From NCBI RefSeq assembly GCF_900112315.1, contig NZ_FOLL01000012.1, positions 1 through 64,000 of the forward strand: a DNA stretch of 64,000 nucleotides, given 5' to 3'. This DNA is from Parapedobacter composti. GTDB lineage: Bacteria; Bacteroidota; Bacteroidia; Sphingobacteriales; Sphingobacteriaceae. The position numbers and the translations under genes were made by a program. Below, in pieces: positions 1 to 64,000 of this stretch (positions are counted from its first letter, which is position 1; every line of letters starts with the position of its first letter). The notes under the pieces are model-generated. The model was not told the origin of the DNA and made no database searches. It saw nothing but the letters and a program-made list of their open reading frames with translations.

Positions 1-61
1 ACCGCTGGCGGCCTAGGCTAATCTCCTAAAACCATTACAGACCACAAGCCCATAATAAAAC

Positions 62-92
62 AAAGAAGGCGCCCTTTTTAGACGCCTTCTTT
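62..92 (-). terminator. Hairpin terminator overlapping the stop codon of the DUF4965 gene
   Basis: Bases 62-71 (AAAGAAGGCG) pair perfectly with 83-92. Read on the minus strand the hairpin is followed by a T-rich tail (GTTTTATTATGG), as in a Rho-independent terminator. The stop codon of the adjacent minus-strand gene (78-80) sits in the loop. The plus-strand tail is also T-rich, so it may work both ways. Bases 1-61 hold no gene that I can see. Confidence 0.65.
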
Positions 93-2552
93 TATTTTGT
101 CTTCCAGCATCTTGATGAAGTAACCGCCGACGACCGATCGGGCTTTAAACCCTCTTCGCTGCGGGCGGTCAGTGTATACCCAGTCTGACATTGGCGTTCT
201 GGTGGTGCATTCGTGCATGAACAAATGAACCGGTTTGATGAACCGCTGGAATGTGGCCATGTCGTCTGCCATCGTAGCCGTCCAGAAGATCCAGTCCGTT
301 TTGGTATACGCTTCCCGGTTATCCAACGGAAGTCCGTATTTGTTTTGTTTGGTCAGGTAATAAGAAATTTCCGTCGTGATGATGTCTTTATCGAATAGAT
401 CCATGTCAAACAGCTTGTCCCATACCAGATTGTATTTCTGACTCCACGTACCAGGCTTGTCGAACGTCAGCCGATAGTGATCGCCATCATCGGCCATTTT
501 TTTCCATTCCTGTGCCATATTTTTGGCGATGGTGTAATATTTTGCTTCCACTTCCTTTTGGTCCAGCATTCCGGCGAGCTTCGCGTACGAAGCTATCCCG
601 ATGATAGCCTTGATGGAAAGGTTCGCATTGTGCGCGAAGTGACCGGCGAAGTCGTCTGTGCACAACTGGTTTTCGGGATCGAGGCCGTGTTCCACCAAGT
701 AATCGGCCCAGGTGGTCAGCACATCCCAGTGTTTGGCGGCATACTGCGCGTGGTTCTCTATGCGGGCGATGGCATAGGTGAGGATGAGCATATTTCCAGA
801 TTCTTCAACGGGCATATCGCCGCCGTAGGTCTGTCCATTGGCCAAGGGATAGGTGCCGACGTCGTGTGCGGCAAAAGGTTTTTTCCATTTCCCGCTCTCG
901 CTGTAATAAAAAATGGCATTCAGCAGCCCTTTGGCCAGTTCGGGGTTATAATAGAGGAACAACGGGGCAGAAGGGTAGGTGACGTCAACGGTGCCGATGG
1001 ATCCGTTGCTGTCGTTTTCTTTGGAAAGGAAGAGCAGGTCGCCGTTGGGTGCCTCAACCAGCTTATGGGCGGCAATGGCCTGGCGGTAGGCCAATGCACA
1101 CAGCTCCGCATATGCTTTGCCGCCCACTTTCGTATAGTCTTGCATAAACTGGTTGTCGAACGCTTCAGCTTTTTCCAGCAGGGTCGTGTATTCTTGATAA
1201 GCATGGACCAGCTCTTCTTCAATGGTTGTATTGCCGTCTTTGTTCCAATAGCCGCGGAGGTTTTTTCCGAAGTATTGGATGGAGTATACATCGTCATAGC
1301 CCACCAGCAATTTATCGGTGTATGTTCCCTGTACCTGGAATGATTTGCTATAGGCAATGTTTTGATGACCGCGTGCGCGGCCTTCCCGCTGTGTATGATG
1401 GTTGCTTAGGAAAGCTTGCCTGAGGTCGAAACTGTTTCCGACCGACGTTTTTGCATTTTCACCGTCGCCCGCCAGGTAGAAATATCCCCAATCGATGTTG
1501 ATGTGGTCGCCACTTCTACTCAGGATATTCTGGGCGGCACTTCCTGTTTTGGCAAAGATGAGGTTTTGGTGTTGCCCAGTTTTCGAAACGGCTTCCTGGG
1601 AGGGGAGGTTTAACGCCCAATTGGGTGCGGCCTCGATATACAACTCCACGGCTTTGGGCTGTTCGCTGGTAACTTCATATGTGATATAATTGATGGGGCG
1701 GGATACCAGGCGGAGGTCGTCAAGGAATAGTGGTGCGGTGAATGTCAATTTTAGCTGGACGTCCCCGCACCGGAACAGGTAGTGCGTCTGCATGGGTTGA
1801 ACGTCCACGGCCAGTTGCACAGCGGTTTCAGTAAACAAACGCTCATCGTCTTTCTCCAAGAACAATCCGACATCGAAGAAGCCATTTGCTCCCGTGTTGT
1901 GGCAGTATCCGGCGATGAGGTTTTTTCCGGGTTTTAACGTTGAAACAACTTCATCAGAGAGTTTCACGCGTTTGTTCTTCCCTGTGGCAGGTCCGGTATT
2001 GACCACCTCGATGCCGTTAACGTAGATAACGGCATCATCGTCATGCGAATATTCGAGGTAAACGGTGCGTCCGGACAACGCTTCATCCAAGCTGAATGTG
2101 CGGCGAACCCAGAGCTTTTCGTCCGACCATTGGGTTTTTGCCAACGGTTCATTTTCCCGGGTGCCGAACGCACCTGAGCCATGTTTCCAACTGTTGTCGT
2201 TATATGCCGGTGCATACCAATTACCGGATGGCTGCACGGTGATATAACGCGCGGCCCAGGGTCGGTCTTCTCCAGAGGCCAGCAGGGGGACTACCTCAAG
2301 TTCCTCGGTTCCCATGAAGCGGTAAGGCTTACCGTCGACTTTCAACACACCGAGTAGGGGAAAGGTTCGATCCGACCAGTGCCTGATGGTCGATTCATAC
2401 AGCTGATCGGTATACGACCAAGCGCTTGTGTTGGGATCTATGGTAATGATTGGGTAAGCCGGCGCGCGAAGCGTATTTTTTATGGATTGTCCAATCCCCG
2501 CTTCGGGGAGTAATATTATAATCAGTAAGAGCGCAAAATAATGTTTCTTCAT
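78..2552 (-). CDS. Secreted DUF4964/DUF5127/DUF4965/DUF1793 protein (glutaminase A-like)
   Basis: An 824-residue protein with a Sec signal peptide (residues 1-21, ending GIGQ). The order matches the Bacteroidota family annotated as glutaminase family protein: a DUF4964-like start (RAPAYPIITIDPNTSAW), a beta-sandwich segment at about 85-235 (DNSWKHGSGAFGT), a DUF5127-like middle, then a DUF4965/DUF1793 alpha-helical barrel from about 450 containing GTVDVTYPSAPLFLYYNP and DWIFWTATMADD. The glutaminase name comes from fungal GtaA. The barrel resembles alpha/alpha-six-barrel glycosidases, so a glycan or glycopeptide substrate fits this locus better, but that is inference. It is the last gene of the SusC-SusD-lipoprotein operon, 17 bases after its neighbour, and ends in its own terminator. 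Confidence 0.8.
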   Translation of the reverse strand: MKKHYFALLLIIILLPEAGIGQSIKNTLRAPAYPIITIDPNTSAWSYTDQLYESTIRHWSDRTFPLLGVLKVDGKPYRFMGTEELEVVPLLASGEDRPWAARYITVQPSGNWYAPAYNDNSWKHGSGAFGTRENEPLAKTQWSDEKLWVRRTFSLDEALSGRTVYLEYSHDDDAVIYVNGIEVVNTGPATGKNKRVKLSDEVVSTLKPGKNLIAGYCHNTGANGFFDVGLFLEKDDERLFTETAVQLAVDVQPMQTHYLFRCGDVQLKLTFTAPLFLDDLRLVSRPINYITYEVTSEQPKAVELYIEAAPNWALNLPSQEAVSKTGQHQNLIFAKTGSAAQNILSRSGDHINIDWGYFYLAGDGENAKTSVGNSFDLRQAFLSNHHTQREGRARGHQNIAYSKSFQVQGTYTDKLLVGYDDVYSIQYFGKNLRGYWNKDGNTTIEEELVHAYQEYTTLLEKAEAFDNQFMQDYTKVGGKAYAELCALAYRQAIAAHKLVEAPNGDLLFLSKENDSNGSIGTVDVTYPSAPLFLYYNPELAKGLLNAIFYYSESGKWKKPFAAHDVGTYPLANGQTYGGDMPVEESGNMLILTYAIARIENHAQYAAKHWDVLTTWADYLVEHGLDPENQLCTDDFAGHFAHNANLSIKAIIGIASYAKLAGMLDQKEVEAKYYTIAKNMAQEWKKMADDGDHYRLTFDKPGTWSQKYNLVWDKLFDMDLFDKDIITTEISYYLTKQNKYGLPLDNREAYTKTDWIFWTATMADDMATFQRFIKPVHLFMHECTTRTPMSDWVYTDRPQRRGFKARSVVGGYFIKMLEDKIKEGV

Positions 2553-2569
2553 TTTATCGTGTTAATAAT

Positions 2570-3718
2570 TTAATAATAATAAGTGCCTGCTTCTGCCAAG
2601 CCCGGTTGTTGCTGGGCATCATGACCCGCTGTGGGGACGATCTTGAAGTACCGGAATCGTTTCCGTTCATCCAAATCCAGGTATTGGTATTCGCGATCGA
2701 TATTCGCCAGCCCAAATATACCAAGGCTTTCCCATGTTTCGTTATCGTCGCCGATCAGGATTTCCATTTCCCGTATCTTGCGGTCGCCGTTTTTCTGGGC
2801 AAAGAAAAAGCCGTCCACATCCAGTATTTCACCCATATCGATGGTAAGCCAGTGGCTGGGGTAGGTCTGGACCGGGCCGCTATCGCCCGACCAGTTGGCA
2901 ATCCAGAACGTTCCCACATCGCCGTCCAAGACCTTGTCTGCCAGCCGGTCATTTCTTGTTTCCTGAGAGCTGAAGCCGGCGATCGACCAGTTTTCTCTGG
3001 AGTACAATGTCCGTTCGGTGATGAAGTAATCTGTCGGATTGATGGTGCGCGTGGCGGCATAAAAGGTGTCAATCGCTATTGAAGTGGGTTTGAAAAGTGT
3101 TCTAAACGTGAACTCGGAATCCGCCTTATAATCCGGCAGTACCGTTTGATCGAAAGTTGGCGGAGTTAATACGGTTGTCTGGTTGCCCGCTGTAGTTTGG
3201 TAAGAGACGGCCGTACCCAACAACGTGGAATCTGCAGATTCCGGGAACCAGTTAATAATCAAGTCTTCTCCGCTGATTCGGGTACTGTTGATGATGCGGT
3301 TATTCAGGTTAGCTTCATAGGCTGCTCCATAAACCTGCCCGAATATTTCAGCTCGCATGGAACTGTTGCCCTCGCCGTCGAATGTCCGGATATCAAACGT
3401 ATAAATGCCCTCGTTGATGTCAGGTATGATAACTTCTTTGAAGGTCGCAATATCATCTGTATTGACATCGGTTTCGAAATAGCCGTCGAATCCCCAAGAC
3501 ACACCCAATTTTACCACCCTTGAATCCGTGCTGATAAGTGCGCGGATAGCTGCCCGGTTATTACCGGGCATGAATTGTATGGAATCTACCCTCCCCGGGT
3601 AAATTTTTTCCGCGTTGTTCAGGTAATCGCGGTAATGATGATCAATTGGTGTACACCTGACCTGCGCCAGCGCGGCGATACCCCATAGCACCGCGTATTT
3701 GAATTTATTGAATCTCAT
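2570..3718 (-). CDS. DUF4998 surface lipoprotein with C-terminal discoidin-like domain
   Basis: A 382-residue protein with a hydrophobic leader and a lipobox-like Cys at residue 22 (QVRC). Residues about 30-200 match the DUF4998 pattern (GRVDSIQFMPGNNRAAIRA, then fibronectin-like strands). Residues about 240-382 look like an F5/8 type C domain (DVGTFWIANWSG, HWLTIDMGEILDVDGFF, RYFKIVP), a fold that often binds sugars. It lies between the DUF5000 lipoprotein and the DUF4965 gene in the same operon. The likely role is an accessory glycan-binding lipoprotein on the cell surface; the ligand is unknown. Confidence 0.75.
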   Translation of the reverse strand: MRFNKFKYAVLWGIAALAQVRCTPIDHHYRDYLNNAEKIYPGRVDSIQFMPGNNRAAIRALISTDSRVVKLGVSWGFDGYFETDVNTDDIATFKEVIIPDINEGIYTFDIRTFDGEGNSSMRAEIFGQVYGAAYEANLNNRIINSTRISGEDLIINWFPESADSTLLGTAVSYQTTAGNQTTVLTPPTFDQTVLPDYKADSEFTFRTLFKPTSIAIDTFYAATRTINPTDYFITERTLYSRENWSIAGFSSQETRNDRLADKVLDGDVGTFWIANWSGDSGPVQTYPSHWLTIDMGEILDVDGFFFAQKNGDRKIREMEILIGDDNETWESLGIFGLANIDREYQYLDLDERKRFRYFKIVPTAGHDAQQQPGLAEAGTYYY

Positions 3719-3758
3719 CGCTGTAATCGATTAAGCTTAGTTAAAAACTTCATGGTCA

Positions 3759-4964
3759 TTACTCCTCATGTATGGTGCCGAAGAATGTCAGTTCGCCGAG
3801 GGCGACATCGGAGTTTCTTCCCCAGGTTTCCAGGGTGCGCCAGCGCCAATACTGATAAGGCTCTTCTTGAAAATTGACATCGAACTCTTCTCCCGCACGC
3901 GCATAGGCGATGTCGTCGTTGGTTTGTTCACCCAGCGGCGATCCAGAGGGTTTGATGGATTCAAAGGTGCCGACCTTGGTCCAGGATTCCCAGCTGCCGT
4001 CTGGATTAGGATCATTGGAACCCCATAGTTCAAATATCCTGGGATGGTTGAAGCGGTATTCATGATCCAGTCTGGAATACATCAAAAAGCGGCTTAATGT
4101 AGCTTTTACGCCCATATTAAAGGTAAAGTGCTGCGGCATGCCGGTTCCCGGTGCCGTGTGGAAGATGGTGGAGGCGACGCGGTCATTGCCGTCCCACAGC
4201 ACCTCGGGCGTGCGAAAGCCCGAATGGGCCTGCCAGGTATCCCCTGGGAGATTGTGCTCCCCGAAGAGCGACTTATCCATCATCTCCTCGAAAATGGGGA
4301 GAAAGACGCCTGTCAGTGTGTCCGAACGGTTGTTCCATCGGTCGGTGATAAAGACGCCAAACTCCCGCTCTTCGGCAGGGTAGCCCCGCACGTTGAATAC
4401 ACCACCCGCAAGCCTGGTGTAAAAGCTCCTGGCCGATTCCCACTGACCTTCATCGTCTTTGGCAAGTACATGGATAACGATAGGAGCTTCCGTTTCATTT
4501 TCAAAACGCAGTCTGACACCTCCAAAGGTAGCGTCAAGATTTCCCTCCTGAGTCAGCGACTCCAGCGTTTTCAGGTAGGGCGGAGTCAGCGCGGTGATGG
4601 TCAGCGGAGTTGGGTCTGATTCAACTTCACCGACGCCCACGGCCACGAGGTTTACTGTATAGTCGCCCGCTGCGGCGAATCCGTCGACCATAAGTCGGTT
4701 TTGGTAGATGGATGCCCGGTTTTCGCGGACCTTTCCATCGGCAAGGGTATAGACAGCCTTTACGTAGCGCAGATCGCGGCTGTTGGGCAGTTCATAGGTG
4801 ATGATGGCACCACCTGCGATGCTAACGACCTCATAAGTTGTTACCGGGGCCGGTTTTTCACCTTGTCTTGAGGGTGCAGGTTCCAGTTTTTCCTGGCAAC
4901 CGAGAAGCTGGAACCCCATCCAGCTCCAACACAGCAGGTAGTTGAATTTTTTTATATAGTTCAT
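3759..4964 (-). CDS. DUF4959/DUF5126/DUF5000 surface glycan-binding lipoprotein
   Basis: A 401-residue lipoprotein with lipobox LLGC (Cys 23). The layout is that of the Bacteroidota DUF5000 family: an N-terminal Ig-like DUF4959 region (VVSIAGGAIITYELP), a central DUF5126-like region (RFENETEAPIVIHVLAKDD) and a C-terminal discoidin-like DUF5000 region (LWDGNDRVASTIFHT, HPRIFELWGSNDPNPDGSW). Such proteins commonly follow a SusC/SusD pair in the position of the SusE/SusF glycan-binding proteins. It lies 42 bases after SusD. The substrate cannot be read from sequence; the neighbouring GH92 suggests mannose-containing glycans. Confidence 0.8.
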   Translation of the reverse strand: MNYIKKFNYLLCWSWMGFQLLGCQEKLEPAPSRQGEKPAPVTTYEVVSIAGGAIITYELPNSRDLRYVKAVYTLADGKVRENRASIYQNRLMVDGFAAAGDYTVNLVAVGVGEVESDPTPLTITALTPPYLKTLESLTQEGNLDATFGGVRLRFENETEAPIVIHVLAKDDEGQWESARSFYTRLAGGVFNVRGYPAEEREFGVFITDRWNNRSDTLTGVFLPIFEEMMDKSLFGEHNLPGDTWQAHSGFRTPEVLWDGNDRVASTIFHTAPGTGMPQHFTFNMGVKATLSRFLMYSRLDHEYRFNHPRIFELWGSNDPNPDGSWESWTKVGTFESIKPSGSPLGEQTNDDIAYARAGEEFDVNFQEEPYQYWRWRTLETWGRNSDVALGELTFFGTIHEE

Positions 4965-5006
4965 AACCTTGGTTATTTTAATCGATAATTATTTGTTAAC
5001 GGATGA

Positions 5007-6944
5007 CTACCATAATGGCGCCTGCAATAGCTTGTCATTCCTTCGCAGTTCATTGATACTAATTGGCCAGAAATAGTCGCGAAGCGTGAAGCTCCGTGAA
5101 TACATCACCACGCGCCGGTAATAGGTCTGCGGTGTGGTTTGCAGGATATCCCACCCAAATATCGGGGTATTCCATTCGGTTTGGGCGGTTTTCCAGCGCC
5201 TGACATCCCAAAAGCGGTGCGATTCGAACGCCAGTTCGATGGTGCGTTCACGGCGGATAATTTCACGGAGACCTTCTTTGGTGTTGGGTTTGTCGGGATA
5301 GATGGAATAGTCCGACCACGATTCCTGTATGCCGCGAAGCCCGCTTCGCTCGCGGATGGCATCGAGGTAATAAAATACCTCATCGGAAGGTCCGTACACT
5401 TCATTCAGTGCTTCGGCATAAAGCAGGTACAGATTGCCCAGCCGCATCATCACGAATGGGTAAGCATAGGGTGTAAAGGCGCCCTGCTGCTGCCCAATAG
5501 CATTGAAGTAACTCACCAGTTTTTTTGGGGTGTAGCCGGTTCCGGAATAGTTGGTGGGGGAGTTCGTCGCCGCGGTATTTCCGCCCGGTCGGGAATTGGT
5601 AGACCATGCCAGTAGGTCGTCATTATGGTTGCTCATGAAATAACGGCCACCATCAAACGAGAGCGACCCATAAAAGCGATCTTCCCGGTCAAAATGCAGG
5701 CCTACGGTGGTGTAACCCGGCATGAGGTTGTATTGGTAGGGTGAGTCACCAAGCGGCACTTCCCGGAGTTCGAAACGGTTGGCATAATCATACGTGTAAT
5801 CTTCCTCGATAGGAACCCCGTTTTTGCTGTAAAACTTTTCCACGATGTTCAGCGTAGGGGCCATGTATCCACCCGTGGCATTGTTGGCAATCCGGTCGGG
5901 GTCTACACTTCTCGGCATAAATGCTGAACCCTGCTGCGACTGGAAGGCTGAACTGCGGTTATTTACCCAGATTGATTCAGGGTTGTTCTGGCGTTCGGTA
6001 ACAGCCTGGCGGATACTCATCTGATTGATGGTGCTTTGTTGGGGTGGTGTAAGCATATTGGAAGGCGGTGTCCACCGGTATAGCGCCTTGCCCGCTGCGT
6101 GGGCAACCTCGATGGCTTCCAGGCATGCGTTGGCGGCAAGTTCCCATTTTTCCATGCTGAACGTGGAGTTGAACAAGGGCTGTCCAGCGGCGTTGTGATA
6201 GCTGGCATAGTCGGTATTCCCGTTGAACAGCGGACTCGCGGCGGTGACCAGGATTTCGGCCTTCATCGCTTTGGCGACAATCTGCGTCACGCGGCCGGTC
6301 TCTTCCACCGGTATCATTACGTCTTCCATGAGCGCTGGCAAGGCTTCGTCTATGGTGCTTACGATGTAAGCAAACACATCGTCTACCGGCTGCCGCTCAT
6401 AATGAACGTTATCGGGGTCTTCAAAAACAGGGATGTTTTCATCCACGATGGGGATGGGACCATACATGCGCAACAGGTAGTAATGGAAGTACGCTTTCAG
6501 GAAGCTGACCTCTGCCGCCCAGCGGTTTTTTTCCGTTTCATTCATTTCCTGCACATTATGGATGTTTTCCAGAAAGATGTTGCATTCGCGGATGCCACGC
6601 CATAACGCCATCCCGCCGTTGTTGCCGTCCCAGTAATTCAGTAAAGGGCTGTGGGTGTTTTGAGCTCCCATGGCGATGTACCAATTTGGCCATCCTCCTT
6701 GTCCGAAATTGGTTGTCGAATTTAGCCAAAACTCATCGCCGGCCAGCAGAGCTGCGTTGGTAGATAAGTCATTTCCCCGCGGGATCCAACTATAGCAGGT
6801 GAATAAAAAGCGTTCGGCCATGGCGCGACTGGAGAACGCCTGTTCGAGTTCAGCGACGTTATCGGGCACAATGTCCATGAACTTGTCGCAGCCCGATCCG
6901 AACAATAGTCCGGAGACCAATATGATTGTTGTAATTTTCTTCAT
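5007..6944 (-). CDS. SusD/RagB family outer-membrane lipoprotein
   Basis: I chose the ATG at 6944 (MKKITTIILVSG), which gives a normal lipoprotein signal with lipobox GSGC; an in-frame ATG at 6974 would add ten non-signal residues. About 645 residues. The N-terminal TPR-type SusD region is recognisable (ERFLFTCYSWIP, WRGIRECNIFLENI, AEVSFLKAYFHYYLLRMYG). The C-terminal SusD signature is also present (RLGNLYLLYAEALNEVYG, IRRERTIELAFESHRFWDVRRW). It caps the SusC channel and captures the glycan at the cell surface. It starts 33 bases after the SusC stop, so the two are co-transcribed. Confidence 0.93.
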   Translation of the reverse strand: MKKITTIILVSGLLFGSGCDKFMDIVPDNVAELEQAFSSRAMAERFLFTCYSWIPRGNDLSTNAALLAGDEFWLNSTTNFGQGGWPNWYIAMGAQNTHSPLLNYWDGNNGGMALWRGIRECNIFLENIHNVQEMNETEKNRWAAEVSFLKAYFHYYLLRMYGPIPIVDENIPVFEDPDNVHYERQPVDDVFAYIVSTIDEALPALMEDVMIPVEETGRVTQIVAKAMKAEILVTAASPLFNGNTDYASYHNAAGQPLFNSTFSMEKWELAANACLEAIEVAHAAGKALYRWTPPSNMLTPPQQSTINQMSIRQAVTERQNNPESIWVNNRSSAFQSQQGSAFMPRSVDPDRIANNATGGYMAPTLNIVEKFYSKNGVPIEEDYTYDYANRFELREVPLGDSPYQYNLMPGYTTVGLHFDREDRFYGSLSFDGGRYFMSNHNDDLLAWSTNSRPGGNTAATNSPTNYSGTGYTPKKLVSYFNAIGQQQGAFTPYAYPFVMMRLGNLYLLYAEALNEVYGPSDEVFYYLDAIRERSGLRGIQESWSDYSIYPDKPNTKEGLREIIRRERTIELAFESHRFWDVRRWKTAQTEWNTPIFGWDILQTTPQTYYRRVVMYSRSFTLRDYFWPISINELRRNDKLLQAPLW

Positions 6945-6977
6945 CGATGTTACGCATTTATGATGTTCAACCAAAAT

Positions 6978-9900
6978 TCACAGCGTCAACAATACGCCGA
7001 GATTGAATACCCGTTGTAGCGGATACCGCAGCCCGGCGCCACCCATTTCCGGATCCCACAAATCAAACGCACTGACTCTAAACAGGTTGGACCCGCTGAC
7101 GTACAACCGGCATCGGTCTATGTGATACCTGCGCGTGAAATCAGTGTTCAGGGTATAGGCGATTTCTACCTGTTTCAGGCGAAGGAACGCGCCGTTGCGC
7201 ATCCACCAGGTGCTGTTCACCGTATTGTTGGATAGCGGATTCTGGCTAAGGCGGGGCCATAGCGCATAGACATCCCGGTTATCTTCAGACCAATGGCTGT
7301 CTGCCCATACCTGTAATACGGCGTTGGGTGCACCGCGGCTGCCAAAGGGAGCCGAACCACTATTATTGATATCCCCGGTGCCGGGGTTGATAAACAGCGA
7401 TGTGCGTGCCATCCCCGTGAAAAAGAACGACATGTCCAGGCTTTTAAAGCCTGTGGTCAGTCCGAAGCCGTAGTTGATCTCTGGCGTTGTAGGGTAACCT
7501 ATGGGCACCTCGTCATTGGCGTCAATTACGCCATCGCCATTGACGTCAAGGTACTTGATATCGCCACCCATGACCATGCCCCCGAACGATTGCCGTGGGC
7601 TGTGGAATACTTCCTCATCGTCAATAAATAGCCGTTCGGCGATGTATCCGCGGCGCTGTGCCGCATTGGTTCCGATAAGGCTCAAATAGGCATGATCATA
7701 GTGAGGTTCTTCGAAATAGAGGTATTCGCCCGTAGCGTAGGTGAATGTTCCGCGTCCCTGGAACCACAGGTTCCGGTTGACGTTGTGATTATACACCAGT
7801 TCGGCGTCGAACCCCTGACTTTTGTATTTGCCGAGGTTGGCCAATACCGGGGCCGCCAGACCCATGGTGGACGGCAACGAAGCGCGGTGTTGCACGACAC
7901 TGCTCCGTATTTGCCGGAATACATCGCCAGTGAAGGTGATTTTGCCATTGAACAAGCCGAGGTCGATTCCTAAATTGGTTTGCTGGGATACCTCCCAGGA
8001 GACGTAGGGATTGGCATAACGGTTGATGGATACCCCATTCCGTTCATAGTTTTCGCCCGGCGTGACACCGAAGTTGAATCGCCTGGCATTGTCGTTCAGA
8101 TTGACCTCGGAAAGGTAGAAGAAACGGGTACCATGGATATTGTCGTTCCCCACCAATCCATGGGTAAGCCGCAGCCGTGCGGTGCTAAATACATCACGCA
8201 GATTGGCCATAAAGGGTTCGTTGTGGATGGTCCAAGCCAGTCCCGCCGATGGGAAGAATCCCCAGCGGTGGTTCCTTGCAAATACTTCCGAACCATTATA
8301 TCCGAAGGTGAACTGCGCATGGTACCTGTCGTCGTAGACATAGGTGAAACTTCCCGAAAAACTGGCGTTGCGGAAAGGTAATGTGTTGATGACCGATCCT
8401 GACTGGTGATGAGGCAAAGTTACTCGGTTCCGGAGAGTAGCGATTAACATGCCCGTTACTTTATGTTTTTCGCTGAACGTACGGTTATAATTTACGGCAT
8501 TCTCCATATAGAAAATGGATTCTTGCCCCCGTCCGTTGTCGCTGTAGTTCAGGTATTCTGTTCCGTCCAAAGGATTTATATTCAGGAAGTTATATATTCC
8601 TGTGGTGGGGTCAATGGAGCCGGGCATGTAATAAAATGGGTTATACTGCCTGCGATAGTCCATCCGGGCGCTGCGTGAGGCGTTAAATAGCCCGCGATAG
8701 CTTAACCCCTCTATCCATTGAGAGAAGTCCTGCCGGAGTTCAACCTGCGCCTGCATGTTGCTTTGCGACCATTCGGAGTAGCCCCTTACGATCTCGGCAT
8801 AGGGGTTAAGGAAGAGTTCACCGCTGCCGTCTTCAAAATTCCCGAACAGGGGATGGCTGATGTACTGCTGCTGCGGCCCGGGTTGGTAAATGGGTTGGAA
8901 AAGTACAGGGTTTGCGCGTAGGGCGTTGCGGAACGATGAGCTGCCCCCTTCAGGGGGGCCACTATAGTTCCGGAAATTGGCAATCGTGCGCACCATCAAT
9001 TGGGTAGATTTCGTCACGTTCACCTCGATGTTGCTTCGCAGGTTATAGACCTGGAAGTCGACGTTATTGTTGAAATTATTGATGGGATTCACCCGGATGA
9101 GGCCATTGTCTCTTGTTAAGTTGCCACTCACCAGGTAACGGGCTACCTGGCCGCCCCCGGAAATACTCAAATTGTAATTCTGTGTATAGGTGTTGGGTTT
9201 GGTCACTTCACTCAACCAGTCAACAGCAGGATACCGGATTGGGTCGGCTCCAGCGGCAGTCATGGCTATTTTTTCGTCCGTATAAGGCGTTTGAGCCAGC
9301 GGGTCGCGCGTTAGGATTGCCTCGTTGTGCAGGCGCATGAACGTTACCGGATCGGCAATCTGCGGCATTTGGGTAGGTGCAGACAAGCGCTGTTCTACCC
9401 GTAAGGTGATGCGTGGGCGCCCTTCGTTGCCCAGCTTGGTCGTAACCAGAATGACGCCGTTGGCGCCGCGGGACCCATAGACGGCTGATGCTGTTGCATC
9501 CCTCAGGATGGAGAAGCTCGCAATATCATCTACCGGAATCCGAGCCAGGTCATCGGCTGTGACCTCCATGTTATCAACCAAGATCAACGGACGCTGATTG
9601 ACGCCGAATGTGCCGATGCCGCGGATGAAAAAATCAGCATTATCCAGTCCGGGTTCGCCGCTGCGCTGGAAGGAAATCATGCCTGCAACGCGTCCCTGCA
9701 TGGCGCCGGTGAGGTTGCTCATGGGCATGCGGAGTTCTTCGGGATTGATGGAACTCACCGAACCGATAAGGTCGGTTTTCCGTTGGCGGTTACCGAAGGC
9801 AGTCACCACGGTTTCCTCGATCATATAAGGCGACTCAGCCAACGTTACATCGATTACCTCCTTTCCCGCGGTATTGATTTCGCTGGTTTGAAAACCAACC

Positions 9901-10475
9901 ATGGTAAAAACCAACACCGAATTTGCCGGCACGCTCAAAATGTAGCGGCCGTTCAAATCTGTGGTAGTTCCGATACTTGTTCTTCCCTTTACGTGCACCG
10001 TTACGCCGATCAAGGGCTGTCCGGTGGAGTCGCGTACAGTGCCCCTCACTTCCTGGTCCTGAAGGAACTGGTGCCTGGCAAGGGGTTGGGAATTGCGGCG
10101 CACCGGACTGGGCGGCCTACTTTTAACGACAATGGTGTTTTTATTGATGGTGTAGGTAACCGGCTGATTTTTGAATAATTGTTCAAGAGCTTCCTCCAGC
10201 GGAATATCTTTAAGTTGGGCGGTAACTGGCGTGGTTTTCGACAATGTCGTTGGGTTGTATAAGACATTGTAGCCACTGGCTTTGCGGACAGCCTGCAGCA
10301 TCTCTTCAAAAGAGCTGCCTTCAAGCTGCAAGGTTACTCGCTGGCCAAAGACGACTGCGTTGACCTGCAACGTGCACATGACAGTTAACACGACAATCAG
10401 TTTCACGACCCTAACGAAGTTTAAGCCATAAAATACGTTGCATCTTTTTTGTAATGCGACATAGAAGTTATACAT
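6978..10475 (-). CDS. SusC/RagA TonB-dependent receptor with STN signalling domain
   Basis: I chose the ATG at 10475 (MYNFYVALQK), typical of STN-SusC proteins; an upstream frame to 10544 adds 23 residues unlike a leader. About 1165 residues: a long signal ending VVFGQ (about residue 44), an STN domain at 45-118, a carboxypeptidase-D-like domain at about 143-222, a TonB plug (RIPVDDIASFSILRDATASA; SRGANGVILVTTK) and a 22-strand barrel ending GVLLTL. STN lets the receptor signal through FecR to the ECF sigma factor upstream. The barrel imports a glycan with energy from TonB. It is transcribed with SusD. Confidence 0.95.
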   Translation of the reverse strand: MYNFYVALQKRCNVFYGLNFVRVVKLIVVLTVMCTLQVNAVVFGQRVTLQLEGSSFEEMLQAVRKASGYNVLYNPTTLSKTTPVTAQLKDIPLEEALEQLFKNQPVTYTINKNTIVVKSRPPSPVRRNSQPLARHQFLQDQEVRGTVRDSTGQPLIGVTVHVKGRTSIGTTTDLNGRYILSVPANSVLVFTMVGFQTSEINTAGKEVIDVTLAESPYMIEETVVTAFGNRQRKTDLIGSVSSINPEELRMPMSNLTGAMQGRVAGMISFQRSGEPGLDNADFFIRGIGTFGVNQRPLILVDNMEVTADDLARIPVDDIASFSILRDATASAVYGSRGANGVILVTTKLGNEGRPRITLRVEQRLSAPTQMPQIADPVTFMRLHNEAILTRDPLAQTPYTDEKIAMTAAGADPIRYPAVDWLSEVTKPNTYTQNYNLSISGGGQVARYLVSGNLTRDNGLIRVNPINNFNNNVDFQVYNLRSNIEVNVTKSTQLMVRTIANFRNYSGPPEGGSSSFRNALRANPVLFQPIYQPGPQQQYISHPLFGNFEDGSGELFLNPYAEIVRGYSEWSQSNMQAQVELRQDFSQWIEGLSYRGLFNASRSARMDYRRQYNPFYYMPGSIDPTTGIYNFLNINPLDGTEYLNYSDNGRGQESIFYMENAVNYNRTFSEKHKVTGMLIATLRNRVTLPHHQSGSVINTLPFRNASFSGSFTYVYDDRYHAQFTFGYNGSEVFARNHRWGFFPSAGLAWTIHNEPFMANLRDVFSTARLRLTHGLVGNDNIHGTRFFYLSEVNLNDNARRFNFGVTPGENYERNGVSINRYANPYVSWEVSQQTNLGIDLGLFNGKITFTGDVFRQIRSSVVQHRASLPSTMGLAAPVLANLGKYKSQGFDAELVYNHNVNRNLWFQGRGTFTYATGEYLYFEEPHYDHAYLSLIGTNAAQRRGYIAERLFIDDEEVFHSPRQSFGGMVMGGDIKYLDVNGDGVIDANDEVPIGYPTTPEINYGFGLTTGFKSLDMSFFFTGMARTSLFINPGTGDINNSGSAPFGSRGAPNAVLQVWADSHWSEDNRDVYALWPRLSQNPLSNNTVNSTWWMRNGAFLRLKQVEIAYTLNTDFTRRYHIDRCRLYVSGSNLFRVSAFDLWDPEMGGAGLRYPLQRVFNLGVLLTL

Positions 10476-10553
10476 TTGGTTTACTTGGTTTGTGGCAATT
10501 AATAAACGTGTGAATTTCTCCCTCATTAATTGTTTTACAGCCAATATTTCAAT

Positions 10554-10580
10554 GCCGGGAGCGGTTCCAGCGTTCCCGGT
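10554..10580 (-). other. Stem-loop between fecR and susC
   Basis: Bases 54-60 of this stretch (GCCGGGA) pair with 74-80 (TCCCGGT), with a short inner extension and a loop GTTCCAG. The stem has six clean pairs on the transcribed strand. It lies in the 134-base gap upstream of susC. There is no T-run, so it looks more like a leader or processing structure than a terminator. Confidence 0.4.
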
Positions 10581-10609
10581 ATTTTATGTAATGGCTTTGT
10601 TGCGTTGAG

Positions 10610-11764
10610 TTACTCCATAACGATAATCCTCCTTCCGTCGATTTTAAAGTTTACAGTGCCGGTTAAGGCAAGCATATTCAGTATCTCCTGTACATTGTCG
10701 TAGCGCGAGACGGCACCCGTGAATACTTTCCCTTTCATATTACCACGGTATGTTACATCCACATCATACCATCGGGCTATTTTGCGCATCACGCTTTCAA
10801 CAGGCTCGGCATTGAAAATGAACTGACCCGTCTGCCAGGCGATAGCTTCTTCTGGATTGAACGTATCCATCTGGACTTGTTTCTTCCGTTTGTCAAAAGT
10901 GGTGCGTTGGCCCGGTTGCAGGGTGTAGTCTTTATCGTTAATGGTGACCCGTACTTTTCCATGGAGTAAGGCCGTTTCTACCGCTGCATCATCTGGGTAG
11001 GCCTTTACATTGAAGTGTGTCCCCAATACCGTAATACGCTGTTCGTTTCCTATTACAACAAACGGTTTGCCTTCGTGCCTCGCTACCTCGAAGTACACTT
11101 CGCCCGTGACTTCGACGGCACGTTCCTGCTCCGGGAATACAGCGGGGAACCGGATGGAAGAGGCAGCGTTGAGCCATACCTTTGTTCCATCAGACAGGTT
11201 TATTTGGTACTGCCCACCGCGCGGGGTGCTTACGGTATGGTACCTGTTTTCGATGGGGTGTTGCGGGGACGCCCGCTGATAATTATAGACCAGTTGCCCA
11301 TCGCTTAATTTGGTGATGCGGACATCACCGCGATTAGCCAGATCGCCGATACCGGCTTTATCCAGTACAATCTGCGTTCCGTCGTCAAGTGTCAGCAATG
11401 CCTTGTTTCCCCCTGGCACGATAGGCGCATGGTCGGCCGTTACCTTGCTGGCTGGGATGAGGTAGTGGTGCAAACCAAATGAAACCACGGTTACCGACAC
11501 AACCACGGCTGCTGCAACATACCTCGACCAGCGGTAAAGCGTATGTTTTCTATCGCGGGAACGCGAACGGCTGATTTTTTTATACAACCGTTGTCGGATA
11601 CGCTGCTTGGTTTGTTCGCGCTGCCCCATTGTTGCCTCATCCCATGGCGAATCGGTTAACTCGAAAGCATCACGGTAGCTTTCCAGCAGGCGCATTTCTT
11701 CCGCCGAGCATAGCCCCGCATTGCATTTCTCATATAAGGCCATATAGGCTTCCTTGGTCATCAT
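10610..11764 (-). CDS. FecR family anti-sigma factor
   Basis: The start is the double ATG at 11764/11761 (MMTKEAYMAL); the frame extends upstream to 11815 but the added residues lack family character. About 384 residues: a cytoplasmic N-terminal anti-sigma region (1-80), one membrane segment at about 82-103, a periplasmic FecR domain with HTVSTPRGGQYQINLSDGT, and a C-terminal DUF4974 domain (VMRKIARWYDVDVTYRG) that contacts the STN domain of SusC. It holds the divergent ECF sigma factor inactive until the receptor is loaded. It lies between the sigma gene and susC. Confidence 0.93.
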   Translation of the reverse strand: MMTKEAYMALYEKCNAGLCSAEEMRLLESYRDAFELTDSPWDEATMGQREQTKQRIRQRLYKKISRSRSRDRKHTLYRWSRYVAAAVVVSVTVVSFGLHHYLIPASKVTADHAPIVPGGNKALLTLDDGTQIVLDKAGIGDLANRGDVRITKLSDGQLVYNYQRASPQHPIENRYHTVSTPRGGQYQINLSDGTKVWLNAASSIRFPAVFPEQERAVEVTGEVYFEVARHEGKPFVVIGNEQRITVLGTHFNVKAYPDDAAVETALLHGKVRVTINDKDYTLQPGQRTTFDKRKKQVQMDTFNPEEAIAWQTGQFIFNAEPVESVMRKIARWYDVDVTYRGNMKGKVFTGAVSRYDNVQEILNMLALTGTVNFKIDGRRIIVME

Positions 11765-11903
11765 AATTACAGGCTTACTACAGGTATAGAGATTAATTTT
11801 GAGTAGCACACACACGTATGGCCGTTTTTTTTTAGAAAGGTAGAGGTTAGCGTTGCTTTAACGATTTAAATTGATAACTGCATAGGTTTATTGCTTTTTT
11901 TAA

Positions 11904-11911
11904 TATCTTTG
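11904..11911 (+). promoter_or_regulatory. -7 box (TATCTTTG) upstream of the ECF sigma gene
   Basis: An exact TAnnTTTG match 92 bases before the chosen sigma start. No good TTTG lies 19-21 bases upstream, so the -33 half is weak or absent. It implies a leader of roughly 85 bases. Confidence 0.45.
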
Positions 11912-12002
11912 TGAAACAAGGCATGAGCCTGGGGTGGGTATCGGGCTTTTGCATTGCCAAACCAATATTAAATATTCCTACGTTAATCAACGGGAAAGGT
12001 TT

Positions 12003-12614
12003 ATGGAGGTAAAGAGTAGGCGCTTCGCTGACGATGCAATTCGTACAGACCAGCAATTGTGGGAGGCTGTGGTAAATGGCAGCGATTCGGCTTTCGCTGT
12101 GCTGTTTGATCGGTATTGGTCGATTATTTATCGTACCGCATTTTCCTATGTGGGAGATAAAGAGCGGAGCGAGGAGATAACGCACGACATTTTCCTTAAT
12201 TTATGGCGGCGGCGCCATGTGCTGGAAATCCAGTCGTTCCCCGCCTACCTGCGCGCTGCGGCCCGGTATCATGTATACAAATGCCTGAAGGCAGAGAAAA
12301 TTTCGATGGTACAGTACACGGCCGATTGGGAAGCGATAGAAAGTCCGCTGGTAGGCAATGATGGGGATGAAACGATAAGGCACATTGAACTGGAGCAGGA
12401 TGTTGACCGGTTCCTGGTTGATTTGCCGGCCAGGTGCAAGGAGATTTTCTTGCTTAGCCGCCGGGAAAACCTATCCAACGATGAGATAGCCGATCGGCTG
12501 GGCATTTCAAGACGCAGTGTCGAGAATCAGTTGACCCGGGCGCTGAAGCACCTGCGGGTACGGCTGAAAACATTAACGTTCTGTATTTTGCTGACCATCC
12601 ACCTCGTTTGGTGA
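12003..12614 (+). CDS. ECF-type RNA polymerase sigma-70 factor
   Basis: The start is the ATG at 12003 (MEVKSRRF); the longer frame from 11934 begins close to the predicted transcription start and has no family character. About 203 residues. Region 2 is visible (FAVLFDRYWSIIYRTAFSYV, SEEITHDIFLNLWRRR) and so is region 4 with its helix-turn-helix (LPARCKEIFLLSRRENLS, NDEIADRLGISRRSVENQL). A short hydrophobic tail (TFCILLTIHLVW) follows. It is divergent from FecR and susC, the usual arrangement for transport-coupled induction of a SusC/SusD operon. Confidence 0.93.
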   Translation: MEVKSRRFADDAIRTDQQLWEAVVNGSDSAFAVLFDRYWSIIYRTAFSYVGDKERSEEITHDIFLNLWRRRHVLEIQSFPAYLRAAARYHVYKCLKAEKISMVQYTADWEAIESPLVGNDGDETIRHIELEQDVDRFLVDLPARCKEIFLLSRRENLSNDEIADRLGISRRSVENQLTRALKHLRVRLKTLTFCILLTIHLVW

Positions 12615-12743
12615 GCCAGCTATGGAATGCAGGCTCTGCACATATAGCTAAATACTTTTAGCATTTTCATTTTCCGATATTTTTACCATCTTAGCCGACG
12701 AATACATAGTGTAGCATTATAAACCCTGTTCAATCATTTCAGT

Positions 12744-15029
12744 ATGAAATTCTCTTTGGTTATTATTTTTTTCCTGACGCTGCTGGCAGCACGGGCCCAG
12801 GAAGTTACCCAGGTGGATCGTCCGTTGGACTACGTTAATCCCCTGATGGGCACGCAGTCGGTGCATTTGCTTTCCAATGGAAACACGTATCCCGCCATTG
12901 CCCGGCCGTGGGGCATGAACTTCTGGTCGCCCCAAACAGGCAAGATGGGAGACGGGTGGATGTACACGTATACGGCCGATAAGATACGGGGCTTTAAGCA
13001 AACCCATCAGCCGTCGCCCTGGATGAATGATTACGGGCAGTTTTCCATCATGCCCCTCACGGGCAAACCAACATTTGATGAAAATGAACGGGCGAGCTGG
13101 TTTTCGCATAAGGCGGAAATCGCCAAGCCGCATTATTATAGCGTTTACCTGGCCGACCACGACCTGACCACGGAGATTACGCCTACCGAGCGGGCGGCCC
13201 GTTTCCGTTTTACCTTCCCGGAAACGGATAGCGCGTTTGTGGTCATTGACGCGTTTGACAAAGGGTCTTATGTGAAGATTATTCCAGGCGAAAATAAGGT
13301 TGTCGGCTATACCACGCGTAACAGCGGCGGCGTACCGGATAATTTCAAGAACTACTTCGTAATCGTATTTGACCGTCCCTTTGCCAATGTGGCCACGTTT
13401 GCCGATTCCGTGTTGGTGAATGATCGCCTGGAGATACAGGCCGACCACGTAGGGGCCATCGTGGGGTTCCAGACCAGCCGCCGGGGGGAGCAGGTACAGG
13501 CGAAGGTAGCCTCCTCATTCATCAGCCACGAGCAGGCCGAATTGAACCTGCGGGAGATTGGCGACAAGGACTTTGAGACGGTGAAACAGGAAGGAGAAGA
13601 CCAGTGGAATACCGAACTGGGCAAAGTACGGGTAAGCGGCGGAACCATTGACCAGGTGCGTACGTTCTATTCCTGCCTGTACCGCACAATTTTGTTCCCG
13701 CGTATGTTTTACGAGTATGACGCCGACGGCAATGTGATGCATTACAGTCCGTACAACGGGCAGGTGCTGCCGGGCTACATGTTTACCGATACGGGATTCT
13801 GGGATACGTTCCGGGCGCTGTTCCCTTTCCTTAACCTCGTATATCCGGAGATGAACCAGAAGATGCAGGAAGGACTGGTGAATGCCTATAAGGAGGGCGG
13901 ATGGCTGCCCGAATGGGCCAGTCCGGGTTACCGTAATATCATGGTAGGGAACAATTCGGCTTCGGTGGTGGCCGATGCCTATATTAAAGGTCTGCGTGGG
14001 TATGACATCGAAACATTGTATGAAGCCGTATTAAAGGGGGCGAACAATGCCGGACCGATCACAGCGGTAGGCCGCGCAGGCGCTGAATATTACACAACAT
14101 TGGGCTATGTACCGTACGATGTAAACATCAACGAAAATGCGGCCCGTACACTGGAGTATGCGTATGACGACTTCGCCATCTACCAGTTGGCCAAGGCGCT
14201 CGGGCGCCCGGCGGATGAAATTGCGCTGTACCGCGAACGGAGCTTCAACTATAAAAAGCTGTTCGACAAAGGAACCGGCCTGATGCGCGGCAAAAACAAG
14301 GACGGCAGCTTCCAAAGCCCGTTTAACCCGTTCAAGTGGGGCGATGCGTTTACCGAGGGCAACAGCTGGCATTATTCGTGGTCGGTTTTCCAAGACGTGG
14401 AGGGCCTGGCACAGCTGATGGGTGGGCATGAAGCGTTTGTTACCAAGCTGGATTCGGTGTTTTCTTTGCCTCCGATATTTGACCATAGTTACTATGGCTT
14501 TACCATCCATGAAATCCGCGAGATGCAGATTGCCAATATGGGGCAGTATGCACATGGCAACCAGCCCATCCAGCATATGATATACCTGTACAACTACGCC
14601 GGAGCACCCTGGAAAGCCCAGTATTGGGTACGCGAAACAATGGAACGCATGTATTGGCCCACGCCGGACGGGTACTGCGGAGATGAAGACAACGGGCAGA
14701 CCTCAGCGTGGTACGTGTTTTCGGCGCTGGGCTTCTACCCGGTTACCCCCGCCACGGACGAATATGTGCTGGGGGCGCCGTTGTTCAAGAAAGCCACCAT
14801 CGAGCTGCCAAACGGGAAAACCATCGAAATAAACGCACCGGAAAACGGACAGGAAAACCGGTATATCCAGTCGCTTAAGCTAAACGGCAAGCCGCATTCG
14901 AAGAATTACCTGAGGCACGGCGAATTGGTTAACGGCGCTGTGCTGGATTTCGGCATGTCGGATGCGCCGAATACGAAGCGGGGTACGGAACCGGAAGATT
15001 TTCCGTTTTCGCTGAGTTTGGAGAAATAG
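12744..15029 (+). CDS. GH92 family alpha-mannosidase, secreted
   Basis: A 761-residue protein with a Sec signal (MKFSLVIIFFLTLLAARAQ). It opens with the GH92 start (DYVNPLMGTQSVHLLSNGNT, YPAIARPWGMNFWSPQTG). It also carries GGWLPEWASPGYRNIMVGNN and, at about residues 645-660, GDEDNGQTSAWYVFSALGFY. In characterised GH92 enzymes the paired acidic residues of the GDED segment act with calcium as the catalytic base. The family cuts alpha-mannose linkages of N-glycans or mannan with inversion. It follows the ECF sigma gene by 129 bases on the same strand and probably acts on what the neighbouring SusC/SusD system captures. The exact linkage cannot be read. Confidence 0.93.
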   Translation: MKFSLVIIFFLTLLAARAQEVTQVDRPLDYVNPLMGTQSVHLLSNGNTYPAIARPWGMNFWSPQTGKMGDGWMYTYTADKIRGFKQTHQPSPWMNDYGQFSIMPLTGKPTFDENERASWFSHKAEIAKPHYYSVYLADHDLTTEITPTERAARFRFTFPETDSAFVVIDAFDKGSYVKIIPGENKVVGYTTRNSGGVPDNFKNYFVIVFDRPFANVATFADSVLVNDRLEIQADHVGAIVGFQTSRRGEQVQAKVASSFISHEQAELNLREIGDKDFETVKQEGEDQWNTELGKVRVSGGTIDQVRTFYSCLYRTILFPRMFYEYDADGNVMHYSPYNGQVLPGYMFTDTGFWDTFRALFPFLNLVYPEMNQKMQEGLVNAYKEGGWLPEWASPGYRNIMVGNNSASVVADAYIKGLRGYDIETLYEAVLKGANNAGPITAVGRAGAEYYTTLGYVPYDVNINENAARTLEYAYDDFAIYQLAKALGRPADEIALYRERSFNYKKLFDKGTGLMRGKNKDGSFQSPFNPFKWGDAFTEGNSWHYSWSVFQDVEGLAQLMGGHEAFVTKLDSVFSLPPIFDHSYYGFTIHEIREMQIANMGQYAHGNQPIQHMIYLYNYAGAPWKAQYWVRETMERMYWPTPDGYCGDEDNGQTSAWYVFSALGFYPVTPATDEYVLGAPLFKKATIELPNGKTIEINAPENGQENRYIQSLKLNGKPHSKNYLRHGELVNGAVLDFGMSDAPNTKRGTEPEDFPFSLSLEK

Positions 15030-15036
15030 AATATGA

Positions 15037-15903
15037 TTATTGCAGGTAAGCCCTCTGATAATTCAAAGGGCTTTTTCCTGTAATTTGCTTAAAATACTTA
15101 TGGAACCCGGCGAAGTTATGGAACCCGCTTTCATAGCATATCTGTTTGACGTTAAGTTGATTTTCGATAAGCAGCTTGCAGGCATGGCCGACCCGCAGTT
15201 CGATGAGAAACTGGGAGAATGTTTTGCCGGTGCGTGATTTGAAGTAGCGGCAGAACGCGTTGTCACTCATACCGGCTACCGCGGCAACCTCACTGAGGGC
15301 GATTTTCTGCTTGAAATTGCGCAGGGCGAAGTCATAGATGTTGCTGATGCGGTCTTTCTCGCGGTGCTGGAAATGGGGAGCGAAGCCAATGGAAGAAAGC
15401 AACTGGATGTCTTTGCTGCTGGCGATGGCCATAAGCGCTTCGATAAGCAGGATAATCCGCTTTGTGCCTTCGGCCTCGAGCAGGGCGGCCAGCAATTCCT
15501 GCACCCGTGCCCGGGCGGCCCCGTAAATGGCGATGCCCTGTTTGGCCTGTTGAAGCAAGTGCTTGATGCTGGTGTTTTCCGGCAAGTCAAGGAAGGTTCC
15601 GCCCCAGAAGTCATCATTGAAATGTGTCACGTAGATATCGGCGCCCCTGCCGTTTTGGGGACTGAAATAGCTGCTGTCAAAACTCCAGTAATGGGGCAGG
15701 TTGGATCCGATCAGCACGACATCGCCCGAACAGAAATTACGGATGCTGTCGCCTACGAACTGTGTGCCACTTCCTCTCTCAAAGTAAATAAGTTCAATCT
15801 CGGGATGGTAATGCCAGCGATTATTGAGGTAGGGTACGGTATCCCGTCTGGCACTGAATGAATGAGTGGGCGATGTGCTTACCTTGCGTAACTGCGGTTT
15901 CAT
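15037..15903 (-). CDS. AraC family regulator with cupin sensor domain
   Basis: A 288-residue protein. The N-terminal half is a cupin fold (WHYHPEIELIYFERGSGTQF, SGDVVLIGSNLPHYW) of the type that binds a small sugar. The C-terminal hundred residues carry two AraC helix-turn-helix motifs (KIALSEVAAVAGMSDNAFCR; NVKQICYESGFHNFAGFHKY, KQITGKSPLNYQR). It is divergent from fucP with 158 bases between, so it very likely controls the L-fucose operon; direct repeats in the gap are a candidate operator. Its 3' end converges on the GH92 gene with 7 bases between. Confidence 0.9.
   Translation of the reverse strand: MKPQLRKVSTSPTHSFSARRDTVPYLNNRWHYHPEIELIYFERGSGTQFVGDSIRNFCSGDVVLIGSNLPHYWSFDSSYFSPQNGRGADIYVTHFNDDFWGGTFLDLPENTSIKHLLQQAKQGIAIYGAARARVQELLAALLEAEGTKRIILLIEALMAIASSKDIQLLSSIGFAPHFQHREKDRISNIYDFALRNFKQKIALSEVAAVAGMSDNAFCRYFKSRTGKTFSQFLIELRVGHACKLLIENQLNVKQICYESGFHNFAGFHKYFKQITGKSPLNYQRAYLQ
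15048..15076 (+). terminator. Hairpin terminator for the GH92 gene, inside the araC-type 3' end
   Basis: AAGCCCT (15048-15054) pairs perfectly with AGGGCTT (15067-15073), followed by a run of five T to 15076. It lies 19 bases after the GH92 stop and within the last codons of the convergent regulator. Confidence 0.6.
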
Positions 15904-15966
15904 GCGCTGGGCTATTGGTCAGTTAAAAAAACATTATTTCTGGCAATGATACAAAAAATGAGGTAA

Positions 15967-15990
15967 TATAGCTTAATATATAGCTAATAT
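15967..15990 (+). promoter_or_regulatory. Direct repeats, candidate AraC operator upstream of fucP
   Basis: Two near-identical units, TATAGCTTAATAT (15967-15979) and TATAGCTAATAT (15979-15990), place TAGCT cores 12 bases apart in the same orientation. AraC-type regulators usually bind such direct repeats. The site lies 72 bases before fucP and 64 bases before the regulator start. Confidence 0.45.
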
Positions 15991-16061
15991 GTTGGCAGTA
16001 TTTATATGCATACTTTATTTAATTTGCACAACGAATACACTAACCAAGCAGATAAGCTATT

Positions 16062-17306
16062 ATGGCGAAACGATATTCAATGATTCCTGTGGTCTTGGTC
16101 ACATCCCTGTTTTTCCTGTGGGGGCTGGCCAACAATATGACCGATACGTTATTGGCAGCGTTCAAGAAGATCATGTCCATGACGGATGCGCAGACCTCCT
16201 TAATCCAAATGTCGTTTTATGGCGCTTACTTTGTCCTTGCCTTGCCGGCTGCATTGTATATCCGGCGGTATAGTTATAAGTCGGGTATTTTGCTTGGCGT
16301 GGGATTATTCACCGCGGGGGCGCTGCTGTTTTATCCGGCAAGCAGGACAATGGATTATGCACATTTTCTGATCGCATTGTTTGTTTTGGCCGGCGGATTA
16401 TCCATACTGGAAACGGCTGCCAATCCCTATATTTTAAGTTTGGGGCCCGCCCAAACGGCGACACGGCGATTAAACATCGCCCAATCCTTTAATCCGATAG
16501 GATCCATCACGGGCGTGGTGCTCAGCAAGTTCATCATCCTCTCCGCCCTCAATCGTGCGGGGCACGAAGAAAGAGCGGGTATGGACAGTGCTGCACTGAA
16601 ACAAATCCAGTCGGTTGAACTGGGTGCCGTCATGCAGGCTTATGTGGGATTGGCAATCGTATTGGCGGCGGTTTGGTTACTCATTAGGTTGGTGAAGATG
16701 CCAACGGATACGGACACAGACAAGCGTGATATCGGGCAAGCGTTTTCCAAGCTTTTTCGAAACAGGAATTATGTAACCGGGGTCATCGCCCAGTTTTTTT
16801 ATGTGGGGGCACAGATTGGCGTGTGGTCGTTCACTATCCGGTATGTGATGCAGGAATTGCAATTGGACGAGGGGGGAGCATCGGACTACTATATTGCGTC
16901 GCTCGTGGTGTTTATGGTGTGCCGCTTTATAGCGGCAGGGCTGATGCGATATGTAAGACCGGCGCGGTTACTGACTGTGCTATCTGTACTGGCTATCCTG
17001 TTGGCGCTTATCGTGGCTTTGGGAGGTGGGCATGCAGGGGTATATGCATTGATTGCCATTTCGGGATGTATGAGCCTGATGTTTCCAACGATATACGGAC
17101 TTGCCTGTGACGGGTTGGGCAGCGACCGGAAGATTGGTGGTGCGGGACTTATCATGGCGATCCTCGGAGGGGCGGTGCTGACTTATGTGCAGGGGTTGCT
17201 TTCAGATGCAACGAACAGTATTAACTTGTCATACCTGGTGCCCTTGTGCTGTTTTGCTGTGGTTGCCGTGTACGGCTTTTCCCGTTGGCGGGCGGTTCAG
17301 ATTTAA
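16062..17306 (+). CDS. fucP: L-fucose:proton symporter, FucP-type MFS permease
   Basis: A 414-residue membrane protein with about twelve hydrophobic segments and the FucP-family start SLFFLWGLANNMTDTLLAAF, including the acidic Asp of NNMTD in the first helix. ILETAANPYILSLGP and NIAQSFNPIGSITGVVLSK are family hallmarks. It brings L-fucose across the inner membrane with protons. It is first in a same-strand run with a mutarotase and five catabolic enzymes, which supports L-fucose over other sugars of the family such as glucose or galactose. Confidence 0.9.
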   Translation: MAKRYSMIPVVLVTSLFFLWGLANNMTDTLLAAFKKIMSMTDAQTSLIQMSFYGAYFVLALPAALYIRRYSYKSGILLGVGLFTAGALLFYPASRTMDYAHFLIALFVLAGGLSILETAANPYILSLGPAQTATRRLNIAQSFNPIGSITGVVLSKFIILSALNRAGHEERAGMDSAALKQIQSVELGAVMQAYVGLAIVLAAVWLLIRLVKMPTDTDTDKRDIGQAFSKLFRNRNYVTGVIAQFFYVGAQIGVWSFTIRYVMQELQLDEGGASDYYIASLVVFMVCRFIAAGLMRYVRPARLLTVLSVLAILLALIVALGGGHAGVYALIAISGCMSLMFPTIYGLACDGLGSDRKIGGAGLIMAILGGAVLTYVQGLLSDATNSINLSYLVPLCCFAVVAVYGFSRWRAVQI

Positions 17307-17313
17307 TCAGTAT

Positions 17314-17670
17314 ATGGAACGATATGTGTTGACCCTGGATTTGCAGGATGATGCCCGTCTTATTGCGGAATACGAACGGTGGCACCAGGAAGTGTGGCCT
17401 GAAATCAAGGAATCCATTTTTGGTTCAGGGATCAGGCGTATGGAAATTTACCGGTTTTCGAACCGGTTGGTGATGGTGATGGAGACTGACGATGGGTTTT
17501 CATTTGAACAGAAAGCGGAGGCCGATGCCGCCAATCCGCGTGTGCAGGAATGGGAACAGCTGATGTGGACGTACCAGCGTCCGGTTCGGGGTGCCAATCC
17601 TGGCGAAAAGTGGGTATTAATGGATAAAATTTTTGAACTTAGTAGGCTTGATATAGAACATGAACGATAA
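17314..17670 (+). CDS. L-rhamnose mutarotase family protein, probable L-fucose mutarotase
   Basis: A 118-residue protein starting at the ATG at 17314, seven bases after the permease stop; an overlapping upstream extension falls inside fucP and was rejected. It matches the RhaM/RhaU fold family (MERYVLTLDLQDD, YERWHQEVWPEIKESIFGSG, RRMEIYRFSNRLVMVME), with the conserved His of WHQEVWPE. These enzymes interconvert sugar anomers so that the dehydrogenase receives its preferred form. The L-fucose assignment rests on neighbours. It overlaps the next gene by 11 bases. Confidence 0.85.
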   Translation: MERYVLTLDLQDDARLIAEYERWHQEVWPEIKESIFGSGIRRMEIYRFSNRLVMVMETDDGFSFEQKAEADAANPRVQEWEQLMWTYQRPVRGANPGEKWVLMDKIFELSRLDIEHER

Positions 17671-19321
17671 ACAGCTTTTTTTACAGATTCATCCCGAGGA
17701 TAATGTATTGGTAGCGTTGCAGGATCTGCCCGCCGGAATGGAAATCCGTTTCGGGGATGCGCATTTCCGGCTTGTTGGCGGCGTGAAGGCGAAGCATAAA
17801 TTTACATTGGAGCCTTTGGCCGCGGGCGACGAGGTGCGCATGTATGGTGTGCTGGTGGGGCGGACGAACGCGGCGTTGCCGCAGGGGGAAACCATTACCA
17901 CAGAAAACATCCACCACGCGGCGAGCCCCTTTGAGCTCGGCCCCCGGAAACTGGACTGGCAAAAGCCGGATGTTTCGGCGTTTGCGGGACGCACTTTTAT
18001 GGGATACCACCGTACCAATGGTGCCGTGGGCACGGCTAACTATTGGCTGGTTATCCCCATGGTGTTCTGCGAAAACCGCAATGTATTGGTGATGAAGCAA
18101 GCCCTGGAGGAAAAGCTGGGTTATACCAAGCGGTCGCGCGACTACGAGCCGGAGGTAGACCAGCTTATCGAGCTGTACCGTGCGGGAAGCACCGTAGAGG
18201 ATATCCTGAATGCCGATATCTCGGCCAGCAAACGACGGGACAGCGGGCAGCGGCTGTTTGAACATGTGGATGGCGTAAAGTTCCTGAACCACCAGATGGG
18301 ATGCGGCGGCACGCGGACCGATGCGGAAACGCTTTGCGGCTTGCTTGCCGGATACATCACCCATCCGAATGTAGCGGGGGCTACGGTGCTGAGCTTGGGA
18401 TGCCAGCATGCACAGGCGTCTATCCTGCGGGAAGAGATAGCCAAACGCGACCCGGCGTTTGACAAACCGCTCTATATTTTTGAGCAGCAACTGATGGGCA
18501 CGGAGACGAACTTGATCCAGCAGGCGCTGAAACATACGTTTGCCGGGTTGATGCAGGCTAACCAGCTTCGGCGGCAGCCTGCTCCGCTGAACAAGTTATG
18601 CCTCGGTCTGGAATGTGGGGGATCTGACGGATTTTCGGGCATATCGGCCAACCCGGCGCTGGGCTATGTATCTGACATGCTGGTAACGATGGGCGGATCG
18701 GTAATCCTTTCCGAATTTCCTGAGCTTTGCGGAGTGGAGCAGAATTTAAGCGATCGGTGCGTGGATGAGCCCACGGCCCTGCGGTTCATGGAGCTGATGC
18801 AAACCTACGCGGCTAAGGCCGAGGCGGATGGCTCTGGGTTTTACGCCAACCCCTCGCCGGGCAACATCCGGGACGGCCTCATTACCGATGCCATCAAGTC
18901 TGCCGGTGCAGCGAAAAAAGGCGGTACATCACCGGTAACGGCTGTAGTAGATTATCCGGGGGCGGTGAATAAGCCTGGATTGAACCTGTTATGTACGCCG
19001 GGCAATGATGTGGAAAGTACAACGGCCGAGGTGGGTGCGGGGGCCAACGTGGTTCTGTTTACCACGGGACTCGGTACGCCCACGGGTAACCCGATAGCGC
19101 CGGTCATCAAGCTGTCAACAAATACCAAATTATTCGAACGTATGCCGGATATCATTGATATCAACTGCGGTACCATCATCGAGGGCACGGAAACCATTCA
19201 GCAGGTGGCGCACCGGATTCTGGATTATATCATCGATGTGGCCAGCGGCAACGTGCAGCCCAAGGCGGTGTTATTGGGACAGGACGACTTTATCCCCTGG
19301 CGCAGGGGGGTATCATTATAA
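17660..19321 (+). CDS. UxaA/altronate dehydratase family, probable L-fuconate dehydratase
   Basis: A 553-residue protein of the fused UxaA architecture: an N-terminal SAF domain (about 1-95, with AAGDEVRMYGVLVGRTNA) and a C-terminal altronate/galactarate dehydratase domain. Conserved Cys-rich motifs are present (NHQMGCGGTRTDAE, LSLGCQHAQ, LGLECGGSDGFSGISANPAL, DINCGTIIEGTETI). Family members remove water from sugar acids with a metal cofactor. Here it sits among L-fucose genes where the Xanthomonas pathway has an enolase-superfamily fuconate dehydratase. I infer that it converts L-fuconate to 2-keto-3-deoxy-L-fuconate. True altronate dehydratase is the alternative, but no other uronate gene is present. 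Confidence 0.8.
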   Translation: MNDKQLFLQIHPEDNVLVALQDLPAGMEIRFGDAHFRLVGGVKAKHKFTLEPLAAGDEVRMYGVLVGRTNAALPQGETITTENIHHAASPFELGPRKLDWQKPDVSAFAGRTFMGYHRTNGAVGTANYWLVIPMVFCENRNVLVMKQALEEKLGYTKRSRDYEPEVDQLIELYRAGSTVEDILNADISASKRRDSGQRLFEHVDGVKFLNHQMGCGGTRTDAETLCGLLAGYITHPNVAGATVLSLGCQHAQASILREEIAKRDPAFDKPLYIFEQQLMGTETNLIQQALKHTFAGLMQANQLRRQPAPLNKLCLGLECGGSDGFSGISANPALGYVSDMLVTMGGSVILSEFPELCGVEQNLSDRCVDEPTALRFMELMQTYAAKAEADGSGFYANPSPGNIRDGLITDAIKSAGAAKKGGTSPVTAVVDYPGAVNKPGLNLLCTPGNDVESTTAEVGAGANVVLFTTGLGTPTGNPIAPVIKLSTNTKLFERMPDIIDINCGTIIEGTETIQQVAHRILDYIIDVASGNVQPKAVLLGQDDFIPWRRGVSL

Positions 19322-19339
19322 GGATTACCATAAACAATC

Positions 19340-20113
19340 ATGATGTCAACTAAGAAACTGAACAGTAAAACGGCAATTATCACAGGCGGCGGCAGCGGGA
19401 TAGGACGCGCCATCAGCCTCTGTTTTGCCGCAGAAGGTGCTTCGGTGCATATTCTGGAGTTAAATACGGCCACAGCCGATGTGTTGGCCGAAGAAATCCG
19501 GGCAGGTGGTGGAACGGCAACCGTCCACGCTTGCGATGTAAGCCGGCAAGACCAGGTGCTGGCCGTAATACATGGTATCGGAAAGGCGGATATTTTGGTG
19601 AACAATGCGGGGATTGCCCATGTGGGAAACGTGGAAACCACCAGCGAGGCCGATTTTGACCGGATTTACTCCGTAAATATCAAAGGCGCATACAATATGC
19701 TGCATGCTGTGGTGCCGCTGATGAAAGAAAACGGGGGTGGGGCGATTCTTAACATGGCATCGATAGCGGCGTGGGTTGGCCTATCCGACCGATTTGCCTA
19801 TTCGGCCAGCAAAGGTGCCGTTTATGCGATGACCCTGTCGGTAGCCCGTGATTACCTGCATTACGGAATCCGTTGCAATAGCCTATCGCCGGCGCGGGTA
19901 CATACTCCTTTCGTAGATGGGTTCATTGCCAAAAATTATCCCGGCCGGGAAGCCGAGATGTTTGAAACGTTATCCAAAAGCCAGCCGATCGGCCGGATGG
20001 CCAAGCCGGAGGAAATTGCCTCCTTGGCGCTTTACCTATGCTCCGACGAAGCGGCCTTCATCACAGGGAACGACTATCCCATTGATGGTGGCTTTATCAA
20101 ATTGAATAATTAA
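19340..20113 (+). CDS. SDR oxidoreductase, probable 2-keto-3-deoxy-L-fuconate dehydrogenase
   Basis: A 257-residue classical short-chain dehydrogenase with the cofactor motif TGGGSGIG (about 15-22), NNAG (88-91), Ser141, and catalytic Tyr154 and Lys158 in YSASK, ending in YPIDGGFIKLNN. Glu40 after the second strand favours NAD over NADP. It follows the dehydratase by 18 bases. In the non-phosphorylating L-fucose route an SDR oxidises 2-keto-3-deoxy-L-fuconate to the 2,4-diketo acid, and this copy, with a complete catalytic set and placed between dehydratase and FAH hydrolase, fits that step best. Confidence 0.8.
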   Translation: MMSTKKLNSKTAIITGGGSGIGRAISLCFAAEGASVHILELNTATADVLAEEIRAGGGTATVHACDVSRQDQVLAVIHGIGKADILVNNAGIAHVGNVETTSEADFDRIYSVNIKGAYNMLHAVVPLMKENGGGAILNMASIAAWVGLSDRFAYSASKGAVYAMTLSVARDYLHYGIRCNSLSPARVHTPFVDGFIAKNYPGREAEMFETLSKSQPIGRMAKPEEIASLALYLCSDEAAFITGNDYPIDGGFIKLNN

Positions 20114-20130
20114 TCGATATACTATAAAAG

Positions 20131-20988
20131 ATGAAGTTAATCCGATATGGCGACCCCGGCCGCGAACAGATAGGGGTACACCTGAATGGCATCAATTACG
20201 ATGTTTCCGCGTTCGGTGGTGATTACGACGAACAATTTTTTGGAAGTAACGGTCTGGACAGGCTGGAGGAGTTTGTGAAAGCCAACGAAGGGGCGTTAAT
20301 TCCAATTCCCGAAGGTGCACGGCTGGGCAGTCCGATCGCGCGTCCTTCGAAAATTGTCTGCATCGGATTGAATTACCGTGACCATGCCGAAGAAACCGGT
20401 GCGAAAATTCCGACGGAACCTATCATTTTCATGAAATCGACCACATCGCTTAGCGGTCCGTTTGACGATATCGTTATCCCCAAAAATTCCAGCAAGACGG
20501 ACTGGGAAGTGGAGGTCGGTGTCGTCATCGGCAGACGGGCTACCTATGTGGAGGAATCGGCGGCGATGGACCATGTGGCGGGCTACGTGCTTCATAACGA
20601 TGTTTCTGAGCGGGAGTTTCAGCTGGAGCGCGGCGGCACGTGGGATAAGGGCAAGGGCTGTGACACCTTTGCGCCGATAGGACCTTTTTTGGCAACGCCG
20701 CAGGAGATTACGGATATTGATAATGTGCGGCTATGGCTTACCGTGAACGGCAAGGCCTACCAGGACGGGAATACCCGAAACCTGATATTCAGCATTCCGT
20801 TTATTATCAGTTACGTGAGCCAGTTCATGACACTGTTGCCGGGCGACGTGATTTCCACGGGTACACCCGCCGGCGTGGGGCTTGGCTTTCAGCCGCCGGT
20901 ATACCTCAAGCCCGGCGATGTGGTGGAACTGGGAGCCGATGGCCTGGGGACTTCACGCCAGGTGGTGAAAGCCTATGGAACGGATTGA
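20131..20988 (+). CDS. FAH-family hydrolase, probable 2,4-diketo-3-deoxy-L-fuconate hydrolase
   Basis: A 285-residue fumarylacetoacetate hydrolase fold protein. The core begins at PSKIVCIGLNYRDHAEETGA. Metal-binding acidic residues are visible in DWEVEVGVVIG and HNDVSERE, then WDKGKGCDTFAPIGP and the closing GDVISTGTPAGVG. Such enzymes cut a C-C bond in diketo acids; here the expected products are pyruvate and L-lactate. It starts 17 bases after the SDR and overlaps the lactonase gene by 14 bases, so they are translationally linked. Acylpyruvase or ureidoglycolate lyase names given by annotation pipelines fit the neighbours less well. Confidence 0.82.
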   Translation: MKLIRYGDPGREQIGVHLNGINYDVSAFGGDYDEQFFGSNGLDRLEEFVKANEGALIPIPEGARLGSPIARPSKIVCIGLNYRDHAEETGAKIPTEPIIFMKSTTSLSGPFDDIVIPKNSSKTDWEVEVGVVIGRRATYVEESAAMDHVAGYVLHNDVSEREFQLERGGTWDKGKGCDTFAPIGPFLATPQEITDIDNVRLWLTVNGKAYQDGNTRNLIFSIPFIISYVSQFMTLLPGDVISTGTPAGVGLGFQPPVYLKPGDVVELGADGLGTSRQVVKAYGTD

Positions 20989-21805
20989 TGCACACCAGCA
21001 TTTCTGGCGGTACCATCCGGTAAAAGACGCATGGATTACCGATGATATGGCGGTTATCCAGCGGGATTTCATGCCGGCTGATCTGAAAACTGTTTACGAT
21101 ACCCACGGGATATCCGGCTGCGTAGCTGTGCAGGCCGGCCAATCGGAGGAGGAAACGCTGTTTCTCCTCCGATTGGCCGACGAATACCCTTTTATCAAGG
21201 GAGTGGTAGGCTGGGTCGATCTGCAGGACGAGCGTGTGGAGGAGCGGCTCGCTTTTTTCAGCAGGTATCCCAAGCTCAAGGGGTTCCGTCACATTGTCCA
21301 GGGGGAAGAGGACCCGCGCTTTTTGCTTCGCCCGGCATTCCTGGCCGGCATCGAGGCGCTGGGGCGCTTCGGTTATACCTATGATATCCTGGTGAAGCCC
21401 CATCAACTGGACGCCGTGCTGGAATTTGTGGATGGTTTTCCCCGCCAGCGGTTTGTTATTGACCACCTGGCCAAACCTTACATCAAAGCGCGGGTACACG
21501 AACCCTGGGCTACGCAGATGGCAGTCCTGGCGCAATACCCTAACGTCTGCTGCAAATTATCGGGTATGGTTACCGAGGCCGACTGGAATACCTGGAAGCC
21601 GGCCGATTTTTCCTATTATATCCAGCATGTCCTTCAGTCGTTCGGTCCGGAAAGGGTGATGTTCGGTTCCGATTGGCCGGTGTGCCTGGTGGCGGCGGAC
21701 TACAAGGCGGTATTATCGCTGGTGGAGGATGCTGTTGGACGGTTTACCTTAGCCGAGCAGGCGTTGGTTTGGCATAAAAATGCCACGGATTTTTATAAAC
21801 TATAG
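20975..21805 (+). CDS. Amidohydrolase-family lactonase, probable L-fuconolactone hydrolase
   Basis: A 276-residue TIM-barrel metallohydrolase of the COG3618 family. Metal ligands are expected in RIDAHQHFW (residues 3-11), FVIDHLAKP and FGSDWPVC. The family includes L-fucono- and L-rhamnono-lactonases, which open the aldonolactone made by sugar dehydrogenases. It is coupled to the FAH gene by a 14-base overlap and followed nine bases later by the second SDR. Its coding sequence contains a long inverted repeat (21136-21179). Confidence 0.85.
   Translation: MERIDAHQHFWRYHPVKDAWITDDMAVIQRDFMPADLKTVYDTHGISGCVAVQAGQSEEETLFLLRLADEYPFIKGVVGWVDLQDERVEERLAFFSRYPKLKGFRHIVQGEEDPRFLLRPAFLAGIEALGRFGYTYDILVKPHQLDAVLEFVDGFPRQRFVIDHLAKPYIKARVHEPWATQMAVLAQYPNVCCKLSGMVTEADWNTWKPADFSYYIQHVLQSFGPERVMFGSDWPVCLVAADYKAVLSLVEDAVGRFTLAEQALVWHKNATDFYKL
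21136..21179 (+). repeat. Near-perfect inverted repeat (hairpin) inside the lactonase gene
   Basis: Bases 21136-21151 (C, then GGCCAATCGGAGGAG) pair without mismatch with 21164-21179. After a one-base bulge four further pairs follow, closing on the three-base loop GCT. Twenty pairs in 44 bases would give a very stable RNA hairpin. It encodes the stretch QSEEETLFLLRLADE. Confidence 0.85.
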
Positions 21806-21814
21806 TATATAGAC

Positions 21815-22597
21815 ATGGATTTGAACCTGAAAGACAAAATCGTGATCGTTACGGGCGGAGCCAAGGGCATTGGCAAGGGTATTGCGCTGGCGCTGGCGGA
21901 GGAAGGGGCTATTCCGGTGATTGTCGGCCGCAGACGTACCGACAATGAATTGGTGCGGCAGGAGATTGAAGCAAGGGGCGGACGTGCTTTCTGCGTGGAG
22001 GCCGAGCTTACCCGTCCGGACGACTGCCAACGGGCGGTCAGTGAGACACTGGCGCGGTTCGGCCGAATTGATGGTTTAGTGAACAATGCCGGGGTAAACG
22101 ATGGCGTGGGATTGGAAAACGGAGGATATCAGCAATTTGTAGATAGCCTGCATAAGTCGCTGGTTCACTATTACCTGATGGCTCACCATGCCTTACCCGC
22201 ACTGAAGTCGAGTAAAGGTGCGATCATTAATATCAGTTCCAAAACCGCTGAAACCGGACAGGGGAACACGTCGGGCTATGCCGCCGCCAACGGTGGACGC
22301 AATGCGCTGACGCGGGAGTGGGCCGTGGAGTTGTTGCCTTACGGCATCCGGGTAAATGCCATTATCGTAGCGGAGTGCTATACGCCATTATATGAGAAAT
22401 GGATACAGACGCTTCCCAATCCAGAAGGGGCATTGGCTAAGATTACCCAACGCATACCGCTCGGGAGACGGATGACTACGGTAGGGGAGATTGCCGATAT
22501 GACGGTGTTCCTGTTGTCGGAGCGGTCAAGCCATACAACGGGTCAGCTTATCCATGTGGACGGTGGCTATGTGCACCTGGATAGGGCGATAGATTGA
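21815..22597 (+). CDS. SDR oxidoreductase, probable L-fucose dehydrogenase, with atypical YxxxN motif
   Basis: A 260-residue short-chain dehydrogenase: cofactor motif TGGAKGIG (13-20), NNAG (90-93), Ser142 in INISSK, Tyr155. The usual catalytic Lys of YxxxK is Asn159 (YAAAN, codon AAC). The rest of the fold is complete (EWAVELLPYGIRVNAIIVAE, QLIHVDGGYVHLD). The last gene of the fucose run, nine bases after the lactonase. The first pathway step needs an L-fucose dehydrogenase, and this is the only unassigned oxidoreductase, so the role is inferred from position and resemblance to sugar-oxidising SDRs. It ends four bases from the convergent accA. Confidence 0.75.
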   Translation: MDLNLKDKIVIVTGGAKGIGKGIALALAEEGAIPVIVGRRRTDNELVRQEIEARGGRAFCVEAELTRPDDCQRAVSETLARFGRIDGLVNNAGVNDGVGLENGGYQQFVDSLHKSLVHYYLMAHHALPALKSSKGAIINISSKTAETGQGNTSGYAAANGGRNALTREWAVELLPYGIRVNAIIVAECYTPLYEKWIQTLPNPEGALAKITQRIPLGRRMTTVGEIADMTVFLLSERSSHTTGQLIHVDGGYVHLDRAID

Positions 22598-22601
22598 GGG
22601 G

Positions 22602-23555
22602 CTATTCAATAACCACGCCCATCCCGCTGAATTTATTGATACGCTCCGTAACCAGCTGATTGGCGGGTTTTTGCCGAAGTTCCGTCAAATCAGCCACCAA
22701 TTTCTGTTTGACAGTTTCGGCGATAGCTTTCGGGTTGTGGTGGGCTCCACCCAGCGGTTCGGGGATGATGCCGTCAATCAGGCCGTTTTTGAGCATGTCT
22801 TCCGCCGTGAGTTTCAGCGCTTCGGCGGCTTTTTCTTTATAATCCCAGCTGCGCCAAAGGATGGAAGAGCAGGATTCGGGCGATATGACGGAATACCAGG
22901 TATGTTCAAGCATATAAACGCGATCGCCCACGCCGATACCCAGCGCTCCGCCGGACGCGCCCTCTCCGATGACGATGCAGATAATGGGTACTTTCAGTAT
23001 CGACATTTCCAACAGATTCCGGGCGATGGCTTCACCTTGGCCCCGTTCTTCAGCTTCGATACCCGGGTAGGCACCCATGGTGTCTATGAGGGTGACTACG
23101 GGTTTATTGAATTTTTCGGCCAGCTTCATCAGTCGCAACGCTTTCCGGTAACCCTCGGGGTTGGCCATGCCGAAGTTACGGAACTGCCGTTCTTTGGTGT
23201 TTTTACCCTTTTGGTGGCCGATAATCATCAGGGGCTGCCCGCCGATGGTGGCAAAACCGCCCACGATGGCCTTGTCATCCTTCACATTCCGGTCGCCATG
23301 CAGCTCAATGAAATCTTCGCAGATCATGCTGACGTAATCGAGCGTCTGCGGCCGGTCAGGATGGCGTGACATCTGTACCTTTTGCCAACCCGTCATGTTG
23401 CTGTATATCTCGTGTTTGGTTTTTTCCAATTTTTCCTGCAATTCGGTCAGTGTAGCGCTCATATCCACCTTGGTCTTTTCAGCCACCTGACGTACTTTTT
23501 CAATTTGCATTTGCAGGTCAGCTATTGGTTTTTCAAAATCAAACGTTGTTTCCAT
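22602..23555 (-). CDS. accA: Acetyl-CoA carboxylase carboxyltransferase subunit alpha
   Basis: I chose the ATG at 23555 ([10 protein letters not shown]), the usual N-terminus; an in-frame ATG at 23567 adds four residues. About 317 residues. N-terminal helical hairpin ([16 protein letters not shown]), then crotonase-like core: [76 protein letters not shown]. With AccD it transfers the carboxyl group from biotin to acetyl-CoA for fatty acid synthesis in the cytoplasm. It stands alone here, converging on the fucose operon and divergent from the GH144-like gene. Confidence 0.97.
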
Positions 23556-23683
23556 AAGTGCGCTCAAAGCAAAATCAGGCCGCTAAGTTAGGTAATTGGA
23601 TTGCTATTTTAAAATGTGATTCGTGATTGATGGCAGTGGCTTGGTTTTTGCGTAGAGTGATGCGGTTCATTTAATGTAGCGCT

Positions 23684-25840
23684 GTGCTTATGGTTAAAGC
23701 AATTACCTTGTCCTTTTTGTTGTTTGTTGGCCTGATTTCCCGCGTTGCTGCGGACACTTATCCCGAAGTGCTATTTGAAAACAGTGTTATGAGCGGGAAT
23801 TATGCCTATAGCAGTGTCCGGCATGACAGCTTAAGCTGGGTTGAAAATATCGGGGGGAGGCTGCCCGTTTCTGATTCGGTGTATTTTACACCGGGTAACG
23901 CGCTGTCGCTGAGGTATGCATCAGTGCGGGGGGGCAGTTGGCGCGTAACCCTTACTTATCCGGATGCAGCAGGTCATTACCGACCAAAGCAAGACGACAT
24001 GTTGACGCTCAAACTGTACGTTGCATCAACCGCGGAGCGCGGAGTGCTGCCGGGGGTGGCTTTACTTCAGCAAGATACATTAACTGGGACGGTAAACCTG
24101 GCGGATTACATATCGGATTTCCAGCCCAATATGTGGCTCAATGTGCAGTTGCCGCTGAAAGCCTTCCGTGGTTTGCGCCGCGAGTTGCCGATTTCTGGCT
24201 TACAGCTGTCGCAAACCGGGGCGGACGGGGATGTGCACCGGCTGTACATTGATCAGGTGGAGTTCCTGCCGGAGCGGCCACCGCGGGTTAAACTCTCTTC
24301 GCCGGCCGTGCTATCTGCCGCCAAGGCATTTGAACGCCATGTTGATCTTACCTGGCAGCTGCCGCTTACTCCCAGTATCCGCTACATCAAGATTTACCGT
24401 TCGGAAGATAATGAGCGCTTTGAGCCCGTGGCCATCCGGCCGGTTTTTGTACAGAAGTGCACAGACTTTGTGCCCCAGGCCAACAAAACATATTATTATA
24501 AAATAGCGTGGGTGGACTACGACTACCTGGAATCGCCCTTTTCCAACGTGCTTAAAGCGACGACCGAAACGGCCAGTGATGAGGCGCTGTTGGATGTGAT
24601 CCAAGCCGCACATTTCAACTATTTTGCGGAACGGGCCGAAGTCAATAGCGGTATGCATGCCGTCCGTTTCGGAGTGGATGATGCCACGGTTTCCGTTATG
24701 GAGACGGGGCTGAGTATCCTTTCCCATATTGTGGCCGCTGAGCGGGGCTTCCTGTCGCGCACCGTTGCGGGGGGGCGGCTGGAACGTATTGTCAAATTCC
24801 TGGCGAAAGCCGACCGGTATCATGGAGCTTTCCCCGCGCGGATAGACGGGCGTACGGGAAAGGGTGTCTATGACGCGGACGCGGTTCCCGTGGTGAATCT
24901 CCGGGCCACCGCATTTTTGATGCAGGGATTGCTGGCCGCAAGACAGTATTTCCATGATGCGCCTTGGGCGCAGCAAGTAGATACCCTATGGCAGGAAGTG
25001 GAATGGAACCGGTTTGTTGCGGAAGGGCAGGAGCATATCCTGCTGGATCGCTGGTCGCCCGTGACCGGGTTCAAGGATGCCAAGCCAATGGGCGGATTTA
25101 ATGGGGATTTCGTAAGCTATATATTGGCGTTGGCTTCGCCGCGGTATGCGCTGGCTCCCGAAGCTTATGCGCTGGGGCTGGGCATACGCCGGCAACTGGC
25201 CGATTCCAGCCACGTGATGCAGCTGGCTGACAACGCCGCATTTTCTGTCAGGCTGAATGCCGATGCCCCGCCTGTACTGCCGCGCTACCAGGAGTTTCCA
25301 TATGGTAAAGATACCACCGTCTACGGATTACATGTTTCCGTGGGGACGATAGACACTTCGTTACTGGAAGCTTATAAGCCGTTTTTGGCCTTTGATCCCA
25401 GAGGCAAGCGGGATACGTTTGCCAACTATTATGATAACCACATTAACCTTACACAGGGTTATCAGCGTAGGGATAACGCTGTGGGTACGGGAGATCCCTC
25501 GCTGGACATTTGGGGGTTGGTGACGATGCCCGGTGCGCCGGACACGTTGCGGAAGGTGAGCCCCGCGCTGGCATGTGCAAGCTATGCGTACCAGCCTGCC
25601 GAGGCCCTTCGGTCTATACGGGCGTTTTACCATAAGTACGGCGAGGAATTGTTCACCGAATACGGCTTCCGCAAGTGGTTAGCCGTACGGGGAAACGCTG
25701 TTGCCCCGTCGCACGACGCGCTGCACCAGGCTGCCGTGGTGGTTATGGTTGAAAACGGCAGGACTGGGCTGATTTGGAGTTTGTTTTCAGATCATCCGGC
25801 CATAAAACAGGTTGTTGAAAACCATTTTTCTGTTGAGTAA
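23684..25840 (+). CDS. Secreted glucoamylase-domain protein, GH144-like
   Basis: A 718-residue protein with a Sec signal (about 1-23, ending RVAAD). Residues about 25-190 form a beta-sandwich resembling a carbohydrate-binding module (NSVMSGNYAYSSVRHD), 200-290 a fibronectin type III-like domain (AFERHVDLTWQLP, YIKIYRSEDNERFE), and about 295-715 an alpha/alpha-barrel of the bacterial glucoamylase-like family (LLDVIQAAHFNYFAERAE, GFKDAKPMGGFNGDFVSYIL). This barrel is shared with GH144 endo-beta-1,2-glucanases. Beta-1,2-glucan is therefore a possible substrate but is not proven. A second ATG at 23690 is an equally possible start. Confidence 0.75.
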   Translation: MLMVKAITLSFLLFVGLISRVAADTYPEVLFENSVMSGNYAYSSVRHDSLSWVENIGGRLPVSDSVYFTPGNALSLRYASVRGGSWRVTLTYPDAAGHYRPKQDDMLTLKLYVASTAERGVLPGVALLQQDTLTGTVNLADYISDFQPNMWLNVQLPLKAFRGLRRELPISGLQLSQTGADGDVHRLYIDQVEFLPERPPRVKLSSPAVLSAAKAFERHVDLTWQLPLTPSIRYIKIYRSEDNERFEPVAIRPVFVQKCTDFVPQANKTYYYKIAWVDYDYLESPFSNVLKATTETASDEALLDVIQAAHFNYFAERAEVNSGMHAVRFGVDDATVSVMETGLSILSHIVAAERGFLSRTVAGGRLERIVKFLAKADRYHGAFPARIDGRTGKGVYDADAVPVVNLRATAFLMQGLLAARQYFHDAPWAQQVDTLWQEVEWNRFVAEGQEHILLDRWSPVTGFKDAKPMGGFNGDFVSYILALASPRYALAPEAYALGLGIRRQLADSSHVMQLADNAAFSVRLNADAPPVLPRYQEFPYGKDTTVYGLHVSVGTIDTSLLEAYKPFLAFDPRGKRDTFANYYDNHINLTQGYQRRDNAVGTGDPSLDIWGLVTMPGAPDTLRKVSPALACASYAYQPAEALRSIRAFYHKYGEELFTEYGFRKWLAVRGNAVAPSHDALHQAAVVVMVENGRTGLIWSLFSDHPAIKQVVENHFSVE

Positions 25841-25862
25841 CTTTTACTATTTTTACCGCTGT

Positions 25863-26384
25863 ATGAAAAAGTATATCCTTTTTTCGTTTGTATTGGGATT
25901 ATTCACGGTTTTCTTGTCGTGTAAGAACAGGAAAATGGCTGTGAACCCGGGTGCCCATGTAACCATTGACGGCACGGAGGATGGTTTGCAGCATGTGCAG
26001 CGCGATTTCGAGAGTGCGTCGATGACCGATCGCGGTATCATGGTTACTTTTGAATCGGATGTGTTGTTTCCGGTTAATTCGTCATATTTGACCGACAAGG
26101 CCAAGAAGGAACTTGATAAACTGGTGGAATTGCTGAAAGACTATCCAAAGGCGTCGCTGATTGTGGATGGGCACACGGATGCTACCGGGACGGAGGAATA
26201 CAATTTGTGGCTATCTGAAAAGCGGGCAGAGTCGGTGAAAAAATATGTAGTGGAGCGAGGACTCGCGGAAAACCGGATCACCACGAACGGCTATGGCCAA
26301 TCGAAACCTATAGCACCCAACAATACCAAGGAGGGCAGGCAACGGAACAGGCGGGTGGAGGTTACCATCGCTACGGATCGGTAA
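25863..26384 (+). CDS. OmpA-family lipoprotein (Pal-like)
   Basis: The start is the ATG at 25863 (MKKYILFSFVLG), giving a clear lipoprotein signal with lipobox FLSC; the frame reaching 25812 lies inside the preceding gene. About 173 residues. After a short linker comes an OmpA/Pal peptidoglycan-binding domain (ITFESDVLFPVNSSYLTDKA is approximated by VTFESDVLFPVNSSYL; VDGHTDATGTEEYNLWLSEK; NRRVEVTI). It probably tethers the outer membrane to the cell wall. It lies 22 bases after the GH144-like gene and before a repeat tract. Confidence 0.9.
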   Translation: MKKYILFSFVLGLFTVFLSCKNRKMAVNPGAHVTIDGTEDGLQHVQRDFESASMTDRGIMVTFESDVLFPVNSSYLTDKAKKELDKLVELLKDYPKASLIVDGHTDATGTEEYNLWLSEKRAESVKKYVVERGLAENRITTNGYGQSKPIAPNNTKEGRQRNRRVEVTIATDR

Positions 26385-26390
26385 TCCACG

Positions 26391-26490
26391 TGGTGGATGG
26401 TGGTCGGTCGGTGGCCGGTCGTCGGTGGTCAGTGGATGGTGGTCAGTGGATGGTGGTCGGTGGTCAGTGGCCGGTGGCCGGTCGTCGGTG
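26391..26490. repeat. GT-rich irregular tandem repeat downstream of murI
   Basis: About 100 bases made of varied units such as GGTGGTCAGTGG, GGTGGTCGG and GGTGGCCGGTCG. The same units occur in inverted orientation at 27449-27503, on the other side of murI. The many GG pairs separated by one to three bases could form two-layer G-quadruplexes. The open frames across it are repetitive and not convincing as genes. Confidence 0.85.
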
Positions 26491-26518
26491 AAGCCCCGGG
26501 TAAGCATAAGCGTGCCGA

Positions 26519-27334
26519 CTACAGCGACAACGCTTCGGCGCGTATGGGGCGACCATAAAATATTCCCGCCTTTTCTTCGAAATCCAATGCATTGTCTGTG
26601 GTGAAAAAGCGGATGGTGCCCTCCATAGTACATAACGCCGCTACTTCGGGATGCCGGTTGAGGTAATCGGCTAAGCTATCGGCAACCAGTGTACCTTGTG
26701 ACAGCACCTTGATATGGGGAGGCATACATTGCTTGATGAGTGGCAGAAGCAGGGGGTAATGGGTGCAAGCCAATATTACTGCATCAATGGCAGGCGACTG
26801 CTGCAGGAGCTGCTTGACGTCTTTCTCCACGAAATAGGCGGCTCCAGGAGAATCCAGTTCGTTGTTTTCGACTAACGGAACCCACATGGAGCAGGCGTGC
26901 TGGAAAACCGTTATGTCTGGGAAAAATTTCTGGATTTCTATCTGGTATGACCCTGATTTGACTGTGCCGGGGGTAGCTAAGATGCCCACCTGCCGGGTTT
27001 GGGTATGATTGCCGATGATTTCGGTCGTTGGCCGGATAACGCCGAGCACCTTGCGCAGGTCGGGGTAACGGGGCAGGTCTTGCTGCTGGATGGAACGTAA
27101 GGCTTTAGCTGAAGCCGTGTTGCATGCCAGGATAACAAGTCGGCAACCCATACCGAATAATTGCTCCACGCATTCTTTCGTGTAGGCATATACCGTCTCG
27201 AAAGATCGGGTACCGTAGGGTACGCGAGCGTTGTCACCGAGATATATGTAGTCGTATTGCGGCAGCTTCTTGACGATTTCCCGGAATACCGTCAATCCGC
27301 CGTATCCTGAGTCAAAAATTCCTATCGGGCCCAT
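26519..27334 (-). CDS. murI: Glutamate racemase
   Basis: A 271-residue protein with both catalytic cysteines in their motifs (LACNTASAKALR and ILACTHYPLLLPL) and the N-terminal GIFDSGYGGLTVFREIV. It interconverts L- and D-glutamate; D-glutamate goes into peptidoglycan. Length is normal for the family. It lies downstream of the GH125 gene on the same strand, separated by 176 bases of which nearly all is repeat, so its promoter or its read-through must cross that repeat. Confidence 0.96.
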   Translation of the reverse strand: MGPIGIFDSGYGGLTVFREIVKKLPQYDYIYLGDNARVPYGTRSFETVYAYTKECVEQLFGMGCRLVILACNTASAKALRSIQQQDLPRYPDLRKVLGVIRPTTEIIGNHTQTRQVGILATPGTVKSGSYQIEIQKFFPDITVFQHACSMWVPLVENNELDSPGAAYFVEKDVKQLLQQSPAIDAVILACTHYPLLLPLIKQCMPPHIKVLSQGTLVADSLADYLNRHPEVAALCTMEGTIRFFTTDNALDFEEKAGIFYGRPIRAEALSL

Positions 27335-27340
27335 TTTTTT

Positions 27341-27503
27341 GGTGATTGGTGATTGGTGGTTGGTGGTTGGTGGTCAGTGGTTGGTGATTGGTGATTGGTG
27401 ATCGGTGATTGGTGATTGGTGATCTGTGATCGGTGATGGGTGATCGACAACCCGGCCACCGACCACCGGCCACTGACCACCGACCACTGACCACCGACCA
27501 CCG
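27341..27503. repeat. GT-rich then AC-rich repeat tract between the GH125 gene and murI
   Basis: Bases 27341-27444 are tandem units built on GGTGATTGGT and GGTGGTTGG with one TGGTCAGTGG. Bases 27449-27503 are the opposite strand sense (CCACTGACCACCGACCACC). The two halves can pair with each other, and the AC-rich half is an inverted copy of 26391-26490. On RNA this would make a large hairpin ahead of murI. Confidence 0.85.
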
Positions 27504-27510
27504 TTTACCA

Positions 27511-28929
27511 TTATTTCAGCAGATATGGTTTTTCTTTATAGGTCTTCCATAAGAACTCGCCGAACAGGGTGTTTGCCCAGGCGAACCACTTCCGGGTAAA
27601 CTTCTTGGGGTCGTCTTTATGGAATGACTCATGCATGAATCCGGTGTCGCCGTGGGTACGGCGCAACGTTTCGATGCATGCCTTGATTTCACCGTCATTT
27701 ATTGATGTGAGCCCCCTCATGGTGATGGCCATTGGCCATATCATGTCACGGCCGATGTGCGGGCCGCCGATGCCTTCGGCAGCGCTGCCTTTGAAGAAGA
27801 ACGGATTATTGGCCGACAGTACGTACGCGCGTGTACGTTGGTATATCGGGTCGTTTACGTCTACCGCATCTAAGTAAGGCAGCGACAGCAGGCTGGGGAT
27901 ATTGGCATCATCCATCATTAGATAGCTGCCGAAGCCATCCACTTCATACGCATATACACGCCCGTGCATGGGGTGATCCACGATGCCGTAGGTTTTTACG
28001 GCCTGTTCCACTTCATCGGCCAGATCGAGCATTTCAGTGGCCAGTTTTTGCTCGTTTGCCAGGTGGGCGACCATTTCAGCCGATTGGCGCAGTGTGACCA
28101 CCGCGAACAAGTTTGAAGGGATGAGGAAGGAAAAAACAGTGGCGTCGTCGCTTGGCCGGAAGCTCGAGCAGATGAGCCCTACCGGATTGACCGGATAACC
28201 GTATCCATCTACCTGTAGGGTATCGGAACCCCGTGCTGTGGTACGTTCAAAGCGGTAAGGGCCGAGGTCATCCTTCCGCTGCTGTTCCTTGAATGTTTTG
28301 ACGATATTACGTTGGGCGTTGAGCCACTCTCCGTCGAAAGGGTTTTTATCACCTGTGGTTTTCCAGTACCCATAGGCCAGGCGGATAGCATAGCAAAGCG
28401 AATCGATTTCCCATTTACGTTCATGTATGCCGGGTTTCATATCGGTATGGTCGCTGCCCCATTCGCCTACTTTTGTGGGGTCATTGTAAAAGGCATTGGC
28501 GTAAGGGTCGATGTTGATACATTGGCTTTGTTTATTGACCAACCCGGCGATAAGCCGCTGCAGATTTTTGTCAGCCGCCATGAAAGGCAGGTACGGCCAC
28601 ACCTGGGCGCAGCTGTCGCGAAGCCACATAGCGTCGATATCGCCGGTAATGACGTATGTGTAAGGTTTTCCTCCTTTTTCCTCCGGAAAGACGGTGGTAT
28701 CCAACGTGTTCGGAAAGCAATTGCCGAAGAGCCAGCCCAACTCCTTGTTGCTTACATGGCGCTGGAACTCTTCAATGGCCTGTTCGATAACCGTACTGGA
28801 GAAATGCCGCTGGTTTTCCGGCACCCGTACGACAGGAAAATTTTGCTGCGCGGCGGCTGAGGGAAAACGGCCGGCCATCAGTCCGATTCCCAATGCCGTT
28901 GTGTTTTGGATGAATGTTCTTCGTTTCAT
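27511..28929 (-). CDS. GH125 family exo-alpha-mannosidase, exported
   Basis: The start is the ATG at 28929 (MKRRTFIQ); an upstream GTG would add four residues. About 472 residues. The leader has a twin-arginine pattern (KRRTFIQ, then a hydrophobic stretch to PSAAAQ), which suggests Tat export. The core is GH125: GWLFGNCFPNTLDTTV, YVITGDIDAMWLRDSCAQVW, GEWGSDHTDMKPGIHERKWE, GIGGPHIGRDMIWPMAITM. Known members are metal-independent enzymes cutting alpha-1,6-mannose. With the GH92 it points to breakdown of mannan or N-glycan. It is 13 kb from the SusC/SusD locus. Confidence 0.9.
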   Translation of the reverse strand: MKRRTFIQNTTALGIGLMAGRFPSAAAQQNFPVVRVPENQRHFSSTVIEQAIEEFQRHVSNKELGWLFGNCFPNTLDTTVFPEEKGGKPYTYVITGDIDAMWLRDSCAQVWPYLPFMAADKNLQRLIAGLVNKQSQCINIDPYANAFYNDPTKVGEWGSDHTDMKPGIHERKWEIDSLCYAIRLAYGYWKTTGDKNPFDGEWLNAQRNIVKTFKEQQRKDDLGPYRFERTTARGSDTLQVDGYGYPVNPVGLICSSFRPSDDATVFSFLIPSNLFAVVTLRQSAEMVAHLANEQKLATEMLDLADEVEQAVKTYGIVDHPMHGRVYAYEVDGFGSYLMMDDANIPSLLSLPYLDAVDVNDPIYQRTRAYVLSANNPFFFKGSAAEGIGGPHIGRDMIWPMAITMRGLTSINDGEIKACIETLRRTHGDTGFMHESFHKDDPKKFTRKWFAWANTLFGEFLWKTYKEKPYLLK

Positions 28930-29098
28930 GTGATGTTTCACTGTTTATACCATTATAATAGGTTTATTGCATGCAACTGGGGTGCAATATGCGAAAAATT
29001 ATTTAGTTATGGATATGCAAATTCGTTTTAGCAAAATAATTAACTGTTAATTTTGCGGGAGCTTATTGCATGCAGGTGCCCTGGCGGGGACCAACCGC

Positions 29099-29129
29099 TT
29101 TGAATCGGTCGGATTGTTTGCTAAGTTTG
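29099..29129 (+). promoter_or_regulatory. Bacteroidota-type promoter of aroQ
   Basis: TTTG (29099-29102), exactly 19 bases, then TAAGTTTG (29122-29129): a full match to the phylum consensus. The aroQ start codon follows only seven bases later, so the transcript should begin at or within a few bases of the ATG. Confidence 0.75.
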
Positions 29130-29136
29130 TCTCCAT

Positions 29137-29559
29137 ATGAGCAATATTATAATCATTAACGGACCCAACCTCAACCTGCTGGGCGTTCGGGAAAAAGGCA
29201 TCTACGGTGACCTGGAGTTTTCCACATACTTTGAGACGCTCCGGGCTTCGTATCCCGGGCTGGGCTTGTCGTATTTTCAAAGTAACCATGAAGGTGCAAT
29301 TATCGACAAAATCCACGAGGTGGGCTTTTCCGCCGACGGCATCGTTCTTAACGCGGGAGCTTATACCCATACATCGCTGGCCATTGCCGATGCCATTGCG
29401 GCGGTTACCACCCCGGTTGTGGAAGTGCATATATCCAACGTATATGCCCGTGAGCCGTTCCGCCACCATTCGTACCTCGCTAAAAACTGCAAGGGGGTTA
29501 TCTGCGGTTTTGGCCTGGACGGCTATCGGCTGGCCGTGGAGAGCCTGCTAAAAGGATAA
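29137..29559 (+). CDS. aroQ: 3-dehydroquinate dehydratase, type II
   Basis: A 140-residue protein with the type II signature: IIIINGPNLNLLGVREKGIYG with the catalytic Tyr, NAGAYTHTSLAIADAI, and VEVHISNVYAREPFRHHSYL. It converts 3-dehydroquinate to 3-dehydroshikimate in the shikimate pathway and acts as a cytoplasmic dodecamer in the family. A perfect promoter sits seven bases upstream. The last 62 bases overlap the convergent MFS gene. Confidence 0.96.
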   Translation: MSNIIIINGPNLNLLGVREKGIYGDLEFSTYFETLRASYPGLGLSYFQSNHEGAIIDKIHEVGFSADGIVLNAGAYTHTSLAIADAIAAVTTPVVEVHISNVYAREPFRHHSYLAKNCKGVICGFGLDGYRLAVESLLKG

Positions 29560-30718
29560 AAAGGCTGAGGACGGCGCAGCCTGCCATGACCGCCGTCATT
29601 GGCACCGCGGTTTGGTTATGCAGGTAGCTTACCAGCGCGGATGACAATGCACCGCAGCCCATCTGTATACTACCCATCAAAGCTGATGCACTGCCCGCCA
29701 ACCTGCTGAACGGAGCCAGGGCCAATGCCGAGGTGTTTGGAAAGACAAACCCCTGTGAACCGAGGAACAGGAAGATCAAGGCAACCATCACGTAAAGGTT
29801 AATGATACCTGAGAGCGATAATACCGCTAATACCACGCCGATGGATGACTGGACGATTAGCGCAATTTTTGCGACGTACCCGCTGCTCCGGGTATTAAGC
29901 AGGTAGCGGTTGAGCTGGCTTGCGGTAATCAAGGCGGAGGCAATGAGCGCGAAGACGATGCCATATTGCTTTTCATTCAACCCATATAAGTTCATCATTA
30001 TGTAGGGCGAACCTGCCAGATACGCGTATAAGCCCGAAGACGCCAGGCCGCCGGCAAAAGCGTAGCTGAAGAATTGGCGGTTACGGAATACTTGCCAGTA
30101 CGATTGCACAATGGGTTTGGGCATGAGCGAAATCCGCGGATCGGAGCCATGGCTTTCCGGAAGGATGAAGATAACGGTCAGCAGGATGGCGGTAGCCATC
30201 ACTGCCAATACGATGAATATGCCGTGCCAGTCCCAATGGGCCATGACGAAGCTGCCGACTGTGGGGGCTAATATAGGCGAAATGCCGATAATCAGCATCA
30301 GGAGCGAAAATATCTTGGCACTCTCGGTCGGGCCAAAGAAGTCCCGTACCATGGCCCGCGAGGCGACCATTCCGCCGCAACTACCCAACGCTTGTATAAA
30401 CCGGTACAGAATCAGGTTATCAGCAGTATTGGTCAGCGCGCACCCCACCGAGGCGGCGATGTAGATGCCCAGCCCGACGATAAGCGGTACCTTACGGCCA
30501 AAGCGGTCGAGCAACGGGCCGTAAATGATTTGTCCGGAGGCAATGCCGATAAAAAACGAGGTGAGCGAAAGCTGGATATGCGCCACGGTAGTGTGCAGGC
30601 TGGCTGCTATGGCATCGAACCCGGGCAGGTACATGTCGATGGAGAACGGCCCAATCGCCGCCAGCAAGCCCAATATAATAAAAATCAAGAAACGGTGTTT
30701 CCCTGAAGTAGCTGTCAT
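29498..30718 (-). CDS. Bcr/CflA family MFS drug exporter
   Basis: A 406-residue protein with twelve predicted membrane helices. The first-helix motif LGLLAAIGPFSIDMYLPGF and the motif A loop YGPLLDRFGRKVPLIVG are characteristic of the Bcr/CflA branch, as is QALGSCGGMVASRAMVRD. It expels small drugs such as bicyclomycin or chloramphenicol in known members; the substrate here is unknown. It overlaps aroQ tail-to-tail by 62 bases. Its last residues (SPRPADSRPGQNRR) come from the region antisense to aroQ. It lies at the end of a minus-strand run of six genes and also has its own -7 box. Confidence 0.88.
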   Translation of the reverse strand: MTATSGKHRFLIFIILGLLAAIGPFSIDMYLPGFDAIAASLHTTVAHIQLSLTSFFIGIASGQIIYGPLLDRFGRKVPLIVGLGIYIAASVGCALTNTADNLILYRFIQALGSCGGMVASRAMVRDFFGPTESAKIFSLLMLIIGISPILAPTVGSFVMAHWDWHGIFIVLAVMATAILLTVIFILPESHGSDPRISLMPKPIVQSYWQVFRNRQFFSYAFAGGLASSGLYAYLAGSPYIMMNLYGLNEKQYGIVFALIASALITASQLNRYLLNTRSSGYVAKIALIVQSSIGVVLAVLSLSGIINLYVMVALIFLFLGSQGFVFPNTSALALAPFSRLAGSASALMGSIQMGCGALSSALVSYLHNQTAVPMTAVMAGCAVLSLFILLAGSPRPADSRPGQNRR

Positions 30719-30722
30719 GTGG

Positions 30723-30730
30723 CAAATATA
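30723..30730 (-). promoter_or_regulatory. -7 box of the MFS gene
   Basis: Read on the minus strand this is TATATTTG, an exact TAnnTTTG match. The MFS start codon follows after four bases. The -33 element is poor (ATTG at 16 bases). If used, the transcript would be leaderless. Confidence 0.4.
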
Positions 30731-30779
30731 ACGCTTGGCTTACCGCCAATATCATGCCTAACACGGACAAGCTAAATCA

Positions 30780-31619
30780 TCACTTTTGCCTGCCAGCTGT
30801 CTTATAGGGCCTCGCCAGCAAGAAGATGCCCACGGCAATGAAAGGAAGACTCAGCAACTGTCCCATGTTGAACTTCATGCTGTCTTCAAATGCTTCCTGG
30901 TTTTCTTTGAAAAATTCGAGTCCGAAACGGGCGCCAAAGAGCAGGATAAGGAAGAGACCAAAAATAAACCCAGGCTTCAGCAGCGGTTTGCGGCGGTAAA
31001 TGTTCCACAGGACGATAAATATCAAGACATAAGCGATGGCCTCATACAATTGCGCGGGATGCCGGGGTATGGCGTCTACCCGCTCGAAAACCACCGCCCA
31101 CGGCAGGCCAGAAGGAAGGCCGATGATTTCGGAATTGAAGAAGTTTCCCAGCCGGACAAAAGCGCCCGCCAATGGGATGACGATAACCAGGCGGTCTGTA
31201 ATCCACAGAAAATCAGTTTTGGTTTTCCGGCAAAACAGGAAAATGCCCACCAGGATACCGAGGGCTCCGCCATGGCTCGCCAGCCCGTGGAATCCGGTCA
31301 GCGTAAACTTACCGTTTACGTAAGTATACGGGAGGATCATCTCCAACGGATGGTCTTTGTAATAATCAAATTCGTAAAAGAGGCAATGGCCGAGGCGGGC
31401 ACCCAGCAACGTGCCGACAAAGATGTAGATGCTGAGCTGGTCGAGCAGTTCCTGCGGTTTGTTTTCACGCTTGAAGATGCGGAGCATCAACACGTAGCTG
31501 GTGATAAATGCCAGCAGGAAACACAGGGTGTAATAACGCAATTCGAAACTGCCGATGCTGAATATTTCAGGCTTGATGTTCCAATGTATTGCGCTCAGTA
31601 TGCTACTTATCATGGTCAT
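30780..31619 (-). CDS. lgt: Prolipoprotein diacylglyceryl transferase
   Basis: A 279-residue inner-membrane enzyme with seven hydrophobic segments. The Lgt signature is visible in FHGLASHGGALGILVGIFLF and in GAFVRLGNFFNSEIIGLPS, plus PRHPAQLYEAIAY. It adds diacylglycerol to the lipobox cysteine of prelipoproteins, the first step in making the many lipoproteins seen in this window. An ATG two codons downstream is an alternative start. It lies 30 bases after rimK on the same strand. Confidence 0.96.
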   Translation of the reverse strand: MTMISSILSAIHWNIKPEIFSIGSFELRYYTLCFLLAFITSYVLMLRIFKRENKPQELLDQLSIYIFVGTLLGARLGHCLFYEFDYYKDHPLEMILPYTYVNGKFTLTGFHGLASHGGALGILVGIFLFCRKTKTDFLWITDRLVIVIPLAGAFVRLGNFFNSEIIGLPSGLPWAVVFERVDAIPRHPAQLYEAIAYVLIFIVLWNIYRRKPLLKPGFIFGLFLILLFGARFGLEFFKENQEAFEDSMKFNMGQLLSLPFIAVGIFLLARPYKTAGRQK

Positions 31620-31649
31620 GAACTGTTTAGGCTGGTAAATATAGTATTT

Positions 31650-32576
31650 TTAAAGTTTAGGTCCAGCTTTTGCTTTCCGTTCTTTCTTGGTCTGTTGTTT
31701 CAAGATGTATTGTTTTTCGAGAAAGGCGATAACCTCTCCGGCGATGTCTTTATTGGTGGCTTTTTCAATGCCCTCCAATCCCGGCGACGAATTGACTTCC
31801 AGTACCAGCGGCCCGCGGTCTGACGGTATCATATCCACACCGCATACGGTAAGCCCCAATTCACGGGCGGAGCGGACCGCAGTTTCACGCTCTGCTTTGT
31901 TGAGTTTGATGATCTCCGCCGTGCCGCCGCGATGGAGGTTGGATCGGAATTCCCCTTCCTTGGCCGTGCGTTTCATGGCGCCTACCACTTTACCGTCGAC
32001 CACGAACGCCCGGATGTCCGTGCCGCGCGACTCTTTGATAAACTCTTGGATAAGAATGTTATTGCCCAGTCCGTAAAAAGCTTCAATGACCGACGATGCG
32101 GCTTTTTTGGTTTCTGCCAGCACCACGCCGATACCTTGTGTGCCTTCAAGCAGTTTGATGACCAATGGGGGGCCGCCCACCATCTTAATAAGGTCATCTA
32201 CATCGTGCGTCCTGCGGGCAAAACCCGTGGTGGGCATACCGATGCCCGCGCCGGAGAGGATTTGCATGCACCGCAACTTATCGCGCGACCGAGTGATGGC
32301 CTGGCTGGGATTAGCCGATATGACGCCCATTACCTCGAATTGGCGTACGATGGCCGAACCATAAAAGGTAACGGACGCACCGATACGGGGTATAATCGCA
32401 TCGACATCGGATATATCCTGCCCCTTGTAGTGAATACTTGGCTTGCCCTGTTTAATGCCTACATAGCATTGACTGTGGTCTATCACGACACATTCATGTC
32501 CGCGCATTTGGGCCGACTGCACCAACCGCCGTGTGGAATACAGGCTCTTGATGGTCGATAGAACTGCTATTTTCAT
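31650..32576 (-). CDS. rimK: RimK-family ATP-grasp glutamate ligase
   Basis: A 308-residue ATP-grasp protein with the RimK start ([20 protein letters not shown]), [20 protein letters not shown], the ATP-binding segment [39 protein letters not shown] and the metal-binding end [20 protein letters not shown]. In E. coli RimK adds glutamates to the C-terminus of ribosomal protein S6. A basic tail ([13 protein letters not shown]) follows the usual end. Its start overlaps the retropepsin-like gene by four bases, a conserved pairing. Confidence 0.92.
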
Positions 32577-33025
32577 TCTGATCCGCTGAAGTGTTTCTTT
32601 GATAGGTTTGCCCGTGACACATCGACAATAAATTTCCTGCGGATGAACGATCTGCCCAACAGTATGGGAAACTCCATGTCTGACCGGTCACGGAGTGATA
32701 GTTCAATGGGGTGGATATCATTGAACAGGGCGACGGTTGTACGGATGACATACCTGTTCTCTTCCTGTCCGAACGAATTCTTCACCTTCCGCTCACTATG
32801 AAACGGAAATACGAAAGTATTGTTTGCGGGGGCATGCCGTTCGTCCAACGGACGGAACTCGACGTATTGTTTACGGCCTTTTTTTACCAGTTGGATATGG
32901 CTGCAATGCAGCACCGATGTACGTGCGCCCGTATCAACCTTGGCGGGCACATTGCGGATGCCCAATTCAGGCAGATCGACCAGCTCCTTCCAGCCAATGG
33001 TAGTTAGTTTCGACGACGACGGCAT
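32573..33025 (-). CDS. RimB/retropepsin-like putative aspartic protease
   Basis: A 150-residue protein of the family once called ATP-dependent zinc protease. The retropepsin active-site motif is visible at [14 protein letters not shown], and the second half carries [20 protein letters not shown]. Relatives next to RimK trim or oppose glutamate addition to S6. It overlaps rimK by four bases (ATGA) and follows purM by 14 bases. The substrate here is not proven. Confidence 0.85.
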
Positions 33026-33039
33026 TGACAGTACGGGTA

Positions 33040-34218
33040 TTAGTGGTAGCTGAATTCGCCGTAAGGAGATTTTACGGTTACCTGTTTAACGGCCGACGGT
33101 TCCACACGTCCCACGATCTGAGCGGCTATGCCGAACGTTTCGGATATGTCTATGATACCTGCTGCAATGTGTTCCGGAACATACAATTCCATGCGGTGCC
33201 CCATGTTGAAAACCTTGTACATCTCTTGCCAGGCAGTGTCGGATTCTTGCTGGATGAGTTTGAATAATGGTGGTATGTCGAATAAGTTATCTTTGATCAC
33301 ATGGAGGTCGTCAAGGAAATGGAGTACCTTAGTCTGCGCTCCGCCGCTGCAATGGACAATTCCATGGATTTCCCGTCTGTATTTATCAAGTACTTGTTTG
33401 ATGACGGGAGCGTATGTACGGGTAGGGGACAGCACGAGCTTGCCTGCCGTCACCTGTCCATAGCCGGGGATATCTATCCCGTCGGTAAGGCCTTTTGTAC
33501 CGGAGAACACCAGTTCGCAAGGAATTGCCGGATCATAGCTTTCCGGAAATCTGTCGGCCACCATTTTGCCGAAGACGTCATGCCTGGCAGCGGTAAGCCC
33601 GTTAGAGCCCATGCCTCCATTATATTCCTGTTCATAGCTGGCTCGGCCATAAGAAGCCAGCCCGACGATGACGTCGCCTGCCTGAATGCGGTGGTTGGAG
33701 ATGACATCATCGCGCTTCATGCGGCAAGTGACGGTGCTGTCTACAATGATGGTGCGGACCAAATCGCCCACGTCGGCGGTTTCGCCGCCTGTAGCGTGGA
33801 TGCCGATGCCGAGTTGGCGCAGCTCGGCCAGAATTTCTTCCGTTCCGTTTATGATGGCCGCAATGACCTCGCCGGGAATCAGGTTTTTGTTGCGTCCGAT
33901 GGTTGATGACAACAGGATGTTATCCGTAGCTCCTATGCAAAGCAGGTCATCCAGGTTCATGATAATCGCATCTTGGGCTATTCCGCGCCACACAGAAAGA
34001 TCGCCGGTTTCCCGCCAATACACATAGGCGAGCGATGATTTGGTGCCAGCGCCATCCGCATGCATAATGTTGCACCACCCCGGATCCCCTCCGAGGACAT
34101 CCGGGATGATTTTGCAGAACGCTTTTGGGAAAAGCCCCTTGTCTATGTTCTTGATGGCCTGATGTACGTCTTCTTTACCCGCGGATACCCCCCGTTGGTT
34201 GTATTTCAAGTCAGCCAT
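33040..34218 (-). CDS. purM: Phosphoribosylformylglycinamidine cyclo-ligase (AIR synthase)
   Basis: A 392-residue protein, longer than E. coli PurM (about 345) as is usual in Bacteroidota. Family segments are YNQRGVSAGKEDVHQAI, MHADGAGTKSSLAYVY, DDLLCIGATDNILLSSTIGR, ATGGETADVGDLVRTI, GLASYGRASYEQEYNGGMGS and GIVHCSGGAQTKVLHF. It closes the imidazole ring in purine synthesis with ATP. It lies 8 bases after an OmpA lipoprotein gene and upstream of the rim pair, without other pur genes. Confidence 0.94.
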   Translation of the reverse strand: MADLKYNQRGVSAGKEDVHQAIKNIDKGLFPKAFCKIIPDVLGGDPGWCNIMHADGAGTKSSLAYVYWRETGDLSVWRGIAQDAIIMNLDDLLCIGATDNILLSSTIGRNKNLIPGEVIAAIINGTEEILAELRQLGIGIHATGGETADVGDLVRTIIVDSTVTCRMKRDDVISNHRIQAGDVIVGLASYGRASYEQEYNGGMGSNGLTAARHDVFGKMVADRFPESYDPAIPCELVFSGTKGLTDGIDIPGYGQVTAGKLVLSPTRTYAPVIKQVLDKYRREIHGIVHCSGGAQTKVLHFLDDLHVIKDNLFDIPPLFKLIQQESDTAWQEMYKVFNMGHRMELYVPEHIAAGIIDISETFGIAAQIVGRVEPSAVKQVTVKSPYGEFSYH

Positions 34219-34226
34219 ATAAAACG

Positions 34227-34772
34227 TTAATCTATATGCTCGATTTCCACCCGCCGGTTCAATGCCCTGCCCGATTCCGTATCGTTGGAAGCGGTAGGTC
34301 GTGTGGCGCCGTAACCTTTCACGGTGAGGTTGTTGCCGGAGATTCCTGAGTTGACCAGGTACAATTTAACAGCATTAGCCCTGTCAACGGATAGCTCCAT
34401 GTTATACTCCGCCGTACCTTCGACGGAAGCGTGGCCGTTGATGATGAACCGGGCGTTCGGATCTTTCAGCATTTCCCGCGCAATTTGGTCAAGAACTGCA
34501 TAAGAACTTGTTTTCAGTACGGACGAGTCGAATTCAAACTGAATGTTCTTGAAATTGTAGTTCGGTGGTTCCGCCGGTGCAGGATCGCGCCTGGTGGGTG
34601 CCTCAGGTATCTCCGTTTTGGGTGTTTCCGTAACGATGCGTTCATCAGGGGTTTCCCGTTCAACGACCTCGGCAGCGGGCTGCAGCACAACCTGTTTTGG
34701 CTTACAGCTTTGAGAAAACACGGCAATCATGCCCATGCATGATATTAGTATACAATTACTTACAGTTCTCAT
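34227..34772 (-). CDS. OmpA-family lipoprotein
   Basis: A 181-residue lipoprotein with lipobox SQSC (Cys 23), a Pro/Glu-rich linker to about residue 68, and a C-terminal OmpA/Pal domain (IQFEFDSSVLKTSSYAVLDQ, RFIINGHASVEGTAEYNMEL, RALNRRVEIEHID). It probably anchors the outer membrane to peptidoglycan. It is first in the minus-strand run OmpA-purM-rimB-rimK-lgt-MFS. It resembles the 25863 lipoprotein only in the last domain. Confidence 0.9.
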   Translation of the reverse strand: MRTVSNCILISCMGMIAVFSQSCKPKQVVLQPAAEVVERETPDERIVTETPKTEIPEAPTRRDPAPAEPPNYNFKNIQFEFDSSVLKTSSYAVLDQIAREMLKDPNARFIINGHASVEGTAEYNMELSVDRANAVKLYLVNSGISGNNLTVKGYGATRPTASNDTESGRALNRRVEIEHID

Positions 34773-34885
34773 TTAAAAAAACTTTGGTGGTGTAAACATA
34801 GGAAATATCTGTTAATTATCGTGCAATACCTTGCATTAACTACGATTTTTTTGCATATACTTGGCTTTTAATCGATTTGCGTACA

Positions 34886-35989
34886 ATGATAATGCCAACG
34901 CCATACCTTTCGGTTATATCCCTTGCCCTGCTTTTTGTATGCGCGGCGCCTGCGAGTGCCCAGGAGCGTTTGAAGGTAGCAATAGCCGGCCTTAGCCATG
35001 ACCATGTTCATCCCTTGCTCAATGCCCATCAACGCCTTGAGGTTGATATCCTTGGAATCGCCGAGTCCGATTCACAACTGGCCAGCCGTTATAAGGAGCG
35101 GTATCAGCTGCCCGATTCGCTGTTTTTCCATACGGTAGCAGAGATGCTGCACGCCGTCCGGCCCGATGTGGTGCTGGCTTACAATGCCATTGCGGAACAC
35201 GTTGATGTAGCGGAGATTTGCCTGCCCCTGAAAATCCCGTTGATGGTTGAAAAGCCGCTGGCCACAACGGTGGAGCAGGCCAGGAAGATCGCAAAGCTGG
35301 CTGCCCGGTATGATACGCCGGTATTAACCAACTATGAGACTACCTGGTACCGAAGCAACCATGTGCTCAAGCAACTGGTGAGCGAGGGGAATATTGGTAA
35401 ACTCAAAAAAGTGGTGGTACGGGATGGCCATCAAGGCCCAAAGGAGATTGGGTGCAGCGAAGCATTTCTAAGCTGGCTTACCGATCCCGAGAAGAACGGC
35501 GGCGGAGCGTTGATGGACTTTGGTTGTTATGGCGCAAACCTGATGACCTGGCTGATGGATGGTCAACGCCCCATAGCCGTCACAGCGGTGACAAGGCAGT
35601 TGAAACCTGCGGTATACCCGCGCGTAGATGACGATGCAACCATAATATTGGAATACGCTAATGGCGTGACGGGAGTAATACAAGCCTCTTGGGACTGGCC
35701 ATATAGTATTAAGGATATGCAGGTATACGGCGATTCAGCCTCCCTCCATGCGGTAGATCCCGAAACGCTTGTACGTAACCAAAGCGTGCAAAGAAGTGTG
35801 CAGTTGGCGGTAAATAGTGAATATTTCAGTAACCACCTGACCTATTTAACAGCTGTGTTAACAGCCGGGGAAATACCGGAAAATGATCTTTCGTCGCTGG
35901 CTAACAACCTGGTGGTGGTAGAAATTCTCGCTGCCGCCCGGGAATCAGCACGACAAGGAAAGCGGGTGATGCTAAGCGATAGACCATGA
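34886..35989 (+). CDS. Exported Gfo/Idh/MocA family oxidoreductase
   Basis: The start is taken at the ATG at 34886 (MIMPTPYL); a TTG at 34877 or an ATG at 34892 are possible. About 367 residues with a Sec signal ending PASAQ. The N-terminal Rossmann domain begins KVAIAGLSHDHVHPLL, where the usual GxGxxG is missing; the EKPLATTVEQARKIAK motif of the family is intact, and the C-terminal substrate domain is complete (NGGGALMDFGCYGANLMTWL). It likely acts on a sugar or sugar derivative in the periplasm. No partner gene shows the substrate; its 3' end converges on a small secreted protein gene. Confidence 0.8.
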   Translation: MIMPTPYLSVISLALLFVCAAPASAQERLKVAIAGLSHDHVHPLLNAHQRLEVDILGIAESDSQLASRYKERYQLPDSLFFHTVAEMLHAVRPDVVLAYNAIAEHVDVAEICLPLKIPLMVEKPLATTVEQARKIAKLAARYDTPVLTNYETTWYRSNHVLKQLVSEGNIGKLKKVVVRDGHQGPKEIGCSEAFLSWLTDPEKNGGGALMDFGCYGANLMTWLMDGQRPIAVTAVTRQLKPAVYPRVDDDATIILEYANGVTGVIQASWDWPYSIKDMQVYGDSASLHAVDPETLVRNQSVQRSVQLAVNSEYFSNHLTYLTAVLTAGEIPENDLSSLANNLVVVEILAAARESARQGKRVMLSDRP

Positions 35990-35994
35990 CACGG

Positions 35995-36537
35995 TTATTC
36001 GACGCGGCTTTGCAGCAGGGCGTCGGACCACTGTTTATAGACGGCCGGTGTGAAAGCCGTTTGGGGGATGGCCAGTTCGACGGTGTGGAACGCTGTGGGG
36101 CCCTCCACCAGGTAGGTAAGCAGTACCGCCGATCCGCATAAGCCCCCCGGCAGTCTCGCCGATTTGATGGCGTACAGGACGGCGGTGCGTTCTTCAACGA
36201 CCTTTTTGTCGACTACTTCCAGCATCGCATCAGGACAGTCTGTTTTTTCATATTCCCACTTTTCCTGAGGCATTCCCTCCGCTTTCATGGGGTAGTAGCG
36301 CCGATCAATGGTGGTGACGGTGACCGTTTGCACGGGCGCCTCTTGAGCGTTTTTTCCCCTGACGGTATATGCTGTGCTGCGGATGCCTTTCGTGTCTTTC
36401 GGTATTTTCGTGCTTTTCCATCGATAGGTATCGGGCAGGGATAGGACGAGTTTCTCTTTGCCCGGCTTGGGCTGGGCCATCGCCTGGAAAAGGCATGCCA
36501 AGCTTGTTATCGCAATAAGTGCTATGGTTTTCATCAT
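35995..36537 (-). CDS. Secreted protein of unknown function
   Basis: A 180-residue protein with a clear Sec signal (residues 1-21, ending FQAMAQ). The mature part is probably beta-rich and has two cysteines (in KTDCPDAMLEV and GGLCGSAVLL) that could form a disulfide. I do not recognise a domain. Its start overlaps the end of the GlxA-type regulator by four bases, so the two are translationally coupled. A role in the stress or metabolite response governed by that regulator is a guess only. Confidence 0.75.
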   Translation of the reverse strand: MMKTIALIAITSLACLFQAMAQPKPGKEKLVLSLPDTYRWKSTKIPKDTKGIRSTAYTVRGKNAQEAPVQTVTVTTIDRRYYPMKAEGMPQEKWEYEKTDCPDAMLEVVDKKVVEERTAVLYAIKSARLPGGLCGSAVLLTYLVEGPTAFHTVELAIPQTAFTPAVYKQWSDALLQSRVE

Positions 36538-37529
36538 GGAGCTTTATAAATAATAATGGGGTCGAACCGCATGGCGAACTTATCCCGGTAAGCCTTTGGG
36601 GTCATTCCTGTGTTTTCTTTGAATAATTGCCTGAAGTTTTTCATGTCGTTGTAACCTGCGGACAGCATGATTTCCAACAGTCCCTTTTCGGTGTTTTCCA
36701 GCATCTTTTTGGCTGCTTCGATTTTGGTTTTCTGCAGGTAGCGGATAGGGGTTAATCCCGTGGCTTGCTTGAACCGGCGCACGAAATTCCGCCTGCTGGC
36801 GGGGATATCGGCTATTGCTTCTTCGACACTTTTAAGTTCAGTGAATTGGTTTTTGATCTTATGCTGCACGCGCATGACCAACTCGTCGTCGTGCGACTCT
36901 ATGGGGTCAAAGTGGCTGAAATGTGCTTGGTTCTCCCGATCCATGTCGATGGCAAAGACCTTTGCGATGCGCACGGCCATTTCCCGGCCGCAGTATTTCT
37001 GTATCAGCGCCAGTTTCAGGTGAAAGCCGCTGGTGGCACCGCCGCTGGTATAAATGTTGGCGTCATATGCCACCACAGCATCCTTTTGTAACCTGATTTT
37101 AGGGAAGCAGGCCGCGAGTTTGTCGGCCGCGTCGACATGGGTAGTGGCTTTCCGGTCATTCAGCAAGCCCGACGCGGCAAGCAGGAACGCCCCGGTGCAA
37201 TTGCTGGCCAGGGTGGCGCCCAGGGCATGCTGCCGGTGCAACCAGGGAATGAAACAGTTGTTTTCATCCAAGGCTTTGGTAAGATCTACCGGTCCGAATG
37301 CCGGAACAAAAACCACATCGTAGCATGGGGTGTCATCAAGTGAAACGTAAGGAAGGTGGTTGACACCTTCGGGCAGTGATTTTGTTTTTGCCGGGCCGAC
37401 GAAGGTGATGCGGAACAACTCCGTCCTGCCGGCTTCCTTCAGGAAACGGTTGGCGGTTTCAAACACATCCACGATGGCGGCAAGGCTCAGCAACCGGTAT
37501 TGACTCGTCAGTATAATGGATAGCTGCAT
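36534..37529 (-). CDS. GlxA-family transcriptional regulator (DJ-1/PfpI plus AraC)
   Basis: The start is the ATG at 37529 (MQLSIILTSQYR); an ATG at 37556 lies within or upstream of the -7 box, so it is unlikely. About 331 residues. The N-terminal half is a DJ-1/PfpI-like domain (YDVVFVPAFGPVDLTKAL, LASNCTGAFLLAASGLLNDR, YTSGGATSGFHLKLALI). The C-terminal part has the AraC helix-turn-helix pair (ADIPASRRNFVRRFKQATGL, LEIMLSAGYNDMKNFRQLFK). Such proteins activate genes in response to unknown metabolites. It is coupled to the small secreted protein gene. Confidence 0.88.
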   Translation of the reverse strand: MQLSIILTSQYRLLSLAAIVDVFETANRFLKEAGRTELFRITFVGPAKTKSLPEGVNHLPYVSLDDTPCYDVVFVPAFGPVDLTKALDENNCFIPWLHRQHALGATLASNCTGAFLLAASGLLNDRKATTHVDAADKLAACFPKIRLQKDAVVAYDANIYTSGGATSGFHLKLALIQKYCGREMAVRIAKVFAIDMDRENQAHFSHFDPIESHDDELVMRVQHKIKNQFTELKSVEEAIADIPASRRNFVRRFKQATGLTPIRYLQKTKIEAAKKMLENTEKGLLEIMLSAGYNDMKNFRQLFKENTGMTPKAYRDKFAMRFDPIIIYKAP

Positions 37530-37553
37530 GGTCGTTGTAACATTAGTATAGTT

Positions 37554-37561
37554 CAAAGATA
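37554..37561 (-). promoter_or_regulatory. -7 box of the GlxA-type regulator gene
   Basis: Minus-strand TATCTTTG, an exact TAnnTTTG match 24 bases before the chosen start. No good -33 element is seen. It decides against the longer start at 37556. Confidence 0.45.
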
Positions 37562-37695
37562 CGAAGGTTTGGCATTATTCAGTCGTTCAATTTTACCTGA
37601 TGTTGATTCAGTGCAACCATCGTAAGCGGCAATGTTGGACCACAGTGCTGACGATGCAAATAACATTGATCGCATAAATATTGCTCCCAAAGATC

Positions 37696-37703
37696 TATCT
37701 TTG
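37696..37703 (+). promoter_or_regulatory. -7 box of lepA
   Basis: TATCTTTG is an exact TAnnTTTG match 19 bases before the lepA ATG at 37723; no clear -33 element at the right distance. It places the transcription start after the alternative upstream start codon at 37681. Confidence 0.5.
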
Positions 37704-37722
37704 CCGTTTGAAGTCGATTTGT

Positions 37723-39513
37723 ATGAACCATATTCGCAACTTTTGCATCATCGCGCACATAGACCATGGAAAAAGCACCCTGGCAGACAGGTTATTGGAA
37801 TATACCAATACCATTACCCAGCGGGAAGCCCAGGCACAGCTCCTGGATAATATGGACTTGGAGCGGGAGCGGGGCATCACCATCAAAAGCCACGCCATCC
37901 AGATGAATTATATAAAAGATGGGCAGGAATACGTGCTGAACCTCATCGACACTCCGGGGCATGTGGACTTTTCCTATGAAGTGTCGCGTTCGATTGCGGC
38001 CTGTGAGGGTGCGCTGCTCATTGTTGATGCGTCGCAGGGCATTCAGGCGCAGACCATTTCAAACCTGTACCTTGCCCTGGAACACGACTTGGAGATTATT
38101 CCCGTACTCAATAAGATGGATTTGCCGGGCGCCATGCCCGAAGAGGTGAAAGACCAGATTGTGGATCTCATCGGGGGCAAACGCGAAGACATCATTCCTG
38201 CATCCGGAAAAACGGGATTGGGCGTTATGGATATACTGAATGCCATAGTAGACCGCATCCCGCCCCCTGTGGGTGATCCGGAGGCACCGCTCCAAGCCTT
38301 GATTTTCGATTCGGTATTCAACTCATTCAGAGGAATAATGGCTTACTTCAAGGTGGAGAACGGTGAACTGCGGAAGGGCGATAAAGTGAAGTTCATGGCC
38401 ACAGGAAGGGAGTATATTGCCGACGAAATCGGTACGCTGCGGCTCAACCAGGTGCCTAAGGAAGTGATCCGTACAGGCGACGTGGGTTACATCATATCAG
38501 GCATCAAGGAGGCCCGCGAGGTAAAGGTAGGTGACACCATCACCCATGTATCCCGCCCAAGTAAGGAAGCTATTAAAGGGTTTGAGGAAGTAAAGCCCAT
38601 GGTCTTCGCCGGGATTTATCCGGTGGATACAGAAGATTTTGAAGAGCTCCGTGAGAGCATGCACCGCCTGCAACTGAACGATGCTTCGCTGGTATTTGAA
38701 CCCGAATCGTCTGCGGCCCTGGGTTTCGGTTTCCGGTGCGGGTTCCTGGGGATGCTGCATATGGAAATTATCCAGGAGCGGCTGGAACGGGAGTTTGATA
38801 TGACCGTGATTACTACTGTTCCCAACGTATCGTACAAGGCGTACCTAATCAAAGACAAGCAGGAAATCATCGTGCACAACCCGTCGGATTTGCCCGACCC
38901 CAGCAAGCTGGATTACGTGGAAGAACCCTACATCAAGGCGAATATCATCACCAAAGCGGAGTTTGTAGGGCCGGTGATGTCGCTCTGCATCCAAAAAAGG
39001 GGAGTGCTCATTAATCAATCGTATCTGACGGCCGACCGCGTGGAGCTGGTGTTTGAAATGCCCATGGGTGAGATCGTGTTTGATTTCTACGATAAACTGA
39101 AAACGATATCCAAGGGATACGCTTCGTTTGACTACCATCAAATCGGCTATCGGCAGTCGGATTTGGTGAAGCTCGACATCCGGCTGAACGGCGAGCCCGT
39201 GGATGCCCTGTCGTCCCTGATTCACCGGAGCAATGCCTATGAGTTCGGCAAGAAAATCTGCGAGAAGCTGAAGGAATTGCTGCCGCGGCAACAGTTTGAA
39301 ATCGCCATACAGGCGTCCATCGGTGCGAAAATCATCGCCCGGGAGAATATACGTGCCTTACGGAAAGATGTGACGGCCAAATGTTACGGTGGTGATATCT
39401 CCCGTAAACGTAAGCTGTTGGAAAAACAGAAAAAAGGAAAGAAACGCATGCGCCAGGTAGGCAACGTGGAAATCCCGCAGTCGGCCTTTATGGCCGTGTT
39501 GAAACTGGATTAG
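37723..39513 (+). CDS. lepA: Elongation factor 4 (ribosomal back-translocase)
   Basis: The start is the ATG at 37723 ([19 protein letters not shown]). About 596 residues, the normal length. G motifs are AHIDHGKST (G1), RGITIKSHA (G2), DTPGHVDF (G3) and NKMDLPGA (G4). The LepA-specific C-terminal domain is complete ([40 protein letters not shown]). It acts on the ribosome under stress or during initiation. It stands alone with folD 20 bases downstream. Confidence 0.98.
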
Positions 39514-39533
39514 ACATCAGGACTTTAAGATAA

Positions 39534-40415
39534 ATGAAATTATTGGACGGAAAGCTGGTATCAGCAAAAATTAAAGAAGACATCAGGCAGGAGGCAGCGG
39601 CATTTTTGGCGTCGGCGGGCCGGAAGCCTCACTTAGTAGCTATTTTGGTAGGAAACGACGGTGCCAGCGAAACCTACGTGGCCAGCAAAATGCGCAACTG
39701 TGAGCTCGTTGGGTTTGAATCGACCAATATTCACTACGATGCGGATATCTCAGAAAGTTCGCTAATAGACAAAATCCGTGAACTCAACGCTGACCCTACG
39801 GTGGATGGCCTGATCGTGCAGCTTCCGCTGCCCAAGCATATCGACCCCGAACGGGTAACAGCAGCCATCGACCACCGGAAAGATGTAGACGGGTTCCACC
39901 CGGTGAACCTGGGCCGTATGCAGCGTAATCTGCCATGTTTTATCCCAGCTACACCGTATGGTATCATGCTGATGCTGGAATATTATGGTATTGACACCGC
40001 AGGTATGCACGCCGTTGTCGTGGGCAGAAGCAACATCGTGGGCAGTCCGATGAGCATTTTGCTTGCCCGGAACGCAACTCCCGGCAACTGCACCGTGACG
40101 CTCACCCACAGCCGTACCCGAAATATCAAAGAAGAAGTGCTGCGTGCGGACATTGTCGTTGCAGCGATCGGTAAGAAACATTTTATTACCGCGGATATGG
40201 TTAAAGAAGGCGCAATCATCATCGATGTGGGCATCAACCGCGAGCGCAGCGCCGAGACCAAATCGGGATACAAGCTGTATGGCGACGTGGATTTCGGTGC
40301 GGTATCGCAGAAGGCGTCGTGGATAACCCCGGTGCCGGGCGGTGTGGGATTGATGACCATTGTGGGATTGCTGAAAAACACCCTCGAGGCCGCCAAAGGC
40401 AGTATTTATAACTAA
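39534..40415 (+). CDS. folD: Bifunctional methylene-THF dehydrogenase/cyclohydrolase
   Basis: A 293-residue protein. The active-site Lys is in SETYVASKMRNCEL. VDGLIVQLPLPKHID, KDVDGFHPVNLGRM, VVVGRSNIVGSPMSILLARN and TPVPGGVGLMTIVGLLKNT are family signatures. It interconverts 5,10-methylene- and 10-formyl-tetrahydrofolate with NADP, feeding purine and methionine synthesis. It follows lepA closely and may share its transcript. Confidence 0.97.
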   Translation: MKLLDGKLVSAKIKEDIRQEAAAFLASAGRKPHLVAILVGNDGASETYVASKMRNCELVGFESTNIHYDADISESSLIDKIRELNADPTVDGLIVQLPLPKHIDPERVTAAIDHRKDVDGFHPVNLGRMQRNLPCFIPATPYGIMLMLEYYGIDTAGMHAVVVGRSNIVGSPMSILLARNATPGNCTVTLTHSRTRNIKEEVLRADIVVAAIGKKHFITADMVKEGAIIIDVGINRERSAETKSGYKLYGDVDFGAVSQKASWITPVPGGVGLMTIVGLLKNTLEAAKGSIYN

Positions 40416-40430
40416 TTAACAGATATAGCC

Positions 40431-40778
40431 ATGAAGAAAGCAGCATTATTGGTATTATTTGCAGGAGTGCTGGCGTTTACAGCCTGTAACAGTAACTCGT
40501 CTGCGAGCGGTTCGCATGATCACGACCATGCCGGGCATGACCATAGTCATGATCACGGTCACGACCATGGACATGCTATCGAAAACGAAATCGATTCGGC
40601 GGTTGACAGCTTGGAAAGCGCAGGCGCCAGAGCCGGGGACGCAATCAACGAGGGCATAGAGAAAGCCAAGGAAGAAGTAAAAGAGGCCGCTGACGCTGCT
40701 GCCCGGGATATCAAGGATGCGGCGAAGAAAGTTGACGAAAAGGCAAAGGACATCCGGGAAGACCTGAAAGGCCACTAA
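40431..40778 (+). CDS. Histidine-rich lipoprotein with amphipathic helix tail
   Basis: A 115-residue protein with a lipoprotein signal and lipobox FTAC (Cys 19). Residues about 29-48 alternate His with Asp or Gly (HDHDHAGHDHSHDHGHDHGH), a typical metal-binding run. Residues 52-115 form one long charged Ala/Lys/Glu helix, probably coiled. It follows folD by 15 bases and precedes a response regulator by 80 bases. I infer binding of zinc, nickel or copper at the cell surface or periplasm; no named family is recognised. Confidence 0.8.
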   Translation: MKKAALLVLFAGVLAFTACNSNSSASGSHDHDHAGHDHSHDHGHDHGHAIENEIDSAVDSLESAGARAGDAINEGIEKAKEEVKEAADAAARDIKDAAKKVDEKAKDIREDLKGH

Positions 40779-40833
40779 CCCGCGGCGGCCATGCCGATTG
40801 CCTGCTTCCAACCTTTTTACAGAATTTCAGCGA

Positions 40834-40841
40834 TATCTTTG
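40834..40841 (+). promoter_or_regulatory. -7 box of the response regulator gene
   Basis: TATCTTTG, an exact TAnnTTTG match 17 bases before the ATG at 40859. The -33 element is weak. It supports the ATG over a GTG at 40841, which overlaps the box. Confidence 0.5.
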
Positions 40842-40858
40842 TGGCTAAAGCTGTTACC

Positions 40859-41533
40859 ATGAAGATACTTATCATCGAAGACGAAGAAGGGCTGAGGGAT
40901 AACATTTCCCAGTTTTTGAATAAAGAGCAATACACCGTGGAAACCGCCGGTGATTTCCATGCCGCTATGGAAAAGATAGCCGGTTATGACTATGACTGTA
41001 TCTTGCTGGATGTGGGGTTGCCGAACGGGAACGGCTTGGATATTCTTAAGTCGCTTAAATTCAGACAAAAACGCGACAACGTTATCATCATTTCCGCCAG
41101 GGACTCATTGGACGATAAGCTGGAGGGGCTTGGGTTAGGGGCGGACGACTACCTTACCAAACCCTTCCATTTGGCCGAATTGAACGCCCGTATCAAGGCG
41201 GTATTGCGGAGAAAAGCGTTGGGAGGCCGCAACGTGGTTAAGCTGAATAATATGGAGCTGGATTTCGACGAACGCACGGTCAGCGTTTCAGGGACTGATA
41301 TCCATCTCAACCGAAAGGAGTTTGACATCCTGGCCTTTTTTGTGGTCAATAAAAACCGTCTGATATATAAATCGGCTTTAGCCGAGCACGTCTGGGGGGA
41401 TCATATGGACAATGCCGATAATTTCGATTTCATCTATTCTCAGATTAAGAACCTACGGAAGAAATTAAAGGAGCACGGAACCAATCTCGAAATACAGGCA
41501 ATATATGGCGTAGGCTATAAGTTAACCGTGTAA
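40859..41533 (+). CDS. OmpR-family response regulator
   Basis: About 224 residues from the ATG at 40859. Receiver domain with the acidic pocket EDEE (7-10), phospho-acceptor Asp51 in CILLDVGLPNGNG, and the Lys of DDYLTKPFHLAEL. The DNA-binding winged helix is C-terminal (IHLNRKEFDILAFFV, SALAEHVWGDHMDNADNFDF, IQAIYGVGYKLTV). It is followed with no gap by its sensor kinase. Its target genes are unknown; the histidine-rich lipoprotein just upstream hints at metals. Confidence 0.94.
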   Translation: MKILIIEDEEGLRDNISQFLNKEQYTVETAGDFHAAMEKIAGYDYDCILLDVGLPNGNGLDILKSLKFRQKRDNVIIISARDSLDDKLEGLGLGADDYLTKPFHLAELNARIKAVLRRKALGGRNVVKLNNMELDFDERTVSVSGTDIHLNRKEFDILAFFVVNKNRLIYKSALAEHVWGDHMDNADNFDFIYSQIKNLRKKLKEHGTNLEIQAIYGVGYKLTV

Positions 41534-42808
41534 ATGAAGCTGCTCAACCACACGCTGCTGTACCTCTCGGCCTCCCTGGTCTTTATCCTGAGTACGTGGG
41601 CGGTGGTCTTTTACTTCAGCATGATGGACGAGGTCTATGACAGTATAGACGACGGCCTCGAGAACTATAAGATCCTTATCATAAAAAAGGCCATCCAGGA
41701 CACGACATTGCTAAGCAAGCGGGATTTCGGCGAAAGCAATTATGCTATCCGGCCGGTTGCACGGGAATGGGCATTGCAGGCCACAGAGGTGTTCAAGGAT
41801 ACCGCCATGTATATGCAATATGAGGAAGATTATGAGATTGTGCGCATGCTGACCACCTATTTTTCCACGTCAGATAATCGGTATTACGAGCTGAAGATCA
41901 TCGCTTCCATGGTAGAGGAAGACGACTTGGTAGCCGATTTGCTCCATGCTTTGCTGTGGCTATACCTGGCCGTGATAGCCAGCGCCTTCATCATCAACAA
42001 CTGGGTACTGCGCAAGATATGGCGGCCGTTTTACCAGTTGCAGGATGAATTGAAAGGATTCCGGCTCGGCGAAGACAAGCTGTTCCATCCGCCGGAAACC
42101 AAAGTCCGGGAGTTCCGTGATATGAACGAAACCGTGGCCGTGCTTCTTAAAGCCAATATCGAAGTGTTTCAGCAACAGAAACAGTTTATTGAAAATGCCT
42201 CCCATGAACTGCAAACTCCTTTGGCGATCGCCATCAACAAGCTGGAGCTCCTGCTTGAGCAGTCGCCCGGCACAGATGAGCAAGCACAACGCTTAGCCAA
42301 CGTTATCCAGCACCTGGAACGGATGACCCGGCTCAATAAATCGCTGCTGTTACTGTCAAAAATAGAAAACAAGCAATTTTCACAAGATCAAACGGTAGAT
42401 TTCAATGCGCGGTTGCGCCAACAGGTAGACGATTTTACGGAATTGCTGAACTACAAGGATATCCGAGTAGAGCTGATTGAACAGGCCAATTTAACGCAGC
42501 GTTTTAATGCCGACTTGGCCGATATACTGATTACCAACTTATTAAAGAATGCTGTCGTACATAATTACGAAGGCGGACTGATACGTATTACGGTGATGGG
42601 TAACGGTTTTGAAATCGCCAACACCGGAAAGAAGCAAGCATTAGATCCGGAAAAAGTATTTACCCGTTTTTATAAATCGCCGGACCAAACCTCCTCTACG
42701 GGATTGGGGCTGGCCATTGTTAAAGCCATCGCCCAGTTTCATCGCGCGCATGTGAGTTACACGTACACCGACAACCTACACCGAATCCGTTTCGAGCTAT
42801 TTACGTGA
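41534..42808 (+). CDS. Sensor histidine kinase
   Basis: A 424-residue protein whose ATG touches the regulator stop. Two membrane segments (about 9-30 and 137-157) flank a periplasmic sensor of about 105 residues. The dimerisation/phosphorylation helix carries His224 in ENASHELQTPLAIAINKLEL. The ATPase domain shows the N box (ITNLLKNAVVHNYEGG), an NTG motif and TGLGLAIVKAIAQFH. The sensor region has no recognisable domain. The last 8 bases overlap the convergent small membrane protein gene. Confidence 0.93.
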   Translation: MKLLNHTLLYLSASLVFILSTWAVVFYFSMMDEVYDSIDDGLENYKILIIKKAIQDTTLLSKRDFGESNYAIRPVAREWALQATEVFKDTAMYMQYEEDYEIVRMLTTYFSTSDNRYYELKIIASMVEEDDLVADLLHALLWLYLAVIASAFIINNWVLRKIWRPFYQLQDELKGFRLGEDKLFHPPETKVREFRDMNETVAVLLKANIEVFQQQKQFIENASHELQTPLAIAINKLELLLEQSPGTDEQAQRLANVIQHLERMTRLNKSLLLLSKIENKQFSQDQTVDFNARLRQQVDDFTELLNYKDIRVELIEQANLTQRFNADLADILITNLLKNAVVHNYEGGLIRITVMGNGFEIANTGKKQALDPEKVFTRFYKSPDQTSSTGLGLAIVKAIAQFHRAHVSYTYTDNLHRIRFELFT

Positions 42809-43052
42809 TGTAATCTTCGTCTGCCCGGTTCAATGGCTTATTGACCTCTTCTTCTTCTATGCCAACTTTCCTTCGCGGTCGACCGAGGAGGAAACCGACC
42901 ACGGCGCCGATAAAAAACATGGTTGCCATGACCGCCAACTTCGGTACCGTTCTGGTACCAAATATCCAGAAATTGACCTCATCCATGTTTTTCATGAGGA
43001 TAACCGTAACCAATACGGTGATCACAACGATAAAAATGGTTTTTGCGCTCAT
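42801..43052 (-). CDS. Small LapA-domain (DUF1049)-like membrane protein
   Basis: I chose the ATG at 43052 (MSAKTIFIVVITV), giving 83 residues; the longer frame to 43136 adds a basic stretch of no family character. Two membrane helices (about 4-22 and 38-57) with FWIFGTRTVPKLAVMATMFF and GAVVGFLLGRPRRK match the LapA/DUF1049 pattern, where the C-terminus is cytoplasmic and basic then acidic. Function in this phylum is unknown. It overlaps the kinase gene tail-to-tail by 8 bases. Confidence 0.7.
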   Translation of the reverse strand: MSAKTIFIVVITVLVTVILMKNMDEVNFWIFGTRTVPKLAVMATMFFIGAVVGFLLGRPRRKVGIEEEEVNKPLNRADEDYIT

Positions 43053-43141
43053 ACGATGAGATTTTAAGGACGAAAGTAGAAAAAAATAACGATGGTGGAA
43101 GCCAATTTCTTTAACATTTTTTAACTTTTTTTTCATAACTA

Positions 43142-43172
43142 TTTGCTAATACGCGCCAACATTGTATTTTTG
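43142..43172 (+). promoter_or_regulatory. Bacteroidota-type promoter far upstream of susC
   Basis: TTTG (43142-43145), exactly 19 bases, then TATTTTTG (43165-43172): a full consensus match. The next gene on this strand starts at 43571, so the transcript would have a leader of about 390 bases. Confidence 0.65.
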
Positions 43173-43570
43173 GGGCAGCGATAGAATTAAACACACATTA
43201 GCAAAGCACGTTTTAAACGCACACTTTGGTTTCTTTTTTACTCTACGTAATTGTCAGTTAGTTTCGCTATTCTCGCCAGTTTTGGCTGGAAGTTGAGTAG
43301 CATTATTTGGTTGTCTTAAATGCGCGTTTAAACAACGGCTTTGCGGTATAGCAAGGCACGCCATGTTTGGAAGAATTACATCGACCGCCACTTTACGAAG
43401 CGTAGCAACGCTTAGACCTTTTTTTCAATTGGGTTATTATTCACTTGTAATCAAGCCGGGTGAGTAAGTGATTGTATCTAATATCGCGTTCGATCGGGAT
43501 GCCGATAGGATCAGATTTTCTCAATATCTCTATATAATTCACAATTTTATTTAATCAAATTCACAAACAC
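43173..43570 (+). other. Long untranslated leader of the AT-rich susC
   Basis: About 400 bases without a convincing reading frame. It holds a small perfect hairpin at 43398-43413 (AAGCG, six-base loop, CGCTT) and a distant inverted repeat, TTTAAACGCAC at 43212-43222 against GCGCGTTTAAA at 43322-43332. A nested hairpin CAAAG...CTTTG lies around 43203-43228. It could be a structured regulatory leader; no known riboswitch motif is recognised. Confidence 0.5.
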
Positions 43571-46500
43571 ATGAAACAAAAATTACTATGTTTCTTTATG
43601 TTGGGGATACTGCTGATGGGATCGGCGTATGCCCAGGAAAGGAGAATCAGCGGTAGGGTAACGTCTGCGGAAGACGGGGCACCGATTGCGGGAGTGTCTG
43701 TCATAGCGGTGGGCACAAACATTGCCACGCAGACAGATGAGTTGGGGTTGTTTTCCATTTCTATTCCTGTTTCGGTTAATGAACTGGAGTTTAGATTTAT
43801 CGGATACATCTCAAAAACGGTAACAATCGGAAGCAACACCAACATAAATGTTGCACTAGATTTGGATGCTTCTGAGCTACAAGAAGTGGTAGTAACCGCC
43901 ATGGGGATAGAGCGATCCGCTAGATCGTTAGGTTATTCTGTGTCGGAAATTGGAGGCGATGAGCTTACGAAGGCAAGGGAAACAAACGTCGTAAATTCGT
44001 TAGCAGGCAAAGTTGCTGGTGTACGAGTTACTTCTCAATCAGGAACACCAGGTGGTTCGTCAAAAATTGTTATTCGTGGTGTATCTTCGATTTCTTCTTC
44101 TGGCCAACCTATATTCGTAATTGACGGTTTACCTGTTGATAATGGAGCACCGCAAATTTCGACGGTGTCATCATCGGTGCCACAAGGTAGCGCAGGAGCT
44201 GATTTTGGTAACAGGGCGGGCGATATTAACCCAGACGACATAGAGTCCGTGACGGTTTTAAAAGGAGCTGCAGCAACGGCTCTCTATGGAGCTAGGGCAA
44301 AAGACGGAGCGATAATAATAACAACCAAAAAAGGAAGCCAAGGAAGAGGTACGGTAACGATCAATTCTTCAGCGCGTTTTGACAACATGTTAAAAGTGCC
44401 TGAATTTCAAAACGAATATGCGCAAGGAATACAGGGTGTATATAACATAGCTAATACTAACGGTTGGGGGCCGAAAATAAGCGAGGTTCAAGACCGAACA
44501 TTTCCCAATTTTTTGGGTGAACAGGTTACCTTACAAGCTTATCCAAATAATTATAGGGACTTTTATGAAACGGGAGGTACGTATATCAACAATATAGCGT
44601 TTCAAGGAGCCGACGATCGCGGCGACTATAGGCTTAGTTATACGAACACCGAACAATCAGGAATTGTACCCGGTTCCAAATTTAGTAGAAATAATATCGG
44701 GATTAATGCGGGCCGGAAAATTTTTGACGGACTGGATGTCAGAGGAACGGTAAATTATAACAGAAGTACTAGTGATGGTCGGCCCGTGCAAAGTAGTAAT
44801 AATCCAAATGTTTTACAGTCACTGGTTCTTACGTTACCGAGAACCGTAGATATCGGCTTGGTTCGGGATAATTATGTAGACCCCATTACCGGAGAACAAA
44901 TCACGCTAACGCCTTCCAGAAACGGAAACAACCCCTATTGGATTGTAAATAATAATAACTTTGGTAATATAGTTGATAGGGTATATGGAAACGGCATTGT
45001 GACCTATAAGCCTTTGGAATGGTTAACAATATCCAATAATTTTGGTACTGACTTCTATTATGAAAAAAGGCTTGGCACTACGAGAAACGGTACTATCGGA
45101 GACCTAACCGGGAGCTTTTTTCAAGGTAATATACAAAACCGCGTGATTAATAATGACTTTATTATCACCGCTGAAACTAGGCTTAATGACGACTTGGGAT
45201 TAAAGGTTATTGCAGGTCATAATATTTACGAAAATTACTACGAACGCATTCTGTCAAATGCCGAACAGTTGACCATTCCAGGTTTATACAACTTTTCGAA
45301 TGCAGCTTCGGTTTTAACAACCAACACGTCCAACAAAAGGAGGTTAGTAGGCGTATATGGCGATATAGGCTTGTCTTATAGAGATTTCTTGTTTTTGAAT
45401 ATAACCGGTAGAAACGACTGGAGTTCGACATTGCCAATAAGCAATCGTTCGTATTTCTATCCGTCGGTAAGTTCTAGTTTTGTATTTAGTGAGTTGTTAG
45501 AGACTTCTTCTTGGTTTAATTATGGTAAGTTGAGGTTGAGCTGGGCTAGTGTAGGAAGTGGAACTGAACCTTATTCTTTAGCTTTTGTATATAATCCACA
45601 GTCGGCTGGTTTTGCGCAATATGGATATGGTTCTCAATTCCCATTCAATGGAGCACTTGCATTTTCGGCACCAGGAACTATCCCAAATGCCAATTTAAAG
45701 CCACAAAACCAGACTACCTATGAAGTTGGGGCTGATCTCGCTTTTTTTAATAATAGAGTTAATTTGGATGTTACATATTATTACTCTAATACTATAGATC
45801 AGATAGTGTCTCTCAGTATTCCTCAATCAACGGGTTTTTCATTCAGGTCTGTTAATGCGGGATCTGTAATCAATAAGGGTTTTGAAGCTATGTTGGGTAT
45901 CGTCCCTGTACGGGTAAATGACTTCAACTGGAAAGTCGATTTTAATTTTTCAAGTAATAGGCAGAGTGTCGAACTTCCAGATGAAATTGCCTCGTATACC
46001 GTGCAAAGTGGATGGAGTGGTTTACAAGTGAAAGCGGAGACGGGAAAACCTTTTCAAATATATGGGGTGGGTTGGGAAAGAGATCCCAACGGAAATATAG
46101 TAATTGATGAGGCGACGGGACTTAGGAGGACGATAGCAGATCAACCTCTTGGAAATGTATTTCCGGATTGGATGCTCGGCATAAATAATTCTTTCTCTTA
46201 CAAAGGTTTAAATCTCGGGTTCCTTGTTGATATTCGTCAAGGAGGAGTGCTCTATAGTAATACCGCGTCAACTTTGAGAACAAGTGGTTTAGGATATGAA
46301 ACTTTGCAGAATAGGGGAGATAGGTTTATTGATAGGGGAGTGGTATTGCGTGATGGTGAATATGTTCCCAATGACGTCCCTGTTCAAAGCATGCAAGACT
46401 TTTGGGGACAAATGTCTACATCAAATACTGAGGGCAACATATTTGATGCCTCGTATGTTAAGTTGAGGGAGATCGTTCTGTCTTATCAATTGCCATCCAA

Positions 46501-46702
46501 ATGGTTACAAAGTGGCCCGAACTTCATTAGGGGAGCTTCGATAGGTGTAGAGGGAAGAAACTTGTGGATCATAAAGGATAATGTGCCTCATATTGATCCA
46601 GAAGTGAATTTCTTTGGCCCCACCAGTTTAGGAGAAGGGGTAGAGTTCAACTCGGTTCCCAGTACGAGAACAATTGGGTTTAATTTGAGAGTACAACTTT
46701 AA
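43571..46702 (+). CDS. SusC/RagA TonB-dependent receptor, no STN domain (AT-rich pair)
   Basis: A 1043-residue receptor with a signal peptide ending SAYAQ (residue 22). Directly after comes the carboxypeptidase-D-like domain (RRISGRVTSAEDGAPIAGVS), then the plug (NVVNSLAGKVAGVRVTSQSG, INPDDIESVTVLKGAAATAL, AKDGAIIITTKKG) and barrel ending TIGFNLRVQL. There is no STN, so no direct sigma-factor signalling. It imports an unknown substrate with TonB energy. Codons are clearly more AT-rich than in housekeeping genes nearby. It is followed by its SusD partner after 11 bases. Confidence 0.95.
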   Translation: MKQKLLCFFMLGILLMGSAYAQERRISGRVTSAEDGAPIAGVSVIAVGTNIATQTDELGLFSISIPVSVNELEFRFIGYISKTVTIGSNTNINVALDLDASELQEVVVTAMGIERSARSLGYSVSEIGGDELTKARETNVVNSLAGKVAGVRVTSQSGTPGGSSKIVIRGVSSISSSGQPIFVIDGLPVDNGAPQISTVSSSVPQGSAGADFGNRAGDINPDDIESVTVLKGAAATALYGARAKDGAIIITTKKGSQGRGTVTINSSARFDNMLKVPEFQNEYAQGIQGVYNIANTNGWGPKISEVQDRTFPNFLGEQVTLQAYPNNYRDFYETGGTYINNIAFQGADDRGDYRLSYTNTEQSGIVPGSKFSRNNIGINAGRKIFDGLDVRGTVNYNRSTSDGRPVQSSNNPNVLQSLVLTLPRTVDIGLVRDNYVDPITGEQITLTPSRNGNNPYWIVNNNNFGNIVDRVYGNGIVTYKPLEWLTISNNFGTDFYYEKRLGTTRNGTIGDLTGSFFQGNIQNRVINNDFIITAETRLNDDLGLKVIAGHNIYENYYERILSNAEQLTIPGLYNFSNAASVLTTNTSNKRRLVGVYGDIGLSYRDFLFLNITGRNDWSSTLPISNRSYFYPSVSSSFVFSELLETSSWFNYGKLRLSWASVGSGTEPYSLAFVYNPQSAGFAQYGYGSQFPFNGALAFSAPGTIPNANLKPQNQTTYEVGADLAFFNNRVNLDVTYYYSNTIDQIVSLSIPQSTGFSFRSVNAGSVINKGFEAMLGIVPVRVNDFNWKVDFNFSSNRQSVELPDEIASYTVQSGWSGLQVKAETGKPFQIYGVGWERDPNGNIVIDEATGLRRTIADQPLGNVFPDWMLGINNSFSYKGLNLGFLVDIRQGGVLYSNTASTLRTSGLGYETLQNRGDRFIDRGVVLRDGEYVPNDVPVQSMQDFWGQMSTSNTEGNIFDASYVKLREIVLSYQLPSKWLQSGPNFIRGASIGVEGRNLWIIKDNVPHIDPEVNFFGPTSLGEGVEFNSVPSTRTIGFNLRVQL

Positions 46703-46713
46703 AATGTAAAAAA

Positions 46714-48165
46714 ATGAAATTCAAGATAAAAATAATCGGTTTGATTCTCACGGCAGCTATTGCGCAGTCCTGTGAGAAGTATTTGGATATTAATGAGAAT
46801 CCGAATGCTGCTGAACGCGTGGATCCAGATTTATTGTTTTCATTCGCGACGACTTCGTATATTAATCTAAGGTCAAGTGGGGATTTGTATATCCCTTTGG
46901 CGCTTGCAGGCCAATCCATTTCTTCTGGTGGCAATAATCCCACAGGGTGGGGGTTGGTTTCCGAACAGCAATACGATATATCGCCTTTTAGTTTGGGTAA
47001 TGCATGGTCCACTTATTATGTAAGAGGAGGGAACAATCTTAAGCAGGCAATTCAGATTGCAGAGAATTCTGAGCCAGTGAACAGTAACGCTGCAGCCCAA
47101 AGTAAGGTGTTGCTAGCATTGATAGCTTATGAGACCGCTACATTGTACGGCGATGTACCCTTTACAGAAGCATGGAATCTGGATATCAGCTATCCAAAAT
47201 TTGATGAACAGAAAACTGTTTTGGAAGGTGTAATAGCTTTATGTGATAACGCACTTGGTCAGTTTGATGAAGTAAGTCCGCTTAAGATTTCTGGTGCTTA
47301 TGACATGTTTTATGGCGGAGACATAGCGAGATGGAAGCGACTTGCAAAGTCAATTAAATTTAGGACATTAATGACAATGGTGGATGCTGACCCAGACAAG
47401 GCTTCCCAAATTGCTCAAATCATCAATGAAGGAGGGATGGTTGATTCTCCGGAAGATAATTTTCTCGTTCCATACGAAACTGCTTCTGGGAAGAGAAATC
47501 CTAAATATGCTATTAATTTGCAATATAATGGCGGTGTTAATTTCTTTTTCGGATCTTCTTACGTCGTAGATTTTATGGAGGCGATAGACGATCCTAGGTT
47601 GCCCAAATTTTTCACTAAGCCAGAGGCTGCGGACAGGTATGTTGGCTTAGTGCCTGGCGCTAACGGAAATAACGATGAACACGTTAGGATCTCTACCGAG
47701 TTACATGCAGCCGATGCACCTGAGGTTGTTTATAATTATCAAGAACAATTATTTTATGAGGCGGAAGTTTATGCAAGGGGGCTAGGTGTGGCGGTTGACT
47801 TAATTAGAGCAAACGAGTTGTTTAAAAGTGCGATTGAAGAAAGCTGTGTATTTTATGGAGTTACTCGGGCAGATGCAGAGGCATTTGTTGATAGATTACC
47901 GACATACTCAAACGCTGCAGACTTGATTTATCAAATTCATTACCATCATTGGATAGATAAGATGGACAGGGGAATTGACGCTTTCACCCAGTGGAGAAGG
48001 TCCGGGCCTGAGGGGGAGGAGGTGCCAAACTTGACGTTACCGGTGTTGGCGCCCCAAGGTGGATTGTTTAGGAGGTATGAATATGCTCCAAATGAATTGA
48101 ATAATAATCCGAATGCACCCAGCCAAATAATTCGGTATTTTGAGAAAACTTGGTTTGACTTGTAA
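46714..48165 (+). CDS. SusD-like outer-membrane lipoprotein (SusD-like_2 type)
   Basis: A 483-residue lipoprotein with lipobox AQSC and the start EKYLDINENPNAAERVDPDL typical of the second SusD family (PF12771). Further segments are LIAYETATLYGDVPFTEAWN, YGGDIARWKRLAKSIKFRTL and a closing WRRSGPEGEEVPNLTLP. It caps the SusC upstream. Base composition is AT-rich like its partner (20 G+C in the 60 bases at 47701). The substrate is unknown; no enzyme is adjacent. Confidence 0.92.
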   Translation: MKFKIKIIGLILTAAIAQSCEKYLDINENPNAAERVDPDLLFSFATTSYINLRSSGDLYIPLALAGQSISSGGNNPTGWGLVSEQQYDISPFSLGNAWSTYYVRGGNNLKQAIQIAENSEPVNSNAAAQSKVLLALIAYETATLYGDVPFTEAWNLDISYPKFDEQKTVLEGVIALCDNALGQFDEVSPLKISGAYDMFYGGDIARWKRLAKSIKFRTLMTMVDADPDKASQIAQIINEGGMVDSPEDNFLVPYETASGKRNPKYAINLQYNGGVNFFFGSSYVVDFMEAIDDPRLPKFFTKPEAADRYVGLVPGANGNNDEHVRISTELHAADAPEVVYNYQEQLFYEAEVYARGLGVAVDLIRANELFKSAIEESCVFYGVTRADAEAFVDRLPTYSNAADLIYQIHYHHWIDKMDRGIDAFTQWRRSGPEGEEVPNLTLPVLAPQGGLFRRYEYAPNELNNNPNAPSQIIRYFEKTWFDL

Positions 48166-48177
48166 AACATTAGTGTT

Positions 48178-48630
48178 ATGAAAAGAGTATGTGTTTTTTT
48201 ATATATGCTGCCGTTGCTATCAATAATGGCCGCTTGTGAGGAAGAAAGTTTGGGGGATAACTTCAATTTTGACCAGAAAGTCGCAGCATACGTTGCTTTT
48301 AATAGTACGGCGGCCGTCAATGTAAAGGAAGGAGAAGATGTGACATTTTCTTTCGAAGTTAGAACCGCAATGCAACAAGATATTACCATTACCTATGTGG
48401 TGTCGGGAGACTTTGATATTGATGAGCAAAGTGTTGTTTTACCTAGGAACTCAATGTCAGTAAGTACTACTTTGTCAATTCCAGAGGGTACTATTGTCGA
48501 ACCAGCGACTACTGCAACGGCGACGGTTTCGTTGTTGAAAGCTGTTACCAGTGATGGTAGAGAGCTCAGTATAGGTCGTCTCAATGATCCCGAAACGCAA
48601 AAAAAGGTACTTAACATAACTTTACCTTAA
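48178..48630 (+). CDS. Small surface lipoprotein with Ig/Calx-beta-like domain
   Basis: A 150-residue lipoprotein with lipobox MAAC (Cys 20) and one beta-sandwich domain (AVNVKEGEDVTFSFEVRT, FDIDEQSVVLPRNSMSVSTT). The pattern, an added value per residue followed by a bounded series of strands, is like Calx-beta or SusE-type Ig domains. It lies 12 bases after the SusD gene and ends the AT-rich operon with a strong terminator. Probably an accessory binding protein of this SusC/SusD pair; no named family is certain. Confidence 0.75.
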   Translation: MKRVCVFLYMLPLLSIMAACEEESLGDNFNFDQKVAAYVAFNSTAAVNVKEGEDVTFSFEVRTAMQQDITITYVVSGDFDIDEQSVVLPRNSMSVSTTLSIPEGTIVEPATTATATVSLLKAVTSDGRELSIGRLNDPETQKKVLNITLP

Positions 48631-48652
48631 AACAACAGTACCTTCTTAAGAG

Positions 48653-48686
48653 GCCGTCTCATTAACTTATGAGACGGCTTTTTTTT
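48653..48686 (+). terminator. Rho-independent terminator after the AT-rich susCD operon
   Basis: GCCGTCTCAT (48653-48662) pairs over ten bases with ATGAGACGGC (48669-48678), loop TAACTT, followed by eight T. It separates the first SusC/SusD operon from the second. Confidence 0.92.
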
Positions 48687-49014
48687 GTGCATACTTATAA
48701 TAGTTTACATAATTGGAAACGGATTTTTGCCGATGATTCGGTTACTGGAATTGTCTCTGCTGTACTCCACTCGTTACCGGCGTTCGTAGATATATGCTAT
48801 TTCTGATTTAATTTCCGTACTAAGAACGAAAGAGCCGAAACGTGAAACGTTTTTCACTGCCCTTGTGCCGTTTAAACCAAGGAATAAGCGCCTGTAGAAT
48901 AATCTACCATCACAACCAATTCCCCTGAACAATTGTCTTGCCGGTTTGTTGCGATCTAACGGAGGATATTGATTTGATATAGTATCCATATTCGTTTTAT
49001 CAAAATCAAAGCAC
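48687..49014 (+). other. Gap upstream of the second tandem susC
   Basis: About 330 bases without a supported gene. It contains a perfect six-pair hairpin GTGAAA-CGTT-TTTCAC near 48842-48857. I found no full TTTG-N19-TAnnTTTG promoter on the plus strand, unlike upstream of the first pair. The promoter of the second pair is therefore unidentified. Confidence 0.5.
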
Positions 49015-49028
49015 ATGAAAGCAAAAGT

Positions 49029-52000
49029 ATGTCTCTTTACCTTGGGGTACTGTTGGCGGGCATAGTGTATGCCCAAGAAAGACGGATATCCGGAAGGGTG
49101 ACTGATGGTGTCGGTGGCGAACCGTTGGCCGGAGTGTCGGTGGTTGCGACGGGCACGTCGGTTGGGGTGGTGACCGACCAAAGTGGGGGTTATTCTATAG
49201 TGGTGCCTCCTGAGGCTAGGTCATTAACCTTCAGTTATATTGGTTATATGAGCCAAACGGTAACGATAGGCGAGTCGACAACAGTCAACGTCGCGTTGGA
49301 GTCGGAATCGTCTGAACTATCGGAAGTCGTCGTAACGGCGAACGTAATTGCAAGGGAACGGCGCACCCTGGGGTATTCAGCACCAACGGTGAGCGGTGCA
49401 GAATTGACACAGGGCCAGAATCCGAGCGTGATTAATTCGCTGGCAGGAAGGGTGGCCGGCGTCAATATTACATCCACTGCAAATACGCCGGGTAGCTCTT
49501 CCCGGATTGTATTCCGCGGCGGAACCTCCATATCTGGGAACAACCAAGCGCTTATTGTTGTAGACGGTGTGCCCATTGACAATTCAAGTGTGATTGGGGG
49601 GCAGAATGCGTTGTCTAGTTTGGACTTCGGTAACCGGGGAAACGACATTAATCCGGAGGATATCGAGTCGGTGACAGCATTGAAAGGACCGGCTGCGGCT
49701 GCGCTGTATGGGTCCAGAGCAGCTAACGGGGCGTTGATCATTACGACGAAAAAGGGTCGGCGAAATGCGGAAAAGACGGAAATCACCTTCACGACGACGA
49801 ACACGTTGTCTTCTGTTTTGAAGCTTCCGGACTTTCAAAACGAATATGGCCAGGGATTTTTGGTGGGATTCGACAGCGACGGTAATCCGGTGTATGAAAA
49901 TGATCCGAAAGAGAACTGGAGCTGGGGTGCTCCGTTCACAGGCGAAATTCAGCCATGGGGACAGGAAATCAATGGTGTTCGGCTGGAAAAACCGTATTCG
50001 GCCCAGCCGGATAATGTGCGGAATTTCTTTGACACGGGGATTGCCTCCAATAACAACTTGTCGTTTTCTGGCGGGGGAGAGCGTTCTACTTTCTTTCTGG
50101 GACTGAACTCGCTAAACTCAAATGGTGTGTATCCTACCGCTGTAGACAATTATAATCGTTACGGTGCCCGCTTTAACGGAACAATGGAGTTCAATAATAA
50201 ATTTAATGCGGGAATCTCCTTAAATTATACAAGAATAAACAGTAGTACGGTGGGTGGGGGCCAGAACGACGCATCGGTCTATGATAAGGTATTGCAAACG
50301 GCCAGGGATATTCCGATTGATAGGATGGGAGATTTGAGCAACCCGTATTTCGGGTTTGGAATCGTGGATGCGAACGGGGTGTTTCAGGAAAATCTTTATG
50401 GATATACGGGCGCTTATGCAATTAGTCCGTATTACGTATTGGAGAACTTCGAAAACCTCAATGATGTGAATCGGATTACCGGTAATGTCAATATTGGTTA
50501 CAAACCGCTGGAATGGCTGGATATTGAGGAGCGTATCGGCGTGGATACGTACTCCGACCGCCGGCGGGAAATGACCCCTAAGTATGAATTTTATCCGGCG
50601 GATGTTACGTCTGGAAATTACGATCCGAATGATAATGCGTATATCAATAATGGCGGTTACAGGATATCGCAGTTTAATGTCAGTGAAATCGTACACGACT
50701 TGATGGCTACGGCAAGGCATCAATTTAATCCTGACTTTTATGGTTCATTGATGATCGGCAATAATATCCGGCAGCGCCATGTTACGAATAATGTTACGGC
50801 GACGAACGCGAGCGGCGGATTGGTGGTTCCGGGATGGTATAACCTTTCAAATAGTAATGGACCGGTTAACGTCATACAGGACAACTGGAGCCTTAGGCGG
50901 CTGGTAGGTGTTTACGGGCAATTGAGCCTCGCTTATCGGGATTTTCTGTTTCTGGATGCAACCGCAAGGAACGACTGGTCGTCTACGTTGCCAACCGAAA
51001 ATAACTCGTTTTTTTATCCAAGTATCAGCGGGTCATTTGTTTTCACGGAATTGCTCCAATCCAATACGGTTTTACCATTCGGTAAGATAAGGGCCAGTTG
51101 GGCCCGGGTAGGTAACGATACCGATCCGTATCAGTTGTTGACAACGTTTTCGAGAAGCCAGATTAATAGCAGCTTCGGGAGTACAACGTTCCCGTTCGGG
51201 AATGTAGCGGCGTTGATGTCGGGCAGTACAATTGGAAATCCGGATTTGAAGCCTGAAATCACTACATCATTGGAATTGGGTACTGAACTGGCTTTTTTTA
51301 GGGGCAACAGGTTGTCTGTTGATTTCACGTGGTATAGCAATTCATCAACGAACCAGATATTGACGATTCCCATTCCTAATTCGACGGGGTATGGCTTCAA
51401 GGTGATTAATGCGGGTACCGTAAATAACAAAGGTGTTGAATTGGCATTGCGGGGTACGCCGATAAGGACAACGGATTTGGTGTGGGAACTGTACGGAACG
51501 TTTACGAGAAACCGCAACAGGGTTTCTGACCTCGGGGTCGACCAGATTGTTATCGGCGGTTTTTCAGGGATGAGCATCGTTGCGGCAGAAAATCGACCTT
51601 ATGGTGAATTTTATGCGGTGAGTGAACAAAAGGATTCCGAGGGCCGGACAATCATCGACCCGGAAAACGGTATGCCGTTGATAACGCCGACGGCGGTTTA
51701 TCTGGGAAGCTATAACCCTAATTACCAGGCGTCTTGGGGAACGAATTTGAATTACAAGTCGTTGTCCTTCGGTGTGTTGTTTGATACTAAGCAGGGAGGC
51801 AAATTTTGGTCCCGCACGAAGGATATTATGGCGTTTGTGGGAACATCTGCGGAAACCGGGGGAGAGCGTATCAACGCGATTTTCCCGAATTCGGTTTACC
51901 TTGATGAGAATGGTAACAGCGTAACAAATACCGAGTATACCTACATCAAACAAAATTACTTTCCCGGGCGTGAAGCTGGTGTCAGCGTAATTGATGGCTC

Positions 52001-52244
52001 GTTTGTGAAGCTGCGTACGGCGAGTATTTCTTATACGTTTAATGCGCAGCAACTGGGGCGTACGCCGTTCGGGGCGCTGACCGTGGGCTTGTATGGAAAT
52101 AACTTATTTATCTGGACACCGGATGAAAACCAGTTTGCCGACCCGGAGATTAATTCTACAGGTGCCGGAAATGAACAGGGGTTTGATTTCACAGCTCAGC
52201 CATCGGTGCGGAATTACGGGTTGAATGTAAGGGTCACATTTTAA
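49029..52244 (+). CDS. SusC/RagA TonB-dependent receptor, signal peptide apparently frameshifted
   Basis: A 1071-residue open frame with the domain order of the neighbour: QERRISGRVTDGVGGEPLAG, plug (NSLAGRVAGVNITSTANTPG, INPEDIESVTALKGPAAAAL), barrel ending NYGLNVRVTF. The frame begins MSLYLGVLLAGIVYAQ, which lacks the basic start of a signal. An ATG at 49015 opens MKAKVCLFTLG in another frame; adding one G to the GGGG at 49044-49047 joins the two into a normal signal peptide. Either an indel, a sequencing error or slippage is involved. It is a paralogue of the 43571 receptor with higher G+C. Confidence 0.88.
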   Translation: MSLYLGVLLAGIVYAQERRISGRVTDGVGGEPLAGVSVVATGTSVGVVTDQSGGYSIVVPPEARSLTFSYIGYMSQTVTIGESTTVNVALESESSELSEVVVTANVIARERRTLGYSAPTVSGAELTQGQNPSVINSLAGRVAGVNITSTANTPGSSSRIVFRGGTSISGNNQALIVVDGVPIDNSSVIGGQNALSSLDFGNRGNDINPEDIESVTALKGPAAAALYGSRAANGALIITTKKGRRNAEKTEITFTTTNTLSSVLKLPDFQNEYGQGFLVGFDSDGNPVYENDPKENWSWGAPFTGEIQPWGQEINGVRLEKPYSAQPDNVRNFFDTGIASNNNLSFSGGGERSTFFLGLNSLNSNGVYPTAVDNYNRYGARFNGTMEFNNKFNAGISLNYTRINSSTVGGGQNDASVYDKVLQTARDIPIDRMGDLSNPYFGFGIVDANGVFQENLYGYTGAYAISPYYVLENFENLNDVNRITGNVNIGYKPLEWLDIEERIGVDTYSDRRREMTPKYEFYPADVTSGNYDPNDNAYINNGGYRISQFNVSEIVHDLMATARHQFNPDFYGSLMIGNNIRQRHVTNNVTATNASGGLVVPGWYNLSNSNGPVNVIQDNWSLRRLVGVYGQLSLAYRDFLFLDATARNDWSSTLPTENNSFFYPSISGSFVFTELLQSNTVLPFGKIRASWARVGNDTDPYQLLTTFSRSQINSSFGSTTFPFGNVAALMSGSTIGNPDLKPEITTSLELGTELAFFRGNRLSVDFTWYSNSSTNQILTIPIPNSTGYGFKVINAGTVNNKGVELALRGTPIRTTDLVWELYGTFTRNRNRVSDLGVDQIVIGGFSGMSIVAAENRPYGEFYAVSEQKDSEGRTIIDPENGMPLITPTAVYLGSYNPNYQASWGTNLNYKSLSFGVLFDTKQGGKFWSRTKDIMAFVGTSAETGGERINAIFPNSVYLDENGNSVTNTEYTYIKQNYFPGREAGVSVIDGSFVKLRTASISYTFNAQQLGRTPFGALTVGLYGNNLFIWTPDENQFADPEINSTGAGNEQGFDFTAQPSVRNYGLNVRVTF

Positions 52245-52256
52245 TAGAATTTCAAG

Positions 52257-53729
52257 ATGAACACACGATATTATTCTTTGAATAGGCGGATCGCCGGGAT
52301 CGGGCTTATTGCTGTTATTGGATTTTTGGGATGCAGTAAGTTCCTGGATATTAATGAGAATCCTAATAACCCAGACTCGGCAGCACCGAGTTTGCTGTTG
52401 CCTACTGTGGAAGCTGCGATCAGCCAGGTGGTTGGTAACCAGTTCCAGATATACGGAGGTATATGGGGGCAATACTGGGCGCAGAATGTGGCGTCATCGC
52501 AGTACCAGACCTTGGAGCAATACAACATTAACAGTTCGGCATTCAACAATACATGGAGCATTCTTTATCGGAGCGCGTTGAACAATGCTCAGCTTATTAT
52601 CAATGACAGGGAGACCGCATCGGCTGAGCATTATAAAGCCATTGCTTATATTTTGAAAGCCTATGCGGCTCAATTGGCCACGGATGCGTTCGGCAGTGTG
52701 CCAATGAGTGAAGCTTTGAATGCAGCGGGGTTTGACAACCCGAGTTATGATGAACAGCGGGTGGTTTATGATAGCATTTTCCAGTACCTGGATACGGGGA
52801 TTGCGTTAGCACAAACACCCAATGCTATTAATCCCGGGGCGCAGGATATGTTGATGGGCGGTGATATGGATCAGTGGGTGGCTTTTGCGAATACGCTTAA
52901 ACTGCGAGCATATCTTCGTTTGTCTGGCGTTGAACCTCAACTGGCTCAAGCGGGTATAGAGGCATTGTATGCTACAAACCCCGAGTTTTTAACTACGGAT
53001 GTGTCAATTGAGTATTTAACGGTAGGTGGGAATGAAAATCCGCTTTATAATGAAATGGTGGGGTTGGGTTATACTCAAAACTTGGTGGCCAGTGCCACAG
53101 CGGTTCGTGCCTTTAACCGGAACAATGACCCTCGCGTCTTTGCTTTTTACGATAGGCTCGAAGGGGTAGATACGATAACGTACCTGCCACAGGGTGCTTA
53201 TAATAATCCTGATTATACAGGGAGGTCTTATTCGCCGCCTTCTGCTTTAGTGGGAGCGCGGGCAAACAACCCTAATTCAGCAACGGCACCGGTGAAACTT
53301 ATCTCGGAGGCGGAAAGCTATTTCCTTCAGGCGGAAGCTGCAGTCCGCGGATGGGGAAGCGGGGATGCCCGCGCGTTGTTCCGGGAAGGCATTGAAGCCA
53401 GTTTCCGGGCGACGGGCCTGACTACCGCGGATGCCAACACTTATTTTGCAGCTGCGCCGGATGCTGAGGCGCTGTTCAATGCGGATCCATTGAAAGCCAT
53501 TATTACGCAGAAATACTATGCCATGAATGGTTTCCAGGGATTTGAAGCATGGACGGAATGGCGGAGGACAGGTTATCCGGATTTTTTGGTGGTTTCCGAG
53601 GCTTCCATATTGGGCGAGGGCCGCATGCCCCTTCGTTTTCCATATCCGAATAATGAAGTCACATCGAATGCGAATTTTCCCGGGTTGGAGCTTATCTACA
53701 CGCCGGTATGGTGGGATGTTGAAGACTGA
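52257..53729 (+). CDS. SusD-like outer-membrane lipoprotein (SusD-like_2 type)
   Basis: A 490-residue lipoprotein with lipobox FLGC (Cys 26) and SKFLDINENPNNPDSAAPSL, the PF12771-type start. Other segments are IAYILKAYAAQLATDAFGSV, MGGDMDQWVAFANTLKLRAY, SEAESYFLQAEAAVRGWGSG and GFEAWTEWRRTGYPDF. It pairs with the SusC 12 bases upstream. No enzyme or third lipoprotein follows, unlike the first pair. The substrate is unknown; SusD-like_2 proteins are often found away from glycosidases. Confidence 0.92.
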   Translation: MNTRYYSLNRRIAGIGLIAVIGFLGCSKFLDINENPNNPDSAAPSLLLPTVEAAISQVVGNQFQIYGGIWGQYWAQNVASSQYQTLEQYNINSSAFNNTWSILYRSALNNAQLIINDRETASAEHYKAIAYILKAYAAQLATDAFGSVPMSEALNAAGFDNPSYDEQRVVYDSIFQYLDTGIALAQTPNAINPGAQDMLMGGDMDQWVAFANTLKLRAYLRLSGVEPQLAQAGIEALYATNPEFLTTDVSIEYLTVGGNENPLYNEMVGLGYTQNLVASATAVRAFNRNNDPRVFAFYDRLEGVDTITYLPQGAYNNPDYTGRSYSPPSALVGARANNPNSATAPVKLISEAESYFLQAEAAVRGWGSGDARALFREGIEASFRATGLTTADANTYFAAAPDAEALFNADPLKAIITQKYYAMNGFQGFEAWTEWRRTGYPDFLVVSEASILGEGRMPLRFPYPNNEVTSNANFPGLELIYTPVWWDVED

Positions 53730-53732
53730 TGG

Positions 53733-53769
53733 AAAAAAAACAGGCGGGAATTTCCCGCCTGCTTTTTTT
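53733..53769. terminator. Bidirectional terminator between susD and rplI
   Basis: CAGGCGGGA (53741-53749) pairs with TCCCGCCTG (53753-53761), flanked by eight A on the left and seven T on the right. The same hairpin can end the plus-strand susD and the minus-strand ribosomal operon. Confidence 0.9.
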
Positions 53770-53787
53770 ATTCCAGCTATAGCTGGT

Positions 53788-54231
53788 TTATTCAGCCACA
53801 ACCTCGAAAGGAACCTGCACCTTCACCTCTTTGTGAAGGTTGAGGTTAGCGACATATTCGCCAACCACTTTCGGTTCGGTTTCGAAGGTGATGCGACGCC
53901 GGTCGACCTCGAAACCTTGCTTCTTCAGCGCGTCAGCGATTTGAATGCTGTTTACGGAGCCGAAAATCTTGCCGGATTCGCCGGCCTTGGCACCGATAGA
54001 AAGCTTAACGCCTTCCAGCTTGCCGGCCAGTTCCAAGGCATCTTTTTTGATTTTCTCCTGCTTGAACTGCGCCTGGCGGATATTTTCGGCCAACACCTTC
54101 TTGGCCGACTCGGTAGCGAGGACAGCGTATCCCTGAGGAATAAGGTAATTGCGCCCATAGCCGGGTTTTACGGTGACGATGTCGTCCTTCTCACCCAACT
54201 TTTTTATATCTTGTTTTAAGATTACTTCCAT
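53788..54231 (-). CDS. rplI: Ribosomal protein bL9
   Basis: A 147-residue protein with the L9 start (MEVILKQDIKKLGEKDDIVT) and GYGRNYLIPQGYAVLATES, the long central helix, and the C-terminal domain (GKIFGSVNSIQIADALKKQG). It binds 23S rRNA and extends from the large subunit. It is last in the rpsF-rpsR-rplI operon, 12 bases after rpsR. Confidence 0.98.
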   Translation of the reverse strand: MEVILKQDIKKLGEKDDIVTVKPGYGRNYLIPQGYAVLATESAKKVLAENIRQAQFKQEKIKKDALELAGKLEGVKLSIGAKAGESGKIFGSVNSIQIADALKKQGFEVDRRRITFETEPKVVGEYVANLNLHKEVKVQVPFEVVAE

Positions 54232-54243
54232 GTCGTTTCCTCC

Positions 54244-54507
54244 TTATTTTAATGAATCTGTAACATAAGGCAACAGCCCGATGTGACGGGCGCGCTTCAC
54301 TGCCTGGGCTACCTTGCGTTGGAATTTCAATGAAGTGCCGGTGAGCCTGCGGGGCAATACCTTGCCCTGGTCATTAACGAATTTCAGTAGGAAGTTGGCA
54401 TCTTTATAGTCAATGTATTTGATGCCGTTTTTCTTGAAGCGGCAATACTTCTTGCGGTTATCCTCCACCTTGGGAGCGGTAACGTATTGGATTTGCTCGT
54501 TTGCCAT
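54244..54507 (-). CDS. rpsR: Ribosomal protein bS18
   Basis: An 87-residue protein with KKYCRFKKNGIKYIDYKDAN, VLPRRLTGTSLKFQRKVAQA and VKRARHIGLLPYVTD, all standard for S18. It binds 16S rRNA next to S6. Its start shares one base with the rpsF stop (TAATG), so the two are translationally coupled. No ssb or priB lies between them. Confidence 0.98.
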   Translation of the reverse strand: MANEQIQYVTAPKVEDNRKKYCRFKKNGIKYIDYKDANFLLKFVNDQGKVLPRRLTGTSLKFQRKVAQAVKRARHIGLLPYVTDSLK

Positions 54508-54878
54508 TATTGTGCTACCTCCTCAGCTTTGGGCGCTTCGGCCTTTTTGTTGAAAGCACCACTGCGTTTTTTCTCATTGTACGCAATGGCATGTTTATCT
54601 AATTTTACAGTCAGGAAACGCATTACACGCTCATCGCGCTTGTATTCAATTTCCAGTTTGCTGATTAATTCACCGGGAGCCTTGAATTCGATGAGGTGAT
54701 AGAATCCGGTTGTTTTTTTCTCAATCGGATACGCTAATTTTTTCAAACCCCAATTGTCCTCGTGGACAATTTCGGCTCCGCCTTCAGTAAGGATGTTCCG
54801 GAATTTGGCAATCGCCTCCTTTGAAACTTCCTCGGAAAGCAACGGGGTAAGAATGATAACGGTTTCGTACTGTTGCAT
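54507..54878 (-). CDS. rpsF: Ribosomal protein bS6
   Basis: A 123-residue protein with MQQYETVIILTPLLSEEVSK, ENWGLKKLAYPIEKKTTGFY and DERVMRFLTVKLDKHAI. After the usual fold a charged tail (KKAEAPKAEEVAQ) ends in Gln, not in the Glu-Glu end modified by RimK in E. coli. It is first in its operon with a perfect promoter 54 bases upstream. Confidence 0.97.
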   Translation of the reverse strand: MQQYETVIILTPLLSEEVSKEAIAKFRNILTEGGAEIVHEDNWGLKKLAYPIEKKTTGFYHLIEFKAPGELISKLEIEYKRDERVMRFLTVKLDKHAIAYNEKKRSGAFNKKAEAPKAEEVAQ

Positions 54879-54931
54879 ACTTTCGTTTAAATAATTTTAA
54901 AAAAACCTAAAATCCGCTCTAAAACGGGCTG

Positions 54932-54962
54932 CAAATTTATGCATAAAGTTTTTGATATCAAA
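54932..54962 (-). promoter_or_regulatory. Promoter of the rpsF-rpsR-rplI operon
   Basis: On the minus strand: TTTG (54962-54959), 19 bases, TAAATTTG (54939-54932), a full consensus match. The rpsF start follows after 53 bases. Confidence 0.8.
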
Positions 54963-54992
54963 GCGGTGTCGGGGTATTTTTTCTGTCTAAAA

Positions 54993-55023
54993 TTTGAATA
55001 ATAGAAATAAAGCGTTACCTTTG
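54993..55023 (+). promoter_or_regulatory. Promoter of the rplU-rpmA operon
   Basis: TTTG (54993-54996), 19 bases, TACCTTTG (55016-55023), a full consensus match 37 bases before rplU. It is back-to-back with the rpsF promoter. Confidence 0.82.
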
Positions 55024-55060
55024 CGCTTCGAATTTTTAAGAAACAATTAATTCATTAACA

Positions 55061-55372
55061 ATGTACGCAATAGTAAATATAGCCGGACAGCAATTCAAAG
55101 TTGCAAAAGACCAACAGCTCTTTGTACACCGGTTACAAGGAGATGAGGGCGCTAGTATTGAATTTGACAACGTATTGTTAGCGGAAGACGGTGGTAAATT
55201 TACCATAGGTGCGCCTACGGTGGAAGGAGCTAAGGTTTCGGCTAAGATTTTGTCACATTTGAAAGGGGATAAGGTGATCGTGTTCAAGAAAAAACGCCGT
55301 AAGGGTTACAAGAAAAAGAATGGACACCGCCAGCAATTCACCAAAATCGAAATCACTGGAATTACCCTATAA
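55061..55372 (+). CDS. rplU: Ribosomal protein bL21
   Basis: A 103-residue protein of normal length with [40 protein letters not shown] and [20 protein letters not shown]. It binds 23S rRNA in the large subunit. First gene of the rplU-rpmA operon, 19 bases before rpmA, the order found in most bacteria. Confidence 0.98.
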
Positions 55373-55391
55373 ATTTAATAAAGGATAAGAC

Positions 55392-55790
55392 ATGGCACAT
55401 AAAAAAGGTGCGGGCAGTTCGAAGAACGGCCGTGAGTCACACAGCAAACGTTTAGGAGTGAAAATATTCGGTGGCCAGGCAGCCATCGCCGGAAATATCA
55501 TCGTACGCCAACGGGGCACGAAACACCACCCTGATTTGAACGTAGGTATGGGCAAGGACCATACGTTGTTTGCGCTTATTGACGGAAAAGTGGTGTTCCG
55601 TAAGAAAGCGAATAACAAATCGTATGTTTCGGTGGTTCCTTTTGACCATGAGCCGGTAGCGGCCGCGCAACCCAAGGCTGAAGCCCAGCAAAGTGAAGCT
55701 GTAGCGGCAGACGTTCCAGCAGAAGCCGGGGCAGAAAAGAAACCAGCAAAAGCCAAAAAAGCAAAAACTGAAACTGAAGAAGAAGCATAA
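55392..55790 (+). CDS. rpmA: Ribosomal protein bL27 with a long C-terminal extension
   Basis: A 132-residue protein. The first 88 residues are ordinary L27 ([60 protein letters not shown], ending YVSVVPFD). The N-terminus starts at AHKKGAG as in E. coli, with no Firmicutes-type cleaved leader. The last about 43 residues are an Ala/Lys/Glu-rich low-complexity tail. L27 lies next to the peptidyl transferase centre. The tail resembles those of other Bacteroidota L27 proteins only in composition. Confidence 0.97.
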
Positions 55791-55825
55791 GCAAATCTTC
55801 TTTGAAAAGCAGATTAGCGATTAAG

Positions 55826-55855
55826 AACGGGCGTATGAAGCGCCCGTTTTTTTTT
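55826..55855 (+). terminator. Rho-independent terminator after rpmA
   Basis: AACGGGCG (55826-55833) pairs with CGCCCGTT (55841-55848), seven-base loop, then T to 55855. It lies 36 bases after the rpmA stop and just before the convergent ABC gene end. Confidence 0.92.
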
Positions 55856-55857
55856 GC

Positions 55858-57639
55858 TTAAGCGGCTTCTTCCAGCAGTTGCTTCTCGTACAGCTCGAAG
55901 TAATTGCCGCGAAGGGCGATCAGTTCTTCGTGTGTTCCTTCTTCTATGATGGTTCCATTGTCTAAGACAATGATGTGATCGGCATTTTTAATGGTGGATA
56001 TCCGGTGTGCGATGAAAATCGTGCTCTTTCCTTCCATAACTATACTCAGGTTCCGCAGGATTTCTTCTTCGGTTTTGGTGTCTACCGCAGACAGGCAGTC
56101 GTCAAACACCAATAATTTCGGCTGTTTGATGAGCGCCCGCGCGATCGATACCCGCTGTTTCTGTCCGCCCGAAAGTGTAATGCCCCGCTCGCCGATGGTT
56201 GTTTCAAACCCATTTTCAAAAGCCATAATATTGTCGTAGACGGCTGCGCGCCGTGCGGCATCTTCTACGGCCCCCGTTTCGGCCGTATTCAGCCCGAATG
56301 CGATATTGTTGGCAATGGTGTCGGAAAATAGAAAAACTTCTTGAGGGACGAAACCGATTTGGCTTCGTAGCGATTGCAGGGGTAACTCCCGGATGTCTAC
56401 GCCGTCTATCTTGATCATGCCTGACTGCACATCATACATGCGCAACAGCAGGTTGGCCAAGGTGGATTTTCCTGACCCTGTTTTTCCGACGATGGCGAGC
56501 ACTTCGCCTGGTTTTACTTCAAATGATACATTTTTGACAGCCTGAATGCCGGTTTCAGGGTAGGTGAAACTAACGTTTTCGAATTGGATGTTGCCTTTGG
56601 CCTCAAAGTGGCCGTGGGAGACGGAACGTATCTCCGGCTGGGTTTGCAGAAACTCATTGATGCGTTTCTGGGAAGCCGCGGCCCGCTGGATAAGCGATGT
56701 CACCCATGCTAACGCCATGGCCGGAAACGTCAGTTGGTTTACGTAGATGATGAATTCCGCAATGTTGCCTGACGTAATGGTGCCTTTGGCGACTTCCAGT
56801 CCGCCGATGTAAACCGTAATGACCGTGCTCAGCCCGATGAGCAATAGGATAAGAGGGAAAAATACGGCCTCTGTTTTCACCAGTGCCAAGGCTGCATTCC
56901 TGTAACGGTTGCTTTCTTCGGCGAAGCGCGCCATTTTATCTGCTTCGCGGTTGTAGGTTTTGATAACCCGTATTCCCGAGAATGTCTCCTGTACAACGGA
57001 TGACAACGTGGAAAGCTGGCGTTGGATACGTTCGCTACGGCGGTGAATCACCTTATTGACAAACAGCAGGATGCCCGACAGGATGGGGATGGGCAGCAAG
57101 GCGTATAAGGCCAGGGTGGCATTCACACTGACCATAGCCGCGATAACCATGATGGATAGTACCAGCGTATTAATGGAATACATGACGGCGGGGCCAAGGT
57201 AAGAACGTACCCGGTTTACGTCTTCGGTTACACGGTTCATCAGGTCTCCCGTATTGTTCCTCCGGTAAAATGCCATGTCCAGCTGTTGGTAGTGGTTATA
57301 AATCTCGTTTTTGAGATCATATTCAATATGCCGAGATGTCAGAATGATGGTTTGGCGCATTAAAAAGAGAAAGAGGCCACGGATAAGGGCGAGCAACAAT
57401 ACCAGTGCCCCAAAAAGCAATAGGCTATAACCGAAGATTTCGTATACCAATTGTTGCCTTCCGAAACCATCAAAAAGCCGGTACATGCTGATGTTTTCCT
57501 TGACGAGATCAAACGCAATGCGGATGACCTGCGCGGGTAAAACCCCGAAGTAATTGGAAACAATCACGAAAATAACACCGGGGATCATCCGCCAGCGGTA
57601 TTTATAAAAGTATTTGTTGAGGTGTGCAAGGTGTTTCAT
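55858..57639 (-). CDS. ABC exporter half-transporter, MdlA/YheI-like with degenerate catalytic site
   Basis: The start is the ATG at 57639 (MKHLAHLNKYFYKY); the frame runs up to 57750 without family character. About 593 residues: six membrane helices (to about 320), then a nucleotide-binding domain with Walker A (VGKTGSGKSTL), signature LSGGQKQR and H-loop (FIAHRIST). In Walker B (LLVFDDCLSAVD) the catalytic Glu is replaced by Asp514. This DDxLSAVD form is seen in MdlA and YheI, the degenerate halves of heterodimeric exporters. No partner half lies in the window. The substrate is unknown. Confidence 0.88.
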   Translation of the reverse strand: MKHLAHLNKYFYKYRWRMIPGVIFVIVSNYFGVLPAQVIRIAFDLVKENISMYRLFDGFGRQQLVYEIFGYSLLLFGALVLLLALIRGLFLFLMRQTIILTSRHIEYDLKNEIYNHYQQLDMAFYRRNNTGDLMNRVTEDVNRVRSYLGPAVMYSINTLVLSIMVIAAMVSVNATLALYALLPIPILSGILLFVNKVIHRRSERIQRQLSTLSSVVQETFSGIRVIKTYNREADKMARFAEESNRYRNAALALVKTEAVFFPLILLLIGLSTVITVYIGGLEVAKGTITSGNIAEFIIYVNQLTFPAMALAWVTSLIQRAAASQKRINEFLQTQPEIRSVSHGHFEAKGNIQFENVSFTYPETGIQAVKNVSFEVKPGEVLAIVGKTGSGKSTLANLLLRMYDVQSGMIKIDGVDIRELPLQSLRSQIGFVPQEVFLFSDTIANNIAFGLNTAETGAVEDAARRAAVYDNIMAFENGFETTIGERGITLSGGQKQRVSIARALIKQPKLLVFDDCLSAVDTKTEEEILRNLSIVMEGKSTIFIAHRISTIKNADHIIVLDNGTIIEEGTHEELIALRGNYFELYEKQLLEEAA

Positions 57640-57687
57640 TTGTTTGCTCGGGTATATGCATGTAGCTGCGGATATGCGGATACTGTG

Positions 57688-57695
57688 CAAAAATA
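57688..57695 (-). promoter_or_regulatory. -7 box of the ABC exporter gene
   Basis: Minus-strand TATTTTTG, an exact TAnnTTTG match 48 bases before the chosen start. No good -33 element. Confidence 0.4.
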
Positions 57696-57711
57696 CGAAA
57701 TGTTTAGCCCT

Positions 57712-57745
57712 ATTGGTTATATGCACAAATATTTTGCTACTTTTG
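57712..57745 (+). promoter_or_regulatory. Promoter of the Leu-dehydrogenase-like gene
   Basis: TACTTTTG (57738-57745) is an exact -7 match; upstream ATTG/TTGG (57712-57716) at 21-22 bases is an imperfect -33 box. The start codon at 57786 follows after 40 bases. Confidence 0.5.
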
Positions 57746-57785
57746 CGCAATAATCCATAGCACGTTACATAGTATAGAGTTGCGT

Positions 57786-58865
57786 ATGTCCGTATCCGTC
57801 AAAGACAATCCGTCCTTCGAGCTCATGGAGCAGTTTGGTCACCAAACGCTTGTTTTCTGTAACGACAACGCCGTAGGGCTGAAAGCCATCATCGCCATTC
57901 ACGATACGACGCTTGGCCCGGCGATAGGCGGGGTACGGATGCTGCCGTATCAGCGTATGGAAGAAGCCATGGACGACGTGCTCCGGCTGTCAAGAGGAAT
58001 GACTTATAAGGCGGCCGTAGCGGGCATTAACGCGGGTGGGGGCAATGCGGTGATTATCGGTGACCACCGTACACAGAAGAGCGAAGTGCTGCTGCGCAGG
58101 TTCGGGCAGTTCGTAGAACAGCTCAACGGGCGGTTTATCGCTTCGTTGGATATCGGTACCACACCTAAGGACATGGAATGCCTGCAGATGGAGACAAACC
58201 ATGTGGCGGGGCTGCCCAAGTCGCTCGGTGGCAGCGGCGATTCTTCGCCTTTTACCGCTCAGGGGGTATACTATGGAATCAAAGCCGCGTTGAAAGAACT
58301 GTATGGGAATGACGGTTTAGCCGGACGGACCATAGCCGTTCAGGGTGCAGGCAATGTAGGAGAACAGCTGATCGCGCTGTTACGCGAAGAAAACGCCAAG
58401 GTATACGTAAGCGATATCGTGGAAGAACGGATGGCCGAAGTGGCCAATAAATACAGGGCGGTGGCAGTGGCAAACAACAATATTTATGAATTGGATGTGG
58501 ATGTTTATTCGCCATGCGCCTTGGGGGGAACCGTAAACAAAGAAACGATTGCCAAAATGCGGTGCCGTATTATTGCTGGATCGGCAAACAATCAGTTGCG
58601 GGACGAGCGGGAAGACAGTCAACTGCTCATGGAAAAGAAAATCCTGTATGCACCGGATTACTTGATCAACGCAGGCGGACTAATCAGCTGTTATTCGGAA
58701 CTTGCCGGATACAGTGCATCCCGGACAGCGGCACTTACAGAAAACATTTATGAAGCTACCCGATCGGTATTGCGTAAATCGCTAAGCGAAAATGTAGCAC
58801 CATATCAGGCGGCCAACCAAATTGCTGAAACGCGGATAGCGGATATGCGTAAAATTAAGCAGTAG
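57786..58865 (+). CDS. Glu/Leu/Phe/Val dehydrogenase family protein, catalytic Lys replaced by Asn
   Basis: The start is the ATG at 57786 (MSVSVKDNPSFELM). About 359 residues, leucine dehydrogenase length. The N-terminal catalytic domain keeps Lys75 (GMTYKAAVAG) and Asp122 (SLDIGTTPKDM). The glycine-rich segment reads AGGGNAVIIGD, with Asn87 (codon AAT) in place of the Lys corresponding to Lys80 of Bacillus leucine dehydrogenase. The NAD domain is intact (GRTIAVQGAGNVGEQLIALL, YSPCALGGTVNKETI). Family members oxidatively deaminate branched-chain amino acids. The altered residue makes ordinary activity doubtful. It precedes nusB by 44 bases. Confidence 0.88.
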   Translation: MSVSVKDNPSFELMEQFGHQTLVFCNDNAVGLKAIIAIHDTTLGPAIGGVRMLPYQRMEEAMDDVLRLSRGMTYKAAVAGINAGGGNAVIIGDHRTQKSEVLLRRFGQFVEQLNGRFIASLDIGTTPKDMECLQMETNHVAGLPKSLGGSGDSSPFTAQGVYYGIKAALKELYGNDGLAGRTIAVQGAGNVGEQLIALLREENAKVYVSDIVEERMAEVANKYRAVAVANNNIYELDVDVYSPCALGGTVNKETIAKMRCRIIAGSANNQLRDEREDSQLLMEKKILYAPDYLINAGGLISCYSELAGYSASRTAALTENIYEATRSVLRKSLSENVAPYQAANQIAETRIADMRKIKQ

Positions 58866-58909
58866 CCGACTATCAATATTATATTATATCCGTTCGTTCT
58901 TTACAAAAT

Positions 58910-59857
58910 ATGTTAAATAGAAGGCACCTTAGGGTCAAAGTATTACAGACGCTGTATGCGTACCAGTTGTCGGAAGATAAGCAGGTCAACAAGTTTGAAA
59001 AGGTATTACTAAAAAGCGTTGACCAGGTGTATGAGATGTATGTGTGGACACTAAATCTCTTGGATGAAGTGTCTGACTACGTCAGGATTGATGCCGAGGA
59101 ACGGATAAATAAGTTTCTGCCAACAGCGGCAGACCTGTCGCCAAACACCCGGCTATATAACAATACGTTCATTGAACTCCTGCGGCATAATGAGAAATAT
59201 CGGACCGATATAAAGCATTATAAGGTTTCTTGGAATTTTGATCCGGAAATTGTGCGGGCGGTATTCCTTCAATTGAAGGATACGGAGGCATATGCCGCGT
59301 ATTTAGCGCAGGACAACCGAACGGTAGCCGCTGAAAAGGATATTATCAAATTCATATTCAAAAAGATTATCCTTAAGTCGCCGGCAATTGAACAGGTGTT
59401 TGAGGAAAAGTTTATCAATTGGCAAGTGGACAAAGAAGTGTTGCAAGCCATGATTGCTAAAACGTTCAAGAATTTTACCAGTGAGGATCCCGGCCAGAAC
59501 CGATTGGCCGACCTAACACCTAATTGGCATGAAGACAGGCAGTTCATCACGGAATTGCTGGTTAACACCATCCGCTATGCCGATGATTATCAACAGCTAA
59601 TCAGTATGAAGACGAAAAACTGGGAGTCTGACCGGATAGCGTTGCTGGACAATCTGCTCATGCGGATGGCTATCTGTGAGCTGCTGAATTTTCCGACAAT
59701 ACCGGTAAAGGTAACCATCAATGAGTATATCGAGATTTCCAAAGTGTTCAGTACGGCTAAGAGCAATACGTTTATTAATGGGATTTTAGATAAGATACTC
59801 AATGAACTGCAGGCAGCAGGGCGGATACGCAAACATGGAAGAGGGCTTGTAGAATGA
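58910..59857 (+). CDS. nusB: Transcription antitermination factor NusB
   Basis: A 315-residue protein, about twice the E. coli length as is usual in Bacteroidota. It begins MLNRRHLRVKVLQTLYAYQL, and the NusB core lies in the second half (NWESDRIALLDNLLMRMAIC, TIPVKVTINEYIEISKVFST, NTFINGILDKIL). It acts with NusE and NusA on rRNA transcripts in E. coli. It follows the Leu-dehydrogenase-like gene and precedes a DUF1573 lipoprotein gene, a common Bacteroidota order. Confidence 0.95.
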   Translation: MLNRRHLRVKVLQTLYAYQLSEDKQVNKFEKVLLKSVDQVYEMYVWTLNLLDEVSDYVRIDAEERINKFLPTAADLSPNTRLYNNTFIELLRHNEKYRTDIKHYKVSWNFDPEIVRAVFLQLKDTEAYAAYLAQDNRTVAAEKDIIKFIFKKIILKSPAIEQVFEEKFINWQVDKEVLQAMIAKTFKNFTSEDPGQNRLADLTPNWHEDRQFITELLVNTIRYADDYQQLISMKTKNWESDRIALLDNLLMRMAICELLNFPTIPVKVTINEYIEISKVFSTAKSNTFINGILDKILNELQAAGRIRKHGRGLVE

Positions 59858-59929
59858 CAAACAAGGGGTAATATATCTTGTTAGATTAATAAATATGATA
59901 AGGTGTTACATAGAAAAACAGTCATCATT

Positions 59930-60406
59930 ATGAAATGCATACCGTTAGTTGTTGCGGGGTTGGTTTTGGCCATAGCCTGCAATTCCGGAAGGAATCAACA
60001 AAGTCATGACAATCCGCCCAGTGAAGATATACCGTTGGATCAGATGGGCGAGCAGCCGGTAGGGCAAACCATTATTCCGGGCAGCGATGCTACATCAGCT
60101 GTTTTGGAACTCGAATCGGACTCTTATGATTTCGGGGAGATAAAAGAGGGCGAAAAGGTAACGCATGAATTCCGATTTACCAATAAGGGGACAGCACCGC
60201 TGATTATTTCAAATGTACAGGCTTCATGTGGGTGCACCACGCCGGAGTATTCCAAGAATCCCATCGCTCCAGGAGAGGAGGGCATGGTCAAGGTTGTATT
60301 TAACAGCTCAGGGCAGGTGGGAAAACAACATAAGGTCGTGACGGTGACATCCAATGCTTCAAGTCCGAACACCTTGTTGCACTTACGTGGAGAAGTAAAG
60401 AAGTGA
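59930..60406 (+). CDS. DUF1573 lipoprotein
   Basis: The start is the ATG at 59930 (MKCIPLVVAGLVL); 158 residues with lipobox AIAC (Cys 17). After a Gln/Pro-rich linker comes a DUF1573 immunoglobulin-like domain (YDFGEIKEGEKVTHEFRFTN, NVQASCGCTTPEYSKNPIAP, VTVTSNASSPNTLLHLRGEV). The CGC motif is conserved in the family. Its function is unknown. It lies between nusB and yajC, as in many Bacteroidota. Confidence 0.9.
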   Translation: MKCIPLVVAGLVLAIACNSGRNQQSHDNPPSEDIPLDQMGEQPVGQTIIPGSDATSAVLELESDSYDFGEIKEGEKVTHEFRFTNKGTAPLIISNVQASCGCTTPEYSKNPIAPGEEGMVKVVFNSSGQVGKQHKVVTVTSNASSPNTLLHLRGEVKK

Positions 60407-60464
60407 TGAAGGCGATGGCCGGATTTACACGGATATAATTTAGCAAATCAAATAACGAATAATA

Positions 60465-60791
60465 ATGATTACATCAACTATTTTATTACAGGCAGGAGGT
60501 GCCGGAGGGGGGCTAATGGGGTTCCTACCTATGATCTTGATCATCGTGGTGTTTTATTTCTTCATGATCAGACCACAGATGAAAAAAGCCAAAGATCATA
60601 AGAAATATATTGAGGAATTAAAGGTAAATGATCGCGTGGTAACCACTGCGGGCATACACGGACGAATTGTAGAAGTATCCGAAACCACCTTCCTTGTGGA
60701 TGTTGGCGGTGGCGTGAAGATTCGTTTTGACAAATCGGCCATCTCTTTGGACGCCTCCAAGGCGCTAAATACAGCGAGCCCCAAAGCTTAA
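60465..60791 (+). CDS. yajC: Preprotein translocase accessory subunit YajC
   Basis: A 108-residue protein with one membrane helix (about 20-40: FLPMILIIVVFYFFMIRPQM) followed by the conserved cytoplasmic stretch (KKAKDHKKYIEELKVNDRVV, TTAGIHGRIVEVSETTFLVD). It associates with SecDF in the inner membrane. A terminator follows 22 bases after the stop. Confidence 0.96.
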   Translation: MITSTILLQAGGAGGGLMGFLPMILIIVVFYFFMIRPQMKKAKDHKKYIEELKVNDRVVTTAGIHGRIVEVSETTFLVDVGGGVKIRFDKSAISLDASKALNTASPKA

Positions 60792-60812
60792 AAAGATACC
60801 GGTATGGTGGGA

Positions 60813-60857
60813 GCCACGGAACCGCAGATTTTACGATTGGTGGTTTCCGTGGCTTTT
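60813..60857 (+). terminator. Hairpin terminator after yajC
   Basis: GCCACGGAACC (60813-60823) pairs with GGTTTCCGTGGC (60842-60853) with one bulged base, followed by four T and an AT-rich tail. It ends the nusB-DUF1573-yajC run and precedes the ybbR promoter. Confidence 0.7.
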
Positions 60858-60861
60858 ATAT

Positions 60862-60892
60862 ATTGCCCGATGATTTTATTTGGCTATTTTTG
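60862..60892 (+). promoter_or_regulatory. Promoter of the ybbR-coaE operon
   Basis: ATTG (60862-60865), 19 bases, TATTTTTG (60885-60892). The ATG at 60907 follows after 14 bases, so the leader should be about ten bases or less. It rules out the upstream TTG at 60880. Confidence 0.62.
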
Positions 60893-60906
60893 CTTGCTTA
60901 TACGGT

Positions 60907-61854
60907 ATGCCGATTTTGAATTTAAACAAAGCGCAACGGCGTAAACTTAGCATCTTTGCCAAATGCATTGTTTTTTCTTTTTTGGCTTGGGGGCTTTTTG
61001 CGGTATCCAACACGTATACCTATACGGTAAAATCAGGCGTACAATACGTCAACATTCCGGATAACCGGGCTTTTCATCCTTTACAGTCTGACACGGTAAG
61101 TATTCGTTTGAGAGCCGTTGGATGGCAGCTGCTGTTTTTCAGATTGCAATCCGCGGTACAGCCAATACAGGTCGATCTCAGTGGCTTGGAAAATCGGAAT
61201 TGGATTGTCCTTGGCAACCAGCTTGGGTTTATCAATCGTCAGTTTCCGGCCAACCAGCGGGTTATTGCGGTTTCGCCCGACACTTTGTATTTTGATTTTT
61301 CCAAACAGACCGAGCGGAAAGTGCCGGTAACCCCGTTGTATCGTCTTCAGTTCAGCAGGCAGTATGCCGTTATTGACGATTTACGGGTTTCTCCTGAATA
61401 CGTAACGATCACAGGTCCGCTCGAAGATGTCGTGCAAATCGAACGATGGGAAACAGATACTATCCGGGCAACCGATGTTAGCAGCGATATCCATACCACG
61501 GTGCGCCTGAAACAGAATCATCGCGCCAACATCAATGTATACCCCACAATGGTGGAGGTAAGCATACCGGTGGGAGAGGTGACCGAAAAAATCCTTGAAG
61601 TGCCACTGAAGGTAGAAAATGCCAAATCGTTCAGTTCGGTGAAACTCTTACCTGGCAGGGTAAAGCTTACCGTAATGGTGTCGTTGCGGGATTTTACCAG
61701 GGTAACAGCCAACTCGTTCGAAGCCGTGGTGAACATGGAAGAATGGGTGGAGCATGGCGTTAACAAACTACCGGTTATCATCACGCGTATGCCGGAATTC
61801 TGCCGACTGGTGAAAATAGAACCCCAGAACGTCGACTTTTTTGTGAGGAAGTAA
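60907..61854 (+). CDS. YbbR-like domain protein (CdaR-like)
   Basis: The start is the ATG at 60907 (MPILNLNKAQRRKL), downstream of the promoter. About 315 residues with one N-terminal membrane helix (about 18-35, IVFSFLAWGLFAVS) and the rest outside the cytoplasm. It carries YbbR-type repeats (VTPLYRLQFSRQYAVIDDLR, SPEYVTITGPLEDVVQIERW, then VPLKVENAKSFSSVKLLPGR). In Firmicutes YbbR/CdaR regulates the c-di-AMP cyclase CdaA; no cyclase is next to it here. It overlaps nothing and precedes coaE by two bases. Confidence 0.85.
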   Translation: MPILNLNKAQRRKLSIFAKCIVFSFLAWGLFAVSNTYTYTVKSGVQYVNIPDNRAFHPLQSDTVSIRLRAVGWQLLFFRLQSAVQPIQVDLSGLENRNWIVLGNQLGFINRQFPANQRVIAVSPDTLYFDFSKQTERKVPVTPLYRLQFSRQYAVIDDLRVSPEYVTITGPLEDVVQIERWETDTIRATDVSSDIHTTVRLKQNHRANINVYPTMVEVSIPVGEVTEKILEVPLKVENAKSFSSVKLLPGRVKLTVMVSLRDFTRVTANSFEAVVNMEEWVEHGVNKLPVIITRMPEFCRLVKIEPQNVDFFVRK

Positions 61855-61856
61855 AG

Positions 61857-62450
61857 ATGGAACCTTTGAAAGTTGGGATAACAGGAGGGATCGGCAGCGG
61901 AAAATCGGTCGTCTGCCGGATATTCGGCATTTTGGGGATTCCCGTTTTTGATGCGGACACCGAAGCCAAGCGTTTGATGGTGACCGATGACGGGTTGGTT
62001 GAGGCCATCCAAGAGGCATTCGGTAGCGAAGCATACCACCGAGATGGTTCGCTGAACCGGGGGTACCTGGCGGCGAAAGTGTTTGGTGACGCAGCGCAAT
62101 TGAACCGGTTGAACGCATTGGTGCATCCGGTGGTCATACAGGCGGGAGAAACCTGGACCATTAGCCAGAAGGCGCCTTATACCATTAAGGAAGCCGCCCT
62201 GATGTTTGAAAGTGGCTCGTTTAAATTAAACCGGTATAATATATTGGTTACCGCACCTGAGGAAGTGCGCATTGCGCGGGTAATGGAGCGCGATAACATT
62301 ACCGCCGAGCAAGTGCGCGCACGGATGGCAAGGCAGTGGACCGATGATGCGAAGATGAAACTGGCGGACTTTGTTATTGTAAACGACGGCGTGCGCGCCA
62401 TTATTCCCCAAGTATTGGCGCTCGACCGATTTTTCCGCTCGCAACGATAG
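61857..62450 (+). CDS. coaE: Dephospho-CoA kinase
   Basis: A 197-residue P-loop kinase with GITGGIGSGKSVVCRIFGIL, PVFDADTEAKRLM, the ALVHPVVIQAGETW segment and EVRIARVMERDNITAEQVRA. It phosphorylates the 3' hydroxyl of dephospho-CoA, the last step of CoA synthesis. Two bases separate it from the YbbR gene and four from the exonuclease gene, so the three form one operon. Confidence 0.96.
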   Translation: MEPLKVGITGGIGSGKSVVCRIFGILGIPVFDADTEAKRLMVTDDGLVEAIQEAFGSEAYHRDGSLNRGYLAAKVFGDAAQLNRLNALVHPVVIQAGETWTISQKAPYTIKEAALMFESGSFKLNRYNILVTAPEEVRIARVMERDNITAEQVRARMARQWTDDAKMKLADFVIVNDGVRAIIPQVLALDRFFRSQR

Positions 62451-62454
62451 CACG

Positions 62455-63417
62455 ATGGGCAAGATTTTACCGGATTTTTTAATTAAGCGGCCTGAGGGGT
62501 ATTATTGCCGGTATGGTGATTTTTATGTTGATCCGCTGCTGCCTGTGAACCTGGCGTTGGTATCCCATGCCCATGGTGATCATGCTACGCCGGGGCACCG
62601 TGAGATTTGCTGTACGGCAGCCACGGCAGCATTCATGCGCTATCGTTACAACAAGCAGCCTGCGCATACCTATACCACATTTTCATACCATCAACCTTTT
62701 ACGATTGGAAGTGTAGCCATCCGCTTTATTCCCGCCGGACATATGCTGGGTTCTGCGCAGATTTTAATGGAATATGGGGGAGTTCGGTACCTGTACACGG
62801 GCGATTATAAGATGCAGGCCGACAGCACATGTGAGCCGCTGGAAATGGTGGAAGCCGATGTGCTCATCACCGAAAGCACATTTGCGGATCCCGGAATCAG
62901 CCATCCTGACCCCGCGGTTGAAATAATGAAGCTGAAAGAAAAGCCCCATCCCATCTTGTTGGGGGCCTATGCGCTGGGCAAAGCGCAGCGGCTGACCGCT
63001 TTGATTAACGAGCATTGCCCCAGCCGCAGGATACTATTGCACCACAGCATATTACCGTTGCACCGCCTTTATGAATCAATGGGAATCACGCAACTGCGAT
63101 ATGAACCCTATAACCGGAAAATGATGAAAGTTGATGGTGCCGATCACATCTATATTGTTCCCCCGATGACCTTCAACAGCTATTACCGGGCGACGAATGT
63201 ACTGCGCGTATTCGCGTCTGGATGGAAACATCTGCAGCATCGGAATGACATGGAGCTGTATATCTCTGATCACGTGGATTGGCAGGATATTCTGGATTAT
63301 GTTGTCGGGGTGAATCCCCGCGAGATTTGGACTGTGCACGGCAATGGCAGCCATTTAAGGGAACATTTTGCCGATCAGATAGTCGTTAGAACACTTGGCG
63401 AACTTCAATCCATGTAG
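62455..63417 (+). CDS. MBL-fold exonuclease (ligase-associated exonuclease family)
   Basis: A 320-residue metallo-beta-lactamase-fold protein. Metal ligands are expected at ALVSHAHGDHATPGHRE (HxHxDH), IPAGHMLGSAQILMEYGG and YTGDYKMQ. LITESTFADPGISHP and GAYALGKAQRLTALINEHCP follow, with a late YISDHVDWQDILDYVVG. The family is annotated as the DNA exonuclease encoded with ATP-dependent DNA ligase and the Lhr-like helicase. Neither partner is in the window. It could also be an mRNA 3'-end-like nuclease. Confidence 0.82.
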   Translation: MGKILPDFLIKRPEGYYCRYGDFYVDPLLPVNLALVSHAHGDHATPGHREICCTAATAAFMRYRYNKQPAHTYTTFSYHQPFTIGSVAIRFIPAGHMLGSAQILMEYGGVRYLYTGDYKMQADSTCEPLEMVEADVLITESTFADPGISHPDPAVEIMKLKEKPHPILLGAYALGKAQRLTALINEHCPSRRILLHHSILPLHRLYESMGITQLRYEPYNRKMMKVDGADHIYIVPPMTFNSYYRATNVLRVFASGWKHLQHRNDMELYISDHVDWQDILDYVVGVNPREIWTVHGNGSHLREHFADQIVVRTLGELQSM

Positions 63418-63473
63418 ATTGGATTTTCCATCGCAGTCAGTAAAACCGTCGTTCTACCCATACGGGCACATAC

Positions 63474-63508
63474 CAGAAACGACCCCTCCCAAGGGAAAGG
63501 TCGTTCTG
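63474..63508. other. Stem-loop between convergent genes
   Basis: CAG-A-AACGACC (63474-63484) pairs with GGTCGTTCTG (63499-63508) over ten pairs with one bulged A and an inner CCC/GGG element. There is no T-run, but it sits between two convergent gene ends and could be a terminator or transcript end barrier. Confidence 0.45.
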
Positions 63509-63543
63509 CAGCTACGGCTTGCTGGGTGCGGCACGCAAAAAAT

Positions 63544-64000
63544 TTATTTCAGCACGGTAACCAATATATCATCTAAAAATATACGGTTTACGTTTCTTGC
63601 CCCGGTCCATCCGCTCCCTTCCCGCAAGTCATAAGCACCACCTAAAAACCAGATTTGTGTTTCGGCAGTAGCTCCCGTTATTGTAAAAGTCCGTGTCGTT
63701 TCGGGCGCCTTCCAAATCTCCGTACAGTTCGGGTCAGTCGTGTAGTTAGGCCAGTTGTTGATGTCAAACTGATCTTGACTGAGTGTGCCCGGGCCGATAA
63801 TGCCGATTTTGAGGATGGTTACATCTCTTGCTCCTGCCGCAGTCTGATAAGGTACAGCTTTAAATGATACCCGCAGATTCTGCGTGCCCTCTACGGCTGA
63901 AAGCTTAGGACTGAGTACCTCGCCACCGTAATTCGTTCGTCCTAATTTCAAAAACCCCGGACGGGCATATACCGATGGAACACCCGTTGGGTCGGGCTGA
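63544..64000 (-). CDS. Partial gene, C-terminal beta-sandwich of an extracellular protein
   Basis: The frame is open to the window edge without a start, so the gene is truncated here. At least 152 residues are visible, with QPDPTGVPSVYARPGFLKLG at the cut end, LSAVEGTQNLRVSFKAVPYQ in the middle and TWMGGARNVN-like strands near ARNVNRIFLDDILVTVLK. The look is of a jellyroll carbohydrate-binding or choice-of-anchor domain common at the end of Bacteroidota surface proteins. The family cannot be named. Confidence 0.65.
   Translation of the reverse strand, partial: QPDPTGVPSVYARPGFLKLGRTNYGGEVLSPKLSAVEGTQNLRVSFKAVPYQTAAGARDVTILKIGIIGPGTLSQDQFDINNWPNYTTDPNCTEIWKAPETTRTFTITGATAETQIWFLGGAYDLREGSGWTGARNVNRIFLDDILVTVLK

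Follow-up and report, generated by a model that had tools for sequence, protein, structure and literature searches.

An arginine one helical turn on is a candidate replacement for the catalytic lysine in an asparagine-type branch of Bacteroidota L-fucose dehydrogenases

Introduction

Few catalytic residues of the very large SDR superfamily are as conserved as the lysine of the YxxxK motif, and SDRs are called active or dead by whether they have it. A gene of the L-fucose dehydrogenase type from Parapedobacter composti (21815-22597, 260 residues, recognised by its match to the family NF052481 and its similarity to the structure 4gkb) carries asparagine at this position, within a complete operon, which raises the question of whether the gene is in error, is decaying, or encodes an active site that works in another way. 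The gene lies in what is referred to here as the window, the whole stretch of 64,000 nucleotides that was analysed (contig NZ_FOLL01000012.1, positions 1 to 64,000); the residues and operon genes described below are on its + strand. Relatives with asparagine or lysine at the position equivalent to residue 159 are referred to as Asn-type and Lys-type respectively.

The answer that we prefer, and to which we give about even credence, is that the window protein is a working L-fucose 1-dehydrogenase of a Bacteroidota branch whose catalytic helix has undergone a rewiring, probably a single time, with Lys159 becoming asparagine and the cation moving to Arg162 on helix F. The substitution, its fixation among the members of the branch that were read, its pairing with Arg162 and the gene context are observed directly; activity, coenzyme and the part played by Arg162 are inferred.

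Asparagine at the position of the catalytic lysine

Codons 153-161 (22271-22297) read S-G-Y-A-A-A-N-G-G, with the catalytic Tyr155 encoded by TAT at 22277-22279 and Asn159 by AAC at 22289-22291, at the place of the catalytic lysine. The initial annotation had reported a YAAAN motif with these residues and this codon, and frame, residues and coordinates are all as it described. It had also placed Ser142 13 residues ahead of Tyr155, which the sequence bears out and which is the spacing demanded of a classical SDR. The coenzyme motif TGxxxGxG is present as TGGAKGIG at residues 13-20, and NNAG is found at residues 90-93.

The protein departs from the classical type at two points: YxxxK is replaced by YAAAN, and the tetrad asparagine of helix E by Ser115 (22157-22159). 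YAAAN agrees with the YxxxN motif of complex (ketoreductase-type) SDRs, but the window enzyme is a free-standing protein of 260 residues and not part of a multidomain synthase. Three features go beyond the initial annotation, namely Ser115 at the tetrad position, Arg162 directly after the stretch 22271-22297, and a second SDR in the operon that has a YSASK motif.

Family assignment, fold and coenzyme

The window protein matches NF052481 (FucosDh, an equivalog family) with 428.5 bits against a curated cut-off of 300, residues 1-259 aligning to profile positions 1-257, and of the 29 SDR matches in the genome no other passes that cut-off. Its description as the sole candidate for the first pathway step therefore stands as far as the curated family is concerned, although six aldo-keto reductases are also encoded in the genome. 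The remainder of the fold, said in the initial annotation to be complete, is supported by an AlphaFold2 model with a mean pLDDT of 94.0, whose best solved match is 4gkb_B (Z 40.0, 258 aligned residues, rmsd 1.4). Judged from its sequence, the protein is a fucose dehydrogenase by curated model and gene context, and by its active site it is not a canonical classical SDR.

Lys17 and Arg39, which we take to be residues typical of NADP-type SDRs, suggest NADP as the coenzyme, so that the window enzyme is probably NADP-dependent. Among 204 Asn-type proteins Lys17 is found in 186, with arginine in 16, and Arg39 in 203.

The fucose operon and its counterparts

The operon begins with fucP, encoding an L-fucose:H+ symporter (16062-17306; TIGR00885, 466 bits, cut-off 280.4), followed by a RhaM-family mutarotase (17314-17670; PF05336, 105.3 bits; start codon chosen in this analysis) and a presumed L-fuconate dehydratase (17660-19321; PF20629, 317.1 bits; 266.3 bits against the galactarate dehydratase cut-off of 730.85). 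The latter belongs to the altronate/galactarate dehydratase family and not to the enolase superfamily. Next come the second SDR, a presumed 2-keto-3-deoxy-L-fuconate dehydrogenase with a normal YSASK motif in its sequence (19340-20113; PF13561, 191.0 bits), a fumarylacetoacetate-hydrolase (FAH)-family protein, presumed to be the 2,4-diketo-3-deoxy-L-fuconate hydrolase (20131-20988; PF01557, 241.4 bits), and an amidohydrolase, presumed to be the L-fucono-1,5-lactonase (20975-21805), with the fucose dehydrogenase at the end. The FAH hydrolase scores 343.9 bits against the cut-off of 500 of its best NCBIfam family, and the lactonase 280.0 bits against the cut-off of 400 of NF052480, its only NCBIfam match; since both fall under these curated cut-offs, they are regarded as divergent members. 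An AraC-type regulator (15037-15903, - strand; PF12833, 79.8 bits) is divergent to the operon that it heads, and upstream of it lies a GH92 family gene (12744-15029), homologues of which were found at 2 of 87 Asn-type loci.

The neighbours that make up the non-phosphorylated fucose pathway are in one operon in the window, and the window enzyme would catalyse the first step of this pathway. Many relatives keep these neighbours. Among 87 Asn-type loci spanning 8.5 kb or more, the FAH hydrolase was found in 69, the second SDR (identity threshold 45%) in 63, the RhaM-type mutarotase in 62, the lactonase in 60, the altronate-type dehydratase in 53 and FucP in 48. The corresponding numbers at 38 Lys-type loci are lactonase 33, FAH hydrolase 27, FucP 22, RhaM 18, second SDR 16 and altronate-type dehydratase 5. 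An enolase-type L-fuconate dehydratase occurs at 15 of the 38 Lys-type loci and at none of the 87 Asn-type loci. For both types these counts are lower bounds, because flanks were mostly 6 kb and some were cut by contig ends. Outside these 87, the Asn-type locus L146, when read with its flanks (as L279), adjoins a lactonase, a hydrolase, a second SDR, a RhaM-type mutarotase and an enolase-type dehydratase that is 63% identical to an annotated L-fuconate dehydratase.

Asparagine is fixed in a branch of relatives

Over all loci that were read, 245 distinct full-length proteins were obtained, of which 204 carry asparagine at residue 159 and 41 lysine, with no third residue; 204 to 41 is not a natural frequency, since the queries were Asn-type sequences or close to them and the loci were taken in order of likeness to these. 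The count includes L142, an Asn-type copy with an internal stop that was kept out of the trees, and leaves aside L195, which was matched in two pieces and has lysine in the piece covering residue 159. At least about 40 family-level matches lie outside the survey. Identity to the window protein is 64.5-100% for Asn-type proteins and at most 65.0% for Lys-type proteins.

The first 110 homologous loci, some of them from the same genomes, all have asparagine, encoded by AAT in 70 and AAC in 40, as do all 60 further copies from the same taxonomic family, which were picked mostly among the less similar ones. A phylum-wide sample of 395 genomes yielded matches in 55 of them, at 61 places in all; the 60 places read (a second copy in genome G416 being left out) divide into 30 Asn-type and 30 Lys-type. 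Of 39 matching plasmid records 12 were read, giving one asparagine (Spirosoma) and 11 lysines, one of the latter in a record matched in two pieces. Among the best 80 of 566 relatives, the nearest named ones are Parapedobacter species (84, 83 and 81% identity), and all are labelled as Bacteroidota (Sphingobacteriaceae, Chitinophagaceae, Cytophagales and others) except for one labelled only 'bacterium A37T11'.

Asn159 is not an error and probably not the mark of a dead copy. The presence of asparagine in 204 of 245 distinct relatives, written either as AAT or as AAC, excludes chance or error, and sequencing error, isolated decay or a pseudogene was rejected on this ground. Against eight congeners dN is 0.10-0.145, with synonymous distances saturated and not computable in seven of the eight and a dN/dS of 0.047 in the other. 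Low dN beside saturated synonymous sites, the 204 distinct Asn-type proteins (the window's included) and the use of both codons leave a negligible probability to the reading in which a single copy was misread or has decayed, and nothing was found in its support.

The initial annotation had proposed to align homologues from fucose clusters and see whether the asparagine is conserved. It is: the closer homologues, which mostly lie among fucose-pathway genes, carry asparagine and not lysine, contrary to the alternative of an isolated change among Lys-type homologues. Of the three explanations that it had offered, a conserved variant of the subfamily is what the survey found, and this variant probably exists because the site has diverged to use another base; an inactive copy is improbable. 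Asn159 and Arg162 shared by some 200 copies point to a working alternative active site rather than a broken gene.

Residues that accompany the asparagine

Every one of the 204 Asn-type proteins has Arg162 (22298-22300), the proposed relocated cation. The 41 Lys-type proteins all lack it and have valine (19), glutamine (18), isoleucine (3) or methionine (1) there. When all 260 positions were compared over 140 Asn-type and 39 Lys-type rows, Arg162 was the only cation found in every Asn-type row and in no Lys-type row, and this was unchanged at 204 and 41.

Several other residues follow the Asn type less strictly. Asn163 (22301-22303) is found in 199 of 204 Asn-type proteins and 3 of 41 Lys-type proteins (L147, L153 and L159); residue 146, Glu in the window (22250-22252), is acidic in 200 of 204 and 2 of 41; and Val185 (22367-22369) occurs in 202 of 204 and 1 of 41. 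Proline, which is usual at the 185-equivalent place in SDRs, is present in 26 of the 41 Lys-type proteins. His113 (22151-22153) is found in 203 of 204 Asn-type and 1 of 41 Lys-type proteins. It was considered as the replacement for the lysine and judged less likely than Arg162, since the Asn-type L146 has Gln113 and yet Asn159, Arg162 and Asn163.

Residue 115 is asparagine in all 41 Lys-type proteins, and asparagine (177), serine (24) or threonine (3) in the Asn type. According to excerpts of PMC10864336, a water bound by the tetrad asparagine hands a proton to the lysine, and a loosened residue 115 would be expected where the lysine, the proton acceptor of this relay, has been lost.

The residues common to both types include Tyr155 and Ser142 (245 of 245 each), as well as Asn95, Asp96, Gln149, Thr190, Tyr193, His240 and His254, among others, in all 204 Asn-type and all 41 Lys-type proteins; Glu187 is kept in 202 of 204 and 41 of 41. 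With Tyr155 and Ser142 retained, ordinary SDR chemistry would be expected, for which some group has to depress the tyrosine pKa and bind the ribose.

Directly C-terminal of the catalytic serine (Ser142 and Lys143, 22238-22243) the family has a lysine of its own, found in 243 of 245 members and replaced by leucine in the human homologue. An active fucose dehydrogenase could therefore be imagined in which the cation is Lys143, or in which there is none: Asn159 would hold the ribose, Lys143 or a water chain would tune Tyr155, and Arg162 would be structural. As a feature of the fucose family (202 of the 204 Asn-type proteins and all 41 of the Lys type), Lys143 may have allowed Lys159 to be lost. 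It is, however, equally conserved where Lys159 is present, which argues for a separate function of Lys143; it is replaced by arginine in 2 of the 204 Asn-type proteins, and the strict pattern of Arg162 is left unexplained. We consider such a mechanism, the main rival to a relocated cation at Arg162, unlikely, with nonetheless an appreciable chance of being correct.

A proposed active site and its geometry

In the mechanism that we prefer, with Arg162 as the cation, the lysine at Tyr+4 has given way to Asn159, and an arginine has been gained at Tyr+7, on the same face of the helix and about one turn further on. Tyr155 would still be the base that takes the proton of the C1 hydroxyl, with Ser142 holding this hydroxyl. 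The guanidinium group of Arg162 would reach back into the space vacated by the lysine amine, where it would lower the pKa of the tyrosine and hold the nicotinamide ribose, and Asn159 may connect Arg162, Tyr155 and the ribose through hydrogen bonds.

Residues 155, 159 and 162 lie on one face of an ideal helix. With the distance between the tyrosine hydroxyl and the lysine amine set to a range of 3.0-4.8 Å, 209 Tyr/Lys placements were examined on a bare helix that lacks sheet, coenzyme and neighbours. In 28% of them an arginine at 162 brings a guanidinium nitrogen to within 2 Å of where the lysine amine would be (best 0.33 Å, median 2.80 Å). Arginine at 161 or 166 never comes within 5 Å of this site, whereas at 163 (minimum 1.62 Å) or 158 (minimum 0.85 Å) it also reaches it, so that the test is permissive; the comparison positions were sampled more coarsely than 162. 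On the bare helix, then, Arg162 can reach the vacated lysine site, which is a possibility and not a fact. It could be structural instead, for example by pairing with Glu146.

Comparison with known systems

The closest solved structure, 4gkb from B. multivorans, resembles the window enzyme in fold, length and the equivalents of the serine, tyrosine, Lys143, Gln149 and Glu187, with 57-58% identity in the structure search and a Z of 40.0. It differs in having YCASK, glutamine at the 162 place and the tetrad asparagine, where the window enzyme has YAAAN, Arg162 and Ser115. C. jejuni FucX (Cj0485; PDB 6drr, 6ds1), described in excerpts of PMC6946681 as a dehydrogenase of L-fucose and D-arabinose, has the same fold (Z 38.8) and is 46-47% identical to the window enzyme, but retains the lysine (YASAK). 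Human HSD17B14 is likewise an L-fucose dehydrogenase of the SDR fold, with Ser141 and Tyr154, according to excerpts of PMC11293516; it is about 36% identical and differs in that Lys158 is present, and a K158A mutant of it has been crystallised, going by the title of 6h0m. The characterised SDR-type fucose dehydrogenases compared here (B. multivorans, FucX and HSD17B14) are thus all of the Lys type, and literature searches for a YxxxN or Asn-type fucose dehydrogenase returned neither an assay nor a paper among the results examined.

In ketoreductases the catalytic lysine is generally placed on helix E, where the tetrad asparagine would otherwise be. A similar exchange in the Asn type, with the lysine supplied from helix E near that position, would agree with YxxxN being the motif of 'complex' SDRs, as given in excerpts of PMC3144213 and PMC10864336. 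These, the ketoreductase domains of polyketide and fatty acid synthases, share asparagine at Tyr+4 with the window enzyme, which differs from them in being single-domain, in having no lysine at the tetrad position and in its new arginine at Tyr+7. Residue 114, beside the tetrad position, is lysine in 162 of the 204 Asn-type proteins, but it is not fixed (arginine in 22, asparagine in 11, serine in 9 others), and lysine at 115 itself is found in 0 of 204. For want of a lysine at 115, an exchange of the ketoreductase type was rejected as the likely mechanism, and its probability is very low. A polyketide ketoreductase for alignment was sought in two genomes, with none at a threshold of 1e-30, and no synthase ketoreductase domain was recognised among the best 50 Foldseek and 50 VIA rows, which is not evidence either way.

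Arg162 as the relocated cation would mean that the catalytic cation of a classical SDR lineage was shifted within a single helix, from lysine at Tyr+4 to arginine at Tyr+7, in one ancient step within Bacteroidota, and that the lineage remained a working dehydrogenase in the many descendants that were read; to this whole chain of events we give somewhat less than even credence. If it is correct, it would add another type of SDR active site to YxxxK, YxxMxxxK and the YxxxN of ketoreductases. A large, ordinary-looking clade without the lysine, with a clear candidate replacement and with Lys-type relatives of up to 65% identity, makes the replacement of an essential residue directly testable. For annotation, single-domain YxxxN SDRs should not be called inactive from the motif alone.

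Genomes with two copies

The branch may also have lost or changed the dehydrogenase reaction, whether by adopting another substrate, as a slow, sensor-like enzyme or as a structural partner, with another enzyme starting the pathway. Six genomes of one family (f4) in the phylum sample have two matches, and the five in which both were read have one Asn-type and one Lys-type copy, so that a division of labour is possible there; the Asn-type copy L142, which has an internal stop, is from such a two-copy genome, and the six aldo-keto reductases of the window's genome are further conceivable sources of the activity. On the other hand, 24 of the 30 Asn-type genomes in the phylum sample, the window's among them, have a single match at the threshold used, the residues common with the Lys type are kept, and the operon in the window is complete. 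The probability that the reaction was lost or changed is, in our view, low.

The five genomes carry their Asn-type and Lys-type copies at separate places (L128/L172, L135/L162, L136/L163, L139/L166 and L142/L171). In two genomes the surroundings of both copies were read (L185/L162 and L186/L166), and each copy lies among fucose-pathway genes. The two copies possibly divide substrates or coenzymes between them. In genome G377, the Asn-type L142 has one in-frame stop and the Lys-type L171 has none.

Origin and order of the changes

A quick tree was built from 179 family members, with the second SDR as outgroup, giving 180 rows. In it the Asn-type proteins form one side of a branch with an SH-aLRT of 86. 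The root, as given by the outgroup branch, falls among Lys-type rows, but this rooting is weak because that branch is at its length limit, and the view that lysine is ancestral rests more on lysine being the rule in SDRs. In a reduced tree of 82 rows, from which six trait columns had been removed, the branch has an ultrafast bootstrap of 91 and an SH-aLRT of 29; a single change suffices in 90% of 200 bootstrap trees, the range being 1-2 changes. A single origin of the Asn type in Bacteroidota is therefore favoured by the sequence trees, though not proven. Since the change probably happened once, the pairing of residues 159 and 162 counts as one event and not as independent covariation.

The Lys-type proteins L147, L153 and L159 group together in the quick tree (support 80), beneath a fork shared with a Lys-type group of 14 rows and the Asn clade, whose relative order the tree does not settle. 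Asn163 is present in each of L147, L153 and L159, and an acidic residue 146 in two of them; in the careful tree L159 joins L190 as a long branch, and its placement is unsure. Inside the Asn clade, L146 is the first to branch off in the quick tree; it has Asn159, Arg162, Asn163 and Val185, but Gln113 and Phe146. A possible order, as read from these sequences, is that Asn163 came first, followed by Lys159 to asparagine together with Arg162, with His113 fixed later. An acidic residue 146 is scattered on both sides of the Asn/Lys split.
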